DNA from: Roseibacillus persicicus | Lineage (GTDB): Bacteria; Verrucomicrobiota; Verrucomicrobiia; Verrucomicrobiales; Akkermansiaceae | Assembly: GCF_014651675.1 (NCBI RefSeq) | Contig: NZ_BMXI01000004.1 | Location: forward strand, 1-64,000 | Length of the DNA: 64,000 nucleotides | Direction of reading: 5' to 3' | Shown: piece by piece, positions 1 to 64,000 of the stretch | How positions within the stretch are numbered: the stretch's first letter is position 1 | Layout of the letters: each line of letters opens with the position of its first letter | Made by a program: the position numbers and the translations under genes | The notes under the pieces: model-generated | The model's input: only the letters and a program-made list of their open reading frames with translations | Database searches by the model: none | Told to the model about the DNA's origin: nothing

Positions 1-341
1 CTTTTTCTGTCTTTTTCTTTACAGAGTTCGCTCTTTTTTTGGAGGTTTGTGGTGCGGCTAGGTTTTTCTGTGCCGATATGAAGGGGTTTTCAGGGCCTCC
101 GAGCCGGAAAATATAATCTTTCATTTTTTCTGGGGTCCAAGTCGAAGGTGGAGAGGGGAGTTGATGGGTTTCATGCTACCTGTTCGTGAAAAAAAACGTC
201 ATGAGCCTGTGGTGATTCAGGTCTTTGGGCAGGGTTAGTCTAGAGGAGGAGGCTGAATGAGGGGCCGTGAGGCGATTTGACGAGTTTCTCCACCCCTTAG
301 GGATCGACAAATTGTCACCAATCAATAGGCTCCACGCCCTT
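1..341. other. Upstream non-coding region
   Basis: I see no convincing gene in this stretch. It is T-rich at the left edge. A purine-rich block with repeated AGG lies at about 243-252, ahead of an in-frame GTG at 267 that could extend the following phosphoglucomutase gene. No tRNA or hairpin terminator was recognised. Confidence 0.5.
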
Positions 342-2267
342 ATGAGCGAATGGAAATCAGCTTTGGAGGAGGCCGTGGCCGCAGGATCAGTTCTCGCCAG
401 TTCGAAAGAGAATATTGAACAGTATCTTTTGGGCGCCACTGGAGAGGTGGCGGAACGGGCGGTTGCCGAGTTGGTGAATGAGGGGCAGTGGGAAGAGCTG
501 AACGATCGATTCTATAAGACTCTCGAATTCGGGACCGGGGGACTCCGCGGTCGCACGGTGGGCAAGGTAGTGACGAAAGCGGAAGAAGGGGCAGGCGGCC
601 CGCTCGAAAGACCGGAGCATCCGTGTCAGGGGACTGCTACCATGAATTATCACAATGTGGGCCGGGCGATGCAGGGCTTCATCCGTTACGTCAAAGCCAA
701 TAGCTCTGAGGAAAAACCACGCTTTGTAATCGGTCATGATACCCGGCACTTTTCCCGTGATTTCGCGGAGTATTGCGCCCGTCTTTGTGCGGAACTGGGC
801 TGTGATGCCTACTTGTTCGAAGGGCCTCGCGCCACCCCTCAGATTTCTTATCAGATTCGCAAGGTGAAGGCCGCGGGAGGCATCGTGCTGACTGCCAGTC
901 ATAACCCTTCCTGTGACAATGGTTTCAAGGCGTATCTCGATGATGGCGGCCAGATCGTGGAGCCTGCCGCGAGCGGAATCATCGGGGAAGTCAATGCCCT
1001 GCAGAGCGCGGAATACGACGCCCTTCCTGCGGCGGAGCAAGGGGAGATTGTGACCCTGGGCGAAGAGGCCGATGAGGTCTACATGGCCGAGACCCAGACC
1101 TTGCTTTTGCAGCCCGAGCTGCTCGAAGGTCGTTCGGCCAAGGTCGTCTACACCAGTATTCATGGAACGGGCGGTCACATCGTGGTGCCGCTTTTGAAGA
1201 AGCTTGGTTTCGAGGTGCTCACTGTCCCGGAGCAAGAGGTCTCCGATGGAAGATTCCCCACCGTGGCGTCCCCGAATCCAGAGAATGCGGAGGCCCTGCA
1301 AATGGCCATGGACCTGGCTGAGAAAGAGGGAGCGGATGCGGTTATCGGAACTGACCCCGACTGTGACCGGATGGGGGTGGCTGTGCGAAACGCCGCTGGC
1401 GAAATGGAATTGTTGACTGGGAATCAAATCGGCTCGCTGATGGCTTGGTATCGCATCAAAATCATGTTCGAGAAGGGTTGGATCACTGAGTCCAATCGGA
1501 GCCGGGCGATTTTGATTAAGACGTTCGTGACCAGCACGCTACAGGACACGATTGCTCATCAGAGTGGGATTTCCGTAGTCAACACCCTGACTGGCTTCAA
1601 GTGGATTGCCGCGAAGTTGCGGAAGTATGAGGAAGCTCTCCCCAAGGACAAGGTTTCGGACTATCTGGCTCTGACGCCGGAGGAAAGTCGCAAGCTCAGG
1701 TTGGAGTACTCCAAGTTCTTCGTGTTTGGAGGAGAGGAAAGCTATGGCTACCTGGGCTCTGACTTTGTTCACGACAAGGACGGCAATGGTGCGGTGGTGA
1801 TGTTTGCCGAACTCGTAGCCTACGCGGCGAGCAAGGGATGCAAAGTGACGGATCTGATGGACGAGGTTTATCGCGAGTATGGTGTCCATCTCGAGATTGG
1901 GAAATCGATCTATATGGAGGGGGCGGAAGGTGCCGCCAAGATTGCCAAACTGGCCAAGAGCTATTCCGAAAATCGTCCCGCTGAAGTCGATGGGTGCAAG
2001 GTCGCCAAGGTTCGGGATTTCAATACCGATACGATTTTCGATGAGGAAGGAGATGAGGTTCCTGCTCAGGCGATGTTGATTGTTGATTTGGAAGATGGAC
2101 GCGTTTTCGCGGTTCGGCCCAGCGGTACCGAGCCGAAGATTAAGTACTATCTCTTTGGCAAAGATGCTCCCGGCGCAACCGATCTGGAAGCGAGCAAAGC
2201 CAAGGTGAAGGCTTCTCTGGAGTCGATGTGGAAGTTCATCGAGGCAGACATCGAGAAGCGGATCTAA
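342..2267 (+). CDS. Phosphoglucomutase/phosphomannomutase (alpha-D-phosphohexomutase family)
   Basis: Interconverts hexose 1- and 6-phosphates in the cytoplasm, linking glycolysis with glycogen and cell-envelope sugar synthesis. All four hallmarks of the alpha-D-phosphohexomutase superfamily are visible: the active-site phosphoserine loop TASHNP (codons near 891), the metal-binding loop GTDPDCDR (near 1347), the sugar-binding loop GGEESYGY (near 1728) and the phosphate-binding loop RPSGTEPK (near 2115). An in-frame GTG at 267 would add 25 residues. I prefer the ATG at 342 because MSEWKSALEEA resembles the usual N-terminus, although the purine-rich block lies upstream of 267. The protein of about 641 residues is at the long end of the family, as in PgcA-type enzymes. 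Whether glucose or mannose phosphate is preferred cannot be read from the sequence. Confidence 0.93.
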   Translation: MSEWKSALEEAVAAGSVLASSKENIEQYLLGATGEVAERAVAELVNEGQWEELNDRFYKTLEFGTGGLRGRTVGKVVTKAEEGAGGPLERPEHPCQGTATMNYHNVGRAMQGFIRYVKANSSEEKPRFVIGHDTRHFSRDFAEYCARLCAELGCDAYLFEGPRATPQISYQIRKVKAAGGIVLTASHNPSCDNGFKAYLDDGGQIVEPAASGIIGEVNALQSAEYDALPAAEQGEIVTLGEEADEVYMAETQTLLLQPELLEGRSAKVVYTSIHGTGGHIVVPLLKKLGFEVLTVPEQEVSDGRFPTVASPNPENAEALQMAMDLAEKEGADAVIGTDPDCDRMGVAVRNAAGEMELLTGNQIGSLMAWYRIKIMFEKGWITESNRSRAILIKTFVTSTLQDTIAHQSGISVVNTLTGFKWIAAKLRKYEEALPKDKVSDYLALTPEESRKLRLEYSKFFVFGGEESYGYLGSDFVHDKDGNGAVVMFAELVAYAASKGCKVTDLMDEVYREYGVHLEIGKSIYMEGAEGAAKIAKLAKSYSENRPAEVDGCKVAKVRDFNTDTIFDEEGDEVPAQAMLIVDLEDGRVFAVRPSGTEPKIKYYLFGKDAPGATDLEASKAKVKASLESMWKFIEADIEKRI

Positions 2268-2319
2268 AATTTGTTTTTTTTCTGCAACTTTTCCCGAGTT
2301 CAGAGGTTAGGACAGTTCT

Positions 2320-3684
2320 ATGAACAACTCTCTTATCGCGGTTGGCGTTGGTGGCCTGATTTTGGGTGGAGCCGGGGGCTTCATGATGGGCGGAAATTCC
2401 GGTAATTCGGGCGCCGGAGCAGGTGGCGATCAAAACGACACCAAAACGAATCGTCCCAAGGTCGTGGCGGTGGAGTCCGGTCGAAGCAGCGAGATCATTC
2501 GTGATTTGAGAGAGGTCTACAACGAGCCGAGTCAGACCGCGCGCATTCAGAAGATGCTCGATTATTACGCAGACTTGGATCCGAGCAAGTTTGCGGAAGA
2601 GGCCGCCAAGCTTGACGAGCTGCCCTTTTCCGAGCGTATTCTGGCCTCCTATCTTTTGTTCTCCCAATGGGCGGAGGTCGATCCACTCGGTGCCTTAGCT
2701 CAGACCGACACCATGGGTCGCGGTGGAATGTTTGTTAAGCCAACTGTCCTGCAAAGCTGGGCTTCCAGCGATCCTCAAGCGGCTGCGGATTATCTGAAGG
2801 AGAATCCTCGCGACTTTGCCATGATGGGGATGATGGGTGGTGGGCGTGGTCAGGGAGCTGCTGGAACGATCGCTACCGAGTGGGCTCGACAAGACCCTGA
2901 GGCGGCATTGGCATGGGCCAAAACCCTCGAGGGGCGTGAGGCTTCCGGAGCGATTGCGAATGTGATCAAGGAAGTGGCTTCCGATGATCCCGTTGCGGCT
3001 CTATCTATGGCGAGCACTTTGGACGAAGCCGGCAGATCCGCGGCTTATGCGTCAATTGCCGAAGAGTGGGCCAAGGAAGACTGGAGCGCGATGGAGAGTT
3101 GGGCCAATGGCTTGCCTGCCGATGAACGTGACCGGGTCCTCGCGCAGGGTATCGAGGGGCTCGCACAGCGCGAACCCGAGTTGGCTGCGCAGAAAGCGCT
3201 ATCCCTTGGAGAAGGGGAAGAGCGCGATCGCAGCATCGAAGTCGCTATCGAAAGCTGGGCTTCGCAAAATCCTCAGGAGGCCATGAGTTTCCTTTTGGCC
3301 AATGGCAGTGAAGACGCTCAGGAAGGAGCCATGCGCGAAGCCATGTCTCCCTTGGCGAGAACCAATCCCGCCGCAGCTCTGGAAGTGATCAATTCGCTCG
3401 AAGACAACTCGGTCCGTGACCGGGCGGTGAGCACCTATGTCTTTTCTGCCGATAGTAGCAATCCGGAAGAGACCCTTCTTCTTGCTGCCACAATTGGCGA
3501 TGACGACAGTCGCGCCCGAACTGTCGGGATGGCGGCGAGCCAGTGGTTGCGTGAGGACGAAGCCGCCGCGACTGCCTATTTGGAGAGTTCCAATCTCATC
3601 GAAGCTGAGACCCTTCAGCAGATCCAAGAACGCGCCGCCAACGGCGGCGGTCGCGGTCGTGGTCGGGGTGGCAGGGGCCGCTAG
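2320..3684 (+). CDS. Membrane-anchored DP-A-W repeat protein with RGG-like C-terminus
   Basis: Function unknown. The N-terminus holds a Gly-rich hydrophobic segment (about residues 5-25) that could be an uncleaved anchor or signal, followed by a Gly/Asn linker. The rest is about ten degenerate repeats of 30-40 residues with the pattern W-A-x-x-(D/N)-P-x-x-A-x-x-W/L, for example WARQDPEAALAWAKTL and WASQNPQEAMSFL, predicted to form paired helices like TPR or HEAT solenoids. The last residues are a GRGRGRGG-type tail. A clear paralogue with the same repeat is encoded at 37903-39195 on the other strand. The gene lies 52 bp after the phosphoglucomutase. A scaffold or protein-binding role at the envelope is inference from the repeat architecture. 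Confidence 0.85.
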   Translation: MNNSLIAVGVGGLILGGAGGFMMGGNSGNSGAGAGGDQNDTKTNRPKVVAVESGRSSEIIRDLREVYNEPSQTARIQKMLDYYADLDPSKFAEEAAKLDELPFSERILASYLLFSQWAEVDPLGALAQTDTMGRGGMFVKPTVLQSWASSDPQAAADYLKENPRDFAMMGMMGGGRGQGAAGTIATEWARQDPEAALAWAKTLEGREASGAIANVIKEVASDDPVAALSMASTLDEAGRSAAYASIAEEWAKEDWSAMESWANGLPADERDRVLAQGIEGLAQREPELAAQKALSLGEGEERDRSIEVAIESWASQNPQEAMSFLLANGSEDAQEGAMREAMSPLARTNPAAALEVINSLEDNSVRDRAVSTYVFSADSSNPEETLLLAATIGDDDSRARTVGMAASQWLREDEAAATAYLESSNLIEAETLQQIQERAANGGGRGRGRGGRGR

Positions 3685-3706
3685 GGGCGGCTCCCTCAGA
3701 ATCGGG

Positions 3707-5755
3707 TCATCGCTTCTCTAAGGAGAGGCGGGTGACGACCCAGTTGGGGTCTTTGCCGCCAGCGTCGGAGAATTCCAGATTGAGCTCGCCGTCTCTGACT
3801 TCGACTTCACCATTCACGTAAGGGAAGGTCCCGGCGCTGGAATCGACAAATCCGATTTCCTTGCCCTCGGCAAGGACCTTCATCTTGTCGTGAGGCCTGC
3901 TGCGGTCGCCCATATTGATGGTGATGGCCCAACGACCATTGGCCAGCTTGTGGTTCAGCTGAGCTCGGTTTGCGCTGAAGATGAAGTCGCGGTTGATGTT
4001 GTTAACCCCTCGACTGGCACCCCGGTCGCGGGCTTCCAGCTGGCTGCCAAGGCTCCAATTGATGTCTCCGGAGGTATCGGGGGTAATGGTCTTCCATCCA
4101 CTTTCCACCGGAGAGCTTTGAGGCCCCAAGTCGTAGTTGTAGGTCTTCAGAGTTGTATCGACTGCAATCGGTCCATCCACTGTTACATAGACCGCCCCCC
4201 AGTCGCTGAGGCCGCTGGGATCGAATACTTGATAGTGGAAAAAGTCCCGGCCCACGAAGCCTTTTGGAGGAGTATAGACCAGTTCATTCCTCCCCCCTGG
4301 ACCGGTTCCGGGGGACAGGGTGACCGCGCCCCCGTGATAGCTCACCGAATCTAACAGACGAGCGTCGAGGGGGTCGTTGTTGCAGTCGTAATCGTTTGCG
4401 ATGACGTCGATGGTCAGCGGCTCATGGTCCTTGCAGAAGGCCAGGTCACGATGACCATAGGGGCGGATAGGGCCGGGTTCTGGCACGGGATCACCGAAGC
4501 GCCTGCGTTCGTTTCGGATCTTTGAAACCATGTTGGCTTCTTCAGTAGAGAGGCGTCCGATATTATGATTTCCCCCTCCGTGCATGATGCTGACGTGATA
4601 GTCATTTCCTCCTGCAGAAGTTGCCCCTCGGTTGTTTCTCGGGCGTGCTTCGTAGAAAAATCCCGATTTGTTGTTGTGATGAAGATTCCATGAATGCCCA
4701 AACTCGTGGGCAATGGTGCCATCGGCCCAACTGGTAGCGCCCCTGCCGCAGGAAAGCGCGTATTTTCTACGGGAGCCGACGGTGTTGACGTAGGCGATTC
4801 CCGAAGGGGCGGAGTAGACGTGATAGACGGCCAAGTCGTGGGTGTTGCCTACTTCGTCTGCATTATTGTTCCAATAGTTCATGAAGGCATCGAGGCCCTC
4901 GCGTGAGTTCCTCGTGATCTGATTCCTCAAAGGATCTTTCTCCGCATCGGTGCGGATAATGACCGTTCCCAGCCGATGCTTGATTCCTGCGGAGTGGAGG
5001 AAGCGGGCGTCCAAATTACTTACGACCGATTGGGCTGAAGCTTTGGCCTTCTCCAAGCTGCTTCCATAGGTGTCAGCAAGAAAAGCGCGGGAACCAATCT
5101 CCACTCCAATCTCGAATTCCAAGACGTCCATTTTTCGCTCGGGAGGGAGAGTCGCGGTTGATTTCGACTCCAGTGCGACTGTGCTCATCGCAGGAGAGAA
5201 GATGGAGAACACGGGGCCAATGGAGGCAGCCAGCTCTTCGCTTTCGGCGACTGGCGAGGTCGTGCCCTCGGTGTAGTCGCCGCTGGTGCCGATTGATAGC
5301 CGGTGACTGTTTCCCTGTTCGCCGGTGGGTTCGATCACGATGGACTCCTCGCCTGGGCGAATGATGAATGCCGAGAGTCCGCGTTCCGAGAGAATGGCGC
5401 TTACTGTTAGATTGGGGTGTCCGTCGACATGACCCAGGTAGCTGCTGTCGGGGCCGGTTTGGATCTCAGTGAGTTCGTCGCCACCACTATCTACTAGAAT
5501 TCTAGTATTGGCTCCAAAGATAGAGTTTTTCTTCAAATGAACCGTCAAGTCGTGGCCGAAGCAGGGGACTTGAAGGGAGAAATTTTGGGGTAATCCTGAA
5601 GGCAAGGTGAGTTCGGCCAATTGGCTCGCGGCCTTTGCCGTCCGAATCAAACTGGAGGGCGAGGGCTGTGGTTCGTGCGAGCCTTCGTGACAATAGGAAG
5701 TGGTCAAGGTTGTCGCGAGCAGAGGGGCCGCTAGTCGGGTGGCGTAGAGTTTCAT
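3707..5755 (-). CDS. Secreted metzincin-like metallopeptidase with Ig/cadherin-like domain
   Basis: Probable exported zinc protease. A signal peptide covers the first ~22 residues. A pro-region and the catalytic domain (about 200-420) follow. The zinc site reads HEFGHSWNLHH (H350, E351, H354, H360), which matches the metzincin HExxHxxGxxH spacing but has Asn where Gly is usual. A SIMHGG segment about 40 residues later can serve as the Met-turn. Residues about 440-540 resemble the cadherin/Ig-like 'tandem-95' type (VIANDYD ... YTPPKGFVG ... FDPSGLSD). The C-terminal ~140 residues look like a beta-rich carbohydrate- or surface-binding module. It lies downstream of the XylR-like regulator on the same strand with an 88 bp gap. 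The substrate is unknown. Confidence 0.8.
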   Translation of the reverse strand: MKLYATRLAAPLLATTLTTSYCHEGSHEPQPSPSSLIRTAKAASQLAELTLPSGLPQNFSLQVPCFGHDLTVHLKKNSIFGANTRILVDSGGDELTEIQTGPDSSYLGHVDGHPNLTVSAILSERGLSAFIIRPGEESIVIEPTGEQGNSHRLSIGTSGDYTEGTTSPVAESEELAASIGPVFSIFSPAMSTVALESKSTATLPPERKMDVLEFEIGVEIGSRAFLADTYGSSLEKAKASAQSVVSNLDARFLHSAGIKHRLGTVIIRTDAEKDPLRNQITRNSREGLDAFMNYWNNNADEVGNTHDLAVYHVYSAPSGIAYVNTVGSRRKYALSCGRGATSWADGTIAHEFGHSWNLHHNNKSGFFYEARPRNNRGATSAGGNDYHVSIMHGGGNHNIGRLSTEEANMVSKIRNERRRFGDPVPEPGPIRPYGHRDLAFCKDHEPLTIDVIANDYDCNNDPLDARLLDSVSYHGGAVTLSPGTGPGGRNELVYTPPKGFVGRDFFHYQVFDPSGLSDWGAVYVTVDGPIAVDTTLKTYNYDLGPQSSPVESGWKTITPDTSGDINWSLGSQLEARDRGASRGVNNINRDFIFSANRAQLNHKLANGRWAITINMGDRSRPHDKMKVLAEGKEIGFVDSSAGTFPYVNGEVEVRDGELNLEFSDAGGKDPNWVVTRLSLEKR

Positions 5756-5843
5756 GATCGAGTGAAGGAAAACGAATTTCGTTACAGCCCTTTACTGCCG
5801 ATCATCAGGCTCATTGCCTGCGCAAAATGAGTCTTTTCCAGTC

Positions 5844-6971
5844 TTACCGCCGGTGCTCGGAGCGGTAGGTTCGGGGGGTGACTCCGGTCTTTTGCTTGAA
5901 AAGATTGGCGAGCCCGGAGGCGGTCCGGAATCCAGACTGCTCTGCGACCTGTTGAAGGCCCAAGTCGGTCGTAGTGAGCAGGTGCTTGGCGAGGTCAAAG
6001 TGCACGCGCCAGATCTCGTCGTGCAAGCTGTGGTGGAACTGGTGGCGAAAACGATTCTCTAGCGAGCGCCTCGAGATGGAAGTGGCCGCGACCACGTCGT
6101 TCACCTTGATGGTCTTGTGGGCATTCTCGTAGATGTAGCGCAAAGCCTTGACCAAGTCTGGGTCTTCGAAAGCGTAGATGTCGGATGAACGACGGGTGAC
6201 GACACCGGTGGGAGCCACGAGCAAGGGTTCATTGGGTCGTTCCTCTCCCGCCATCAACCTGGAGAGAAGGGACGCCGCCTCGAAGCCACGCAATTCCATA
6301 TCGCAATCGACGCTGGAGAGGGGCGGGGTGCAGAGTTCGCAGAGTTGTTTGTGGTCTCCGATTCCCAGAACCGAAAGATCTTCCGGGACGTTGAGCTTGG
6401 CGAGGTAGGCTGCTTCCAAGACGCTGGCAGCCCTCCGGTCCGAGGGGCAGAAGATGGCGCAGGGAAGGGGGAGAGTTTTGAGCCAATCGGCAAGTGCCTG
6501 TTCCTCTCCCAGAGGATTTTGCAGAATAGAGGCACGATGGCCATGTTCCTCCAGCGCCTGGACATAGCCGGTTGCGCGATTGCTGGAAAAGCTTGCTTCG
6601 GTGGCTCCCGCGAGGGCGAAATTCTTAAAGCCGCGATTGAGGAAGTACTCTGCCGCCAAGCGTCCACAAGCAAAGTTGTCGCTGATGACCGAGGTCTGGT
6701 AGGACTCGTAGAAGCGCCCCGCAACATTGACGACCGGAATATCCCGGCTCCTCGCGGCCTCGAGAAAGTCATTGTCGGAAATGGTGCAAATGATTCCGTC
6801 TCCCTGCCAAGTCGCGACCATTCTCGCCAATTCCGAGCGCTCGCCATCGAAAAATGAAACCCGCCAGCCGGGATGGGAGTGGACCCACCTGGCCAAGCCA
6901 TTGAGGATGCGAGGTCCGTATCCATGGAGAGCCTCCACCATCAATCCTACCCGTTTTTCTCGCGCTGCCAT
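5844..6971 (-). CDS. XylR-like transcriptional regulator (LacI-type sensor + AraC HTH)
   Basis: A cytoplasmic sugar-responsive transcription factor by family. Residues ~8-255 form a periplasmic-binding-protein/LacI-like sensor domain (starts RVGLMVEALHGYGPRILNG). Residues ~265-375 form an AraC/XylS double helix-turn-helix, with the typical signature region QQVAEQSGFRTASGLANLFK and a GVTPRTYR ending. This is the domain order of E. coli XylR, common in Verrucomicrobiota and Planctomycetota beside polysaccharide-use genes. The ligand cannot be read here, and no sugar catabolic operon is adjacent. The only close same-strand neighbour downstream is the secreted protease. Gene length (375 residues) is normal for the family. 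Confidence 0.9.
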   Translation of the reverse strand: MAAREKRVGLMVEALHGYGPRILNGLARWVHSHPGWRVSFFDGERSELARMVATWQGDGIICTISDNDFLEAARSRDIPVVNVAGRFYESYQTSVISDNFACGRLAAEYFLNRGFKNFALAGATEASFSSNRATGYVQALEEHGHRASILQNPLGEEQALADWLKTLPLPCAIFCPSDRRAASVLEAAYLAKLNVPEDLSVLGIGDHKQLCELCTPPLSSVDCDMELRGFEAASLLSRLMAGEERPNEPLLVAPTGVVTRRSSDIYAFEDPDLVKALRYIYENAHKTIKVNDVVAATSISRRSLENRFRHQFHHSLHDEIWRVHFDLAKHLLTTTDLGLQQVAEQSGFRTASGLANLFKQKTGVTPRTYRSEHRR

Positions 6972-7145
6972 TTTCGTATTCTACGTCCTTAAAGTTTTCT
7001 CTGCGTCAGAGGTCTTCGTATCCCTCTGACAACGGGGGGCGAGGAGTCTCCCGAATTGCGACAAGTTGCGCAATCATTAAAGTAGGCTCCCCGTTTTTCG
7101 GTTTGGGGGAAAATGGCATCCTCCGAATTGGCGGCAGGAGAGAGG

Positions 7146-7568
7146 CTAGGAAGCGGTGGAAACGAGGTTTGTGAAAAGGTTCACGCTGGCAAGAGTCCAG
7201 ACTACCACTCGCAACCAATTGAGGTGGGCTAGTAGTGCGAGCTTGGAGGGCACCGGGCGGATTGCGATCTGATTATGGAGGGGAACAAAAATGAGGATGG
7301 TGAGCAACCAGGTTGCGGCGGCGCATCCCAGCGACATCGAATGACTGAAGTTGTTGTCTTCCAGAAACAATTGCAGCGAGGTCAGCAATTCCACCAGCAT
7401 GAGGGGGAAGACGATGAAGGTGATATTGCGACTGTGAATGCGGTGGAAGCGGGGCCAGTGGGGAGCTTCCACGAATTTGAACATGGGGTAGTGGACCAAC
7501 TGAATGGTCCAGATGAGCCCGAATAGAGCAAATACAGAAAAGGCGTGGGTGATTTCGGTTGTGTCCAA
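7146..7568 (-). CDS. Small integral membrane protein, four TM segments
   Basis: Function unknown. The 140 residues contain about four hydrophobic segments (near 10-28, 50-68, 78-96 and 112-135) and a His-rich motif HYPMFKFVE...WPRFHRIHSRNI between the first two. Such conserved HYP/F...RFH...H residues recur in a family of small bacterial membrane proteins. The start used is a TTG at 7568, since no in-frame ATG gives the first TM segment. It lies 32 bp downstream of ligA on the same strand and could be co-transcribed with it. Possible metal or haem binding by the histidines is speculation. Confidence 0.7.
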   Translation of the reverse strand: MDTTEITHAFSVFALFGLIWTIQLVHYPMFKFVEAPHWPRFHRIHSRNITFIVFPLMLVELLTSLQLFLEDNNFSHSMSLGCAAATWLLTILIFVPLHNQIAIRPVPSKLALLAHLNWLRVVVWTLASVNLFTNLVSTAS

Positions 7569-7600
7569 GAGCTCTTGCTACCACGGCAGAGGTTCGAGAG

Positions 7601-9982
<2,382 letters not shown>

Positions 9983-10054
9983 TCATTGGCATTGTCGGAA
10001 GGGATTGCGCCTTTCGCCTTTGACTGTGGAACTCAATAGCGGGCGCCCAAGACC

Positions 10055-10780
10055 TTAGGGACGCTTTCTTCGCAAAAGAACCAGCGCGGATAATCCAAGC
10101 AGGGCGGAGGCAGAGGGCTCCGGGATTGCGTTGAGCTGAACATTGTCGATCAAAAGGTCGGCCGTCGGAGTCGGGCTCGTTCCGCCATTGCTGATATAAA
10201 GCTTCAAGTCATAGCCAGCTCCCGGAGAGTTGGTAGGCATCAGGAGGTCGACGCAGTAGGTCTTCCAATCCACCGAAGAGAGCAGGTCACTTGGGCTGAT
10301 TTGACTCCCTGCGGAGGACTGCACACCGTCGATGGTGAAGTCGCCTGCATAAAGGTCGGCTAAAGCGGTGACCGTCGTCTCGTCACCGGAAGAGGTGTTA
10401 TACCAGCTGTATTCGTAAACCAAGCTGGCCAGCCCTCCTTTGTTCTCCTCATCAGCGGCAGCGGCATCGACGCAGATGCGGTAGGTCGAACCGGGCGTGA
10501 GCACCCCGGAAGAGAAGGTTTGGTAGGCGCAACCGTATTGGCCTAGAGCAAGAAAGCGGTCGCCGTCGCTTGCTAAAGATGAATTGTCAACCCAATGACT
10601 TCCGTCGCGATCCCACGAATCGACATCCTGGTCATACACGGTTGTGGCATCCGCACTGGACCCAAAGTAGGAGTCGTTCGCGGAAAAGTCTCCGTTCTCA
10701 AATGAAAAATTCTGGGCTGAAGTTGATAAACTGGTCGCAAGGAAGCCAATAAGGGGAAGGGATGAACAAGAAAATTTCAC
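10055..10780 (-). CDS. PEP-CTERM sorting-signal exported protein
   Basis: An exported protein of unknown function. The C-terminus has the full PEP-CTERM tripartite signal: a PEP motif (IPEPSASA), a hydrophobic helix (LLGLSALVLL) and a basic tail (RRKRP). In known systems this is processed by exosortase and sorts proteins to the envelope or matrix. The N-terminus is a signal peptide ending near STSAQ. The mature part (~200 residues) is rich in Ser, Asp, Tyr and Gly and contains beta-type segments resembling carbohydrate-binding folds. I chose the GTG at 10780 because it gives a normal ~23-residue signal peptide. A TTG at 10819 would add 13 residues without charge. No exosortase gene is in the window. 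Confidence 0.82.
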   Translation of the reverse strand: MKFSCSSLPLIGFLATSLSTSAQNFSFENGDFSANDSYFGSSADATTVYDQDVDSWDRDGSHWVDNSSLASDGDRFLALGQYGCAYQTFSSGVLTPGSTYRICVDAAAADEENKGGLASLVYEYSWYNTSSGDETTVTALADLYAGDFTIDGVQSSAGSQISPSDLLSSVDWKTYCVDLLMPTNSPGAGYDLKLYISNGGTSPTPTADLLIDNVQLNAIPEPSASALLGLSALVLLRRKRP

Positions 10781-10982
10781 AGGTAAGGTGGGGGTGAACG
10801 GCAAGTAGTTTAGCCTCAACCGACAGCGATGACAATGGTTAGTTTGTCCTTAAGATCTCATCACATGGACTAAAAAGAAGCTCATAACTTTTCGTCGTGA
10901 GCTCCCATTGCTCCTATGCCTGAAACTGCCCGCCGGAGAATCGGGGGGATGAGGAGGGGGAAGTGATTTCGCGAAAACCCTT

Positions 10983-11318
10983 TTAGAAAGGCTTCATCAC
11001 GCCCAGGTAGGCGGCAATGAGTCCGAGGACGATGACTCCGGCTCCAACTCCGACGGGAGGGAGGAATTTTTTGCGCGCCAGCGTGAGGCTTGCACCGAAT
11101 CCCAGCCAAATCACAATCTTGGCCATCCACCAGAACTGGTCCATGGGGGGCTTTTGCAACATTCCGAATCCGGTGATGAGCATCAAAACCAGGGCGATGC
11201 CGTGGATCATTCCGGTTGCTTTCTTCCAGCGTCCTTGGGTATCGGCAATTGCCAACCCGAGAGAGAGAAAGATACACATGACTCCAACCAAGTGGATGAG
11301 TTTGAACGTGAGAAACAT
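10983..11318 (-). CDS. Small membrane protein, four TM segments
   Basis: Unknown function. 111 residues with four predicted membrane helices (about 5-24, 37-52, 62-80 and 88-108), a short TQGRWKKATG cytoplasmic loop and a basic LARKKF loop. It starts with ATG three bases after the stop codon of the ATP-binding protein gene upstream, so the two are almost surely one transcript. It is too short to be a typical ABC permease. It may be an unrelated small inner-membrane protein. Confidence 0.75.
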   Translation of the reverse strand: MFLTFKLIHLVGVMCIFLSLGLAIADTQGRWKKATGMIHGIALVLMLITGFGMLQKPPMDQFWWMAKIVIWLGFGASLTLARKKFLPPVGVGAGVIVLGLIAAYLGVMKPF

Positions 11319-11321
11319 GGT

Positions 11322-12125
11322 TTAAGCGTAAGTTTTGATCTGAGGAACAGCGGCGAGAAGCTTTTGCGTATAAGGATGAGCGGCTTCGTTAAAGACTTTT
11401 TCTGCAGTTCCGTATTCAACGATTTTTCCTGCATACATCACGGCAATGTTATCCGCGATGTAGCGCACGACCGAAAGGTCATGGGAAATGAAGATCATGG
11501 TCAGGTCGAGTTCGTCCCGAAGTTTGAGCAGAAGATTAAGGATCTGGGACTGAATCGAAACGTCGAGAGCCGATACAGGTTCGTCGGCGATGACCAGCTT
11601 GGGTTCCGGAGCGAGCGCGCGGGCAATGGCAACCCGCTGGCGCTGTCCGCCGGAGAATTCGTGGGGATACTTGCGCATGTGACGCGGATCGAGACCCACG
11701 GTTTCCATCAGCTTGATGACTTTCTTGGTCATTTCACTCCGGTCTTTCAAAGCAGATGGGTGGCGCCGTGCGATGGCTTCGGCCAGCATGGAGAAGACGG
11801 TCATCCGTGGGTTGAGTGAAGCATACGGGTCTTGGAAAATCATTTGGAAGTCCAGCCGGTGCTTTCGCACTTCACTTTTTCTCAGAAGGGTAAGAGTCCG
11901 GTCCTCCAGAATAATGCTTCCCGAAGTGGGTTGCTGGAGCTGCATGACGGTGCGGGAGAGGGTGGACTTGCCGCAACCGGATTCGCCCACCAATCCGAGA
12001 ATTTCGCCTTTTTCAAGTGCAAGGGTAACGCCATCGACGGCCTTGACCACATCGCGGCCGCCTTTGCCGAGGAAGCCACCGTGACTGGGAAAATGAACTT
12101 TGAGGTCGTCTATACGAAGAAACAC
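11322..12125 (-). CDS. ABC transporter ATP-binding protein, oligopeptide/dipeptide type
   Basis: ATPase subunit of an ABC importer of the OppF/DppF type. Walker A GESGCGKST (~50-58), Q-loop, signature FSGGQRQRVAIARAL, Walker B LVIADEP and the D/H-loop region MIFISHDLSVVRYIAD are intact. The C-terminal HPYTQKLL motif is characteristic of oligopeptide-type ATPases. At 267 residues it is shorter than usual (~320), because little remains after the HPYT region. No binding protein or permease is adjacent, only the small membrane protein three bases downstream, so the rest of the transporter must be elsewhere or this unit is an orphan. The start is GTG at 12125. Confidence 0.9.
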   Translation of the reverse strand: MFLRIDDLKVHFPSHGGFLGKGGRDVVKAVDGVTLALEKGEILGLVGESGCGKSTLSRTVMQLQQPTSGSIILEDRTLTLLRKSEVRKHRLDFQMIFQDPYASLNPRMTVFSMLAEAIARRHPSALKDRSEMTKKVIKLMETVGLDPRHMRKYPHEFSGGQRQRVAIARALAPEPKLVIADEPVSALDVSIQSQILNLLLKLRDELDLTMIFISHDLSVVRYIADNIAVMYAGKIVEYGTAEKVFNEAAHPYTQKLLAAVPQIKTYA

Positions 12126-12201
12126 GGGCGGGAGGCTAGGAGCTGAGGTCCAGAGTGAAAAGCGCGGAGTGTCGGGCTGTCACCTTTTCTGAAAAGATTC
12201 G

Positions 12202-12222
12202 CCAGTCAGGCTTGAAGACTGG
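12202..12222 (+). promoter_or_regulatory. Inverted repeat in the gpmI leader
   Basis: CCAGTC and GACTGG form a perfect 6-bp inverted repeat with a 9-base loop, 24 bp ahead of the gpmI start codon. It has no following T-run, so it is not a terminator for the preceding region. It could be a leader hairpin or an operator. No function is known. Confidence 0.3.
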
Positions 12223-12246
12223 ACGGGACTTGAGTAGACGAACGGC

Positions 12247-13785
12247 ATGTCGAAAAAGCCTGTGGTGTTGATTATTCGGGACGGTTGGGGCCTCAATCCA
12301 GGAGGTGCCGCGACTGCGGAAAAGGATGGCAATGCCGTCGAGTTGGCAAATACCCCGTTTCACGATCAGGTCTTGTTGCCCAAGTATCCTCGCGGCTGTG
12401 TTTCGGCTTCGGGTCTCGATGTTGGTTTGCCGGAAGGGCAGATGGGCAACTCGGAGGTCGGACACCTCAATCTGGGAGCCGGGCGCATCGTCTATCAGGA
12501 CCTCACCCGTATTAACAAGTGCATCGCGGATGGCGAGCTGGGGCAGAACGAAGTTTTGAAAGAGGCATTCGCCCAAGCCAAGGGCAAGCGCCTGCACTTC
12601 ATCGGCTTGCTTTCCGATGGCGGGGTGCACAGTCATCAGGATCACCTGGTGGCGTTGGCGAGCGAGGCCAAGGCTGCGGGAGTGGATGACATTTTTGTTC
12701 ACGCCATCACGGATGGCCGCGACACCTCCCCGACGGGAGGGCAAGGTTACTTGGGCGAGGTCGAGGTGAAGCTAGCCGAATCCGGTGCGCGCATCGCGAC
12801 CGTGATCGGGCGCTACTATGCCATGGACCGGGACAAGCGCTGGGAGCGAACCCAACTGGCCTGGAATGCCATCGTCGATGGCAAGGGGGAGAAGAAGGAT
12901 GTCCTCGCCAGCGAAGCGGTGGCCGAGCAGTATGAGCTGGAGAAGACCGACGAGTTCCTTATGCCCATGATTTTCGACGCGGCCAATGAGCGCCGGGTCA
13001 ACGATGGCGACGTGGTGATCTTCTTCAACTTCCGGGCCGACCGGGCGCGCCAGTTGTGCGAGGTCTTTCTCAAGGATGGGTTCGATGGATTCGATACCGG
13101 TGGCGTGCCCAAGGTGCACTTCGTCACCCTGACCGAATACGACGAAACCTACGGCGTGCCCATCGCCTTCCCATCCCAGTCCATGGACAACGTTTTGGGT
13201 GAGGTCGTGGCAGCGGCAGGAAAGAACCAAATGCGTATCGCGGAGACCGAGAAGTATCCGCACGTGACTTACTTTTTCAATGGTGGTGTCGAGAAGGAAT
13301 TCAAAGGCGAAGAACGCTTCATCATTCCCTCGCCCAAAGAAGTGGCGACTTACGACGAGAAGCCGGAGATGAGCGCCGAGGAGGTGGTCTCGACCGTGGT
13401 GGAAAAGTTGAAGAACTACGACCTCGTGATTCTCAACTTCGCCAACCCGGACATGGTGGGACACACCGGAATCGTGGAAGCTGCCATGAAGGCGGTGGAA
13501 ACCATCGATGATGCGGTCAAGCAGGTGGTGGAGGAGACTTTGCGCCTTGGCGGGAAGCTGTTGATCACTGCCGACCACGGAAACTGTGAGTTCATGCGCA
13601 ATGCCGATGGCTCCCCGAATACCGCGCATACCACGAACTTGGTTCACGCCATCTATGTCGCTGACAATGCGCAGAACTATTACGTCGCGGACGGCATCTT
13701 GGCAGATATGGCTCCGACTCTGTTAGACATGATGGGCTTACCCAAGCCCAAGGAAATGACCGGAGAGTCTTTGCTGAAAAAGTAG
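12247..13785 (+). CDS. gpmI: 2,3-bisphosphoglycerate-independent phosphoglycerate mutase
   Basis: Interconverts 3- and 2-phosphoglycerate in glycolysis and gluconeogenesis using two metal ions (Mn2+ in known enzymes). The alkaline-phosphatase-superfamily signatures are clear: RDGWG at residues 11-15, the phosphoserine loop MGNSEVGH (Ser ~69), the substrate loop DGRDTSP and the metal site LITADHGNCEFM near residue 440. Length (512) is typical of the family. The first metal motif reads IIRDGWG where many homologues have LILDGWG. The gene stands alone on the plus strand between minus-strand genes and ends in a strong rho-independent terminator at 13805-13836, so it is probably monocistronic. Confidence 0.96.
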   Translation: MSKKPVVLIIRDGWGLNPGGAATAEKDGNAVELANTPFHDQVLLPKYPRGCVSASGLDVGLPEGQMGNSEVGHLNLGAGRIVYQDLTRINKCIADGELGQNEVLKEAFAQAKGKRLHFIGLLSDGGVHSHQDHLVALASEAKAAGVDDIFVHAITDGRDTSPTGGQGYLGEVEVKLAESGARIATVIGRYYAMDRDKRWERTQLAWNAIVDGKGEKKDVLASEAVAEQYELEKTDEFLMPMIFDAANERRVNDGDVVIFFNFRADRARQLCEVFLKDGFDGFDTGGVPKVHFVTLTEYDETYGVPIAFPSQSMDNVLGEVVAAAGKNQMRIAETEKYPHVTYFFNGGVEKEFKGEERFIIPSPKEVATYDEKPEMSAEEVVSTVVEKLKNYDLVILNFANPDMVGHTGIVEAAMKAVETIDDAVKQVVEETLRLGGKLLITADHGNCEFMRNADGSPNTAHTTNLVHAIYVADNAQNYYVADGILADMAPTLLDMMGLPKPKEMTGESLLKK

Positions 13786-13803
13786 CGCCGACAAATCTTT
13801 CCC

Positions 13804-13836
13804 AAGCCGCTTCCTGTTCGGGAGGCGGCTTTTTTG
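13804..13836 (+). terminator. Rho-independent terminator after gpmI
   Basis: AGCCGC (13805-13810) pairs with GCGGCT (13825-13830), extended by CC/GG pairing, and is followed by a T-run at 13829-13835. It lies 20 bp after the gpmI stop and faces the convergent DUF58 gene. Confidence 0.85.
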
Positions 13837-13846
13837 TTGCCGCGCT

Positions 13847-14728
13847 TCAGCCCATGATTTCCAAGGCCTGAATCGGGATGGCTTCGGAGTGCAGGGCCTT
13901 TTCCAAATCCAGATTGGCGGGCACGCGCGACATTAGGATTTGGAGACGCTGGGAGGTTTGCTTCCAGAGGGAAAAGTGACGCTGATAGGCCTTGAGGTAA
14001 TTCTTGAGCACGCGTGGTTCGATGCGGTGGGGATGACGCGTGGCGCGTTCGGCGTCGACGAACTCGTAGTTCCCTTGCCAGTCGGGGTTGGCTTCACTTT
14101 CCAGAAAGGGGACAAAGAGCAGGGGTGTTCCCTGGCGTGCGCCGAGAAGGTGCAACACCGCAGCCGGGTCGCCGGGGAAAAGCAGGTCGGAGAGAAGCAC
14201 GCGGAACGAGCTTTGACGCAGGGGAACCGAGGATAGATTGAGGGCTCCCGCGGGATCTTCCTTTTGCAGTTTTTCCGCGACAGTGAACCACTGATGGGTG
14301 GCGACGGCTTCGTTGGGCACCAGTTGGTGGGCGGCTCCCGAGACGAGATGAATGGTTAGCGCGGCCCCGGCCCGGAGGGAGGATTGGGTGAAGAAGGCTA
14401 ACAGCTCGGCGGTGCGGGCGGACTTGGCTTCGTCCAAGAACATCGAGGGCGAGACATCGCAGATGAGGTCGATGACGGGGCGGACCTCCTCGCGATAGAG
14501 CTTCATGGTATACTGTCCGGTGCGCGCATAGGCCTGCCAGTTGATGTGGCGGGGGTCGTCACCGGGCACATAGTTGCGGTGATCCTGAAAGTCCATCGAG
14601 GAGCCGGTGCCAGCGCCTGCAAATTCTCCCGAGCCTCCGCGCCAGACTTTGCTGCGCATTGGCAGACGCATGCGATTGGCGCAGGTGGAGGCCTGGGTGT
14701 AGGCGGATTTGAGGGCGTCGGGTGTCAT
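13847..14728 (-). CDS. DUF58 (VWA-like) protein
   Basis: Member of the DUF58 family, usually paired with MoxR ATPases and membrane proteins. The core motif FQDHRNYVPGDDPRHINWQAYARTGQ matches the family signature (F-x-x-x-R-x-Y-x-x-G-D-x-x-x-x-I-x-W), and a VWA-like stretch follows (VIDLICDVSPSMF). There is no signal peptide or TM segment, so it is cytoplasmic. The ATG overlaps the stop of the upstream membrane-protein gene by four bases, which indicates translational coupling. No MoxR gene is visible in the window. A role in envelope stress or complex assembly is inferred from relatives only. Confidence 0.88.
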   Translation of the reverse strand: MTPDALKSAYTQASTCANRMRLPMRSKVWRGGSGEFAGAGTGSSMDFQDHRNYVPGDDPRHINWQAYARTGQYTMKLYREEVRPVIDLICDVSPSMFLDEAKSARTAELLAFFTQSSLRAGAALTIHLVSGAAHQLVPNEAVATHQWFTVAEKLQKEDPAGALNLSSVPLRQSSFRVLLSDLLFPGDPAAVLHLLGARQGTPLLFVPFLESEANPDWQGNYEFVDAERATRHPHRIEPRVLKNYLKAYQRHFSLWKQTSQRLQILMSRVPANLDLEKALHSEAIPIQALEIMG

Positions 14729-16191
14729 GAGGGGGTGTTCGGGTCAGGAATCTCCAATTCTTCACGCTCCAATTCGGTCAACTTGTGCAGAGGACGACCA
14801 GCGGAGATGAGACAGGCCAGAATGTAGGCCGCCGCAGAGACCCATGCGATGAGAATGCAGATTTTGTCCGAGGTGTAATCCGTGAGCAAAACCTGCACAT
14901 GGGGAATGAAGCAGAAGACCCAGGTCACCATTTTGACGTCTCCGATATCGTTCAGGAGTAAAAGTAAGGGAATCAATCCAAAGAGCAGCATGGAGAGGGA
15001 GAGGTAGGCCACCATGCGATTGGCGATGCGCTTTTGGATCAACTGCACCACGGCATGGGGGAGGTAGAGCATCCCTGTGAACACGCCGAGAACTCCCCAC
15101 ATCTCGTAGCGGGAAAAGTCACGCAGCTCATCACCCATCAGCAGACTGATTCCGATCAGGAGCGCGATGAGAAAGAGATGGAAAAGCGTTCCCGTGCCCC
15201 AGCCCGGAGCCAGGAGTCGGGCGGCCACTCGACCAAGGGGACCGAAGCGCAGGAAGGGTCGCAGCACCACTGAGGGATACTCCGAATCCTCGGTGAAAAA
15301 GTCCAAGGACACCATCGCGAGCAAGAAAAACGCTAGAAGCCAAGCGGGCTCGTGATTTACGGCATGGAGGGCAGCGAAGGTCAGGGGAATCACCACGAGC
15401 GAAATCAGACGCTTGCGGGTGGCCCGGTTTTCTGCCGATGGAGCAATGGTGGTGGCCGCCACTTCGAGGAAAAAGTAACCCACAAAGGTGGCGACGAGAT
15501 AAGAGGCCAAGAGCGCGAACCATTCGTTGCGCGAGTTGGGGGAAAAGAGAGCCAACAATTCATCAAACCCCGCGAAAGAAAGGTAGCCGATGGGCCAAAT
15601 TAGAACCAGGCCTGCCAAAAGCGGAATGGCGCGAATCAGGGCGAGGGTGGAGGCGGAAAGACCAACCGTAACCGCCGTCAGCACTCCCGAGAATAGGAAG
15701 AGGGTGAAGAGGAGCAGTAGCTCGGAGAACAACTGCATGCCCCCAAAAAAGTAACGCAGGATGAGATAGGGAATGATGGCAAAGAGCACCAGCGCGGTCT
15801 GCCCCATGATGGAGGACCATTTGCCAAACACGATGCGCCACGCCGAAAGTCGGGTGAGGGACATCAGGTCAATGGTGTCCCCCTTGACCTCGCTGGAGAT
15901 CGCGGACATTCCCCGCAACGGTTGCACCACGAGAACGGCGAGCGAGAAGAAAAAGAAGATGATGGAGGAGACGAAGCCACCCGCATTGGTGTCGGCGGCC
16001 GCGGTGGTGAGCAGAATCAGAGCGAGGAGACCCTGCAAGATGAGAAAGAGGATGACAAAGGTGTGGGTGCGGAGGCCTTGGCGCAGTTCCTTGACCAGCA
16101 TGGGGCTGAACCAGTCGGAAAAATCATTGAGTTTTTCCATCGGAGACGGAGGGAGCGGGGGGGGGCTGGCGCTGGGCGTATCCTCGGGCAT
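14725..16191 (-). CDS. ABC-2-type multi-spanning membrane protein
   Basis: Integral membrane protein with about 11-12 predicted TM segments. The N-terminal sequence FSPMLVKELRQGLRTHTFVILFLILQG is typical of ABC-2 type permeases that sit with an ATPase (GldF/NatB style), and LRGMSAISSEVKGDTIDLMSLT is a common second signature. No ATP-binding gene is adjacent. It is coupled by a 4-bp overlap to the DUF58 gene, a pairing seen in Verrucomicrobiota. I used the ATG at 16191. A TTG at 16233 and an ATG at 16140 are also possible, and the first ~30 residues are Pro/Ser-rich. Confidence 0.8.
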   Translation of the reverse strand: MPEDTPSASPPPLPPSPMEKLNDFSDWFSPMLVKELRQGLRTHTFVILFLILQGLLALILLTTAAADTNAGGFVSSIIFFFFSLAVLVVQPLRGMSAISSEVKGDTIDLMSLTRLSAWRIVFGKWSSIMGQTALVLFAIIPYLILRYFFGGMQLFSELLLLFTLFLFSGVLTAVTVGLSASTLALIRAIPLLAGLVLIWPIGYLSFAGFDELLALFSPNSRNEWFALLASYLVATFVGYFFLEVAATTIAPSAENRATRKRLISLVVIPLTFAALHAVNHEPAWLLAFFLLAMVSLDFFTEDSEYPSVVLRPFLRFGPLGRVAARLLAPGWGTGTLFHLFLIALLIGISLLMGDELRDFSRYEMWGVLGVFTGMLYLPHAVVQLIQKRIANRMVAYLSLSMLLFGLIPLLLLLNDIGDVKMVTWVFCFIPHVQVLLTDYTSDKICILIAWVSAAAYILACLISAGRPLHKLTELEREELEIPDPNTPS

Positions 16192-16264
16192 CGGGGGAGA
16201 CTTTGAGGAGAACACGGGCAATTGAAAAGGCAATACCCCCGCAATCCAGTCCTCGATCCGGCTT

Positions 16265-16331
16265 TCCTTTGTAAAAAGGATTTGCTATCCGCCGCCCCCC
16301 CAAGTAACCTAACGCCGTTAACCTGATTAAC
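16265..16331 (+). promoter_or_regulatory. Candidate operator region ahead of the cys operon
   Basis: Two inverted repeats precede cysJ. TCCTTT/AAAGGA occupies 16265-16280. A perfect GTTAA-N5-TTAAC repeat occupies 16317-16331, only 19 bp before the start codon, where a repressor could block transcription or ribosome access. The half-site sequence ...TAACCT occurs twice here (16305-16310 and 16319-16324). The binding protein is unknown. The Rrf2 regulator beside cysE is a candidate by inference. Confidence 0.35.
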
Positions 16332-16350
16332 TTTATCAATTTACTCAAGT

Positions 16351-18117
16351 ATGATTCCTGAGCATGCTCCTTTTTCTCCCGACCAGCGCCAAGCCTTGAA
16401 TGGCTTGCTGGCCGGATTCGATCCTAGCCAACGCTGGTGGCTGGGCGGATTTCTGTCGGCCAGTTCGGGAATGCCTGCAGTCGCAGCAGCCCCCGCAAGC
16501 AAAACGCCTCTGACTGTGCTATATGGCACCGAGTCAGGGAACTCCGAGGCGCTCGCCGCCCAGACCGTGAAAGCGGCCAAGAAAAAGGGGTTCAAGGCGG
16601 TGCTGAAAAATATGGCCGATTGCCAGCCCGCTGATCTGGAGAAGGTTGAGAACCTACTCGTCATCGTCAGCACTTGGGGCGAAGGCGACCCGCCGGAAGC
16701 AGCGGAAGAATTCTACAAGTCCCTCATGGAATCCGAGGCGGACTTTTCCAAAGTGAAGTTCTCAGTCTGTGCCTTGGGGGATACGTCCTACGAGCGCTTT
16801 TGCGAGACTGGAAAGCAAGTCGATGCCCGCCTCGAGAAATTGGGAGGCCAGCGAATCGCCCCTCGGGTCGATTGCGACGTCGACTACGAAGAGCTCTCCG
16901 ACCAATGGGTGGAAGCCGCTTTCAAAGCGCTCGCTCCGGAACCCGTGGCGGCCGCGCCGGTTGCTTTTGCCGCTCCGGCGGTGGCGGGAGTGGAGTATGG
17001 CAAGAAGAAGCCGTTTCCTTCCGAGTTGCTCGACAAAGTTCTCCTCAATGGCGAGGGCTCGATGAAGGAGACTTGGCACTATGAGTTTTCCCTCGAAGGT
17101 TCCGGCCTCGTTTATCAACCAGGCGATGCCTTGGCCGTGGTGGCGAAAAATGCGCCCGACATGGTGGAGGGCATTCTTTCCGCTGCCAAGCTGACCGGGA
17201 ATGAAGAGGTCGTGCTCAAGGGGGGAGAAACCAAGGTGCTGGCCGATGCCCTGCGCGAAGACTTGGAGATCACCGTCTTGTCCAAGGCCATCCTCAAAAA
17301 GCTGCTCGCGGTAGCCCCTTCGGACAAGCTGCAAGCGCTCCTAGGGGACGAGTCCAAAGAAGAGCTCAAGAGTTATCTCTGGGGTCGCTGGATTGCCGAC
17401 GCGGTCCGTGACTTTGCCCCGAATGGATTGAAGGCAGACGAGCTAGTCAGCATTTTCCGTAAGATGCCGCCGCGCCTTTATTCCATCGCCTCCAGCCCAC
17501 TGGCTCATCCCGATGAAGTTCACCTCACCATCGCTTCTGTTAGATATGAGTTCGATGGTCAGCCTCGCAAAGGGGTTGCCTCGACTTACCTGGCGGATTT
17601 GGTTGAGAAGGGCGGGGAAGTGGAGCTCTTTGTGCAGCCGAATAAGAATTTTCGTCTACCGGCGTCTGACGAAACTCCCATCATTATGGTGGGACCTGGA
17701 ACCGGAGTGGCTCCGTTCCGTTCGTTCGTCGAGCATCGCGGCGAGTCCGGTTCCAATGGAGGCTCTTGGCTCATCTTCGGCGACCAGCGCTATAGCTACG
17801 ATTTCCTCTATCAGCTGGAGTGGCAGGACCACCTCGCCAGCGGGGCTCTCAGCAAGCTGGACGTGGCCTTCTCCCGGGACCAACCGGAGAAAGTCTACGT
17901 GCAGGACAAGATGCGCGAAAAGGCGGCCGAACTCTATCAATGGTTGCAAAAGGGCGCGCATTTCTATGTGTGCGGCGACGCCAGCCGCATGGCCCACGAT
18001 GTTCATGAGGCCCTCCTCGACATCGTTGAACAAGAAGGCGGGATGTCCAGCGAAGAGGCTACGGAATATGTGGCCCAGTTGAAGAAAGAGAAGCGTTACC
18101 AACGTGACGTTTACTAA
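16351..18117 (+). CDS. cysJ: Sulfite reductase (NADPH) flavoprotein subunit
   Basis: Diflavin reductase that passes electrons from NADPH through FAD and FMN to the sulfite reductase haemoprotein. Domains in order: short leader helix (SPDQRQALNGLLAGF), flavodoxin domain (~55-200, FMN loop YGTESGNSEAL), FAD-binding domain (RLYSIASSP near residue 380), and NADP domain (MVGPGTGVAPFRSF near 450, C-terminal KRYQRDVY). The ending with Tyr as the flavin-stacking residue is normal for CysJ. A linker rich in Ala/Pro joins the first two domains. It is the first gene of cysJ-cysI-cysH-cysK, with cysI 30 bp downstream. Confidence 0.95.
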   Translation: MIPEHAPFSPDQRQALNGLLAGFDPSQRWWLGGFLSASSGMPAVAAAPASKTPLTVLYGTESGNSEALAAQTVKAAKKKGFKAVLKNMADCQPADLEKVENLLVIVSTWGEGDPPEAAEEFYKSLMESEADFSKVKFSVCALGDTSYERFCETGKQVDARLEKLGGQRIAPRVDCDVDYEELSDQWVEAAFKALAPEPVAAAPVAFAAPAVAGVEYGKKKPFPSELLDKVLLNGEGSMKETWHYEFSLEGSGLVYQPGDALAVVAKNAPDMVEGILSAAKLTGNEEVVLKGGETKVLADALREDLEITVLSKAILKKLLAVAPSDKLQALLGDESKEELKSYLWGRWIADAVRDFAPNGLKADELVSIFRKMPPRLYSIASSPLAHPDEVHLTIASVRYEFDGQPRKGVASTYLADLVEKGGEVELFVQPNKNFRLPASDETPIIMVGPGTGVAPFRSFVEHRGESGSNGGSWLIFGDQRYSYDFLYQLEWQDHLASGALSKLDVAFSRDQPEKVYVQDKMREKAAELYQWLQKGAHFYVCGDASRMAHDVHEALLDIVEQEGGMSSEEATEYVAQLKKEKRYQRDVY

Positions 18118-18147
18118 AGAACAAACCTTTAAAAGATTATTTAGACC

Positions 18148-19866
18148 ATGAGTGAAAAACTCTCAGCCAACGAAGGCATCAAAACCCGTTCCAATTACCT
18201 GCGGGGAACTCTCGCGGAAGGTCTCCAGGACCTTTCCACCGGCTCTCTCTCGGAGGACGACCAGCAGCTGCTGAAATTCCACGGAACCTATCAGCAGGAC
18301 GACCGCGACATCCGCGCTGGTCGCCGCGCCCACAAGCTTGAAAAAGCCTACTCCTTCATGATTCGCATCCGGGTCCCCGGCGGCGTGACCACGCCCATCC
18401 AGTGGCAGGAAGTGGATCGCATGGCCGACCAGTTTGCCAATGGAACCATCAAGTTGACCACCCGTCAGGCCTATCAGTTGCACGGGGTGATCAAGTCCAA
18501 CTTGAAGCGCACCATCAAGGAGATCAACGACACCGCGATGGACACTATCGCCGCTTGCGGAGACGTGAACCGCAACGTGATGTGCTATCCGAATCCCTAT
18601 CTCTCCTCGGTTCACGCGGAGGCGCTGAAGATTTCACAAGATATCTCTGAACACTTAACTCCCCAGACCCGCGCCTATCACGAGATTTGGTTGGATGGGG
18701 AAAAGGTGGAGTCGAGCGAGGAAGAGGTGGAGCCGATCTACGGGAAGACCTACTTGCCACGCAAGTTCAAGATTGCAGTCGCGATTCCTCCCTCCAACGA
18801 CGTCGACATCTGCGCGAACGATCTGTCCTTTATCGCTATCGTGGAAGAGGGCAACATCGTCGGCTACAACGTGGCGGTCGGAGGCGGATTGGGCATGACC
18901 CATGGCGATGAAAAGACCTTTCCCCGCGCGGCCAATGTGATCGGTTTCTGCAAGCCGGAACAGGTTGTGGATGTGGCCGAGAAGGTGGTTCTGGTGCAGC
19001 GTGATTATGGTGACCGCACCAATCGCAAGCACGCCCGCTTCAAGTATACTATTGAGGACCGTGGTGTTGATTGGATTTTGGCGGAGCTGAACAAGTATCT
19101 CGGTTACGACCTGGAGCCTGCGCGTGACTTTGTCTTCGAAGACAATGGCGACCGTTTCGGTTGGATGGAAGACGATCGCGGCAGATTTCACTACACCATG
19201 TTCGTGCAAGGAGGACGGGTGCTGGACACCGAGGCCTATCCGATGCGCACCGGCCTGCGTGAGATTGCCAAAATTCACGAGGGAGACTTCCGGCTGACCG
19301 CCAACCAGAACCTCGTGATCGCGGACATCGCTCCCGAGAACAAGGCCGAGATCGAAGCCCTGATGGAGACCTACGGCATCGCGAGCAGTCACGAACGGAG
19401 CGCCTTGCGCTTGTCCTCGATTGCTTGCGTGTCACTGCCGACTTGTGCTTTGGCTTTGGCTGAAGCCGAACGCTATCTCCCCGAAGTGATTGAATCGTTG
19501 GAGGAGAAGTTGGAAGAGGTCGGATTGCGCCACGATGCCATCACCATCCGGATGACGGGTTGCCCCAATGGTTGCGGGCGTCCTTTCTTGGCCGAGATCG
19601 CTTTCGTCGGTCGCGGACCGGGACGATACAATCTTTATCTCGGTGGAGGACACAACGGGATGCGCTTGAACAAACTCTATCGCCAGGATCTGTCCCAAGA
19701 AGATATTCGCAAAACCCTCGATCCAATTCTGGAGCACTATGCGAAGGAAAGAAATGACGGGGAGAAGTTCGGGGACTTTGTGATTCGCAAGGGTTACGTC
19801 GCCGCTACCGAATGGGGAGGCGACTTCCACGACAACATTAAGAAAGAGGCTTTTGCTTCAGAATAA
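18148..19866 (+). CDS. cysI: Sulfite reductase haemoprotein subunit
   Basis: Reduces sulfite to sulfide with six electrons, using sirohaem and a 4Fe-4S cluster. The two cluster motifs are present: [19 protein letters not shown] and [15 protein letters not shown], the second followed by [13 protein letters not shown] as in E. coli CysI. The N-terminal sirohaem-contact segment around [13 protein letters not shown] is also conserved. Length (572) matches CysI. No sirohaem synthase gene is in the window, so the cofactor must be made elsewhere. Partner of the upstream cysJ, with cysH starting two bases after the stop. Confidence 0.95.
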
Positions 19867-19868
19867 AG

Positions 19869-20606
19869 GTGAACGAGACTCAACAAATCAATGGTGCTCA
19901 ACGCACTGATGTCGCTGCCTTGTCTGATGAGTTGGCTCTTCTCTCCGCAGGAAAACGAATTGAGGAACTTTCGCAGCGCTTTCCCGGTCGGGTCGTTGCC
20001 AGCACCAGCTTCGGTCTGCAGGCGGCGGTCATGCTCAAATTGGTCAAAGACCATGCACCCGAGGTTCCGGTGGTGTTCATCGATACGGGATATCTTTTTG
20101 ACGAGACCTATCGCTATGCGGTGGAGTTGAGTGAAAGCCTCGGTCTCGATATCAAGGTCTACCGACCCAAGTGGAGCCCGGCATGGCAAGAGGCGGTGCA
20201 TGGCAAGCTGTGGGAGCAGGGGGCGGAAGGGAACGAGAAGTATTCTCTCCTCAACAAGGTCGAGCCCATGAACCGGGCCATCGAAGAGCTGGGTGCACAA
20301 GTCTGGCTCAGCGGGCTGCGTCGCAGTCACTCCAAGACCCGGGTGGAACGTCCTTTTGCGGAGCAGCAGTCCAAGACCATGAAGGCCTATCCCATCCTCG
20401 ATTGGGATGACGAACAGGTGGAGAACTACTTCCGAAAGTATCAACTCCCCAAGCATCCTCTCGCGGACGAATACGTCACTATGGGGGATTGGCATTCGAC
20501 CAAGAAAGTCTCCGAAGCGAACTCGGCGGAGGAAACCCGCTTCGGGGGCGAAAAATATGAGTGCGGTCTTCACCTCAATTCCGGGGTGACCGATTTCCAA
20601 ATCTAA
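19869..20606 (+). CDS. cysH: Phosphoadenylyl-sulfate (PAPS) reductase
   Basis: Reduces activated sulfate to sulfite with thioredoxin. The motif KVEPMNRAIEELGAQ and the C-terminal ECGLH, with the single catalytic Cys, match E. coli CysH. The paired-Cys 4Fe-4S motifs of APS reductases are absent, so PAPS rather than APS is the expected substrate, which implies an APS kinase elsewhere. The start is GTG at 19869, two bases after cysI, so translation is probably coupled. The 245-residue length is normal. Confidence 0.94.
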   Translation: MNETQQINGAQRTDVAALSDELALLSAGKRIEELSQRFPGRVVASTSFGLQAAVMLKLVKDHAPEVPVVFIDTGYLFDETYRYAVELSESLGLDIKVYRPKWSPAWQEAVHGKLWEQGAEGNEKYSLLNKVEPMNRAIEELGAQVWLSGLRRSHSKTRVERPFAEQQSKTMKAYPILDWDDEQVENYFRKYQLPKHPLADEYVTMGDWHSTKKVSEANSAEETRFGGEKYECGLHLNSGVTDFQI

Positions 20607-20659
20607 TTTTCCCTTTTTTCCGTTGGGAAAGTCTCAAAACCTCTCAATAATTAACTGAC

Positions 20660-21613
20660 ATGATTGCAAACAATATGGTCGATACCGTGGGCAACACGCC
20701 CCTCATCAAGTTGCCCAAGATTTCGGAAGAAGCGGGCGCGGAAATTTTTGTGAAAGCGGAGTTCTTCAACCCGCTCTTCAGTGTGAAGGACCGGATTGGC
20801 AAGGCCATGATCGAGACAGCCGAGCGTGATGGCAGCTTGAAGCCAGGCGGCACTATCATCGAGCCCACCTCCGGCAACACCGGAATCGCGCTCGCCTTCG
20901 TGGCTCGCTCGAAGGGCTATCGTTGTATTCTCACCATGCCCGAGACGATGTCGATGGAACGTCGGGTTTTGCTTCGTCTCTTAGGGGCCGAAATCGTACT
21001 GACTCCCGGACCCAAGGGCATGGGCGGCGCAATTGCGATGGCGAAGAAGTTGTTGGAGGAACACGGTGAAGGCTCCTTTGGCCCCAGCCAGTTTGACAAC
21101 CCCGCCAACCCCCAAGTCCACCGCGAAACTACCGCTGAGGAGATCTGGAAAGATGCCGAGGGCAAGGTCGACGCTTTCGTCGCGGGCGTTGGCACCGGCG
21201 GAACGATTTCTGGAGTAGGCGAAGTTCTCAAGTCACGTGGTGGAACTCACATCGTGGCGGTCGAGCCAACAGCCAGTCCTGTTATCTCGGGTGGATCGCC
21301 TGGTCCTCACAAAATTCAGGGAATTGGAGCCGGCTTCATTCCCGGCAACTTGAATACCGAAATCATCGACGAAGTGGTGCAGGTCACCAACGAAGACGCC
21401 TTCGCAACCGCGCAACGTCTCGCTCAGGATGAGGGTCTGCCTGCGGGTATTTCCACCGGAGCCAACGTGTGGTCCGCGATGCAGATTGCGAAGAAGTTTC
21501 CCGGAGGTCGCATCGTGACCGTGGGTTGTTCTTCCACCGAGCGCTACCTCAGCACGCCATTGGCCGAGGCGGTCAAGGAAGAGGTCAGCAATCTACCGAC
21601 TCACGAAATTTAA
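20660..21613 (+). CDS. cysK: Cysteine synthase (O-acetylserine sulfhydrylase)
   Basis: PLP enzyme that makes cysteine from O-acetylserine and sulfide. The PLP lysine lies in FSVKDRIG (Lys 43), the substrate loop is TSGNTGIALA (~70-80), and the phosphate-binding loop is GVGTGGTISG (~175-185). Length (317) is typical. It is the last gene of the cys operon, 53 bp after cysH, and ends in a strong terminator. Its partner serine acetyltransferase is at 48433-49293. Confidence 0.95.
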   Translation: MIANNMVDTVGNTPLIKLPKISEEAGAEIFVKAEFFNPLFSVKDRIGKAMIETAERDGSLKPGGTIIEPTSGNTGIALAFVARSKGYRCILTMPETMSMERRVLLRLLGAEIVLTPGPKGMGGAIAMAKKLLEEHGEGSFGPSQFDNPANPQVHRETTAEEIWKDAEGKVDAFVAGVGTGGTISGVGEVLKSRGGTHIVAVEPTASPVISGGSPGPHKIQGIGAGFIPGNLNTEIIDEVVQVTNEDAFATAQRLAQDEGLPAGISTGANVWSAMQIAKKFPGGRIVTVGCSSTERYLSTPLAEAVKEEVSNLPTHEI

Positions 21614-21644
21614 AGTCTCATTCTCCGGTTACCCATTTTCCAAA

Positions 21645-21680
21645 CCCTTCGCTCTCACTGAGCGAAGGGTCTTTTTTTTT
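21645..21680 (+). terminator. Rho-independent terminator of the cys operon
   Basis: CCCTTCGCTC and GAGCGAAGGG form a 10-bp GC-rich stem with a six-base loop, followed by nine or more T residues (21672-21680). It lies about 30 bp after the cysK stop codon. Confidence 0.93.
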
Positions 21681-21727
21681 GAAATTTCAGCCAAGCATAA
21701 GAGGGAGCTGGTTTTGAAGGCCAGAGG

Positions 21728-21747
21728 ATTGCTGAGAATTGCTGAGA
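21728..21747. repeat. Tandem direct repeat, 2 x 10 bp
   Basis: ATTGCTGAGA occurs twice in perfect tandem in the intergenic region between the cys terminator and the amidase gene. It could be a regulator site or chance. Confidence 0.4.
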
Positions 21748-21810
21748 ACTCGCGACTAATTGGTTGGGTGAACTTGAAAATTTGTAAAACTTGATTAAAT
21801 GGAAGCAAAA

Positions 21811-21826
21811 AATATTTACAAATATT
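21811..21826. promoter_or_regulatory. 16-bp AT-rich palindrome upstream of the amidase gene
   Basis: AATATTT-AC-AAATATT is a perfect 7-bp inverted repeat ending 26 bp before the GTG start at 21853. It sits in a locally very AT-rich promoter region, unlike the flanking coding sequence. An operator or promoter element is likely; the binding factor is unknown. Confidence 0.4.
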
Positions 21827-21852
21827 AAAAACTTTGTCATGATTCAGATCCA

Positions 21853-22680
21853 GTGAGTGTTTTCAGCGTTATCAGATCATTTCTTTTGTGCGGAATCTGC
21901 CTTGTCGCGGTTCTAGCGAATGCCAACGGGGCGCATATCGTAAAAAAGGGGGAAACCCTCTACTCGATAGCGACTGCCAACAAGGTTTCGGTTCAGCGCT
22001 TGATGAGTGAAAACGGAATCACAAAGCCAACGAGCTTGCAGATCGGGAGAAGACTCACCATTCCCGGAACCAGCAGCAAGAAAAAGACTGCCAGCATCTC
22101 GCTGAAAACTTCCACCGTCACTCGCTCGTCAAGTAGTGTAACGAAATCGAAAACCGTCATCATCGATCCCGGACATGGAGGTCGGGACAAGGGCGCAGTC
22201 TGGGGTGGGGTGCGCGAGTCGGACTTGAACCTGAAAACCGCTTTCAAGCTGGAGTATTACCTCAAGCGTGCTGGTTACAAGGTGGTGATGACTCGGCGGA
22301 GTGACAGGTATGTGTCGTTGATGAGTCGTGCGGCGATCGCCAATCGCTATCGCAATGCGGTATTTGTTAGCATTCACTATAACGCGACACGTGAAACCTG
22401 GGTTCATGGCGGAGAGACTTTTCACGGCGGTTCGAGCACCAGTCGCTATCTTGCCTCCTCTTTACAGCGCAACTTGGTCAGCCATTGCAAAGTGAGGAAT
22501 CGCGGCGCGCGCTATGCCGGATTCACCGTTCTGCATAATACCAAATGTCCGGCCGCATTGGTTGAGTGTGGATTCATCAGCAATGCCAAGGAACGGGCTC
22601 GTTGCAACACCTCCTCTTTTCAAGACGCGGCTGCTCGTAGCATTCTGGCTGGAATCGAGCGCTGGGACCGGGCTTACTAG
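21853..22680 (+). CDS. LysM-containing N-acetylmuramoyl-L-alanine amidase
   Basis: Cleaves the amide bond between muramic acid and the stem peptide in cell-wall remodelling. A signal peptide (~1-25) is followed by one LysM domain (HIVKKGETLYSIA ... GRRLTIPG, ~27-72), a Ser/Thr/Lys-rich linker, and an Amidase_3 domain (~95-270). The zinc-site motifs are present: IIDPGHGGRDKGA, the ESDLNL glutamate, FVSIHYNA and the catalytic-Glu region ALVECGFISN. The start is GTG at 21853. The stop shares the tetranucleotide CTAG with the convergent gene's stop. Confidence 0.92.
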   Translation: MSVFSVIRSFLLCGICLVAVLANANGAHIVKKGETLYSIATANKVSVQRLMSENGITKPTSLQIGRRLTIPGTSSKKKTASISLKTSTVTRSSSSVTKSKTVIIDPGHGGRDKGAVWGGVRESDLNLKTAFKLEYYLKRAGYKVVMTRRSDRYVSLMSRAAIANRYRNAVFVSIHYNATRETWVHGGETFHGGSSTSRYLASSLQRNLVSHCKVRNRGARYAGFTVLHNTKCPAALVECGFISNAKERARCNTSSFQDAAARSILAGIERWDRAY

Positions 22681-24662
22681 AAGGGCACTTCGCTCCAGAC
22701 AGCGAGGAAGCTCTTGGCCTTCCCGGGGTCATTGATAGCAAGACCTGTTGGCAGCTCGCCTGACAACTCTTTGGTGCGGTGGATTGTGAGTTGTCCCACG
22801 GAATCCGGCGAAAGCTTCCGTCGCAGGTTGTGGGCGATTCTTCCCATAGAACAGCGGGCATTGACTTCGACGATTGGTCTCACCTGTGCGAGCGAGTTCT
22901 CGGATTGGTAAAACAGAGCGTCAACGGCGACTGGTCCGTGGTAGTGAGGGAGGAGAGTAGAGAGGGATCGGGGTAGGAGCCGTTTATAGAAGGCCGGTCC
23001 TGAGTAGTGCTTGCCTCCGGCAGAGATGCAATCCTGATGAAAAAGGATGGTGAGGTCCGAGGGAAAAAGATTCCCGATTTTTGGAGCGACTTGGGTCCCT
23101 CGATAATGTCCCCTGGAATCGGTGATGAGACGGGTGAAAGCCAGAAAGCGGACATCGCCATTTTGTGAGATATCGTAAAGGGCGGAGAAATCGAGGAGGC
23201 GGGGGAGCAGGGGTTCGATTACGAGCGCATCTTGCTCATTGAGAACCTTCTCCAACCACGACTGAGTTCTTTCTTGGGGTGAATTGCGCTCGATGGCCAA
23301 GTGACCTCGGCCTGCACAGCCGAGAGAAGGTTTGAGGAGGAGAGGGCCTGTGACGAGGTTGGTCTCAATAAAAGATTGGGCCTCCCGTAGGCTCGAGAAT
23401 GTGTGGCTTTCATTATTGGATACATCGAGTTGTTCGACGATTCGGGAGGTGAGTTTTTTTGAAAACTGGTCAGTTGGCAGTGGCTCGCGCCAGGGATGAA
23501 GCGTGTTTGAGGTTGGGTTGTCAGCCAAGTTCTCGAAGAGTTTGCTCGAATCCGGAGACCAAGCCCAGGGGCAAAACCCTCCCAGCTTTCGAGTCGCGAG
23601 CTCGTCCTTTTCATGCAAAGGCAGAATCTCAGGGAGCGGAAGGCCCGCGTCCTTGAGAGTCTTGAGATGATGGGGCGAAGGGGGAATCCGCAAGAGAGCC
23701 AGATCATCGGGATGGGCGTTGGCGAGGATGAGGGCTTCCAAATCTTCCTCAAGGTGTCGGCTGGCCTTGTTCCCTTGGAAGGCCGTTCCCATCGCGGAGG
23801 CTGCGGCGTGGGCTTCGCAGTTGGGATTGAAAAAATGGACGAAGGGGGTGCGGCCGCGCGAGCGCTGATAGATCTGCAATTGTTCGATGAAGCTGTCGTC
23901 GAGGCCTGCCTTTTTTCGGCCCTCGCGGTTGAAAGGAATCCCGCCCGGAGCCTTTGCTCGCACGGGTGTCAGGGGATGGGCCAAGGAGCGGTGCCAGGCA
24001 TCCCAGTCCGTCTCCTGTTGCTTCTTGAAGCGCCGAAGCCACTTCAGCCCGTAACCGACATGCGCGATCTCGTCTTTGTAGATCTGCGCGAGAAGCCCGG
24101 AAGTCGTTTCGTCACCGACCCGGGCAAAGGCCTTGGAGTAATGGTTGGCGTAGTCGAGGTTGCTTTGCTCGAAGGTGAGGGACAGCCGCGAGACATACTC
24201 GATGGGCGAGGTCATGGGCGCGATGTGGTCCCAGATCATACGAGAGAGACTGTGCTCGCCAAAGACCGTTCCAGTGGCGGCCATGCGGTCGAGGTAGAGC
24301 CGGGTGTGCTCTTGTTCCTCCTGTAAAGTGTGGAGGAGACCCCGGCGAAAGGCATCGGGCGCGTCGGGAAACTTGAGCAAAGCGAGCGCCATCAGCTCGA
24401 CCGCGATGAGCTCGTGATTGCAGAAAAAGTGAAGCAAGACCGAGCGATGATCCTCGTCACCAAGTTGCTCGGAGGACGGGATTTTGGTCCGCGTCTCGCC
24501 GCTGCGGCGAGGCATCAGAAGCTCGGGTCGTCCCGGCAGGTCGGGGGTCTGGTAGCTGCCCTTGTGGGGCGGATCGAGAGTCATCCCCGCAGGAGGCGGA
24601 GCCAACTTGCCCTCCAGAGTCTTGGCTAGGAGGATGCTCTCGGCGTATTCGCGAACGGTCAT
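22677..24662 (-). CDS. Fusion of ferritin-like DUF455 domain with an ATP-grasp-like domain
   Basis: Function unknown; two domains that usually occur apart. Residues ~1-265 match DUF455, a ferritin-like fold: candidate diiron ligands are HEL/E84-E89, ExxH at ~116-119, E~165 and ExxH at ~198-201 (DEIAH), and the PFNREGRKKAG segment is typical of the family's end. Residues ~285-640 look like an ATP-grasp ligase: PLLLKPSLGCAGRG (nucleotide-binding Lys and Gly loop), LVIEPLLP, and the metal-binding VEVNAR near 597-602. A Cys-rich-free linker with RKLGGFCPWAWSPDS lies between them. ATG at 24662 was chosen over TTG at 24677. It is the last gene of a four-gene minus-strand run, 56 bp after the terpene-cyclase-fold gene. 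Modification of a peptide or small molecule by an oxidase-plus-ligase is inference. Confidence 0.8.
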   Translation of the reverse strand: MTVREYAESILLAKTLEGKLAPPPAGMTLDPPHKGSYQTPDLPGRPELLMPRRSGETRTKIPSSEQLGDEDHRSVLLHFFCNHELIAVELMALALLKFPDAPDAFRRGLLHTLQEEQEHTRLYLDRMAATGTVFGEHSLSRMIWDHIAPMTSPIEYVSRLSLTFEQSNLDYANHYSKAFARVGDETTSGLLAQIYKDEIAHVGYGLKWLRRFKKQQETDWDAWHRSLAHPLTPVRAKAPGGIPFNREGRKKAGLDDSFIEQLQIYQRSRGRTPFVHFFNPNCEAHAAASAMGTAFQGNKASRHLEEDLEALILANAHPDDLALLRIPPSPHHLKTLKDAGLPLPEILPLHEKDELATRKLGGFCPWAWSPDSSKLFENLADNPTSNTLHPWREPLPTDQFSKKLTSRIVEQLDVSNNESHTFSSLREAQSFIETNLVTGPLLLKPSLGCAGRGHLAIERNSPQERTQSWLEKVLNEQDALVIEPLLPRLLDFSALYDISQNGDVRFLAFTRLITDSRGHYRGTQVAPKIGNLFPSDLTILFHQDCISAGGKHYSGPAFYKRLLPRSLSTLLPHYHGPVAVDALFYQSENSLAQVRPIVEVNARCSMGRIAHNLRRKLSPDSVGQLTIHRTKELSGELPTGLAINDPGKAKSFLAVWSEVPF

Positions 24663-24718
24663 GGGTGGTCTGGGCAAGGCGAAGTCGCAAAAACCTCGCT
24701 TGCAACAGCCGCAGCACG

Positions 24719-25876
24719 CTACATCACCGCGTGCAACTGGGCGAGGGAAAGCACGGTGTAAGAGGTCACCAGGACGGGATCATTCTCCCACCAGCGGGAG
24801 TTGGAGTTGATCCAAGATCCGTCCTCGCGCTGATTTGCGAGAAGCTTGCGGGTCAGGTCCAAGCGCCAATCGGCTTCCTTGCCATCTGGCAATTTCAACT
24901 TGTCGACGCCAGCCGCGGAAAGTGCCTTCGCAATGGTCTGATAGTAGTAGTAGAGACCTTGCTCACCAAGGCCTGGATTTTCCGCGAGGGTGTAGTTGCG
25001 ACCCAGCCAGTCCAAGACCGCGACGATGCGTGGGTCGTCTTTTTCGAGATCAGCATAGATGAAAGAGAGAAGGCCGGCGTAGGACATTGAGCCATAGGAG
25101 CGCAGTGCGACCGTTCCGTCTGGTAGCTCTTGCTCGCCTGCCTTGCTGTCTGCGGGAAAGTAGACAAAGCCGCCTTTGTTATCCGGATCATCAGAGGCGA
25201 AAGGCTGGTCGTTGGTTTCGGTGAGGTTTTGGCAGCGGGAGACGAACTGCAAGGCGGCTTCCCAATCCAGCTTGGGCTGCTTGCCGTGCTTGGAGTCCGT
25301 CGCCAGTTGCTTGCTGTGGTAAAGAGCCTCCAGGGAAAGGTAAGTGTTGGACATATCGGAGTGGGGATAGGAGCCCCCGTAGCCGATGCCCCCATCGAAC
25401 TGGTCGTCGGTCTCGCCCTTGTTGCCCCAGTCGGTCTGCTGATTGATGAGGAAAGCACGCGCGCTGAGAATGAGGGGCTCGTCTTCCTCTTTGCCCAGAG
25501 CGAGAAAGGCTATCATTGAAGTCGAGGTGTTATAAGTGGCAAGGCCTTTGCCGTAGATTCCTCCGTCAGGCTTTTTACAGCTGCGCAAAAAGTCGAATCC
25601 TTTGCTCACCCACTCGGGAATCTCTCCGTCGTGGTCGAAGCTTGGGTCGCGGAGCACTGCGGTGAGCGCCAAGGCCGTGACTGCGGGTGTCTTGGGATCT
25701 CCCCAGTGGCCCTCGGGCTGCTGCTGCCCCTTCAGGTAAGCAACGCCAGTCGTGATGGCTCGCTCGGATTCGAGCTTGAGCGAGAGGTAGTGATTGGCGA
25801 CTTCTTTGTTCTCGGTCACCTCTTGGGCGCCGAGAGTTACGGTGGCCGCGATGAGCGGTAGGAGTGCTTTTAACAT
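24719..25876 (-). CDS. Secreted terpene-cyclase-fold (prenyltransferase/squalene oxidase repeat) protein
   Basis: Exported protein with an alpha/alpha toroid fold, function unknown. A signal peptide (LLPLIAATVTLGAQ) precedes QW-like repeats: GVAYLKGQQQPEGHWGD, GFDFLRSCKKPDGGIYG and LANQREDGSWINSNSRWW. The motif GGIGYGGSYPHSDMSNTYLSLEALY is typical of the exported planctomycete/verrucomicrobial branch. The DXDD acid motif of squalene-hopene cyclase is missing, so cyclase activity is unlikely. It lies 27 bp downstream of the YdjY gene and 56 bp upstream of the DUF455/ATP-grasp gene. Confidence 0.85.
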   Translation of the reverse strand: MLKALLPLIAATVTLGAQEVTENKEVANHYLSLKLESERAITTGVAYLKGQQQPEGHWGDPKTPAVTALALTAVLRDPSFDHDGEIPEWVSKGFDFLRSCKKPDGGIYGKGLATYNTSTSMIAFLALGKEEDEPLILSARAFLINQQTDWGNKGETDDQFDGGIGYGGSYPHSDMSNTYLSLEALYHSKQLATDSKHGKQPKLDWEAALQFVSRCQNLTETNDQPFASDDPDNKGGFVYFPADSKAGEQELPDGTVALRSYGSMSYAGLLSFIYADLEKDDPRIVAVLDWLGRNYTLAENPGLGEQGLYYYYQTIAKALSAAGVDKLKLPDGKEADWRLDLTRKLLANQREDGSWINSNSRWWENDPVLVTSYTVLSLAQLHAVM

Positions 25877-25903
25877 GGTTCTAACAGGTGTTCGATTCTG
25901 GGA

Positions 25904-26596
25904 CTATTTTTTCTCTAACAGAGGGGCAAAGGTGACGGTGACAGGAGTGCCCATGGGGGGCAGGATTTTCTGGTTGGGCGTCCAGGGTTCGTCTGTCTCG
26001 TTGTCTTTTCCTGCAAAATTCAGGAGGGACGAGCGGGTGATGTAGATGGCGACGAGGTCTCCGGAGGTCTCGGCTTTGAAGGAGTTTTCGTGAATGTAGG
26101 AACCCTGATAGATCCAGGGAGCGGGTTCCATCGGTCTTTCAGTTGTGGTGTGATAGATGAGGTCGTTGAGGGAATATTCCTTCTTCGCGCCGTCCTGCTC
26201 CCAAGAGACGAGAATTTGCAACCTCGATGCTGTCTTTTGGGCTTCGGGAACATCGGGAAATTGACCAGTGCTTTCAAAGTTCTCATCGAGAATGGGAAAC
26301 AGTTCAGGCGAGCTCTGGTAGCGCAGCAGTTTGAGCGCAATGTTGAGGTGCAAGGCGGATGTCCTGGTCATGAGGAGGGACTCGTGAATTTTCCCTTTCT
26401 CATGAACGATGGCGAACTCCAGCACGCCTTCAATTTGGTTGATCTCAGCAGGGAAAGAAATTCTCCGGCTGTTCTCGTCGAACTCGACCGTGCCGATGGT
26501 ATACTTGCCATCCCCGAGTTCCGTGACCACCGGTTGCGTCGGTTCTTCAGCGGCGGTAGTCAGTAAAAGGGCGAGCAAGACGGCGAAAATTCTCAT
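25904..26596 (-). CDS. YdjY-domain exported protein
   Basis: Exported protein of the YdjY family, role unknown. After a short signal peptide (MRIFAVLLALLLTTAA) the conserved core is visible: IEFAIV-type strand GVLEFAIVHEKGKIHESLLMTRTSALHLNIALKLL in overlapping pieces, with the HESLL...LH..L pattern used to recognise the family. The upstream ATG at 26749 would overlap the preceding gene and put 51 basic, unlikely residues before the signal peptide, so I chose 26596. It is the second gene of the four-gene run. Confidence 0.82.
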   Translation of the reverse strand: MRIFAVLLALLLTTAAEEPTQPVVTELGDGKYTIGTVEFDENSRRISFPAEINQIEGVLEFAIVHEKGKIHESLLMTRTSALHLNIALKLLRYQSSPELFPILDENFESTGQFPDVPEAQKTASRLQILVSWEQDGAKKEYSLNDLIYHTTTERPMEPAPWIYQGSYIHENSFKAETSGDLVAIYITRSSLLNFAGKDNETDEPWTPNQKILPPMGTPVTVTFAPLLEKK

Positions 26597-26648
26597 GTGT
26601 GTATGAGAGTAACGCTGCATTCCCGACCTGTCTTTGGGAAAAATCAGA

Positions 26649-27644
26649 TTATTGAGCCACTTCTTCCTCACCGCTCGCCTCGCCATTCTCAGTTGCGTCG
26701 GAGGATGGCTCTTCTCCGGGCGCGTTCTCGATGGGAGGGCCGGCTTCAAGTGATTGAAAGGGAGTTTCCAAGATCTGTTTCCATGCCAATCGGGTCAGTT
26801 TGTTAACAATGGCATTCTCGGGATCCTCGCCCTTGAGAAGAGGGGGAGGTGGAGTGAGTTTGTCAATCGCCACGATGCGGCGCGAAAGGAGGCGATAGAG
26901 CCCATGGGTCAGCCTGTCATTCAATTCCTCGTCGGATTTGGGTGCGACCGTCACCACTGCGAATGAAGGCTTTTCCGGGTCTTCGCTCGGCATGGTCAAC
27001 CACATCGCTACGGGAAGAGCGGGGAGTGGCTGGGAGGGCTCGGGTGAGGTGATGATTTGAAATTCGGCCTGACAAAGGTTCCCACTGCTAACTCGAATCA
27101 ATTCGCTCAACGTTGCGAGAGCGCCTGACAAGGATTCGGGCGTCCGAGCCGTGCCCAAATGAACTTTGATCTGCGTGGCTGCCGCGGGGTCCGCATTCCA
27201 TAAGGGAAGGGAGGTTTTGAGGGCAACTAGTGCGGCCTCGGCCTCGGATTGGGATGTTCCTCCGGAAGGCGTGGAGTCGAGCACGCGTTCGTAAGCCAGC
27301 ACGGAGCGTTGCAACTGACCTTCGTATTGAAGCCGCTGGGCAAGGTTCAGCAAGGAAGGAGCGCCAAGGTGGGCGTCCTTCATATATTCGTCCAGTCCGG
27401 GTGAAACCATCAGGTCCCCCGGATCAATTTCCGGAATCGAGGGAGTCTCGGTCTCGGGAGGAGATTGGGCCAGTGGAGCCAGCTCATCGGCAATCTCCCG
27501 ATTGACTGGAGAGGCGAAGTCCGGGCGCAGCTCGCTGGCGGGAATCGCCCGCGGGGTCATGAAGTCATACTTTCTGATGCCCCAAAACCAAATGGCCAGA
27601 GGGGTGAGAAGGAGAATGGGAATGGCTGCCTTGTAAGGAATCAT
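26649..27644 (-). CDS. Membrane-anchored hypothetical protein
   Basis: Not recognised. An N-terminal TM segment (~7-22, AIPILLLTPLAIWFWGI) is followed by a Pro-rich linker and one TPR-like helical pair (LGAPSLLNLAQRLQYEGQLQRSVLAYERVL split across ~90-122). A mixed domain of ~150 residues follows, and the C-terminus is acidic (EEPSSDATENGEASGEEEVAQ region). Likely an inner-membrane protein with its bulk in the periplasm. It heads the four-gene run, 52 bp before the YdjY gene. Confidence 0.7.
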   Translation of the reverse strand: MIPYKAAIPILLLTPLAIWFWGIRKYDFMTPRAIPASELRPDFASPVNREIADELAPLAQSPPETETPSIPEIDPGDLMVSPGLDEYMKDAHLGAPSLLNLAQRLQYEGQLQRSVLAYERVLDSTPSGGTSQSEAEAALVALKTSLPLWNADPAAATQIKVHLGTARTPESLSGALATLSELIRVSSGNLCQAEFQIITSPEPSQPLPALPVAMWLTMPSEDPEKPSFAVVTVAPKSDEELNDRLTHGLYRLLSRRIVAIDKLTPPPPLLKGEDPENAIVNKLTRLAWKQILETPFQSLEAGPPIENAPGEEPSSDATENGEASGEEEVAQ

Positions 27645-27988
27645 CAGGAGCGGCCTCAGTAGACCTTGTTCCCACCGCGCAGAACAGGAAAAGGTCTGTC
27701 GTCAGGGCAGGAAAAGCCGATCTTTCTGAGTTCTCTCGGCTCGGCGGTGTGGAATTCAGAGCAATTTCATTTCCTTCGGTGACTGATTCACTCACGACAT
27801 TCGAGCGACCCATCCTGATTCGAACGGTTTGACTTTTCGCCGCAAAGGCTTGCCGTGAAACTGGCAGGAGAATGGTGCGAATGGAGGATTTTCGGGATTT
27901 GGACTGTCCTTCCAGGCTTCCGGTCGGCGGCACCATTTGATTTTAAAATGGAAGGGGGCTGGGAACTTGGATAGAAACTCGTTCGACT
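27645..27988. other. Divergent intergenic region, no gene seen
   Basis: 344 bp between the divergent starts of the membrane-anchored protein and the sulfatase; promoters of both must lie here. I see no RNA gene, clear hairpin or strong -35/-10 pair. Short open frames on the minus strand have no family resemblance. Confidence 0.5.
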
Positions 27989-29782
27989 ATGCGTTTGCAA
28001 ACCGTGCGATTTTTTTCCCATCTTACCTGTTTGGCTGCAGCGGCGTTGGCACCGTTCCTTTCAGCTCAACCCAATGTGGTCTTAGTGATTACTGACGACC
28101 AAGGCTACGGCGACCTCTCTTGTCACGGCAACCCCGTCCTCGAGACTCCGCATCTCGACGAACTTCATGGCGAAAGCGTCCGGCTGACCGACTTTCACGT
28201 GAGTCCTACCTGTGCTCCAACCCGGGGCGCGTTGATGAGTGGACACTTTACCAATCGCGCGGGTCCCTGGCACACCATCATGGGCAAGTCCTTTCTTTTT
28301 GAGGGAGAAAAGACCTTGGGCGAGGTCTTCGCCGGTAGTGGCTACGCAACCGGAATGTTTGGCAAATGGCACCTGGGTGACAACTATCCGTTCCGGCCTG
28401 AGGACCGGGGCTTTCACGAGGTTGTTCGCCACGGCGGCGGCGGGGTCGGACAGACTCCCGATTTTTGGGATAATTCTTATTTCGACGACACCTACTTCCA
28501 CAACAGCAAGCCAGAGAAATACGAGGGCTACTGCACGGATGTCTATTTCCAAGAAGCCAAGCGTTTCATTGGTGAGAGCGCCAAGGCAAAGAAGCCCTTT
28601 TTCGCCTATATCTCGACCAACGCTCCCCATGGCCCTTTTCACTGTCCCGAGAAGTATACGGAGCCGTATCTGGAGAAGCTGAAGGACTCCAAGAATAAGG
28701 AGCGAGTGGCGGTCTTCTTCGGGATGATCGCCAATATCGACGAGAACGTCGGGGCCCTGCGGTCATGGCTGGAGGAGGAAGGCCTTGCGGAGGACACTTT
28801 GTTCATCTTCATGACCGACAACGGCACCGCCTCGGGCGCGAATGTTCACAACTCGGGAATGAGGGCCAACAAGGGCTCGATGTATGACGGAGGGCACCGC
28901 GTGCCATTTTTCCTTCATTGGCCCAAGGGTGGCTTGTCGGAAGGTCGTGACATTGAGCAATTGACCGCTCACATCGATGTCCTGCCAACTCTCATCGATC
29001 TCCTGGGACTTCAGGCTTTGCCTGTCGACTACAAGCTGGATGGGCGTTCGCTGGTTCCATTGCTCAAGGACGAGGATGCAGCTTGGCCCGCGCGCACCCT
29101 GGTGACTGATTCCCAGAGAGTTCGTGAGCCTAAGAAATGGAGAAACAGCAGCACCATGACCGAGCGGTGGCGTCTTATTAATGGTAAGGAACTTTACGAT
29201 ATCCAGGCCGATCCCGGTCAAAAGAACAACTTGGCCAAAGATCTTCCCGATGTGGTTGAGCAGTTGCGGGCGGACTATGATATCTGGTGGGACAGTCTGG
29301 CTCCTTCGCTGACCCGACAAGCTCGCATTGTTGTCGGCAGTGATGCCGAGCCAAAGGGGCAGCTGACCTCGCATGATTGGGTGACTGAAAGCAATATGGT
29401 TCCCTGGAATCAGGCCGCGGTAAGGTCTGGTCCTGCCAGCAAGGGGTTCTGGGCGCTTAAAGTGGCAGCAGAAGGAAAGTATCGCGTTACCTTGCGTCGC
29501 TGGCCTCGCGAAACAGGCGCAAAAATCACCGCAAGCCTGGCCCCCGGAGCTCCCGTTCCGGGCCTGGCCGCTTTCCGCGAAACTCCCGGCAAGGCCCTGG
29601 CCATCAATCGGGCGAAGATGAAAATCGGAGAGTTCGAAGCAGAACAAGCGGTCGGCGCTGACGACACCGCCGTTTCTTTCGAAGTCGAGCTCGAGGCGGG
29701 AGATATCGAGTTGGAAGGAGTCTTCACGACCGAAGATGATCAGGAAATCGGCGCCTACTTTGCCGAGGTCGAGAAGCTCTAG
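27989..29782 (+). CDS. Exported sulfatase (Cys-type, S1 family)
   Basis: Hydrolyses sulfate esters, probably from algal or other polysaccharides, in the periplasm or outside. A signal peptide ends near LSAQ. The calcium site begins VLVITDDQGYGD (D36, D37), and the maturation motif is CAPTRGALMSG (C75-x-P-x-R79), where Cys becomes formylglycine. FGKWHLG and the second metal site FMTDNGT complete the core. About 90 extra C-terminal residues after the core form a beta-type module (YRVTLRRWPRE...). No FGE maturase gene is in the window. Convergent with coaD across 13 bp. Confidence 0.94.
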   Translation: MRLQTVRFFSHLTCLAAAALAPFLSAQPNVVLVITDDQGYGDLSCHGNPVLETPHLDELHGESVRLTDFHVSPTCAPTRGALMSGHFTNRAGPWHTIMGKSFLFEGEKTLGEVFAGSGYATGMFGKWHLGDNYPFRPEDRGFHEVVRHGGGGVGQTPDFWDNSYFDDTYFHNSKPEKYEGYCTDVYFQEAKRFIGESAKAKKPFFAYISTNAPHGPFHCPEKYTEPYLEKLKDSKNKERVAVFFGMIANIDENVGALRSWLEEEGLAEDTLFIFMTDNGTASGANVHNSGMRANKGSMYDGGHRVPFFLHWPKGGLSEGRDIEQLTAHIDVLPTLIDLLGLQALPVDYKLDGRSLVPLLKDEDAAWPARTLVTDSQRVREPKKWRNSSTMTERWRLINGKELYDIQADPGQKNNLAKDLPDVVEQLRADYDIWWDSLAPSLTRQARIVVGSDAEPKGQLTSHDWVTESNMVPWNQAAVRSGPASKGFWALKVAAEGKYRVTLRRWPRETGAKITASLAPGAPVPGLAAFRETPGKALAINRAKMKIGEFEAEQAVGADDTAVSFEVELEAGDIELEGVFTTEDDQEIGAYFAEVEKL

Positions 29783-29795
29783 GAATCAAGGCGAC

Positions 29796-30278
29796 TCACT
29801 TCGCCTTCAAGGCTTCGAAGACAGGCGGTGGAACGTAACGCTCCACCGTCTTTTCCCACCCTTGCGGCCCGATGAGGGATTCCACCATGCTGGATGAAAC
29901 TTGCGCCAATTCGCGGGGCGGCATGAGGAAGCAGGTGGTGATGGTGGGGGCGAGATCGTTATTGATGTGGCGCATCACTCGTTCGTACTCGTAGTCGCCA
30001 GGCGAACGAATTCCGCGCAGAATGTATTTCGCTCCCTGTTCCTTGGCGTAATCGACGAGGTAGCGATTGTCGAAGTGCTCAATCGCGAGATTTTCATTCG
30101 CTGGGACGGAAGCCTTCAGGAGCGAGAGTCGCTCGGCGACCGTGAAGGTGTAGCTTTTGGACGGGTTGGTCCCGATGGCTACAATGAGACGGTCAAAAAG
30201 GGCGAGCCCTTGCTCGATCATCCAGAGGTGACCATTGGTAGGGGGATCAAAGGACCCTGCATAAACGGCGGTTCTCAC
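29796..30278 (-). CDS. coaD: Phosphopantetheine adenylyltransferase
   Basis: Fourth step of coenzyme A synthesis, joining AMP to 4'-phosphopantetheine. The nucleotidyltransferase motif [15 protein letters not shown] (T/HxGH) lies at residues 8-22, with the family's [12 protein letters not shown] at ~88-99 and the ISSS-type loop VSSSMVESL. Length (160) is normal. The start is GTG at 30278. Confidence 0.95.
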
Positions 30279-30342
30279 AAGAAGGATTCAGGCACAGTTT
30301 GATTGGGAAAAACAGAAGATCTTCCGTTGAGTTTCTCGAAAG

Positions 30343-30470
30343 ATGGACGATACTTTTTCATGCTTTGACTTGTTTGCAACGCCGCCAAGACCCGGTCGGG
30401 TCGAATTATTCTTCTCCTGATTTCCCTTGGAATCATCATCGCAATTGTCCTGATGAAGATGCGGGGGTAA
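30343..30470 (+). pseudogene. Possible frameshifted small single-span membrane protein
   Basis: An ATG at 30343 opens 25 codons (MDDTFSCFDLFATPPRPGR...) ending at 30420. One frame over, from about 30402, the sequence reads a Lys/Arg-flanked hydrophobic helix (RIILLLISLGIIIAIVLMK) and ends at TAA 30468-30470. Joined near the CGGTCGGGTCGA stretch (30394-30404), the two halves would give a ~42-residue single-span protein. This may be a real small gene with a mutation, sequencing error or programmed shift, or chance. No start codon opens the second frame by itself. Confidence 0.3.
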
Positions 30471-30491
30471 CCGTGCTCTCCAGCTAGCGGG

Positions 30492-31508
30492 CTAGGCGAA
30501 CTGTTTGAGGAAACGGGTGTCGTTCTCGATGAGCAGGCGGATGTCCTTGATGCCCCACTTAATCATGGCGAGGCGGTCCAAGCCCATGCCGAAGGCAAAT
30601 CCAGTGACCTTGTCGGGGGAGAAAGCCTCGTCGCCGCGGGATTTGCTGATCGCGGAAAATACCGCAGGATCGACGATGCCGCAGCCTGCGACCTCGATCC
30701 ACTTCGGTGCCCGTCCAGCGATGTGAAGCTTGATGTCAATTTCGAACGAGGGTTCGGTGAAAGGGAAGAAGTGGGGACGGAACTGCAGTTCTGTGTCGGG
30801 CCCGAAAAGTTCTTGGAAGAAGTAAACGAGAGTTCCCTTGAGGTCAGCCAGTGAAACATTCTCGGCTACATACAGTCCTTCCAATTGATTGAAGACTGAC
30901 AGGTGGGTTGCGTCGATCTCATCGCGTCGATAGGCAGACCCCGGCGCGATGATGCGGACTGGCGGGCTCTGATTTTCCATCGTGCGAACTTGCACCGAGG
31001 ATGTGTGGGTTCGCAGGAGTTTGCCGGAATCGAAATAGAAGGTGTCTTTCTCATTCCGGGCAGGGTGGTCCGCCGGCGTATTGAGCGCATCGAAACAATG
31101 AAATTCGTCCTCTATCTCAGGTCCCTCGGCGAGAGCGAAACCCATGCGTCGCAGGATCTGAATGGCGTCATCCTTGATACGGGTGAGGGGATGCAGGCCG
31201 CCGGAATGAATTTCACGTCCGGGCAATGTCACGTCGATTCCCGCGATGGCTTCGCGATCCGCAACTTCCTGAAGAGCTGCTCCTTTTTCCTCCAAGGCCG
31301 CAGTGATCGCCCCGCGCACAAGGTTCAAGGATTGTCCGAAAGCTGGTTTCTCTTCCTTGGGAAGAGTTTTCATCAGGCCCGAAGCCGCCGTGAGACGGCC
31401 TTTCTTTCCTAGAAAGTCGATTTTAGCCTGTTCGAGGCTCTGCCCATCGGGAGCGGATTCAATTGCGGCAAGGGCGGCGGTCTGGATTTCAGCGAGATCG
31501 GAGTTCAT
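30492..31508 (-). CDS. pheS: Phenylalanyl-tRNA synthetase alpha subunit
   Basis: Charges tRNA-Phe as an alpha2-beta2 enzyme. The N-terminal coiled coil (~1-90) and class II motifs are visible: motif 2 region LQFRPHFFPFTEPSFEID and motif 3 FAFGMGLDRLAMIKWGIKD, plus LRTHTSSVQVRTME for Phe binding. Length (338) is typical. The beta-subunit gene pheT is not adjacent: coaD lies downstream, so the operon common in other phyla is broken. The 126-bp leader contains a strong hairpin and a palindrome that could pair with it. Confidence 0.96.
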   Translation of the reverse strand: MNSDLAEIQTAALAAIESAPDGQSLEQAKIDFLGKKGRLTAASGLMKTLPKEEKPAFGQSLNLVRGAITAALEEKGAALQEVADREAIAGIDVTLPGREIHSGGLHPLTRIKDDAIQILRRMGFALAEGPEIEDEFHCFDALNTPADHPARNEKDTFYFDSGKLLRTHTSSVQVRTMENQSPPVRIIAPGSAYRRDEIDATHLSVFNQLEGLYVAENVSLADLKGTLVYFFQELFGPDTELQFRPHFFPFTEPSFEIDIKLHIAGRAPKWIEVAGCGIVDPAVFSAISKSRGDEAFSPDKVTGFAFGMGLDRLAMIKWGIKDIRLLIENDTRFLKQFA

Positions 31509-31550
31509 CGGACGCGGGAGGGATGGCGCAAGAAGGTCAATTAATCAAGA

Positions 31551-31604
31551 GGCAAGCTTGCCGCGTTGTCGCATTCTCGCGGGCAAGCTCTCGAAGCTGC
31601 CCGC
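31551..31604 (-). promoter_or_regulatory. Structured leader of pheS
   Basis: On the minus strand, GCGGGCAGCT...AGCTTGCCCGC (31579-31604) can form a ~10-bp hairpin with one bulge. Just downstream, the 12-bp palindrome GGCAAGCTTGCC (31551-31562) is complementary to the hairpin's 3' arm over AGCTTGCC/GGCAAGCT. The two structures would be mutually exclusive, as in an attenuator. No T-run follows. It could also act as the terminator region of the upstream dehydrogenase gene. Confidence 0.35.
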
Positions 31605-31634
31605 AATTGGACAATTTTCCGCCACTCTTCGTCC

Positions 31635-32759
31635 TCAGGCCATCCTCGCGGCGGTTCTGGTCAGATCTTCCACTCGAAAGCTTGAGCTCTGTCCTGTCTG
31701 AAAACGTTCCCGAGCCATTTCTCCCGCAACTGCCAGGGTGGTCTTGTTCTCGGCTTTCGCCCGAGCGAAAATCTCCCGAACCCGGCCTTGGATCTCGTCG
31801 ACCTTCTGCGTTGCGATTTTCGCGTTGTAGCTTTGGGAAACTTCGCAGGCAATGTTGATGATGCCACCCGCATTGATCACATAATCTGGAGCGTAGAGGA
31901 TGTCGGCCTGGCGCAAGAGCTCGGCAGTTTCGTTTGACTCCAACTGATTGTTAGCTGCTCCGGCAATCACACCGCACTTCATTTGGGCGATGCTTCTTTC
32001 GTTGACGGTGGCTCCCAAAGCGCAGGGAGCATAGACGTCTATCGCAGTCTTGAAAATCCGGTCGGGTGCGACCACATCGACACCGAATTCATGTTCACAG
32101 CGGGCGAGCGCGGTCTCATTGACATCGCTCACAATGATGTTGGCACCCTTTTCATATAACAAGCGGCAGAGGTGATATCCCACGTGGCCGACTCCCTGCA
32201 CCAGCACCCGGACATCCTTCAGGCTATCCGTTCCGAGCGCCTCGCGCACACTCTCCTGCAGACCTAACAGAACGCCCCGCGCGGTGTAGGGGGACGGGTC
32301 GCCGCTTGTTTCGCGCAGCCCAAAGATGTGGCGAGTGCTCTTGGCGATTTCGGCCATGTCGTCGCAGTTGGTCCCCACGTCCTCTGCCGTGCAGTAGCGA
32401 CCCTGCAAGGATTCAACCGCTCTGCCGAAAGCCTGCATGAATTCCGCACGGGTAGACTTGAATTCCTTTGGCGCTAGAATCACCGCTTTGCCACCCCCGA
32501 AGGGCAGCTCTGCCATCGCGTTCTTGTAGGTCATCCCGGCGGAAAGACGCAGCACGTCGGTGAGCGCGTTCTCGAATTGATCGTAGCGCCATAGCCTTGT
32601 GCCGCCGGTTCCCGGTCCACGGGAGAGATTGTGCACCGCGATGAGAGCCTGCAAGCCAGTCTGCTCGTCCCGGGCGAAAACGACCTCTTCGTGAGCATCG
32701 AAATCAGGCTGTGATTCGATCAAATCCTGAAACCTCTTAACGTCGGTGAACTCTTTCAT
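31635..32759 (-). CDS. Leucine dehydrogenase-type Glu/Leu/Phe/Val dehydrogenase
   Basis: NAD-dependent oxidative deamination of branched-chain or related amino acids. The catalytic-lysine motif ELPFGGGKAVILAPKEF, substrate loop GPGTGGTRLW and NAD-binding fold VQGVGHVGYHLCRLLYEKGA are clear; residues around AGAANNQLES also match. Length (~374) suits leucine/valine dehydrogenases rather than larger glutamate dehydrogenases. I chose the ATG at 32759 (MKEFTDVKRFQDL). Upstream starts at 32777 and 32843 would overlap the divergent regulator region. A PAS-AraC regulator is transcribed divergently, 95 bp away. Confidence 0.9.
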   Translation of the reverse strand: MKEFTDVKRFQDLIESQPDFDAHEEVVFARDEQTGLQALIAVHNLSRGPGTGGTRLWRYDQFENALTDVLRLSAGMTYKNAMAELPFGGGKAVILAPKEFKSTRAEFMQAFGRAVESLQGRYCTAEDVGTNCDDMAEIAKSTRHIFGLRETSGDPSPYTARGVLLGLQESVREALGTDSLKDVRVLVQGVGHVGYHLCRLLYEKGANIIVSDVNETALARCEHEFGVDVVAPDRIFKTAIDVYAPCALGATVNERSIAQMKCGVIAGAANNQLESNETAELLRQADILYAPDYVINAGGIINIACEVSQSYNAKIATQKVDEIQGRVREIFARAKAENKTTLAVAGEMARERFQTGQSSSFRVEDLTRTAARMA

Positions 32760-32854
32760 CTTTTTACAAAATGCCATCCAGGTCGCTTTTTTCAGCAGTA
32801 GCACTTGGAGCGCTGAACCCTCGTGGAAGCGAAAGAATATCACTTTGCGCTGGT

Positions 32855-33640
32855 ATGTCTTCGGAGTTTTCCCTGAGATGGATGTCGGAAAAACACAAAA
32901 TGGCCCTGAAAATCTATCACGAGTTTATTCGAGCGGCACCAGCTGCTGAGGCGATGGAATTTCTCTTCGCCGAATTGCGGGACGTGATGTTCTGCATCAA
33001 AGACCGCCAGGGGCGATACTTGTGCGCGAACAAGGCCTTTCTACTACGCGTGGGAATCGACAAAATGAAGGATCTGGTTGGGAAAAACACCCGGGAGGTC
33101 TTTCCTCATTCACTGGCGATCAATTTCGAGGAACAGGATCTGGAGGTGTTTCGGCAGGGGACCAGTATCTCCAACCGCTTGGACGTCGCCACCAATCCGG
33201 ATCGCAGCTTGGGATGGTATATTAGTGACAAGGTCCCAGTGAGGGGGCTGAAGCGGGAAATCATAGCGGTGGCTTCGACGACTCGTGACTTGCGGATGAA
33301 GGTCGATGTCGATACCGAGATGGCGCTCATCGTGAACTTTGTCAATTTGATGCGGGAGCGTTTTGCGGAGCCGATTCGAATTTCCACCTTGGCTGAGGAA
33401 GCGGGAATTCCGTTGCGCAAATTGGAGCGAAGAATGCGCTCCATCATGTCGATCTCACCCCGACAACTCCTCACCCGCATTCGCGTTGAAGCCGCTGCGG
33501 AACGGTTGCGCAATAGTCAGGACTCCCTTAGCGAGATCACCTATCGCTTCGGTTTTTGTGATCAGCCAACCTTCTGCCGGCAGTTTAAGAACCTGACCGG
33601 GATGACTGCCAGCGAGTATCGCCGGTCCTTTCAATCATAG
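32855..33640 (+). CDS. PAS-domain AraC-family regulator
   Basis: Transcription factor with a PAS sensor (~25-140, FAELRDVMFCIKDRQGRYLCANKAFL) and a C-terminal AraC double HTH (~160-262, second HTH LSEITYRFGFCDQPTFCRQFK, ending GMTASEYRRSF). PAS-AraC proteins of this sort are frequent in Verrucomicrobiota. Its place, divergent from the leucine-type dehydrogenase, suggests it controls that gene. The start is uncertain: ATGs at 32771, 32855 and 32882 are in frame. I chose 32855 so the promoter region is not fully inside the coding sequence. Confidence 0.85.
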   Translation: MSSEFSLRWMSEKHKMALKIYHEFIRAAPAAEAMEFLFAELRDVMFCIKDRQGRYLCANKAFLLRVGIDKMKDLVGKNTREVFPHSLAINFEEQDLEVFRQGTSISNRLDVATNPDRSLGWYISDKVPVRGLKREIIAVASTTRDLRMKVDVDTEMALIVNFVNLMRERFAEPIRISTLAEEAGIPLRKLERRMRSIMSISPRQLLTRIRVEAAAERLRNSQDSLSEITYRFGFCDQPTFCRQFKNLTGMTASEYRRSFQS

Positions 33641-33645
33641 GCCGA

Positions 33646-34167
33646 TCAGGCGATTGGGTCCGGGCAGACATCACGGCGGCCGCACTTGAGGCATGGCTCG
33701 CCAAGATAGAGTTCGTCGATCCATTCTATGAGAGGGCGGAGGTGCTCCTTCTCGTCGGTGAGGATGCCGGCTTCAAAGTTTCGTCTCGTCGGTCCCTTCG
33801 CCCCCATTCCCGCGCCAGTTAGATTTGCGGAAGTGATCAGCGCGGTCTTTCCATCGATCACGATGGCTTTGGTATGGATTCGAGGGCAGAGAATTCTTTC
33901 GAACAGCTCGCTTTCCAACAGTGCCGAGTAGCGGTCGAAGTCTTTGCGGAAGCGGGGGCCGGGCTCTTTGGCGTGAAACAGACGCACAGCGACTCCCGCT
34001 TCGATCAAGTCCGAGAGCACGGCGAGAAAGGGGACGTAGCGACGTCCTTTCTTTACATGGAGGTCCTTGAGATCTGCGGTGACGATCCAGAGGTAGCGTT
34101 GGGTATCGGGGACGAGGCCTTCAATAACGCGATGATAGATCTGGTCGTTGAGCAATAGTTCAGTCAC
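33646..34167 (-). CDS. Single-HKD phospholipase D-like protein
   Basis: PLD superfamily member with one catalytic motif, HTKAIVIDGKTALITSANLT (~H97-x-K-x4-D), the pattern of Nuc-type nucleases and phosphodiesterases that act as dimers. The N-terminal strand ...RYLWIVTADLKDLHV is typical. The C-terminus has a small Cys cluster CLKCGRRDVC that may bind metal. No signal peptide, so probably cytoplasmic. The start is GTG at 34167. Convergent with the PAS-AraC gene. Substrate (DNA, RNA or lipid) cannot be told. Confidence 0.8.
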   Translation of the reverse strand: MTELLLNDQIYHRVIEGLVPDTQRYLWIVTADLKDLHVKKGRRYVPFLAVLSDLIEAGVAVRLFHAKEPGPRFRKDFDRYSALLESELFERILCPRIHTKAIVIDGKTALITSANLTGAGMGAKGPTRRNFEAGILTDEKEHLRPLIEWIDELYLGEPCLKCGRRDVCPDPIA

Positions 34168-34176
34168 GGGCGAGAA

Positions 34177-35184
34177 CTAGGAGATTGGTTTCTTGTAATA
34201 CTCGAAAGTTCGGCCCGCGAATGGCTTCACCTTGACGATGAGTTCATCCCGCTTCTTTGCATCCATTCCTTTGTAAGACTTCAGGATTGCGATGTTTTCC
34301 TTCACTTGGTCCGCGGTCTCACATCCGGAGACCAGCGAGGAGACCGGCAGGGAGTACACGTAGTGATGCATGTCCTCGACGGTTAGATCGAGTTTGTCTG
34401 TTAGAGACGGGAGTTCTTCCTCTTTCCCTCGACGCCAGAATGGAGGAACCCCCAGCATCGTTCCGCAGGCCAGAGATTTCATGGCGAAAATTCCGTATCG
34501 ATCTTTCAGCAGTTCGGGCAGGACGTTGACGATGTAGGAGTCGTAATGAGGATCCACGAGGTTCATGGGCATGAGGCAAGTGTCCAGTGGGGTGCCCAGT
34601 TCCTTGAGTCGCTTGAGAAGGTGGAGGTGCGCTCTGAATGATGAGTGGCCGGTGAAGCCCAGATAGCGCGCTTTTCCTTCCTCACGAGCTTTCAAGAACT
34701 CATCCAACACTCCATTCTTGATGCGGTTGTCGACATCCTCGGGGGACTCTATGGAGTGAATTTGCCAGAGGTCCAGATAGTCGGTTTTCATCAGGCGGAG
34801 GGATTCCTCGAGTTGGGTTCGAACCGCCTTAGCGGTGCCTCTTGAAGTCTTGGTGGTGAGAAAAATGTGTTCGCGATATCGAGGGGTCAGGAACTTGCCG
34901 TAGACGACTTCGGCGTTTCCTTCGCCATAGTTTCGCGCGTTGTCGAAGCTGCGAACTCCCAGTTCGATGGCGGTTTCGATGATGTGCTGGGACTCTTTCT
35001 CCGATGCCGCCTTTTCGCAATGAGAGCCTCCCAGGGTGAAGCTGGTGATACGCTCGCCTGTTCTCCCCAGTAATCGGGTTGGCAGGACTTGGCCCAATTT
35101 GTCCGACGTGGACTCGCCGTTGGCCAGAGTGCTCGCCACGGTCGACGCTGCCAAGGTGCGAAGAAAGGTTCGACGGTCAGTCAT
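34177..35184 (-). CDS. Tat-exported aldo/keto reductase
   Basis: NAD(P)-dependent oxidoreductase of the aldo/keto reductase fold. The N-terminal MTDRRTFLRTLAASTVA is a twin-arginine signal (RRTFLR), so the folded protein is expected to be exported through Tat; tatC is encoded at 44411-45811. The catalytic tetrad is visible: Asp and Tyr in FDNARNYGE, Lys in LTTKTS, and His in WQIHS. The family is abundant in Verrucomicrobiota and Planctomycetota. It lies 9 bp upstream of the PLD-like gene on the same strand and may share its transcript. Confidence 0.9.
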   Translation of the reverse strand: MTDRRTFLRTLAASTVASTLANGESTSDKLGQVLPTRLLGRTGERITSFTLGGSHCEKAASEKESQHIIETAIELGVRSFDNARNYGEGNAEVVYGKFLTPRYREHIFLTTKTSRGTAKAVRTQLEESLRLMKTDYLDLWQIHSIESPEDVDNRIKNGVLDEFLKAREEGKARYLGFTGHSSFRAHLHLLKRLKELGTPLDTCLMPMNLVDPHYDSYIVNVLPELLKDRYGIFAMKSLACGTMLGVPPFWRRGKEEELPSLTDKLDLTVEDMHHYVYSLPVSSLVSGCETADQVKENIAILKSYKGMDAKKRDELIVKVKPFAGRTFEYYKKPIS

Positions 35185-35291
35185 TCCATGAAGTTAGCAA
35201 GAAGGGGGAAAAAAGGGAGGGCAGAATTTTCGACCCGGTCTGGGATTTCCTTTCTCTTGCCCGGCAAGGCGCAAAATGAGACTCTTAACAC

Positions 35292-36170
35292 GTGGCTGCT
35301 CCCCAAAATACCATCGCCCTCGTTTACGACTACGACCAAACTCTCAGTCCGAGCTATATGCAGGATGATGTTCTCTTTCCGCGTTTCGGAATTGATCCCG
35401 AGCAGTTTTGGAAAAAGTGCAACACCTTGGTGAAGGAGCAGAATTGGGATGGGGAACTGGCCTACATGAAGTGTTTGTTAGATTACCTCGGAATGGATAA
35501 TGTGAGCAATCAGGACCTTTCCAATCTGGGGAAAGACCTTCACTACTACCCCGGCGTCGATGAGCTCTTTGACCAATTGAATCGGGTTCTCCGTCCCGAG
35601 CATGAAGCGGCTGGAATCATCGTGGAGCATTATATTATCTCCTCGGGACTGAAGGCTCTCTTGGATGGCAGTTCCTTAAAGGACAAGGTCAAAGCCATCT
35701 TCGGGTGCGAATTCGGCGAGAACTCGGATGGATGCATTTCCTTCCCCAAGCGCACGATCTCGCACACGACCAAGACTCAATTCTTGTTTCGAATTAACAA
35801 AGGCATGCTGGGTTACGACCAGGATGTGAACGATCACATGCCGCCAGAACAACGACCCATTCCCTTTGAAAATATGACCTATATTGGGGACGGCCCTACT
35901 GATGTTCCCTGCTTCACGGTGATGAAGAAGAACGGGGGACACGCGGTTGCGGTTTACAATCCCAATGACGATTCTCGCCGCAGCTTCCGCAAGTGTTTCC
36001 AGCTTTCGGCCCATGCCGATCGGGTGAAGCACATCGCACCCGCCGATTACCGCCCCGGTAGTCACCTCCGACTGATTTTAGAAGAAACAGTGCTTGGGAT
36101 AGCTGACGGCATCCTATTACGGCGCAATGAGGAACGGGCAAATGCGACCGTTGCCGCGCCGGGCTTTTAG
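35292..36170 (+). CDS. HAD-superfamily phosphatase
   Basis: Hydrolase with the HAD motifs: DYDQTLSP (motif I, residues ~13-20), IISSGL (motif II), a Lys in the [12 protein letters not shown] region and [12 protein letters not shown] (motif IV). The cap between motif I and II is about 100 residues. It resembles phosphoserine-phosphatase-like hydrolases, but the substrate is not clear. The start is GTG at 35292, and the protein is 292 residues. No signal peptide. It stands alone and is followed by a bidirectional hairpin terminator. Confidence 0.85.
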
Positions 36171-36211
36171 AATGGGGGACGCCGAGGACTTCTTTCGACG
36201 CAACGGAGTCT

Positions 36212-36262
36212 CGGGCAGGTAAGCCCGACCCCAAAAAAGGCCGGGGAAATCCCCAGCCTTTC
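36212..36262. terminator. Tandem hairpins and bidirectional terminator between convergent genes
   Basis: TCGGGC...GCCCGA forms a short hairpin at 36212-36229. The main one pairs AAAGGC-GGGG (36236-36246) with CCCC-GCCTTT (36251-36261). Read on the minus strand it is followed by six T residues, making a good terminator for the S10 peptidase gene. On the plus strand the T-run is weaker. Confidence 0.8.
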
Positions 36263-36289
36263 TTCAGTGATATTGAGTGTTCCCTAGCT

Positions 36290-37780
36290 TTACTCGCTCT
36301 CGATGAACTCGACCAGGTCGGTCCGCATCTTGATGATGTCAGGCTCGTTCAGGTAGAACATATGGCCTGCATCATAGTAGACGTAGGAGATCCGGTCGCG
36401 GCTTTCCTTGGGCATATCCACCAGCTGATTGATTGTGTATTCGATGCCCGAGGGGGGAGTCGCGAAATCCGTCAATCCACCCATCACCAGGAGCCGGAGG
36501 TTGGGGTTGTCAGTCATCGCGGTCTGCAGTCGGCCGGAGAGGTTAACCACCGAGTTCTCTGCATCCCAGCGCCAGGGGTGAACCTTGCGGGTGAGAATCC
36601 GGTAGGTGTCGTGAACCTCGTTGCCTCCCAATTCCTCGGTCAGGTAGCTGAGCATTGAGGTGGAAAAGGCGCCGTAGGCCACGGCGTAGGATGGGTCATA
36701 GGAAGGATAGTCGCTGTCCTTGCTTTGGGCAGGCCAGGCAACCCGGGCGTCAAAGCGGCCCAAGACCTTGCCTTCTTCCCGCAGGAGTTCACGACGGTAA
36801 CGGGTCGGAGAAAGACGCAGGCTCGTCTCTTTCCAAAGCTCGGCAGTGACGCCGGTGAGTTCGGCCAGCTTGGCGGCGAGGGTGTCAATCTCGGCATCCG
36901 TCAGAGTTGCTCCCGCAAAGAGGGCGCTGGCGTAGGGGCCATTCGCAAAGGCGCGGGCCTCGGCGAGTAGTTCGTCGCGGTCGCGCTTCACCTTGCCATG
37001 GTGGTGGGCCACAGCGGCCATTGCCGGAAGATAGACCTGATTGACCAAATAGTCACCCTGGCTGCCGCGCAAGGTCCGGAAGTCCAAGAGCGAGGAGAGC
37101 ATGACCACTCCATTGAGGGTCATTCCATACTCCGATTGCAAATGCTCGGATAGACCGGCTGCGCGGACTCCACCATAGGATTCGCCGAGGAGATATTTGG
37201 GAGAACTCCAGCGCTTGTTCTCGGTCGTCCAGCGACGGATGAAGTCGCCCACGGAATTGATATCACCGTTGACACCATGAAATTCCGAGCCTTTCGCTTC
37301 GCCTTCGATGCGGGAGTAGCCTGTCGAAACCGGGTCGATGAAAACCAAATCGGTGACATCCAGAATCGAATGAGGATTGTCCTGAAGGGTGACGGGAGGA
37401 GGAAGGGTCTGTGTGCCGTCGGGAGAGGTTGGGACCAGCTTCGGTCCCAGTGCACCGAGGTGAAGCCAAACGGCGGATGAACCGGGGCCTCCGTTGAAGG
37501 CGAACATCACGGGCCGGTTCTTGGAGTCGCCTCCCTTGCGCACGTATGATACGTGAAAAATAGATGCACGCTCCTTATCATCATCGCTTTTCAGGATGAG
37601 GGTGTCGGCGGTGACAGTGTAGGGGATGGTTTGACCGGCGATGACGATTTCGGAATCGACGGGAGCGAGCGATATGCCCTCGGCAGGCGGTTTGGCATCT
37701 TTCTTTTTCTCCTCTGGCGCGGCAGCCAGAGGGAGGCAGAGCGCGGATAGCGCTATCAGGGTGAGACGGGTGAATTTCAT
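36290..37780 (-). CDS. Exported serine carboxypeptidase-like (peptidase S10) protein
   Basis: Exported alpha/beta-hydrolase peptidase of family S10. The signal peptide ends near PLAAA. Core features are FNGGPGSSAVWLHLG, the oxyanion region, the nucleophile elbow GESYGG (Ser ~202), Asp in GGLTDFATPP (~435) and His in DAGHMFY (~475). An N-terminal Lys/Glu-rich linker follows the signal peptide. Length 496 is typical of bacterial S10 proteins, which probably trim peptides in the periplasm. The substrate is unknown. Confidence 0.92.
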   Translation of the reverse strand: MKFTRLTLIALSALCLPLAAAPEEKKKDAKPPAEGISLAPVDSEIVIAGQTIPYTVTADTLILKSDDDKERASIFHVSYVRKGGDSKNRPVMFAFNGGPGSSAVWLHLGALGPKLVPTSPDGTQTLPPPVTLQDNPHSILDVTDLVFIDPVSTGYSRIEGEAKGSEFHGVNGDINSVGDFIRRWTTENKRWSSPKYLLGESYGGVRAAGLSEHLQSEYGMTLNGVVMLSSLLDFRTLRGSQGDYLVNQVYLPAMAAVAHHHGKVKRDRDELLAEARAFANGPYASALFAGATLTDAEIDTLAAKLAELTGVTAELWKETSLRLSPTRYRRELLREEGKVLGRFDARVAWPAQSKDSDYPSYDPSYAVAYGAFSTSMLSYLTEELGGNEVHDTYRILTRKVHPWRWDAENSVVNLSGRLQTAMTDNPNLRLLVMGGLTDFATPPSGIEYTINQLVDMPKESRDRISYVYYDAGHMFYLNEPDIIKMRTDLVEFIESE

Positions 37781-37902
37781 TTTTGTCGAAAACTATGTCG
37801 TGTTGCGCAAAGTGATGACTCGCGAACATCAGAGTGGCAAGCGGGAGTCAGGTAATGACCTGATTTTTTTAGAGAAGGGAAAACAGCGACGCTAAAAAGT
37901 CT

Positions 37903-39195
37903 TTAATTTTGCTGCTGGGTATTGAGGAAGCGTCGCGCGATGGATTCCGGCAGGTTTTGCTCATTGGCCTGCACCCAATTGAGAGCTGCGGCGGAGTCGT
38001 TGTTGTTCCACTCGCTCAAGATTCGATGATAATAGCGAGTCTGGTCCTCATTGCTGGAGAGTCCACTCACCCAAGTCGCCGCCAATTCAGGGTCCCGTCG
38101 CACGGAGCCTCTCACCAATTCGCGGATCGAACCGTCGAAGTTGGCATCCGGATTGGCGGTGGCCAGTTGGGAAAGCCATTCCGCGGCCTGAATCGGATCC
38201 TCCCGAACCACGCGGTCTACGATTCCCTCGGCCGCTTCTCCCATCGCTTCCGCAGGGAGAGAGGTGACCCAGTTGGTGGCGTCTTCCGGAGACTCGCGGT
38301 ACCAAGTCTGGGCCAAGTCGTCCCCAACCCGATTCAAGGCCTCGACATCCGCAAGCTCGGTGAGCCATTCCGCTGCCTCTGCAGGATTCTTCCGCGCGAT
38401 TGCTTCTGCAGTAGTGGCGTAAGCTCCCGAGCGCAAAACTTCATCCTGGATGGTGCCAGCCCATGCCTTGGCGTCCTCGGGGCTTTCCATCATCATTTGC
38501 TGGATTAAGGTATTTAAAGCCTGACCTCGCTCTCGGGAGCGGGGCATGGTTTCCATCAGGCCTGTGGCCCGAGCCACGTCATAAGGCGCGATTCCTTCAA
38601 TGACTCCCACCAGCCAGGGGTTGGCCTCGTCCTTGTTTTCATGATTGGCTTCTGCCCAGGCGATGGCTGCATCGGGGTTGGTCGAAGCCCAAGTGGAGAG
38701 AATGGTGTTGCGGGCAAAGCTGCCGCTCGTGTTTTCGGAGGCGTAATCGAGGGCTTCCGACGGATTGACCTTGGCCCATGCGGTTAACAGCATCTCATAC
38801 TCACCCCAGCGGTCCTGGGTGATTCCCAGCTCACGAAAGGCATCGACTACGGAAAGGAACTCCTCGGGTGCCAAGCTGTCAATGAGCGCAAGCAGGGCGT
38901 TGTTTCGCTCGATGGCGTCATCATAGCGGGCGATGTCTGCCACCATCTCCTCTGGGGTAGAGCCCTTTTTCACCATAGGAGCGGCATCGAGTCTGGCCTG
39001 CGCCGAAGCCATGCTGGCCACGCTGCCGGAGTCTGAGAAGGTGCCGCTACCACCGGATTTTTCTCCCCGCATTGACTTGGCTGATTGGACGGTTTCGGTC
39101 GTTTCAATCGCTGGAGAAAGTGATTTGCCAGCGAAGAAGGCTGCTCCCAAGGAGACTCCCCACAGCGAGAGATAGATCGGCAGTTTGGATTTCAT
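37903..39195 (-). CDS. Membrane-anchored DP-A-W repeat protein (paralogue of 2320-3684)
   Basis: Function unknown. An N-terminal hydrophobic segment (IYLSLWGVSLGAAFFAGKSL) is followed by a Ser/Gly linker and about nine repeats of ~35 residues, e.g. WASTNPDAAIAWAEAN, IARKNPAEAAEWLTEL, VVREDPIQAAEWLSQL and SVRRDPELAATWVSGL. The pattern is the same as in the 2320-3684 protein; this one lacks the Arg/Gly tail and ends with a Gln/Asn stretch. A surface- or periplasm-facing solenoid scaffold is the likely structure. Confidence 0.83.
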   Translation of the reverse strand: MKSKLPIYLSLWGVSLGAAFFAGKSLSPAIETTETVQSAKSMRGEKSGGSGTFSDSGSVASMASAQARLDAAPMVKKGSTPEEMVADIARYDDAIERNNALLALIDSLAPEEFLSVVDAFRELGITQDRWGEYEMLLTAWAKVNPSEALDYASENTSGSFARNTILSTWASTNPDAAIAWAEANHENKDEANPWLVGVIEGIAPYDVARATGLMETMPRSRERGQALNTLIQQMMMESPEDAKAWAGTIQDEVLRSGAYATTAEAIARKNPAEAAEWLTELADVEALNRVGDDLAQTWYRESPEDATNWVTSLPAEAMGEAAEGIVDRVVREDPIQAAEWLSQLATANPDANFDGSIRELVRGSVRRDPELAATWVSGLSSNEDQTRYYHRILSEWNNNDSAAALNWVQANEQNLPESIARRFLNTQQQN

Positions 39196-39303
39196 GTTGT
39201 TGATTCTACGCAGAATGTAGTGGCATTTCTACGTTTCGCATCTGAAAAAATTAGCACAATCGTGGGTTGCGGGATTGCCTTCGCGCCGCTAGCGTCCCGC
39301 CCG

Positions 39304-39732
39304 ATGAGTTTTTTGGAAGATAGTTCACCTATTATGGAAAAGACGCGCGAACTTTGCGCGCTGATCGCTGAAGATGCCGAATTTGGCAGTTTGCAGAAAG
39401 ACGTGGAAGCGTTCTTCGCCGATGACACTGCCCGCGACAGCTTTCGTAAGGTGCAGGAGTGGGGTGACGAACTCAACCAGAAGCAACAGGCTGGTCTTGA
39501 ACTCAGCGAGACCGAGATCAAGGAATTCGAAACCGCTCGAGGCGCTCTTTTCGAGAATCCCGTTGCGACCAATTTCCTCAACGCCCAGCAGGGCTTGCAA
39601 GCTCTTCAGGGAAGTATCGGCAAGTATGTCGGCATGACTCTGGAGCTCGGTCGCGTTCCTACTGCGGAGGACATGGCTGCCCAGAATGAAGGATGCTGCG
39701 GCGGAAGCGGCGGCGGTGGCTGCGGTTGCTAA
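39304..39732 (+). CDS. YlbF/YmcA-family protein with Gly/Cys C-terminal tail
   Basis: Helical Com_YlbF-family protein (~142 residues). The core (SPIMEKTRELCALIAEDAEFGSLQKD and NPVATNFLNAQQGLQAL regions) matches YlbF/YmcA, which in Bacillus form a complex acting with RNase Y in mRNA processing. The C-terminus NEGCCGGSGGGGCGC has four Cys residues in a Gly-rich setting, able to bind a metal or Fe-S cluster. Fe-S binding is reported for the YlbF-YmcA-YaaT complex, so the tail may do a like job. I chose ATG at 39304; an earlier ATG at 39220 would add 28 unlikely residues. A terminator follows. Confidence 0.82.
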   Translation: MSFLEDSSPIMEKTRELCALIAEDAEFGSLQKDVEAFFADDTARDSFRKVQEWGDELNQKQQAGLELSETEIKEFETARGALFENPVATNFLNAQQGLQALQGSIGKYVGMTLELGRVPTAEDMAAQNEGCCGGSGGGGCGC

Positions 39733-39756
39733 ATTATTCGACCCAATCATTTAAAC

Positions 39757-39793
39757 GGCTCGGACGCGATCTGCGTTCGAGCCTTTTTTTTTT
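39757..39793 (+). terminator. Rho-independent terminator after the YlbF-like gene
   Basis: GGCTCGGACGC pairs with GCGTTCGAGCC (11 bp, one G-T pair) around a GATCT loop, followed by ten T residues. It begins 24 bp after the stop codon. Confidence 0.93.
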
Positions 39794-39902
39794 GGGTGGG
39801 CTTGAGAAGGGAGGCCGAAAGAAATTCCGCTAAACTCTTGCCGTTGAAATTTTTCTAAAGAGGGAGGCTTGTTGCAAATGCTGCCGCTGTTATTTTCCTC
39901 CG

Positions 39903-41525
39903 GTGCGCCGTCTTCTCCTGATTGTCCTTCTGAGTGTAAGCTCTGTTTTCGCGAATAATGATGTCGACGAGAAAACGGCTGATACTTTGGCAAAGCTCTG
40001 GGAAGTCATTGTCGATACCCGTTCCGAGCTCGCTGAGATTCGAAAGCCCGCCGCGGTTGCACTCAGTGAGGAAGAGACCGCCTCAAACGAAAAGCGGGAA
40101 GCCGAATTAGCGGCCCGCTTGGCAGGACTGAAGAAGCAGTTCGACGAGCTGGCCTCGGGAATTCGCGAGGAAGATCTGCAAACGGCCGACGAGGCCAAGC
40201 TGGACCTCAAGGAAGAGTTTCAGGACGTGCTGCGTCCGCTCGTCAAAGAGCTCAAGAAGGCGACCGAACGCCCGCGGGAAACCGAGGAGTTGCGCGAGCG
40301 CGAGCAACGCTTGGTTGATCAAGCGGAACTTGCGGAGGAAGCCCTTGCCCGACTTTCCCGTTGGGGGGAACTCAATGGAGGGGCTGGCAAGGAGATCGAG
40401 AAGCTTCAGGATCTCTGGAAGGCCCGTCAAAAGGATGCTCAGGGCCAACTGGCAGCCTTGGCGGTGCAGATGGAGCAGCAAAATAGTGAGCGCGGACCGC
40501 TGCTCGAGCCGGTGAGCGATGCCTTCGGCAAGTTCTTCAAAGGACGGGGGCTGAGTTTGATCAAAGCGGTCGCAGCCCTGATTTTCACTTGGGTCGCCCT
40601 CCGTTGGCTCTGGCGGATGACATGCCGCCTGCCTCTCATCCGGCGTCAGGATCACGGGGCCTTTGGCTGGCGGCTGGTCGAACTGACTATGGTGGTCGCC
40701 ACCGTGTGCCTGGCTGCGCTGGCGGCCTTGCTGGTGCTTTATTTCAGCGGAGATTGGCTCCTCCTCACCGTGTTTGTGGTCTTTTTGGTTGGGCTGGGCT
40801 GGACAGCCAAAAGTACGGTTCCGAGGACTTTTGAGCAGACCAAGATGTTGTTGAATCTAGGGCCGGTTCGAAAAGGGGAGCGACTGACCTTCGAGGGTGT
40901 CCCTTGGGAAGTCGGCACCATCGGGATCTATACCGAGCTGCGAAATACGGAGCTGACGGGTGGCTTGATCCGGATGTCCATCAAGCGGCTCAGCACCTTG
41001 CGCTCACGTCCCCACGATCCGGCTGAAGCTTGGTTTCCGAGTAAAACGGGGGATTGGGTTCTTTCGGGTGGGAACCTTGGCAAGGTGGTGATGCAGACTC
41101 CGGAATATGTCCAGTTGGTTCGGCTGGGAGGCGCGCGCGAGACATTCGCGACTCCGGACTTTCTCTCCATGGCTCCTGTCAATCTTTCCAAAAGCTTTCG
41201 GGTGAAAGTGATTTTCGGAATCGATTACGCCCACCAGGGGATTGCAACGGGTGAGGTGGTGGAGTTCTTCAAGGCGCAACTGAAGCTGCGGGTCGTCGAC
41301 CTGTTGGAGGAGCGAGATCACCTCAACACGATCAATGTCGAGTTTCATGCCGCTGCCGCTTCTTCGCTGGACTACGCGATTCTGGCAGATTTCAAGGGAA
41401 GCGCTGCTTCCCGCTACAACAAGATCGAGCGGGGAATCCAGCGTATCTGCGTCGACATCTGCAACGAGAAGGGTTGGGTTATTCCGTTTACGCAAGTGAC
41501 CATTCACCAGGCTGGAGACCAATGA
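39903..41525 (+). CDS. MscS-family mechanosensitive channel with coiled-coil N-domain
   Basis: Likely a mechanosensitive ion channel. A signal peptide (~1-17) leads to a Glu/Lys/Arg-rich coiled-coil domain (~20-195). TM segments follow (~215-235, ~255-300), and the MscS cytoplasmic beta domain spans ~310-420 (GPVRKGERLTFEGVPWEVG, then strand-rich LRNTELTGG). The C-terminal domain ends near 530. The start is GTG at 39903. Such periplasmic coiled-coil extensions occur in large MscS proteins (MscK/YnaI style). Osmotic protection is the inferred role. Confidence 0.82.
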   Translation: MRRLLLIVLLSVSSVFANNDVDEKTADTLAKLWEVIVDTRSELAEIRKPAAVALSEEETASNEKREAELAARLAGLKKQFDELASGIREEDLQTADEAKLDLKEEFQDVLRPLVKELKKATERPRETEELREREQRLVDQAELAEEALARLSRWGELNGGAGKEIEKLQDLWKARQKDAQGQLAALAVQMEQQNSERGPLLEPVSDAFGKFFKGRGLSLIKAVAALIFTWVALRWLWRMTCRLPLIRRQDHGAFGWRLVELTMVVATVCLAALAALLVLYFSGDWLLLTVFVVFLVGLGWTAKSTVPRTFEQTKMLLNLGPVRKGERLTFEGVPWEVGTIGIYTELRNTELTGGLIRMSIKRLSTLRSRPHDPAEAWFPSKTGDWVLSGGNLGKVVMQTPEYVQLVRLGGARETFATPDFLSMAPVNLSKSFRVKVIFGIDYAHQGIATGEVVEFFKAQLKLRVVDLLEERDHLNTINVEFHAAAASSLDYAILADFKGSAASRYNKIERGIQRICVDICNEKGWVIPFTQVTIHQAGDQ

Positions 41526-41555
41526 AAAAGGAGCCGGTTGCCCGTCTCCTTTTTT
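41525..41555. terminator. Bidirectional hairpin terminator
   Basis: AAAAAGGAG (41525-41533) pairs with CTCCTTTTT (41546-41554). The first base of the stem is the last base of the MscS-family stop codon. Because the stem is A/T-flanked on both sides it can serve both this gene and the convergent SDR gene. Confidence 0.8.
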
Positions 41556-41602
41556 AGGTAAATTGATTTGTTCGCTTCTCGTTCTTGCGGGAGGAATTCC
41601 GC

Positions 41603-42385
41603 CTAAATGGTCATGGCCTGGAAGCCACCGTCGACAATCAGTTCCGTGCCGGTCAGGAAGCTGCCGGCGTTGTTGGAAGCGAGAAGAAGAGTCGCTCCGA
41701 TGAGCTCTTGGGGATTACCAAATCGCGAAGAAGGGGTGTGGCGAAGAATCTCGGCAACTCGCGCCTCGTCGAGAACACTTTTGTTTTGTTCTGCAGGGAA
41801 GAAGCCGGGAACCAGCGTGTTGACCCGAATGTCCCGGTCGGCCCATTCGCGAGCGAGGTTGCGGGTCAGGTTGTGAACGGCAGCCTTGGAGGCGGAGTAG
41901 GTGAACACTCGAGACAAGGGATTCAATCCCGAAATCGAACCCAGGTTGATGATGGAGCCGGGGACGTCGCGGGAGAGGAAGTAGTTGCCGAAAATTTGGC
42001 AAGCGCGCATGACACCGACGACGTTGGTGTCGATGATGCGCAAGAATTCCTCGTCTGTGATCTCCACGAAAGGGGTGGGTGAATTTATGCCGGCTCCGTT
42101 GATCAAAATGTCGGCCCGTCCGGACTGCGCGATGACGGAGTCGAGGAGATCATTGAGAGCTTCCCGCTTGCCGACCTCCGCTTGGGCGAAGTAGCCCCGA
42201 CCACCCGCAGCCTCGATACGCTTCAAGCGCTCGTTCGCCTTTTCTTCAGAACGGCCGACCAGAACAACTTCGGCTCCAGCTGCAGCCAAGCCCTCAGCCA
42301 TGGTTCCGCAAAGTTCGCCTGTGCCGCCGATGACGACAGCGACTTTGCCTTCGAGCCCGAAAAGATTGGTGAGATAATTGTTCAT
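41603..42385 (-). CDS. Short-chain dehydrogenase/reductase (SDR)
   Basis: NAD(P)-dependent oxidoreductase with the classical SDR layout: cofactor loop GGTGELCG (~20-27), INGAGIN, catalytic Ser in LGSISG and YSASK (Tyr/Lys), and the C-terminal [10 protein letters not shown]. The sequence resembles fructuronate/gluconate-type reductases, e.g. the acidic [17 protein letters not shown] helix. Exact substrate unknown. ATG start at 42385. It follows metX on the same strand with a 66-bp gap. Confidence 0.9.
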
Positions 42386-42451
42386 GGATTACGCGAAGCA
42401 ATGTGAATTCGAACGACTCTTTTGGCGAGCCTTTTAGCTGGGCGAGAAGGA

Positions 42452-43591
42452 CTATGACTCAAGATGAAACTTCAGCTGGGGAGTGAAGAGGTCCGGTTCC
42501 AGAAGGAAAGAATCGTGTCCCTTGTCCGAGTGAACGGTGAGGTGGGTGACGGGGACTTCGGCCTTCTCCAGGTCTGCCACCAATTCTGCCTGCTCCTCGG
42601 GGTAAAAGCAAAAATCCGAATCGATGGAGAAGACCAGGAACTGATGGCCCTCGCGCTTGGAAGGGGCGAAAAGTTCTTCCGCGCTTTCGGCCTTGGCCTC
42701 GTTGAGCGCGTTGTAGGAAGACCACATGTCGACGATGCGCAGGTAGGTGTTGGCGTCGAACCGGCGGGTGAATTTCTTTCCCTGATACAGCATGTAGGAC
42801 TGAAAAGGATCGGTCACGCCATACCATGAGAGCATCTCATTCTCCTGCACGATCTCTCGCTTGGCCCGGCGCTCGAAGGCATCGATATGGACGAAAGTCT
42901 TGTGAGAAATCATGCGGGCCAGCGCGAGGCCCAGCTTCGGGCTACTACCTTCATAGTAGTCGCCTCCATTGAAGTAGGGATCGTTCTCAATAGCGAGAAT
43001 CTGTTCGAAAAGCAGGAGCCGATTGAGAATGGTGTTCTTGTAGGAGGACGCAACGGAGACCACCTTCTGGGTGCGCTCGGGAAAGAGATTGGAGAAGGTC
43101 AGGGCGCAGAGCCCCCCGACCGAAGGACCGACCACCGCATGAAGGCGGGCCACTCCCAGTTCATCTAACAATGCGGCTGCAAAGCGGGCCTGGTCTCCCA
43201 CCGTGACCCGCGGGAAGCTGGACCCGTAGGGCTTGTCAGTAGCGGGGTCGTGGCTGGCTGGCCCGGTCGAGCCGTAGCAGCCTCCCAGGTAGTTGGGCGA
43301 GATGATGCAAAATTTTTCCGTATCGAGAGCCTTACCCGGTCCGATGAAATCATTCCACCAGCCGTCATGCAGTTCCTCATTCCAAAACGATACCCCCGCG
43401 ATATCCCGATTAATTCCTGCCGCGTGATGTGAGCCGGACAAGGCATGGAAAAGCAGAATCGCATTGCTGGCTTCAGCATTCAGCTCGCCATAGAGCTCGT
43501 AGGCAATCCGGGGAGCCTGCAAGACGCTGCCGTCTGCGACCTGGAATTGGTCGAGCTGGCAAAATTGGGTTTGAACGGTTTGATTGGTCAC
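42452..43591 (-). CDS. metX: Homoserine O-acetyltransferase (or O-succinyltransferase), MetX type
   Basis: Activates homoserine for methionine synthesis through an alpha/beta-hydrolase fold. Motifs: LLFHALSGSHHAAG (oxyanion), GGCYGSTGP, the nucleophile elbow VVGPSVGGLCAL (Ser), and Asp/His in FSIDSDFCFYP and DKGHDSFLLEP. I chose the GTG at 43591, which gives ~379 residues, the usual length, and begins VTNQTVQTQFCQ. The open frame continues upstream to 43741 but that would overlap the DUF2071 gene. Acetyl versus succinyl preference cannot be read with certainty. With cysK/cysE it links sulfide to both sulfur amino acids. Confidence 0.9.
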   Translation of the reverse strand: MTNQTVQTQFCQLDQFQVADGSVLQAPRIAYELYGELNAEASNAILLFHALSGSHHAAGINRDIAGVSFWNEELHDGWWNDFIGPGKALDTEKFCIISPNYLGGCYGSTGPASHDPATDKPYGSSFPRVTVGDQARFAAALLDELGVARLHAVVGPSVGGLCALTFSNLFPERTQKVVSVASSYKNTILNRLLLFEQILAIENDPYFNGGDYYEGSSPKLGLALARMISHKTFVHIDAFERRAKREIVQENEMLSWYGVTDPFQSYMLYQGKKFTRRFDANTYLRIVDMWSSYNALNEAKAESAEELFAPSKREGHQFLVFSIDSDFCFYPEEQAELVADLEKAEVPVTHLTVHSDKGHDSFLLEPDLFTPQLKFHLES

Positions 43592-43659
43592 GGGAGGAGG
43601 GGACTTTTGAACGGAAAGGGTTCCGGCGGCAAGGGATGAGTTTATCCTAGGAAGATTAC

Positions 43660-44349
43660 TTAGCGAGTTCGAGAAGCCACTTTGAGCCCGAAAATCTCGA
43701 CATCCACTCCGGGGCTGTAAAGGGCCGAGACCGGTGCGCATTCGGCGACGGAGAATTGATTCCAGCCCATCGGGGCCATCGAAACCTTCTCACAAGCGGC
43801 TTGATGAAAGGGATAGGGGCGATGGTGAACTTGCCCAATCTTCAGTTCCCCTTTTGCAGTAGTGGAGAAGAGGTAGTAGCGCTCCAAGAGGAAGTATTCG
43901 AGCGTGCCCGAGGCTGCCGTCAGTGAGCTTCCTTTTGCTAGATATTGATAGCGGGCGAGCTCATCCATCCCCTTGCGCTGGCAGGAAAAATCGACCTCGC
44001 CATCGCGGTTGGTGGCTGTCATCCGGGCATGTTGATAGGGGAGGTGAAAGAGAGTGCGGGCCAAGGTCACTGCGAGAGCTTGATTGGCATCCAGAGAAAA
44101 GAACCAGACCCCGGGGCGTCCCTGCTCATCGTAGACATACGTGCGCAGGTTCAACTCCAGAAACCAAGACAGGCCCGGCACGCAGGGAAGGAAACGCGGG
44201 CGAATCTTCTGCATGAAGAAGGGGACGATCCCCAGGTAGGCCTTCCCATCAAAGGTGTCGAGATGAAGGCCTTCGGGAAGATGGGGAGTCAACAGGTCTG
44301 ACGGCACTTCCCAATGGAGAAAGAGCAAGTGAGACCATCGTTGAAACAT
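43660..44349 (-). CDS. DUF2071/YqjF-family protein
   Basis: Function unknown. The protein starts MFQRWSHLLFLHWEVPSDLL and contains the DUF2071 hallmark run: PEGLHLDTFDGKAYLGIVPF, LNLRTYV and GVWFFSLDA, common in small proteins across many phyla. Length ~229 fits. The open frame upstream to 44778 is Lys/Arg/Ser/Pro-rich and overlaps tatC in another frame, so I begin at the ATG at 44349. It lies between tatC and metX. Confidence 0.85.
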   Translation of the reverse strand: MFQRWSHLLFLHWEVPSDLLTPHLPEGLHLDTFDGKAYLGIVPFFMQKIRPRFLPCVPGLSWFLELNLRTYVYDEQGRPGVWFFSLDANQALAVTLARTLFHLPYQHARMTATNRDGEVDFSCQRKGMDELARYQYLAKGSSLTAASGTLEYFLLERYYLFSTTAKGELKIGQVHHRPYPFHQAACEKVSMAPMGWNQFSVAECAPVSALYSPGVDVEIFGLKVASRTR

Positions 44350-44410
44350 TACGGGAGACTCCCCGGGTCGTTCCCGGGGAGCTTGGCGCTGTCCGTCACT
44401 GGGGGCCACT

Positions 44411-45811
44411 TTATTTGAGCGGGTCGAAGTTCGGGTCCTCGTCACGGTTCTCTGGCTCGTCGGGATCTCCCTCGTCCTCATCCGGCTCGATGGGGGCTTG
44501 GGAATAGAGATCTTCTTCCTCGGGGTCGGGGCCAACGAAGCCATCGTCTTCGTCAATATCCTCGGAAGCCTCGGCTTCGTCGCTGGATTCGAGGGCAGCG
44601 GGGGAGGTGGCGACCACTTCCTCGCTTTTTTCTTCCGACTCATCGTCATCCGCTCGACTTTTTGCTCCTGGTGCCGCCAACAGCCGAGCCATGCGCTCTT
44701 TTTCTTCCGCTTCCTCTTTGGCCTTCTCCTTTTTGTCCATGAAGTAGGCCAGCCAGATACAGATTTCGTAAAGAACATACATCGGTCCGGCGAGCAGTCC
44801 GAGAGTCAGGGCATCAGGAGTTGGAGTGATGATTGCGGCAATCACAACGATGGCGAGCACGGCGTAGGAACGGGTGTTCCGCATCATCTCGTAGGAAAGA
44901 ATTCCCAACTTCACCAAGGTCATCACCACCACCGGGAGCTCGAAAGCGAGACCGAAGATCAACACGAATTGGGTGGCGAACGAGATGTAATATCCGATAC
45001 GCCAATCATTCTGGATCCCCATATCCATCGAGTATTGATAGAAGAAATCAAGGACGTTGGGCAGGATCACAAAGTAGGCGAAGAGCACCCCTGTTAGGAA
45101 AAGAAGGAAGCCAATCCCCAGCGCGGGGAATAGGGCTCGCTGCTCCTCCTTGTGAAGCCCGGGAAGGACAAACTGCAAGAGGAACAGCAGGAGAAGCGGG
45201 AACGAAAGAACAAGCGCGGCGAAGAAGGCCAGCTTCACTGATAACATGAAGCCCTCCGTGGGGTTCAGGGATTGCATCAGGACCATGCGTCCGCGGGCGT
45301 CCAGTTCCGCATTGGGATTGCCTTTTACCAAGGCCTTCAGCTGTTTGTGCTGCTGATCGGATATTCCCGGGATGGACGCAACGTATCGTTCGCGCTTCTT
45401 AATGTCGGAAATCGCGAGTGCGATGCGGAAGTGGTAGGCGGATTCAACGTGAAAGGCGAAGTTCTCGTCCTCGGTGCCCGCAAACTTTTGGAAATGCATT
45501 CGCTGGGCTTCGTTGAGCCCAATGGCATCGTTGGAGACCTTGACGGCCTTTTCCCAGGTATCGAGCGTCGGTTTGGGATTGAGTCCGGAGAGAGCTTCTT
45601 TCTGCGAATGGGACCAGACTTGCTCCACCGGGTGACGGATGACATCCATCAACTGGTTCCGGAAAACATAGCAAACCAAGGTCGCGACAACGAGCGTGAG
45701 GATAATCCGGCTCAGAGTCACCCGAAGGTCATCCAAATGCGCAAGAAAGGGCTTTTCGGCATCCGGATTGGAACTGTCGCGGATTTGAAAGAGTTTGGTC
45801 AGGAGAAACAT
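44411..45811 (-). CDS. tatC: Sec-independent protein translocase TatC, with long insert and acidic tail
   Basis: Twin-arginine receptor subunit in the inner membrane. The start motif FLAHLDDLR (~22-30), DPTE-like LNPTEGFMLSVKLAFF (~182-197), and the conserved Glu in GLAFELPVVV mark TatC, with six TM segments. Two features are odd. About 100 residues are inserted between TM1 and the NPTE segment (~65-180), rich in charged residues. And ~110 residues of acidic, Glu/Asp/Pro-rich tail follow TM6. The normal length is ~250; this is ~466. The N-terminal part of the open frame before the ATG at 45811 is a shadow. tatA/tatB are not in the window. Confidence 0.9.
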   Translation of the reverse strand: MFLLTKLFQIRDSSNPDAEKPFLAHLDDLRVTLSRIILTLVVATLVCYVFRNQLMDVIRHPVEQVWSHSQKEALSGLNPKPTLDTWEKAVKVSNDAIGLNEAQRMHFQKFAGTEDENFAFHVESAYHFRIALAISDIKKRERYVASIPGISDQQHKQLKALVKGNPNAELDARGRMVLMQSLNPTEGFMLSVKLAFFAALVLSFPLLLLFLLQFVLPGLHKEEQRALFPALGIGFLLFLTGVLFAYFVILPNVLDFFYQYSMDMGIQNDWRIGYYISFATQFVLIFGLAFELPVVVMTLVKLGILSYEMMRNTRSYAVLAIVVIAAIITPTPDALTLGLLAGPMYVLYEICIWLAYFMDKKEKAKEEAEEKERMARLLAAPGAKSRADDDESEEKSEEVVATSPAALESSDEAEASEDIDEDDGFVGPDPEEEDLYSQAPIEPDEDEGDPDEPENRDEDPNFDPLK

Positions 45812-45891
45812 GGGATAAAAATGGACCGCGTGGCGTTGGCGGGAAGCTAGGGGACCATACGTCCAGATGCCAGCGACTTTTCCGACAAGGT

Positions 45892-46575
45892 TTAACGAAC
45901 TCCCGCAGCGCTGTCGTGCTGGCGGATTCGTCTGCCGAGGTCCTCGATGAGCTCGGGACTGGAAACGATTTCGTTGTGGCCGGGGCTGGCAATGACTTTG
46001 TTTTCGGCGAAGGAAAGCACCGAACTGCTGTTGGGGATGATGACCAGGTCGTTCGGGGTGCGGTAGGTCACGACGGGAAAGCGGGGCGTCCGGGAATTGA
46101 GATTCTGGGTGAAAGGCGAGTTGGGCAACATTTGGCGTCCGGCCGGGCCTGTATGAAGATTGGCGAGAAAGGTTCCGTGGTGCGGCGTGGCAATGGTAAA
46201 GAGCCCTCGGCACCGCTGGGCATGAGTTGCACTCTGAAGATACTGGAGAGCAACCAAGCCTCCCATGCTGTGTCCAACGAACTGCAAGGGAGCGTTGGAG
46301 GGCACATTTTTCTGGAGGAAGCTGTCTAGCTGCTCCGCCATCGCTTCAATCGGCAAGCTGCCATTGGACGGTTGCAAATCGGGGGACAGACAGATGATTC
46401 CCTGTGCTGCAAGTCCCTCGCGAAGAGGCTCCACATGGTCCGGGCTGGCGAAGAGTCCGTGTAAAACGATGACTGTCGAGGGCTGCGGGGCTGTTTCGAC
46501 CAGTCCCCGGGGCGGCACCGAGCAGCTTGTCAAAAGTAGGAAAAGTGCCGGAAAGAGAGCGAGAAGGCCTTTCAT
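45892..46575 (-). CDS. Alpha/beta-hydrolase (lipase-like) lipoprotein
   Basis: Probable exported esterase or lipase. The signal peptide ends in a lipobox (LLLTSC, Cys at ~18), so the protein is lipid-anchored. The core has HGLFASPDHVEPL, the nucleophile elbow GHSMGG (Ser ~97) and TPHHG. Length ~227 is that of compact alpha/beta hydrolases. The start overlaps the stop of the upstream TPR gene by four bases, so they are translationally coupled. Confidence 0.87.
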   Translation of the reverse strand: MKGLLALFPALFLLLTSCSVPPRGLVETAPQPSTVIVLHGLFASPDHVEPLREGLAAQGIICLSPDLQPSNGSLPIEAMAEQLDSFLQKNVPSNAPLQFVGHSMGGLVALQYLQSATHAQRCRGLFTIATPHHGTFLANLHTGPAGRQMLPNSPFTQNLNSRTPRFPVVTYRTPNDLVIIPNSSSVLSFAENKVIASPGHNEIVSSPELIEDLGRRIRQHDSAAGVR

Positions 46576-47963
46576 TTCAAGAGTTCAGCCGCTTCTTCAT
46601 TGTTGGGGTCGAGGGAGAGGGCTCTTTGGAGGAGAGCCTTGGCAGGGGCCTCGTTTTTGCCCTGCTCAATCCATAGCTTCGCCAGCTTCGTGACCGCCCG
46701 GGCATACTTCTCGGGCTGGGTATCGAGGTCCAGTCCTTGCGCGGCTTGCCGCAGGCGAGTTTCCGCGGATTCCAGATCGTTGGCTTCGACGAGAGATTGC
46801 GCGAACTCGATTTGAAAGTCCGCGTCGAGATATTGCTCGTCAGCGGGATTCTTTGAGGCTTCAGCCAGGGCCTCCGCTTGTCGAAATAGCCTTGCCGCCT
46901 CTTGGGTCAAGCCGTCCCGCAGGGTCGCGATAGCCAGGCGAGCGTGAATGCCTGCCTCATCGGGATAATCAAAACGAAATTTTTCGAGCAAGAGCCGGGC
47001 GGGATGGGGTTCGTCCAAGTCGAGATATTCGTTGGCAACTTCGATGGCCTGAGCGGGCGTCCCGCCGCTGATACGAAGGACTTCAGCGCGATGAAAGAGG
47101 GCTTTACGAGGTTGCTCCTTTTTCAAGTAAAGCTTGGACAGGGAGCCATGGGCTAGGCTTTGGTCGGGGTCGATGGCGATGACATCCAGCAGGGTCAATT
47201 CTCCAGCGGTCTCTTCCTTGTTGGATAACTGCAGGAGTCCCATCCGGGTTCGGAGGGAATGGGAGTAAGGGGTCAGCTCCAAATGACGGCGTAGGGTCTC
47301 GATGGCCTCTGCGAGCTTGCCATTTTCGCGATGATATTCGGAGACACGGCGCGCGATGTTCTCTTGGTGCAGCCCGTATTCGGAGACCTTTTCCATCACT
47401 CGAGCCAGCTTTTGGCCGTGCTGAGGATCGTCGCGGGGATAGAGGGTGTCGATAATGGGCGCCAGCGCGAGCCAGTGGTTGGGGTCTTCGTTGGCCGAAC
47501 TCAGCTGTTCCTCCAGCAACCGGATCGAGTCCTCACGACGCTCCAGGTTCTCATAGAGATTAATCAACGGGGAAAAGACGACATCGGTTTCGGGAAAATT
47601 GCGGTTCGCCAGTTCGAGGGTCTCCAGGGCGGCCTCGCGAGCGATGGCGTCGTGCGGCGCGTGCTGCCGCAGAAACGCCGAGTAGTGGAGTTGGGCCGCG
47701 AGGTGCTTGCGGTGCTTCTTTGCGAATGACCGAAGGGTGGCGGAGGCTGCCGGAATATCCTCCCGGCTCTGAAGGGCAACGACCTTGGTGACCAAAGGGT
47801 AGCTTTCGGGGTCTTTCGCCAGGACGCTTTCGTAAATCGCACGGGCTTCCTCCTTTTCGCCCCGCTGCTCCGCGAATACCCCTTTTGCAAAGTGACTCAG
47901 ATTGTACGTCTGATCCGCGCAAAGGGGAGTCAGAAGCAGAGACCAGAGGAGCTGTGATCGCAT
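46572..47963 (-). CDS. Exported TPR-repeat protein
   Basis: Solenoid protein, partner unknown. A signal peptide (LLWSLLLTPLCA) is followed by around ten tetratricopeptide-type repeats, for example FAKGVFAEQRGEKEEARAIYESVL at the start and ALLQRALSLDPNNEEAAELLK at the end. The open frame extends to 48113, but the ATG at 47963 gives the signal peptide directly. The four-base overlap with the lipoprotein gene suggests a two-gene unit, perhaps an envelope assembly or turnover pair. Confidence 0.85.
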   Translation of the reverse strand: MRSQLLWSLLLTPLCADQTYNLSHFAKGVFAEQRGEKEEARAIYESVLAKDPESYPLVTKVVALQSREDIPAASATLRSFAKKHRKHLAAQLHYSAFLRQHAPHDAIAREAALETLELANRNFPETDVVFSPLINLYENLERREDSIRLLEEQLSSANEDPNHWLALAPIIDTLYPRDDPQHGQKLARVMEKVSEYGLHQENIARRVSEYHRENGKLAEAIETLRRHLELTPYSHSLRTRMGLLQLSNKEETAGELTLLDVIAIDPDQSLAHGSLSKLYLKKEQPRKALFHRAEVLRISGGTPAQAIEVANEYLDLDEPHPARLLLEKFRFDYPDEAGIHARLAIATLRDGLTQEAARLFRQAEALAEASKNPADEQYLDADFQIEFAQSLVEANDLESAETRLRQAAQGLDLDTQPEKYARAVTKLAKLWIEQGKNEAPAKALLQRALSLDPNNEEAAELLK

Positions 47964-48016
47964 GGGTGCAGTTTGGCGCTTTTGTTTCCAGAGGGCAAAT
48001 GACTTCTCCAACGTGC

Positions 48017-48430
48017 TCAAATAAACCACATCGGTTCCTCCTGGGGGTGGGCCAGTTGGTCCAAGGTGGTGCTTTGCAGCTTTTCTGAGAGTGTGGAGGT
48101 CAATCCTTGCCATATCTGGTGCAAGGCCTCACCGGATTCGCCCTCGCTGACTGCGGGTTCTTCCAGTAATTGAGGGTCCACGGCCTCGATAATTCGGGCC
48201 AGGGAGATGTCCGCAGGAGCCGCACTCAGCAGGTAACCCCCGCTCTTTCCGCGCCGGGAGATGACGAGATTGGCCTGTTTCAAATCAGAGAGGATTTGCA
48301 CTAGGAAGGTCGCTGGCACATGCTCCCTGGACGCGAGGTCATCGAGACGGAGAGGCGACTCCCCATCATAGTGCTTCGCCAATTGAATGGCTGCCCGGCA
48401 GGCATATTCCAGTTTTTGCGATACCCTCAC
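48017..48430 (-). CDS. Rrf2-family transcriptional regulator
   Basis: Winged-helix repressor of the Rrf2 family (IscR, NsrR, CymR). It begins VRVSQKLEYACRAAIQLAKHY and carries the signature PATFLVQILSDLKQANLVISRRGKSGGYLLS. The only Cys is near residue 11, so the three-Cys Fe-S site of IscR and NsrR is missing. That, with its place back to back with cysE (start codons separated by two bases), suggests a CymR-like regulator of cysteine metabolism. I used the GTG at 48430, which gives the family N-terminus; the frame is open to 48478. Confidence 0.88.
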   Translation of the reverse strand: MRVSQKLEYACRAAIQLAKHYDGESPLRLDDLASREHVPATFLVQILSDLKQANLVISRRGKSGGYLLSAAPADISLARIIEAVDPQLLEEPAVSEGESGEALHQIWQGLTSTLSEKLQSTTLDQLAHPQEEPMWFI

Positions 48431-48432
48431 TG

Positions 48433-49293
48433 ATGAAAGAAGAGCATGAAGACGCGGCTGAGGCCAGCGGTAAGGCACCCCGGTTGTGTGAACACCACAC
48501 TGTGGAACTCAACGAACTGTGGCAAGTGATTCGACTGGAGGCCGAGCGGGTGGCTTGTGACGAGCCCCGACTCCAGCCTTTGGTGAAAGGTGTCATCCTG
48601 GACCAGGAGTGCCTGGGAGAGGCTCTTTCCGCCCGACTTTCCCGCAAATTGGCGCGTGAAGACATGGGGAGGGAGGATGTCCAGTCGTTGTTGAAAGAGG
48701 TCTTTCGCGAGCATCCCGCGCTGGTTCATAGTGCGGCCGAAGACATCGAGGCTATCCATTCCCGGGATCCCGCCTGTGATAGTCCGGTGGAACCACTGCT
48801 GTTTTATAAAGGGTTCGCTGCCATCTCCACCTATCGGGTCTCGCATCAACTTTGGAAGAACGGGCGCAGGCAGTTGGCTTACTATTTCCAGAGTCTCGCC
48901 AGCGAGGTCTTTGGGGTCGATATCCATCCCGCCGCTCGCATCGGCTGTGGCATCATGCTGGACCATGCTACTAGTTTCGTAGTAGGTGAAACCGCGATCA
49001 TTGAAGACAATGTCTCCATCCTCCATGAGGTGACTCTGGGTGGAACCGGAAAGGAAACTGGAGCCCGCCATCCCATCGTTCGTTCAGGCGTGTTGATTGG
49101 AGCAGGGGCCAAGATTCTAGGTCGGGTTGAGATCTGCGAAGGGGCCAAGATCGGAGCAGGGAGTGTGGTCCTCAATGACGTTGAGGCCCACACCACCGTA
49201 GCCGGTGTTCCCGCCGAGGTGGTGGGACGAACCGAGGAGGAGAATCCTGCGATGGGAATGAACCAGGGCTTGGTTTGTCGCCGAACAAGCTGA
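48433..49293 (+). CDS. cysE: Serine acetyltransferase
   Basis: Makes O-acetylserine from serine and acetyl-CoA, the acceptor used by CysK. Features: N-terminal helical domain (~25-150, WQVIRLEAERVACDEP), the left-handed beta helix with hexapeptide repeats (~160-260: ARIGCGIMLDHATSFVVGE, GAGAKILGRVEICEGAKIGAGSVV), and the catalytic site around DHATSFVVGE. The ATG at 48433 gives 286 residues; a GTG at 48502 would give a start closer to many homologues and leave 71 bp for a shared promoter. The C-terminus NQGLVCRRTS is short of the usual tail. Confidence 0.92.
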   Translation: MKEEHEDAAEASGKAPRLCEHHTVELNELWQVIRLEAERVACDEPRLQPLVKGVILDQECLGEALSARLSRKLAREDMGREDVQSLLKEVFREHPALVHSAAEDIEAIHSRDPACDSPVEPLLFYKGFAAISTYRVSHQLWKNGRRQLAYYFQSLASEVFGVDIHPAARIGCGIMLDHATSFVVGETAIIEDNVSILHEVTLGGTGKETGARHPIVRSGVLIGAGAKILGRVEICEGAKIGAGSVVLNDVEAHTTVAGVPAEVVGRTEEENPAMGMNQGLVCRRTS

Positions 49294-49316
49294 CGAATTG
49301 AACCCCTGGGAACCTA

Positions 49317-50561
49317 TCACGGCTTGCGAGTGAGTGTGGCCACGCACTCCAGGTGTTTGGTGTGCGGAAAGAGGTCAAAGGGTTGAATCTTCTCGACCTG
49401 ATAACCGGCCTCATCCAGCAAGACAAAGTCGCGCATCTGAGTGGCGGGATTGCAGGAGACGTAGACCACCCGCTTGGGGCCGAACTGCGCCAACTGCTCG
49501 AGAAACCCCGGGGTGCACCCTTTGCGCGGAGGGTCGATCACCAGTGCGGTTTGTTCGGCAGGGAAGGTGATGTCTTCAAAAATACCCTCTGCTGAAGAGG
49601 TCAGAATCTGGACGTGCGGGAGGTGATTGAGCTCCGCGTTCCGGCGTGCGAAGTCGGCGGAAGATTCCGAGACTTCCACTCCCGCCACTTGCTCAAACTT
49701 CGATGAGAGCGAGAGCGCGAAGAGGCCGGAGCCGCAATAGGCGTCGACCAGATGGGTGCAGCCATCTTGTGCCGCTTCTGCTGCCACGTAGTCGACGAAC
49801 GCCGGAAGAATGGAGGGGTTGTTCTGGAAAAAGTCTCCGGCCAAAAAGTGGAAGGTCAGCCCATTGACTTCTTCGCTGATGACGGCCCGGTGATTGGTCT
49901 CCACGCCATTTTGATGGGCTCGGAGGAGCAGGGTCACGCCCTTCTTAAAGGTCGAAGCGCGCTCTTTGGCTTCTTTGCGCACGGCTGGGAAGGCCTCATT
50001 GATGGCCTCCATCGCAATTGGACACTGCGGGACGTCAACCAGGCGGTTCCTGGTGCCATGGGCCAGAAAACCAATGGGCCCGATTTCGCCGTTCTTGGGT
50101 TTGTCGAAATGGGGGGTGAGCTTGGAGCGATAGTTCCATTCCTTTGGCGAAGCGATGGGCTCCAACACTGGAATGGTGAGGTTGGCCAAGCGAACTGTGA
50201 GCTCCTCGACCTGCTGACGCTTCCACTGCAATTGCTTGGAATAGGAAAGGTGTTGATACTGGCAACCGCCACAGCTTCCGAAGAGAAAGCACCGTGGCTC
50301 TACCCGGTCGGGGGAAGGTCTAACAACTTCTAACAGGTCAGCGTGTGAGCAGTTGGAATCGTTGCGATAGATGCGCGCCCGCACAGTTTCGCCAGGAAGA
50401 CAAAAGGGGACAAAGACCACCCAGGGGCCTTGGTCGGGTTCCGCGTCTGGTAGAGTGACTCGTGCGACCCCAATTCCCAGATTACTCAGCGAGTCCACTT
50501 CCAAAGTGAGCTCGTGGTGATAGGGGAACGGCGTGGCTTTGAACTTCTTGTGTGGGCGCAC
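49317..50561 (-). CDS. 23S rRNA (uracil-5-)-methyltransferase RumA/RlmD-like protein
   Basis: SAM-dependent RNA m5U methyltransferase. The TRAM domain (~15-75), a Fe-S-type Cys cluster (CFLFGSCGGCQYQHL, ~90-105), the SAM fold (LVDAYCGSGLFALSLS) and the catalytic-Cys region VVYVSCNPATQMRD mark the TrmA/RumA family. Length 414 is typical. Whether it modifies 23S rRNA or tRNA cannot be told. The start is GTG at 50561. It lies 6 bp downstream of the VOC gene. Confidence 0.9.
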   Translation of the reverse strand: MRPHKKFKATPFPYHHELTLEVDSLSNLGIGVARVTLPDAEPDQGPWVVFVPFCLPGETVRARIYRNDSNCSHADLLEVVRPSPDRVEPRCFLFGSCGGCQYQHLSYSKQLQWKRQQVEELTVRLANLTIPVLEPIASPKEWNYRSKLTPHFDKPKNGEIGPIGFLAHGTRNRLVDVPQCPIAMEAINEAFPAVRKEAKERASTFKKGVTLLLRAHQNGVETNHRAVISEEVNGLTFHFLAGDFFQNNPSILPAFVDYVAAEAAQDGCTHLVDAYCGSGLFALSLSSKFEQVAGVEVSESSADFARRNAELNHLPHVQILTSSAEGIFEDITFPAEQTALVIDPPRKGCTPGFLEQLAQFGPKRVVYVSCNPATQMRDFVLLDEAGYQVEKIQPFDLFPHTKHLECVATLTRKP

Positions 50562-50567
50562 AATCAG

Positions 50568-50960
50568 CTAGGCAAGAGGGTTGCTTCCGCGCTCGAGGAT
50601 TTCGACTTCGTAACCATCGGGATCGGTGACGAATGCCATCTTGCGCTCCCCGCCCGAAAATTTTTCCCGCCATCCGTCAGGCCAGATTTCGATGCCGTCC
50701 TTCTCGAGCTTGTCGCAATATTCGATGATGTTGGGTACGCCTACCGCTGTATGCATGAGGTCTTCGGGAACTTCGACCTTGTAGTCGGGAGAGTAGGTTA
50801 GCTCGAGAAAGTGGTCGTTGCCGGGGAGGTTCATGAAGGCCAACTGGTTGCCTTGGGGAGAGGTCTTTTTCTCACCAGTTTCAAAGCCCAACTTGTTGTA
50901 GAAGGCAATGGAGGTTTCGGGATCGGAGACGCGGATGCGAGTGTGCAAGAATTGGATCAT
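50568..50960 (-). CDS. VOC-superfamily (glyoxalase-like) protein
   Basis: Small metal-dependent VOC-fold protein resembling lactoylglutathione lyase. The two beta-alpha-beta-beta-beta halves show FLHTRIRVSDPETSIAFYNKLGF at the start and TDPDGYEVEILE at the end, with candidate ligands His (FLHTRIRV), Glu (HFLELTY), His (LMHTAVGV) and Glu (EVEILE). I chose ATG at 50960; the frame continues upstream to 50996 but overlaps the AI-2E gene. Length 130 is typical. It may detoxify methylglyoxal. Confidence 0.87.
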   Translation of the reverse strand: MIQFLHTRIRVSDPETSIAFYNKLGFETGEKKTSPQGNQLAFMNLPGNDHFLELTYSPDYKVEVPEDLMHTAVGVPNIIEYCDKLEKDGIEIWPDGWREKFSGGERKMAFVTDPDGYEVEILERGSNPLA

Positions 50961-50985
50961 AATCTTCTTTTGGTGTATTGATTGG

Positions 50986-52626
50986 TTAGTCTTCAACAGG
51001 AGGCAGCAGGGCCTCGTCTGACATCGGGGTATTGAGCTGTGGCGATACCCGGCGTTGCCAGATGTATCGGGAGAAAAGCACTTTTATCGCGGCGGTCAAG
51101 GGAACCGCGAGCAAGGCACCTAAAAAGCCACCCAACAGGAGCGACCAGAACAGAATCGAAAAGATGACCGTCATGGGATGCAGGCCCACTGAATCGCCTA
51201 CAATTTTAGGTGCGGTCACCAGAGAATTGATTTGCTGAACGACGAGGAAAATCGCGATGACCGCTCCCACGTAGGCCCACGGACTGTCACCTAGCCACTG
51301 GTGATTGGGGGTGTCGCTCCCGAAGTGAATGAAGGCAATCAGAGCCGCAGGAATCATGCAGAGAATGTTGCCGATAAAGGGCAGAATCCCTAGCACGGCG
51401 AGGGCAAGACCAATGAGAAAGCCGTAGGGGAGTTGGAAAATGGAAAGCGCGACCCCTACCAGCACCCCGTCGATGAGAGAGACAAGCACCTGCCCCCGGA
51501 AGAAGGAGATGAGGTAGGAATTGATCTCAGCCAAGGTGGAGACCACTTCATCCTTGAATTTGGAAGCCTTGAGCGGGATGTATTGATGCCAGGTCGCTTT
51601 AATTTTCGATGACTCGTTGAGAAAATAATAGAGATAAACCGGAACGAGAAGAAAGCCGAGCAGGTAGCCGAGCAGGCCAAAAACCTTGGTGGAAGCGCGA
51701 AGCCAATCCAGTCCGGTCTTGGTGAGAATTTGCCAGTTGTCAGTGAGGAGGTGGCCGAGCTTGGTGTCGTCGAATTTGATTTGGTTGATTTTGCGTTCGT
51801 AGTCTTTTAGCTGCGTCATGTAGTCGCGACTGACGACGACCGTTTGGATGCCTTCCTCGTTAGCAGATTCTTCTTCCGAAGAGGCCTTCTCCCTTCCTTC
51901 ATTCAGTAAGACTTCGGCAGGATTTTCCGCAGGCGGCTCGATACCAAATGCTTCCAAGCCAAGCTCTTCGCCCTCATTCTCAGGGCTTGAATCTTCGGGC
52001 GCGACTTCTTCGTCAGAATCGACGGATGGAGGTTCGCTTGTTGCCGGAGCTTCCTGAACTTTGTCGGGGCGAACTTTGACAAAAACTTTTTCTCCTCGCT
52101 TGTTGATGTAGTGGGAGAATCTCTTCACTCCATCTTCCCCCCGGGGGTAGACTGGATAAGGGTAGGGCTTGGGGATCACTTCGCCAGTTGACGGGTCCAC
52201 CGGTCCTGTAGCCCAATCTACCAGAGGACGTGCTCCGGGGATTTTGTCCTGCATTTTTTCAAGGGAACGCACGACACTGGCTCCCAAGTCCTCGTCATCA
52301 CCCAGCAACCTGCCAGCCTGATCGAGCAACTTCGGAAAGAGAAAAGAAACGAAGAGCGCGACGATCAAGGTGAAGACCCCGAACACCGTCAGCACGGCCT
52401 TCAAGCGCGAAAGTTTGCGATGATTCTGCAGCCATTCGACAATGGGATCCAATAGGTAGGCCACGATTCCAGCAACCGCGAGCGGAACCAATACCGGTTG
52501 CAGATAGCCGAGGATCCGGCCGCCCAACCAAATGATGCCCACCAGAATCGCGCCGAGCAGCACGATGGATAGACCGGTCAAGCCAGACCACAGGGTTCGT
52601 CTTTGGAAGTCGTTTGGATAAGCCAT
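50986..52626 (-). CDS. AI-2E-family (PerM-like) membrane exporter with long insert
   Basis: Multi-spanning membrane protein of the AI-2E transporter/PerM family. TM segments at ~15-60, then the usual family core in the second half: ...VPVYLYYFLNES, LISFFRGQVLVSLIDGVLVGV, GILPFIGNILCMIPA and FWSLLLGGFLGALLAVPLTAAIKV. Between the first TM pair and the core is a ~150-residue hydrophilic, Glu/Pro/Ser-rich insert (~135-285). The family usually has ~350 residues; this has 546. The substrate (autoinducer, solute or Na+/H+) is unknown. Confidence 0.88.
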   Translation of the reverse strand: MAYPNDFQRRTLWSGLTGLSIVLLGAILVGIIWLGGRILGYLQPVLVPLAVAGIVAYLLDPIVEWLQNHRKLSRLKAVLTVFGVFTLIVALFVSFLFPKLLDQAGRLLGDDEDLGASVVRSLEKMQDKIPGARPLVDWATGPVDPSTGEVIPKPYPYPVYPRGEDGVKRFSHYINKRGEKVFVKVRPDKVQEAPATSEPPSVDSDEEVAPEDSSPENEGEELGLEAFGIEPPAENPAEVLLNEGREKASSEEESANEEGIQTVVVSRDYMTQLKDYERKINQIKFDDTKLGHLLTDNWQILTKTGLDWLRASTKVFGLLGYLLGFLLVPVYLYYFLNESSKIKATWHQYIPLKASKFKDEVVSTLAEINSYLISFFRGQVLVSLIDGVLVGVALSIFQLPYGFLIGLALAVLGILPFIGNILCMIPAALIAFIHFGSDTPNHQWLGDSPWAYVGAVIAIFLVVQQINSLVTAPKIVGDSVGLHPMTVIFSILFWSLLLGGFLGALLAVPLTAAIKVLFSRYIWQRRVSPQLNTPMSDEALLPPVED

Positions 52627-52710
52627 TTTGTCAGCTCTTAACCAATGCTAATGGGGCAAAAACGGAAGTCCGAAAATGACCTAAAGTTGTAATCGCAAGT
52701 GTCTCCGCCA

Positions 52711-53607
52711 CTAGGACTTCAACTTGTCGAGGATGCCATTCACGAAACCGGCGGATTCGGTTCCGCTGTAACGCCGGGCAATCTCGATGGCCTCATTGAT
52801 GCTGACAGCTGGCGGAATATCCGGGCAGTGATGCAACTCCGTGGTTGCCAGACGCAAAACCGCCCGGTCTACCTGCGCGAGTCTTTCCAAGGAAAAATTC
52901 TCCAACTGTTCGGCGATGAGCTTGTCGGTGGCCGGCAAGTTGTCGACCACCAGCTTATAGAGTGCTTCGGTCTCGTTTCGCAGCTGGTTCCGTTCGTCAA
53001 TGGCATCGAGCAGGGCTTTGACCTCGGGAATCTCGGGCAATTTTTCCGCGAAAAGACTGCGTAGCAATTCGCCTGCAGCCAAAAGGGCCGGAAGCTTGCT
53101 CGCAAGAGGCTTCAAGGGCTCGGGACAGGATTCCAGTGGACCCAGGAAATCGGAGAGCACGGATCCTTGGTCGAGAGCTTCCTTGTTGAAATCCCGAATT
53201 TTCAGCAGGGTTTCTTCGATCCGGTCAGGTTCCTTTTCCGACTTCAATTGGCGCCGGAGAATATCGAGCAAATCCGGGAGCTTTTGCTCTGCCTCCAATA
53301 GCTTTCGATAGCTCCGGTTGGCCGCTCGATCGTCGTAGTAGGTCTCTAAAAGAGGCTGCACAACCATTCGCTGTTCCCAGATGGGCTTGAAGCGTCCGGG
53401 GCGGTTTTGCTGCAAGTGAAGAACGGCACGTGCGCGCGTGCGAGTGATCTTGCCTTCCGGTTGGGCCAGAATCAAAGGCCACGGATCACCGGTTCCTTCG
53501 GCCTGATGTGTATTCGATTGCGAAGAATGAAGGAGCTGAATCGCAGCCTCCCGAATCTGGCGGCGGGCGACAGTGGAAGAGTTGGTCGGAGTGGGAGATG
53601 AGTTCAT
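52711..53607 (-). CDS. nusB: Transcription antitermination factor NusB with long insertion
   Basis: Binds boxA RNA with S10 in rRNA antitermination. The N-terminal helix RRQIREAAIQLLHS (~15-28) and C-terminal core VDRAVLRLATTELHHCPDIPP ... SINEAIEIARRY ... FVNGILDKL are NusB. Between them, ~35-215, lies a large Leu/Glu-rich helical region absent from ordinary NusB (~140 residues). The gene order ribH-nusB is conserved across many bacteria and supports the call. It starts 19 bp after ribH. Confidence 0.9.
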   Translation of the reverse strand: MNSSPTPTNSSTVARRQIREAAIQLLHSSQSNTHQAEGTGDPWPLILAQPEGKITRTRARAVLHLQQNRPGRFKPIWEQRMVVQPLLETYYDDRAANRSYRKLLEAEQKLPDLLDILRRQLKSEKEPDRIEETLLKIRDFNKEALDQGSVLSDFLGPLESCPEPLKPLASKLPALLAAGELLRSLFAEKLPEIPEVKALLDAIDERNQLRNETEALYKLVVDNLPATDKLIAEQLENFSLERLAQVDRAVLRLATTELHHCPDIPPAVSINEAIEIARRYSGTESAGFVNGILDKLKS

Positions 53608-53626
53608 GCCAGATTGATGCGGTCTG

Positions 53627-54118
53627 CTAACGTGCTCGGGCCGACCGAGTCAACTCTTTGCAGACTTCCATCATGCTTACGGCTGCTCTCGCCGCATCCA
53701 CGCCACGATTCATTTCCACTCCCAGACAACGGGCGTGTGCCTGTTCATGTGTTTCAACCAGAAGGACTTCATGAATCACGGGGACGTTGTAGAGAATCGA
53801 CAGCTCTAGCAACTTTTCGGTAACCGAATCGGCGACCAACTCCGCATGGGCTGTTTCGCCCTCGAGAATGAGCCCCAGGCAGATGACGGCGGAAGGTTCT
53901 TCGTTTTCCAAGATGAGCTTGGTTGCCAAGGGAATCTCGAATGCGCCCGGGACCCGGATCAAATCGACCCGAGCGCTGGGAATGAGACCGCTGAGCTCAT
54001 CAATGGCGGATTCCACCAATCCGTCGGTGTATTCCTGATTGAATTGGGAAGCGACGATGGCGAGTTTATTACGCCCGCTGGTAGGTATACGGGGCTTGGG
54101 AGGGACCGAAAGACTCAT
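53627..54118 (-). CDS. ribH: 6,7-dimethyl-8-ribityllumazine synthase
   Basis: Penultimate step of riboflavin synthesis. QFNQEYTDGLVESAI (~29-43), GAFEIPLA (~70), and the H-loop region AHAEL with its catalytic-type His are present; EQAHAR near the end matches the family. The usual GxVIRGDTPHF loop reads GLILEGETAHA here, a mild divergence. I chose the ATG at 54118 (MSLSVPPKPRIPTSG); the upstream frame reaches 54157. Length ~163 is normal. Followed by nusB. Confidence 0.92.
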   Translation of the reverse strand: MSLSVPPKPRIPTSGRNKLAIVASQFNQEYTDGLVESAIDELSGLIPSARVDLIRVPGAFEIPLATKLILENEEPSAVICLGLILEGETAHAELVADSVTEKLLELSILYNVPVIHEVLLVETHEQAHARCLGVEMNRGVDAARAAVSMMEVCKELTRSARAR

Positions 54119-54222
54119 GAGAAACAGGCTTATGAAAAGGTGTGGCGAGAATGTCAAACGACGAGTCGTTTTTGCCCGCCATCAAGGAAAGAACCCCGAG
54201 CACGCGCAAGACGACAAAAAGC

Positions 54223-54525
54223 TCAAGGCACCTCCTTGAGTTTCGCATGCAGTTTGGGATCCGCAAACAGGAATCCCAGTGGGACGAGCGACGAAAGGCC
54301 AATCACCATCGAAAAGAAGAACGACCAACGATTTTCCATCCAAGCAATTAGGAGAAGGAGTCCAAAGAGACAAAAAAGGCCTCCGTGAGCGCGTCCGGCC
54401 CAAGAAACAGGTTCATGATGTCCGGTGAAGCCGCGGTAGATCATGGCGCCGATGAGAACTAACCAGGAAAGACCTTCAATCAGGGCCACGATGCGTAAGG
54501 CTTGAATGGAAGAACGAGCTGACAT
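54223..54525 (-). CDS. DUF3817 small membrane protein
   Basis: 100 residues with three TM segments, beginning SIQALRIVALIEGLSWLVL and containing WAGRAHGGLFCLFG, the two marks of DUF3817. Unknown function. ATG start at 54525. It lies 104 bp before ribH on the same strand. Confidence 0.87.
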   Translation of the reverse strand: MSARSSIQALRIVALIEGLSWLVLIGAMIYRGFTGHHEPVSWAGRAHGGLFCLFGLLLLIAWMENRWSFFFSMVIGLSSLVPLGFLFADPKLHAKLKEVP

Positions 54526-55011
54526 TTCACGGGCCTTTAGCCGATGGCAATGAGATTGAAAAGCTCAGCTTGCGGTGGAATGCATTTGGCAGAACCAAGT
54601 CCCAGATTCGACATGGACTCTAGGAAGCCGGTCGGAAAGTCCAAGTGTCGTTCGAAACGAAAATCCGAGGGGGCTCTATGGGACTCAAATTGGAGCCTGG
54701 TCTCAGGGGTGAAAATTTCGTGGGAACTATTCGGAGGGCCTTTTCAAAAGACAGCCGCCACCGAGAACTGGGAAGGGCAAGGGGAAACCTCAGGCCGTAA
54801 ATCTCCAATTATGAATTCCGCATTACATTTATTATGCGAAGTTATCCTTAGGAAGCTAGAATGGTCGGAAAGAGCTGGATTCGTTGATTTCTCGGGCTTT
54901 GCGGGATGTTGGTGTCTCATGGGTTTGCTTTGTCATAACACGTGGTCTCACTTACGAACCCAACTAGAGCTTGTCTTGCCGCGCGCTTTGCCTTCAGGTG
55001 TCCGCGTCCTC
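54526..55011. other. Long intergenic region before parA, no gene seen
   Basis: 486 bp between divergent genes. An open frame continues upstream of parA from 54544 but its translation has no family resemblance, unusual Trp/Ser/Cys content and no support as coding; I do not call it. A CACGTG core occurs near 54940 but the flanks do not fit a parS site. The region is locally AT-rich around 54820-54850, where promoters may lie. Confidence 0.5.
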
Positions 55012-55800
55012 ATGAAAGTTGTCGCAATCGCGAATCAGAAAGGCGGCGTTGGCAAAACGACGACTTCAATCAATCTCTCCACCGCGCTCGCACGCGAAGG
55101 TCAACGCGTGCTGCTGATTGATCTCGATCCTCAGGCCAATGCCACCAGCGGGCTCGGTTTTTCCGCTGATGAGCACGACAGCATTTATAGTGCGCTCGTT
55201 GGCGACGATTTGCTGGAGTCTAAAATTTTAACCACCAGCCAAGAGAACCTCCATTTGATTCCCGCTGAGATGGATTTGGCCGGTGTCGAGGTTGAGCTGG
55301 TTCGGTTCGACAACCATCTCACCAGGCTTACCGAGGTCCTCAAGGATGCGGCTCGGGTGCAGGCGTCATATGATTTTTGCATTCTGGATACGCCGCCATC
55401 CCTTGGGATTCTGATGACTTCGGCTCTGGCGGCATCGGACGAGATTTTGATTCCGCTCCAGTGTGAGTGGTTCGGCTTGGAGGGTTTGGCTAAAATTACC
55501 CGCGTGGTGAGCCAGATTCGCGAAGCTGGCGTCAATGAAGACGTGGTGATCGAAGGGATTCTGATGACCATGTATGATGGTCGCACCAATTTGTCTCGCA
55601 GCGTGGTCACCGAGGTGAAAAATTTCTTTCCCGGCGAGCTCTATGAAACCGTGATTCCACGCACGATTCGACTCGGCGAAGCGCCCAGTCACGGGCTTTC
55701 GATCTTCGAGCATGATCCCACGGGTATCGGCGCTCAAGCCTACCGGAATCTGGCCCTCGAGTTTCTCAAGAGGCATCGCGAAAGCGCCTCCGCAGCCTAA
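55012..55800 (+). CDS. parA: ParA/Soj-type chromosome-partitioning ATPase
   Basis: ATPase that moves chromosome or cargo complexes by ATP-dependent DNA binding. The deviant Walker A KGGVGKTTT (~11-19), LLIDLDPQANATSGLG (~37-52) and LDTPPSLGIL (~125) are classic Soj/ParA. Length 262 is normal. The ATG at 55012 (MKVVAIANQKGGVGKT) is the family start. No parB follows: the next gene is mreB, 187 bp downstream. Confidence 0.92.
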   Translation: MKVVAIANQKGGVGKTTTSINLSTALAREGQRVLLIDLDPQANATSGLGFSADEHDSIYSALVGDDLLESKILTTSQENLHLIPAEMDLAGVEVELVRFDNHLTRLTEVLKDAARVQASYDFCILDTPPSLGILMTSALAASDEILIPLQCEWFGLEGLAKITRVVSQIREAGVNEDVVIEGILMTMYDGRTNLSRSVVTEVKNFFPGELYETVIPRTIRLGEAPSHGLSIFEHDPTGIGAQAYRNLALEFLKRHRESASAA

Positions 55801-55987
55801 GCTCTACTTGACAGCATTCCCGCTTGCCGCAAGGGCTTGCAACTTCGATAGTTGCCGGACACGGAATCCTAGCCTTTCAGTATTTTTGCGTAATTTTGTG
55901 CGCGAATCCTCTGAGAATTAGTCTTTTGTGAAGTTTCACTCGCTGAAATGCAGTTTTTCTCACCTTTAAAAAATAGACGCCCTCGTA

Positions 55988-57031
55988 ATGTTTCTCTCTA
56001 AGTTTTTTGGCATGTTGTCGAATGATATCGGCATCGATCTCGGGACGGCCAACACCCTCGTCAATGTGAAGGACCACGGTATTGTCTTGCGCGAACCCTC
56101 GGTGGTTGCAGTCAAGGCCGGCACAAATGAGGTTCTGGCAGTTGGTGATGATGCCAAGCGGATGCTTGGCCGCACACCTGGCAATATTGTGGCGATTCGA
56201 CCGTTGAAAGACGGTGTGATCGCCGATTTTGAGGTCACCGAAGCCATGCTTCGCCACTTCATTCGCAAGGTGAACAACAAGCGCCGGGCCCGCCCGCGGG
56301 TTGTGATTGCCATTCCTTCCGGAATCACAGAAGTGGAACGCCGGGCGGTCAAGGAGTCCGCCGAGCAAGCGGGTGCTCGCGAAGTCTACCTGATTGAAGA
56401 GCCTATGGCTGCCGCAATCGGGGTTGGTTTGCCCGTTCAGGATGCCTCCGGTAATATGGTGGTCGATATTGGTGGCGGAACCACGGAGGTCGCTCTCATT
56501 TCCTTATCTGGAATCGTTTATGCCCGGAGTGTCCGCACCGCCGGTGATGAGTTGGATGAGGCGGTTATCCAGTATATGAAGCGTGGCTATAATCTGCTGA
56601 TTGGTGAGCGCACCGCTGAAGATATCAAGATTCGGGTCGGCTCAGCCTACGAGTTGCCCAAGGAAAGCAGTATGGAGGTGAAAGGTCGTGACCTGGTCTC
56701 TGGCCTGCCGAAAACAGTCACCATCACTTCGGAAGAAATTCGCGAAGCAATGGCAGATCCTTTGGCGACCATCGTGGACGCGGTGAGAACGACCTTGGAA
56801 CGTTGCCCGCCCGAGCTGGCGGCCGACCTGGTGGATCGTGGACTTGTTCTTGCCGGCGGCGGAGCTCTTTTGCGAGGCCTTGACAAATTGTTGCGCGAGG
56901 AGACCGGATTGCCGGTTCACATCGCCGAAGATCCGCTGAGTGCGGTGGCTGAGGGAACGGGCAAGGCCCTGAGCGAACTGGCTTTCCTCAAGCGCGTGAC
57001 CAATACCGACTACCATTCGAACCGTCGCTAA
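55988..57031 (+). CDS. mreB: Rod-shape-determining actin-like protein MreB
   Basis: Bacterial actin that guides lateral cell-wall synthesis. Phosphate 1 loop [12 protein letters not shown] (~15-26), [14 protein letters not shown] (~158-171) and adenosine-loop [12 protein letters not shown] (~295) are intact. Length 347 is normal. The N-terminus [12 protein letters not shown] provides an amphipathic membrane helix. First gene of mreB-mreC-mreD-mrdA-rng. Confidence 0.97.
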
Positions 57032-57068
57032 AGATTTGTTCCATCGAACGAGCGCATTTTGATCTGAT

Positions 57069-57902
57069 ATGAAGCCTTTGACCCTTTTTGCCTTACTGAT
57101 CTTCCTCAGTGCGGGAACTTGGGTACTCACTTGGAGCCCGATGACGGTTCGTAAGGTGCAGGAGACTTATTATAAGGCGATTGGCCCTTTTCTTCAGAGC
57201 GGTTCCAAGATTGAGAAGTTCAGTCGCGACTTCGTGCGCGAGGTGGAGCACTCCGAGAATTTGCAGCGGAAGCTGGAAGCGATTCAGGCCGATTATGGCG
57301 AGCTAAAAATCATTGAGGGCCGTTTCCGTGAGCTTGAGCGTGAGAACGTGCAGCTCAATCAGGCGCTTGGATTCCAGAAACGGACGACTTTCGACGTGAA
57401 GGCAGCCAAGGTGATCAAACGGCAACCTTCAACTTGGTGGGATACTCTCACTATCAATCAGGGTGAGAAATCCGATGTCGGGACCCAGTTGACAGTGTTG
57501 GCCGAGGGCGGACTTGTGGGCAGGGTCGATCAGGCTTTTGAAGATATCTCTAACATCATTCTCGTGACGGATGAGAGCTGTCAGGTCTCGGTCTATGTGG
57601 AAGGATCGCCGGAAAAGGGGATTTTGAGCGGGGAGCCAGGCGAATATGGCACGACTCCCCTACTCCGCTTGCGTTATCTCAGTCGCAATGCCGCCATCCA
57701 AAAAGGGATGAAAGTTTTTACCACCGGACGAGGGGGAATCTTCCCGCCCGATATTCAGGTCGGAACCATTACCGAGGTGATCCCCGGGAGCTATGAAAGC
57801 GAGGCGATGGTGAAACCGAGTGTGGATTTACAGAATTTGTCGGTTGTCTTTGTCCTCGCTGGAGATGACACCGTCGAACAAGTGGAAGACCCCGAACCAT
57901 GA
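57069..57902 (+). CDS. mreC: Rod-shape-determining protein MreC
   Basis: Bitopic membrane protein of the elongation complex. One TM at the N-terminus (LFALLIFLSAGTWVL), a coiled coil (~55-100: EFLRE..HSENLQRKLEAIQ) and the beta-barrel domain (~105-265) with conserved ESCQVSV and GRGGIFPPDIQVG. Length 277 is normal. It overlaps mreD by four bases (ATGA). Confidence 0.93.
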   Translation: MKPLTLFALLIFLSAGTWVLTWSPMTVRKVQETYYKAIGPFLQSGSKIEKFSRDFVREVEHSENLQRKLEAIQADYGELKIIEGRFRELERENVQLNQALGFQKRTTFDVKAAKVIKRQPSTWWDTLTINQGEKSDVGTQLTVLAEGGLVGRVDQAFEDISNIILVTDESCQVSVYVEGSPEKGILSGEPGEYGTTPLLRLRYLSRNAAIQKGMKVFTTGRGGIFPPDIQVGTITEVIPGSYESEAMVKPSVDLQNLSVVFVLAGDDTVEQVEDPEP

Positions 57903-58483
57903 TTCGCTATCTCCTGACAGTGCTCGCATTGTTATTGGTCGCCTTCATCTTACGGCAGTTTGTGCCGGTCCTCCCGCAGTTCTATGATGCCAGGCTGTTT
58001 CTCGTGCCCTTGGTCTTCATTTGTGCTTCGGTGACCTTGGATGTTCTGGGGATGTTACTCCTGTCCTTTGTCTGTGGTTTGTTGTGGGATGCTCAACACA
58101 CAATCTTGCCCGTCGTCGGTGATGTTGAGGTCTATCCGGAGGTTTCGGAGACACTGAAGTTTGGGTATTCGATTTTCCTTTTCGCCATTGCTGGTTTCAT
58201 CATGCAGGGGGTGCAACCAGTTTTCCGCGAAGGGAAATGGCAGGTCTCGGTTCTGGTGACTGGAGTCGCCCTTTTCTTCTATCTTTTTGTCGAATGGATG
58301 CTTCTTTCCTTTGTGCGGGGTCATTTGGTTTTCACCACCGATACCTTGAAGTTTATTTTCTATAGCTCAGTCCTGACTATGCTGTTTTCTCCGCTAGTCT
58401 TTCTTATTCTCTTTAAGTTAGCGAAGTTGTATCAGTATCGAATCCGTTATGAAGGCCTCCGGAAAGGGCGGCAAATTTACTAA
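57899..58483 (+). CDS. mreD: Rod-shape-determining protein MreD
   Basis: Small multi-spanning membrane protein, five TM segments, with the MreD-type LLLSFVCGLLWDAQHTI loop near 45-60. The four-base overlap with mreC and place ahead of the PBP2 gene support the call, since MreD sequences diverge widely. Length 194. Confidence 0.85.
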   Translation: MIRYLLTVLALLLVAFILRQFVPVLPQFYDARLFLVPLVFICASVTLDVLGMLLLSFVCGLLWDAQHTILPVVGDVEVYPEVSETLKFGYSIFLFAIAGFIMQGVQPVFREGKWQVSVLVTGVALFFYLFVEWMLLSFVRGHLVFTTDTLKFIFYSSVLTMLFSPLVFLILFKLAKLYQYRIRYEGLRKGRQIY

Positions 58484-58488
58484 ATCTT

Positions 58489-60579
58489 ATGGAATCTCGC
58501 TTTCGCTTTCGCCTTTATCTCCTGACTGCCATGATTTTGCTGGGGGTCTTTTCCCTGCTGCATCGCTTGCACCAGTTTCAGATCAAGGACCAGCATTACT
58601 ACATTCGTCAGAAGCCGGGGTTCAGCGTGGTGGCGATTCGAGAGCCGGGGGTGAGAGGTGAGATTCTCGACCGGAATGGGGTTCCTTTGGCCGAGAATTA
58701 TCGCATCTACGAGCTGGTGGTCAATCTGGGAGAGGTGCGCGAGTCTTGGATTCGGCAGTGGAAAGTTGAGAAATCGGTTGGCGAAGAGACTGATGAGAAG
58801 CCACCCGAGATCGACAAGATTGTCGAGCGGCTGATTCTTCCCCGGCTCAAGGAACTGGGGGTTGAGCCCCGCTTGAACCGGACCGCAATCAGGACCCACT
58901 ACGTCACTCATGGCGACCTGGTTCCCTATGTTTTTCCGGGAGAGCTCGACTTCGACCAGTTTTCCCGATTGGCAGAGCACAAGCTGGGATTGCAGGGCGT
59001 GTATGTGAACTCCCGTCCCCAGCGCCGTTATCCCATGGGAACGCTGGCGGGCCATGTTTTGGGTTACGTCCAGCAATGGAAGAAAGGAACATACACCCCG
59101 GCTGAGAAAGCGGAATTCGCCCATTACTTCGGCGATAGTAAGGGAGTCAGCGGGATTGAAAAGACCTACAACGACATTCTGACCGGCTTGCATGGAAAGC
59201 GCAGTCTCTATAAGGACGAAAAAAACAACATCATTGGGCGCACGGTGGATTCCCGTGCTCCAGGGCAAGGAGCGGAGCTCACTTTGACCCTTGATGCGGG
59301 TATTCAGTGCCTGACTGAGAATGTGTTGCGTAAGGCAGGACGGGCAGCCGCAGTGGTCATGGATGTGAATACCGGGGAGGTCTTGGCCATGGCTTCGGTT
59401 CCGAACTACGACCCGAATGACTATGTCCCATCCCTCACCCAAAAGTCGGCGGACTACTATTTTCAAAACAAAGGGCACCCATTCACCAATCGGGCGGTTT
59501 CCAGCTATCAGTCGGGTTCTACTACCAAGATTCCGGTGGCGCTCACGGCGTTGATGAATGGTCAGGCCGGCTTTGCTGACAATTGTCGGGGCTATGTGGC
59601 ATTCGGGCGAACGAAGATTCGCTGTTGGCACACCGCCGGACACGGCACACTGCGAATGGATGAGGCTCTCCAACGATCCTGTAACCCCTATTTCATGGAT
59701 TTGGCCAATCGCATGGGACGCGAAAAAATGGTGGAGGGATTCTCCGCGCTCAATCTCGGGCGCCGCACCGGAGTCGGCCTGCCGGAAGAAAAGCCCGGAA
59801 TCTTGCCCGGAAGCCAGCACTGGCTCCAGTTGCAGGAACCGGGTTCGATTGTGACCCCTTCGCAGGTGGCTTTGATGGCAATTGGACAGTGGGACATGGA
59901 GGCTACACCTCTTCAAATCTGCGCAATCACGGCCTGTGTGGCGAATGGAGGCACTTATTATCAACCCCGCCTTTTGAAAAAAGCCACCCTGTTGGATGAT
60001 ACAATTGTGCCTGATGTCCCCAAGGTGGAGTTGGACCTCGTTAAGGATAAGGGAGTTTCCCGGAATGATATCAAGCGCGTGCAGCACGGAATGTGGCTGG
60101 CAGCCAATGCCCCGGGAGGAACTGCCGGTCGGGTCGCAATCAAGGATTACACCGTGGCAGCCAAAACCGGCACCGTGCAGAAAGGAACACCCCCCAATCA
60201 CACCAACAATGCTTGGGTGACGGCCTTCGCTCCTTACGATGAGCCCCGTTATTCCGTCACAGTCTTTGTCGAAGGAGGCAAGAGTGGAGGCAAAGTTGCT
60301 GGCCCCCTCGCCCACATGATCTTACGCGGAATTGCGGCTACCGAGAAAGGCTTGCGACTTCCCACCAAGCGAATGGGAAAATTCGCTGGTCATTTCGATC
60401 CTATCGAAGAGATTGAACTTCCCGAAGATGCCCTGTTGTCCATTACCTTGGAAGATGTGGGTGAAACGGGGGATGAAGTGAGCGAGGCTCTTGATGAAAA
60501 CAAACCCGTGAAAGTCAAACCCCGCATCATTCCCCTGCCCGGTGGCGGAAGCGGTCAATCCGAGGACGCGGACGAGTAA
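58489..60579 (+). CDS. mrdA: Penicillin-binding protein 2 (peptidoglycan D,D-transpeptidase)
   Basis: Cross-links peptidoglycan during elongation. N-terminal TM (LYLLTAMILLGVFSLLHRL), the PBP dimerisation domain (IREPGVRGEILDRNGVPLAENY) and the transpeptidase domain with S344-T-T-K347, S397-C-N399 and K559-T-G561. Length 696, with a Glu/Asp/Pro-rich cytoplasm-free C-terminal tail (~635-696). Fourth gene of the mre operon; rodA, often next, is absent here. Confidence 0.95.
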   Translation: MESRFRFRLYLLTAMILLGVFSLLHRLHQFQIKDQHYYIRQKPGFSVVAIREPGVRGEILDRNGVPLAENYRIYELVVNLGEVRESWIRQWKVEKSVGEETDEKPPEIDKIVERLILPRLKELGVEPRLNRTAIRTHYVTHGDLVPYVFPGELDFDQFSRLAEHKLGLQGVYVNSRPQRRYPMGTLAGHVLGYVQQWKKGTYTPAEKAEFAHYFGDSKGVSGIEKTYNDILTGLHGKRSLYKDEKNNIIGRTVDSRAPGQGAELTLTLDAGIQCLTENVLRKAGRAAAVVMDVNTGEVLAMASVPNYDPNDYVPSLTQKSADYYFQNKGHPFTNRAVSSYQSGSTTKIPVALTALMNGQAGFADNCRGYVAFGRTKIRCWHTAGHGTLRMDEALQRSCNPYFMDLANRMGREKMVEGFSALNLGRRTGVGLPEEKPGILPGSQHWLQLQEPGSIVTPSQVALMAIGQWDMEATPLQICAITACVANGGTYYQPRLLKKATLLDDTIVPDVPKVELDLVKDKGVSRNDIKRVQHGMWLAANAPGGTAGRVAIKDYTVAAKTGTVQKGTPPNHTNNAWVTAFAPYDEPRYSVTVFVEGGKSGGKVAGPLAHMILRGIAATEKGLRLPTKRMGKFAGHFDPIEEIELPEDALLSITLEDVGETGDEVSEALDENKPVKVKPRIIPLPGGGSGQSEDADE

Positions 60580-60612
60580 GTCGTCACGAATAAACAATTT
60601 TCAGAGATACAC

Positions 60613-62199
60613 ATGTTGAAACAAATCAAAAGAGCCTTGGGCTTTGGGGAAATCGATCCCCGCCAAGGCAATACCATAGTCATCAATGCCGAGACCCTCG
60701 AACGACGGGTCGCCCTGCTGGAGAACGGCCAGTTGGAAGAATACAATATCGAACGCGAAGGCGAGGTGAACCTCGTGGGCAGCATTTTCAAAGGTCGAGT
60801 CAAGAATATCGAGCAGGGACTCAAGGCCATGTTCGTGGACATCGGGATGGAGAAAAACGCTTTCCTTCACTTCTGGGATGCCATTCCCGCGGCTTTGGAT
60901 AACTCCATGGAGGAGATCCAGCGCAGCGACCGTCCTCGGAAGAAGCAAAAGAAGATCACCTCGAAGGATATCCCGAGCATTTATCCGATTGGTTCGGAGA
61001 TCATGATTCAGGTTTCCAAGGGGCCAATTGGCACCAAGGGGCCACGGGTCACCACAAACGTGTCGCTCGCCGGACGTTATCTGGTCTTAATGCCCTTTTC
61101 TGAGCAATTTGGTATTTCTCGCAAAATCGACGATCCAAAGGAGCGCGACCGCCTGCGGGGCATCATGCAAAAGCTCGATGTGCCGGAAGGCATGGGCATC
61201 ATCATGCGAACGGTTGCGCAGGGACAGCGTGCCCGCCACTTCATGCGCGACCTTGATATGCTGCTCGATCAGTGGGATTCGGTGGAAGAAAATCGGGACG
61301 CCAAATCTGCGCCCGTTTGTGTCTTCCAAGAGCCGGGAATCATTGAGCGAACTGCTCGTGATTTCCTGACCGAGAGCATCGACAACATCATCTGCGACGA
61401 TCTTGCGACCACCGAGCACATGCAGGCCATTGCGGAAAAGATTTCCCGTCGGGCCAAGCGTCGAATCCATCACTTCCCCACCCGCTCCCCAATTTTCGAC
61501 AAATTGGGCGTGCAGAAGCAGATCGATGAGGCCTTTCACCGTCAGGTTTGGCTTCCTTGTGGGGGCTACATTGTCATCGACGAGACAGAAGCTCTCATCG
61601 CGGTGGACGTCAACTCCGGCCGGAACCGGGGAGGCAAAGATGTCGACAAGACTCTTCTCCAGACCAATATCGAAGCCGCAGAAGAAGTGGCCCGGCAGTT
61701 GCGCCTCCGCAACATCGGTGGTCTGGTGGTGGTCGACTTCATCGATATGCGTCACCGTCGGGATCAGATGGCGGTTTATCGCACGATGAAGGAGCGCATG
61801 ACCCGGGACAAGGCCAAGACTCAGGTTTTGCAAATCTCCTCCGTGGGCCTCATGGAAATGACCCGGCAGCGTCTCAACGAAAGTCTGCAGGAGACACTCT
61901 CCGAGCCTTGTGAATATTGCGAAGGCCGGGGTCGGGTCAAGACGGCCTTTACCCTGAGCGTCGAGATTCAGCGGGCCCTGAACACCGTGATCGCCCGTCA
62001 TCAGGAAGAAGCGGGCGACTTGATCGTGATTGTCCACCCGGTAGTCCTCGAGCGCTTCAAGAAAGAAGATTCCCATATCCTCGTCGACCTCGAACGGAAG
62101 CACACCGGCCGCCTCATCTTCCGCACCGATTCCACTCGTCACCGCGAGCGCTACGACATTGTCGATGCGGCGACTGAAAAGAGCTACGCCTCGGGTTAA
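60613..62199 (+). CDS. Ribonuclease E/G family endoribonuclease
   Basis: Endoribonuclease in rRNA maturation and mRNA decay. N-terminal S1 domain (~35-130, with a ~25-residue basic loop RSDRPRKKQKKITSKD in the middle). The catalytic DNase-I-like core has VDVNSGRNRG and VVVDFIDM (Asp pair), and a zinc-link CEYCEGRG. Length 528 is RNase-G-like; there is no long degradosome tail. RNase G is often encoded beside mre genes in proteobacteria too, so the linkage is conserved. A bidirectional terminator follows. Confidence 0.92.
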   Translation: MLKQIKRALGFGEIDPRQGNTIVINAETLERRVALLENGQLEEYNIEREGEVNLVGSIFKGRVKNIEQGLKAMFVDIGMEKNAFLHFWDAIPAALDNSMEEIQRSDRPRKKQKKITSKDIPSIYPIGSEIMIQVSKGPIGTKGPRVTTNVSLAGRYLVLMPFSEQFGISRKIDDPKERDRLRGIMQKLDVPEGMGIIMRTVAQGQRARHFMRDLDMLLDQWDSVEENRDAKSAPVCVFQEPGIIERTARDFLTESIDNIICDDLATTEHMQAIAEKISRRAKRRIHHFPTRSPIFDKLGVQKQIDEAFHRQVWLPCGGYIVIDETEALIAVDVNSGRNRGGKDVDKTLLQTNIEAAEEVARQLRLRNIGGLVVVDFIDMRHRRDQMAVYRTMKERMTRDKAKTQVLQISSVGLMEMTRQRLNESLQETLSEPCEYCEGRGRVKTAFTLSVEIQRALNTVIARHQEEAGDLIVIVHPVVLERFKKEDSHILVDLERKHTGRLIFRTDSTRHRERYDIVDAATEKSYASG

Positions 62200-62217
62200 G
62201 CGAACTTTTAGAATGAA

Positions 62218-62257
62218 AAAGAGGCGCGTATCGAGAAGATGCGCGCCTCTTTTTTTG
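62218..62257. terminator. Bidirectional rho-independent terminator
   Basis: GAGGCGCG (62221-62228) pairs with CGCGCCTC (62242-62249), followed by eight T residues on the plus strand. The A-run before the stem gives a T-run on the minus strand, so it can also end the convergent aldo/keto reductase gene at 62272. Confidence 0.92.
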
Positions 62258-62271
62258 TTGGGGGAAAGTGA

Positions 62272-63393
62272 TTACCAGTCCCGGCCCACGCCATGGGCAT
62301 CGGCCAGCTCAAGCAACTCGTCGCGCATGGGCCACTCGTCAGGGCGCTCGCAAGGTCCCTCGTGGCGTTGGCTCGCTCCTTTGAGGGCCATGCAACCGGT
62401 GTTGTCGCCAATTTTCCGGATGGTCTCAACTTCTTCTGGAGTGAAAACCACATCCTCAGGCAAGGCGGCCAAGTCGTCGATTTTGTCTTCGACAGGGCGT
62501 GCATTGTCGCCGGCTTCTTGAATAAAGGTGGGCACAACGCTGGCGACTGGCTTCTGGGAAAGATTCCAAATGGCCGCGAACTGCAGCATGGAAAGACCGT
62601 ATTTTTCCGCAAGCGGACGCATCTTTTCCATTTTTTCACAGCCATTCTCCACCCATCCGGCGGGACGGTAGGCGCGGTGGTCACCGGGACGGAACTCGTG
62701 CCCGGGCTTCATGTCGTCATGGAAGACTCCGCCGTAATCGATTACGCGGGTGAGGATCTTGATGTCGTTCTTTTCCGCGCCTCCCAATACCTGTTGTCCC
62801 GGCCAGGGTTCCAAGGGATTGAGAATGATCATGGCCCAATCCAAGACTTCGCCAAATCGTTCGAAGCAGTGGAGAAGATCGAGCGTGAAGCCGTTCGCCG
62901 GTCCCGGAGCGACACCCAGGCGCTCGGCAAGCCCTTCTTCTTTCAGTCGGCGCATCCCTTCCCACACGGTATCGTTGGTATAGCCGGTCTCGTCGGGGTT
63001 GTGAAGCATCACGAGGTCGAAGTGGTTGGTTCCGCAACGCTCCAGTGACTTTTCGCAAGCCATCCGGAGATAGGACGTATACTCGCGCTCACTGTGGAGG
63101 TCGGGATGGGTGAAGCGTGGATAGCCAGAGCTCCCCTGCCGCTCCCCTTTGTAAAAGTCGTGCCCGATGGTTCCCACCAGACAATAGCTGTCGCGCGGGT
63201 AGTCGGCGAGGGCCTGACCCAGCATCTCGTCAGCCTTGCCGCCACCGTAGACATCAGCCGTGATGAAGGTGCGCATCCCTTTCTCGTAGGCATGGCGAAT
63301 CATGTTCAGGTAGCGCTCTTCGCTAACCATTTCCCCGAAGTGCATGAAGCGTCCGCCGCTCCAGTTTCCGTAGCAAGTTTTGGTCAAGTCCAT
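62272..63393 (-). CDS. Aldo/keto reductase-fold protein
   Basis: Oxidoreductase-like protein of the aldo/keto reductase fold, 373 residues. The N-terminal strands match (FITADVYGGGKADEMLG gives the Asp/Tyr pair), and LVMLHNPDE gives the His. But where the catalytic Lys normally stands (TK-G after the third strand) the sequence reads CLVGTIGHDF, with no Lys. The C-terminal region MALKGASQRHEG...PDEWP is longer than usual. Catalysis may be altered. Substrate unknown. Confidence 0.82.
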   Translation of the reverse strand: MDLTKTCYGNWSGGRFMHFGEMVSEERYLNMIRHAYEKGMRTFITADVYGGGKADEMLGQALADYPRDSYCLVGTIGHDFYKGERQGSSGYPRFTHPDLHSEREYTSYLRMACEKSLERCGTNHFDLVMLHNPDETGYTNDTVWEGMRRLKEEGLAERLGVAPGPANGFTLDLLHCFERFGEVLDWAMIILNPLEPWPGQQVLGGAEKNDIKILTRVIDYGGVFHDDMKPGHEFRPGDHRAYRPAGWVENGCEKMEKMRPLAEKYGLSMLQFAAIWNLSQKPVASVVPTFIQEAGDNARPVEDKIDDLAALPEDVVFTPEEVETIRKIGDNTGCMALKGASQRHEGPCERPDEWPMRDELLELADAHGVGRDW

Positions 63394-63544
63394 CGTCCCT
63401 TTGATTTAAACTAGCCACTCAAACAGTCAACCCCTTGCAAAGAGATGGTCAGAATTCCGCAGAATTTGGCACCCAAGAAAGAGAGAGATTTGGATGTAAC
63501 CCTCGCAGGTTCGAGAGGTTATCAAGAAAGTAGAAACCTGTCCC

Positions 63545-64000
63545 ATGATGAAAATGAAACTCAAGTCCCCCTGGCTCCTCTCGCTGGCCCTCGTGATCCT
63601 ATTTTCGGTTTTCTTTGTTTGGAGTTCGACCCGGATGCAGTCCTTGGAATCCCAAGTTGCGACTCTCAAAACGGACTTGTCCCAGATGCGGGAGGGGCAA
63701 GGCGTGCTTCAGAATGAGGCCCCCGATTCCCAAGACCCCGCCCCCGACGAGAACTCGGTTGCCCTCGAATCACCCGCTGTTCCTGAGCCGGACGAAGTCC
63801 CTGAGGAAGACGTGAAGAAGCCTGAAACTCCCGAACGAGCCTTGGGCGAACTCTTCCGGGCCTTTGCGGAAAGCGACACTGCAAAGCAGCTCCAGAAGTG
63901 GGGCAACCAATCTCGCGCCGCGCGGGTCTATGAAGCTCTCATCGGTGAATTCAATCTGGAGGGTGACGAGAAGGAATATTTCCTCCAGCTCACCTCATCC
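63545..64000 (+). CDS. Membrane-anchored protein with coiled coil, cut by the window end
   Basis: Partial gene. An N-terminal TM (LLSLALVILFSVFFVW, ~11-26) is followed by a short coiled coil (STRMQSLESQVATLKTDLSQ in part) and a Pro/Glu/Asp-rich linker (~60-95). A helical region begins at ~98 (ERALGELFRAFAES) and runs off the window at 152 codons. Probably an inner-membrane protein facing the periplasm. No family was recognised. Confidence 0.7.
   Translation, partial: MMKMKLKSPWLLSLALVILFSVFFVWSSTRMQSLESQVATLKTDLSQMREGQGVLQNEAPDSQDPAPDENSVALESPAVPEPDEVPEEDVKKPETPERALGELFRAFAESDTAKQLQKWGNQSRAARVYEALIGEFNLEGDEKEYFLQLTSS

Follow-up and report, generated by a model that had tools for sequence, protein, structure and literature searches.

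We report that three adjacent genes in Roseibacillus persicicus, referred to as genes A, B and C, form a conserved module, and that a fourth gene beside them, gene D, is a local neighbour. Genes A-B-C probably represent the periplasmic arm of the ebo system, because their relatives elsewhere share an operon with ebo genes. In this so far unrecognised arm, to which we assign a probability of roughly 0.64, gene C would bind or modify a prenylated ebo product with gene B as its partner and gene A as a tether. The ebo cluster, eboA-F, has been described in Nostoc punctiforme and in many phyla (PMC5133447, PMC6282210), and it is found in many bacterial phyla as well as in some algal plastids. Nostoc ebo mutants retain the scytonemin monomer in the cytoplasm and the cluster is needed to move this metabolite into the periplasm (PMC6282210), while an EboC homologue farnesylates quinolines (PMC9235831).

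Gene layout and conservation of the A-B-C module

The analysed window comprises 64,000 nucleotides of the R. persicicus genome. All four open reading frames were located, and the run of four minus-strand genes with gaps of 52, 27 and 56 bp described in an earlier note on this DNA was recovered, where the gap lengths assume the starts given here (for gene B position 26596):

Gene A, 26649-27644, minus strand: 331 amino acids, one N-terminal transmembrane segment; putative membrane anchor or scaffold
Gene B, 25904-26596, minus strand: 230 amino acids, exported YdjY-domain protein; an alternative start at 26620 is possible
Gene C, 24719-25876, minus strand: 385 amino acids, secreted single-domain protein with a terpene-cyclase fold
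Gene D, 22677-24662, minus strand: 661 amino acids, fusion of a DUF455 ferritin-like and an ATP-grasp-like part; adjacent, judged not to be a module member

A scan for promoters and terminators across the run gave no excess over shuffled sequence. N-terminal stretches resembling export signals are present in the module proteins. Genes A-B-C appear to encode exported or membrane-anchored proteins; those of the ebo system, by contrast, are described as soluble enzymes plus an inner-membrane prenyltransferase.

Among the Verrucomicrobiales genomes that hold both genes, gene B is positioned directly upstream of gene C in 93 of 99, and the order A-B-C is kept in all seven 20-kb loci from Akkermansiaceae outside an Akkermansia-like genus, g2 (L081-L087). 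Relatives of gene A were detected in 9 of the 113 genomes of the order, all belonging to one family (f1) outside the Akkermansia-like genus; in five metagenome-assembled genomes (L130, L139, L143, L150 and L160) gene A adjoins gene C with no gene B between them. Outside close relatives, no additional conserved neighbours of A-B-C were found in Verrucomicrobiales. The proposal that the exported genes constitute a conserved, uncharacterised unit therefore holds for A-B-C. Comparing neighbourhoods in other genomes, the check that had been suggested, also indicates an association beyond chance for these three genes but not for gene D, which keeps its place only in the window and in one other locus (L117).

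The proteins encoded by genes A, B and C

Gene C matches the Pfam family SQHop_cyclase_C (PF13243) with 37.9 bits (cut-off 26.1), squalene-hopene cyclases were found in a PDB profile search (E 1e-13), and when its AlphaFold2 model (pLDDT 90.2) was subjected to Foldseek the top matches were the single-domain class II cyclases 8paj and MstE 6sbg. According to Pfam, PDB profiles and Foldseek alike, the alpha-alpha toroid of the cyclase superfamily is present in this protein. The best fold matches, MstE (PDB 6sbb-6sbg) and 8paj/8pak, have E values of 6e-7 to 1e-5 and TM scores of about 0.5-0.56, and MstE binds prenylated dihydroxybenzoates, i.e. prenylated aromatics. Gene C differs from both in that it is only 12-16% identical to them, is secreted and lacks the DXDD motif. 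In the gene C alignments the catalytic DXDD is not conserved anywhere; it is replaced by a conserved [STA]-D-x-[SA]-N-[TMS], and residues 173-178, by eye the closest look-alike, read SDMSNT, SDLSNT or close variants across 55 sequences. Many charged residues of gene C are invariant, namely R140, D161, D174, R259, D281, R283, K317, R338, R361 and E364.

Gene B belongs to the YdjY family by score (NCBIfam NF040466; 134.5 bits, cut-off 50), and the domains previously assigned to genes B and C stand. The family name explains nothing yet, as neither a function nor a solved structure for the YdjY domain was found in literature and structure searches. Residues E60, E72 and W205 are invariant, and K69 and H71 nearly so. 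Sequence searches with gene B gave no convincing PDB relative, and with its AlphaFold2 model (pLDDT 90.5) the fold search returned no PDB match at E<=0.001. For gene A there was no Pfam or NCBIfam match and no convincing PDB relative by sequence; past the transmembrane segment it has a possible TPR-like helical stretch followed by a domain that has no family assignment. Relationships of gene A to EboA and of gene B to EboE were considered and rejected, since profile comparisons showed no relation in either case.

The gene C toroid also matches the sugar-active enzymes MmpH 7qsj, AprG 9lfi and GH76 9r4k in Foldseek, and a fold common to these enzymes and to cyclases would fit a secreted enzyme that has gene B as partner and a polymer or lipid of the envelope as substrate, whether as a glycan-active toroid or as a cyclase of non-canonical type. 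The link to ebo would then be indirect, e.g. through a common service to the export of envelope polysaccharide or lipid. Gene C has more invariant charged residues than expected for a passive greasy pocket, and it does not adjoin ebo genes in Verrucomicrobiales, both of which speak for such an enzyme; we nevertheless regard it as unlikely given the genomic data below, i.e. operon linkage to ebo in two distinct Desulfobacterota layouts and a co-occurrence of gene C with ebo that is as tight as among the ebo genes themselves.

Linkage and co-occurrence with ebo genes

The association of genes C and B with ebo is well supported. In nine of nine Desulfobacterota loci gene C and ebo genes form a single run that reads in one direction, and in all eight loci where gene B could be seen B-C directly adjoin the ebo genes in that run. 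Two operon layouts occur. The Geobacter-type layout (L148, L156, L157, L180 and L196) is B-C-EboD-A-B-E-F-C, where genes B-C are followed by ebo letters, and the Desulfobacterales-type layout (L166, L170, L183 and L187) is Ino1-B-C-TIM-TIM-EboC-A-B-F or close variants thereof. EboE is securely identified by its match to NCBIfam NF035939, with 426.5 bits against a cut-off of 250.

For 155 Verrucomicrobiota genomes, scoring ebo as present when EboB or EboF was detected, 59 have both gene C and ebo, 3 gene C only, 3 ebo only and 90 neither, corresponding to a raw phi of 0.92 that, as all phi values given here, ignores shared ancestry. The phi for gene C and EboF (0.91) is as high as that for EboB and EboF (0.88). 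At the family level presence is concordant in 25 families, while three have gene C only and two ebo only. Gene B, gene C and EboB are missing together from eight genomes of the order sample, all of them Akkermansia-like (genus g2).

With respect to position, A-B-C or gene C is not beside ebo genes in nearly all Verrucomicrobiota loci examined, including the window genome, where the genes are split over three contigs with A-B-C on C4, EboB-EboE-EboC on C9 and EboD-EboF on C17. EboA was not detected near EboB in this genome; its EboF and EboD are 51% and 44% identical, respectively, to the Geobacter-type proteins. Of the 40 phylum-level loci examined outside the order, 38 have gene C apart from ebo; in the two exceptions it stands next to a full EboF-D-C-E-B-A run in convergent orientation (G223) or lies about 8 kb from an EboE (G128). 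Nor is gene B universal, being absent beside gene C in 39 of these 40 loci.

This separation, together with co-occurrence figures that do not take phylogeny into account, could mean that B-C and ebo are functionally unrelated, and that the correlation reflects common ancestry and habitat in a few clades combined with a chance operon joining in an ancestor of Desulfobacterota. We find this improbable: B-C stays with ebo in two rearranged layouts, the concordant families far outnumber the discordant ones, and the absences within genus g2 are matched.

The features shared with the ebo system are B-C operon linkage in Desulfobacterota, co-occurrence of gene C in Verrucomicrobiota and the presence of EboB, C, D, E and F in the window genome. 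In the proposed periplasmic arm, the Ebo enzymes of cytoplasm and membrane (EboD sugar-phosphate-cyclase-like, EboE a TIM barrel, EboB a TatD-like hydrolase, EboF phosphodiesterase-like and EboC a UbiA-like prenyltransferase) would produce a prenylated small molecule required for metabolite transfer across the inner membrane. Gene C, a putative isoprenoid-binding toroid that lacks the classical acid motif and is predicted to be exported to the periplasm, would take this product at the outer face and then bind or modify it, with gene B acting alongside; in Akkermansiaceae gene A may anchor the B/C pair to the membrane. Gene C thus probably binds or processes a prenylated ebo product, where both contact with the product and action on it are what we infer. 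More tentatively, and on balance doubtfully, gene C (with gene B) might be a so far unrecognised core part of ebo outside the cytoplasm in Verrucomicrobiota and Desulfobacterota, its cyclase fold having become a carrier, or else a processing site, that accepts the prenylated product in the periplasm as it leaves the inner membrane.

Gene C may not be a general part of ebo, since the best-studied case, that of Nostoc, was described without it. Neither a YdjY nor a cyclase-fold protein is included in the six-gene descriptions (PMC5133447, PMC6282210), the open-access ebo papers found do not mention a YdjY or a cyclase-fold or cyclase-like partner, and the mutant phenotypes in the literature found concern only metabolite translocation in one cyanobacterium. 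The view that no characterised pathway joins these families has to be modified, as ebo, for which there is a Nostoc mutant phenotype (PMC6282210), shares operons with relatives of genes B and C. A secreted pair that tracks ebo in two phyla would add a periplasmic side open to purification and ligand-binding tests, and the link would point to a possible role of the YdjY domain and of the secreted cyclase-fold family, which currently lacks one.

Gene D

That all four genes make up one biosynthetic system, as the close spacing in the window and the order A-B-C-D with a 15 bp C-D gap in the sister species (L117, a Roseibacillus sp. metagenome-assembled genome) would suggest, is largely refuted by the neighbourhood data and is very improbable. 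Gene D adjoins gene C only in these two genomes. In the other sampled genomes the distance between gene D and B/C ranges from 18 kb to 2.4 Mb where they share a contig (84 kb in the same-genus genome G089, 1.4 Mb in G006 and 2.4 Mb in G098), and otherwise gene D is on a separate contig. The gene D loci from other genomes (sixteen of ~20 kb and twenty-nine shorter) contain none of genes A, B and C, except for L117 and L099, the latter being a 20-kb stretch cut to hold both ends of an 18-kb gap. Moreover, family f4 has B-C and no gene D, and the phi between presence of gene D and gene C across the phylum is -0.02. We therefore rejected gene D as a module member on both linkage and presence, in disagreement with the earlier note, which had counted it as part of the system.

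A useful account of YdjY or DUF455 function was not found in the literature, nor was a characterised relative of the gene D fusion. The DUF455 assignment is upheld (PF04305; 153.7 bits, gathering score 34.3); for the putative ATP-grasp half there is no Pfam match, and the indications are weak matches to the LdmS family (18.9 bits, far below the cut-off of 475) and to the PDB profile 7r8p (E 0.0015) together with an ATP-grasp-like pattern of invariant C-terminal residues (K402, K444, E483, D581, E599 and N601). The predicted ferritin-like metal ligands E84, E89, E116, H119, E165, E198 and H201 are likewise invariant. Gene D hence combines a DUF455 domain, whose conserved Glu and His residues form a ferritin-like set, with a residue pattern resembling that of ATP-grasp ligases such as LdmS. 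We regard it as an unrelated neighbour, probably one in which a diiron or dimanganese ferritin-like domain is fused to a ligase domain. Its relatives, mostly full length, are present in 52 of the 113 genomes of the order.

Gene organisation and conservation in Verrucomicrobiales

We report that three of four closely spaced genes, A, B and C, form a unit whose association with the ebo cluster (eboA-F) is well supported, and this tie is the fact of interest here. The minus-strand segment 22677-27644 is occupied by four ORFs with gaps of 52, 27 and 56 bp, and both the ORFs and the spacings described in an earlier note were borne out by the sequence:

26649-27644 (-), gene A, TM-anchored protein
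25904-26596 (-), gene B, YdjY-domain exported protein
24719-25876 (-), gene C, secreted terpene-cyclase-fold protein
22677-24662 (-), gene D, DUF455/ATP-grasp-like fusion

Pfam and NCBIfam confirmed the domain content (YdjY in B, squalene-hopene-cyclase type in C and DUF455 in D); gene A had no match in either database. A LysM-amidase gene (21853-22680, +) is convergent to D, their 3' ends overlapping by 4 bp (22677-22680), and a sulfatase gene (27989-29782, +; PF00884, 197 bits) is divergent from A. The genome (5.28 Mb, 92 contigs) was placed in an Akkermansiaceae-like family, f1, and the closest named relative of protein C belongs to an uncultured Roseibacillus MAG (81% identity).

Of 113 genomes sampled from the order, 100 have C, 99 have B, 52 have D and 9 have A. 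In 93 of the 99 where B and C are both clear, B is the immediate upstream neighbour of C and shares its strand. Leaving aside the Akkermansia-like genus, A comes before B in each of the seven f1 loci read (L081-L087). In five Akkermansiaceae-type MAGs (L130, L139, L143, L150, L160) C comes straight after A, the space between them being too short for B. The unit of interest is A-B-C.

The earlier note had all four genes as a candidate for one undescribed system; its observation and the A-B-C part of its interpretation hold, whereas D has to be left out. In the other genomes of the order sample where C and D share a contig they are 84 kb (G089, same genus as the window genome), 18 kb (G012), 1.4 Mb (G006) or 2.4 Mb (G098) apart, and in the remaining co-holding genomes D is on another contig. 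A, B and C were absent from the D loci read in these genomes, except for the stretch spanning the 18-kb gap in G012 (L099). The sister species (the Roseibacillus MAG, L117) is the sole other case retaining the A-B-C-D order (C-D spacing 15 bp), and D therefore adjoins A-B-C in the Roseibacillus lineage alone. Roughly half of the order (52/113) conserves D, without a fixed neighbourhood, and the protein looks like an intact two-domain enzyme. Residues invariant in 29 relatives comprise a ferritin-like ligand set in the N-terminal half (E84/E89, E116, H119, E165, E198, H201) and an ATP-grasp-like pattern in the C-terminal half (K402, K444, E483, D581, E599, N601).

Association with the ebo genes

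Scanning a profile of C against 84,980 species genomes gave relatives in Geobacteraceae and other Desulfobacterota (53-60% identity) as well as in Verrucomicrobiota. In the nine loci from Desulfobacterota, genes of the ebo set come after B-C.

ebo-set genes after B-C in Desulfobacterota, identified with family models
3-dehydroquinate-synthase-like: NF004852, 560 bits
EboE: NF035939, 426.5 bits (cut-off 250)
TatD-like hydrolase
Type I phosphodiesterase
UbiA-type prenyltransferase: top NCBIfam model EboC, score under that model's cut-off

C is within the ebo run in 9/9 of these loci and B in 8/8, the contig of the ninth (L170) beginning inside C so that B is not visible. Of the two layouts seen, the Geobacter type has EboD and EboE; the Desulfobacterales type has a pair of TIM-barrel genes together with an inositol-phosphate-synthase-like gene. 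Compared with the Geobacter types, L166, L183 and L187 carry an inositol-3-phosphate-synthase-like gene in the place of EboD and TIM-barrel genes in that of EboE; this swap possibly reflects a variant of the ebo product.

Among 155 genomes drawn from Verrucomicrobiota, C is present in 62, EboF in 61 and EboB in 54. Comparing C with EboB-or-EboF, 59 genomes have both, three C only (G116, G209, G226), three ebo only (G143, G202, G239) and 90 neither (phi 0.92; EboB vs EboF, phi 0.88), i.e., C tracks ebo as closely as the ebo genes track one another; these counts and the Fisher tests treat genomes as independent, ignoring kinship. D, a weak negative control with only three genomes, gave phi -0.02. 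B, C and EboB are all missing from the same eight genomes of the Akkermansia-like genus, and since these may form one clade the matched absences may count as one event.

Physical linkage of C and ebo is rare in Verrucomicrobiota: C is convergent with an EboF-D-C-E-B-A run in one genome (G223), and EboB is approximately 6 kb from B-C in another (G013). In the window genome the ebo set is dispersed, with EboB-EboE-EboC on contig C9 (locus L203, 9928-12993) and EboD-EboF on contig C17 (locus L263, 8543-11070); EboA was not detected in the region adjoining EboB. Most C relatives of the phylum outside Verrucomicrobiales (L220-L259) are without an adjoining YdjY gene, and have ebo genes elsewhere in the genome.

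Protein features and a proposed role

In Nostoc, the scytonemin monomer stays cytoplasmic in every ebo mutant tested, which led to the proposal of a prenylated cyclitol carrier by the same study (PMC6282210); an EboC homologue farnesylates quinolines (PMC9235831). No mention of a YdjY or cyclase-like partner was found in open-access ebo papers, the search covering neither subscription papers nor preprints.

C has a hydrophobic signal-like stretch at its N-terminus, and the top fold matches of its AlphaFold2 model (pLDDT 90) are single-domain class II cyclases, among them MstE, for which there is a crystal structure with a prenylated dihydroxybenzoate; the TM-scores of 0.5-0.56 indicate a common fold class, not a common function, and the class also takes in the sugar-active enzymes 7qsj, 9lfi and 9r4k. 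In 55/55 sequences [STA]Dx[SA]N[TMS] stands in place of DXDD, the two stretches being paired by eye. We hypothesise that C would be positioned at the periplasmic side of the inner membrane and there bind or modify the prenylated ebo product. B, the model of which (pLDDT 90.5) had no PDB fold match at E<=0.001, might act as the partner of C, and A, with a single TM segment and no recognised domain, might serve as an anchor. Conserved residues in B are E60, K69, H71, E72 and W205.
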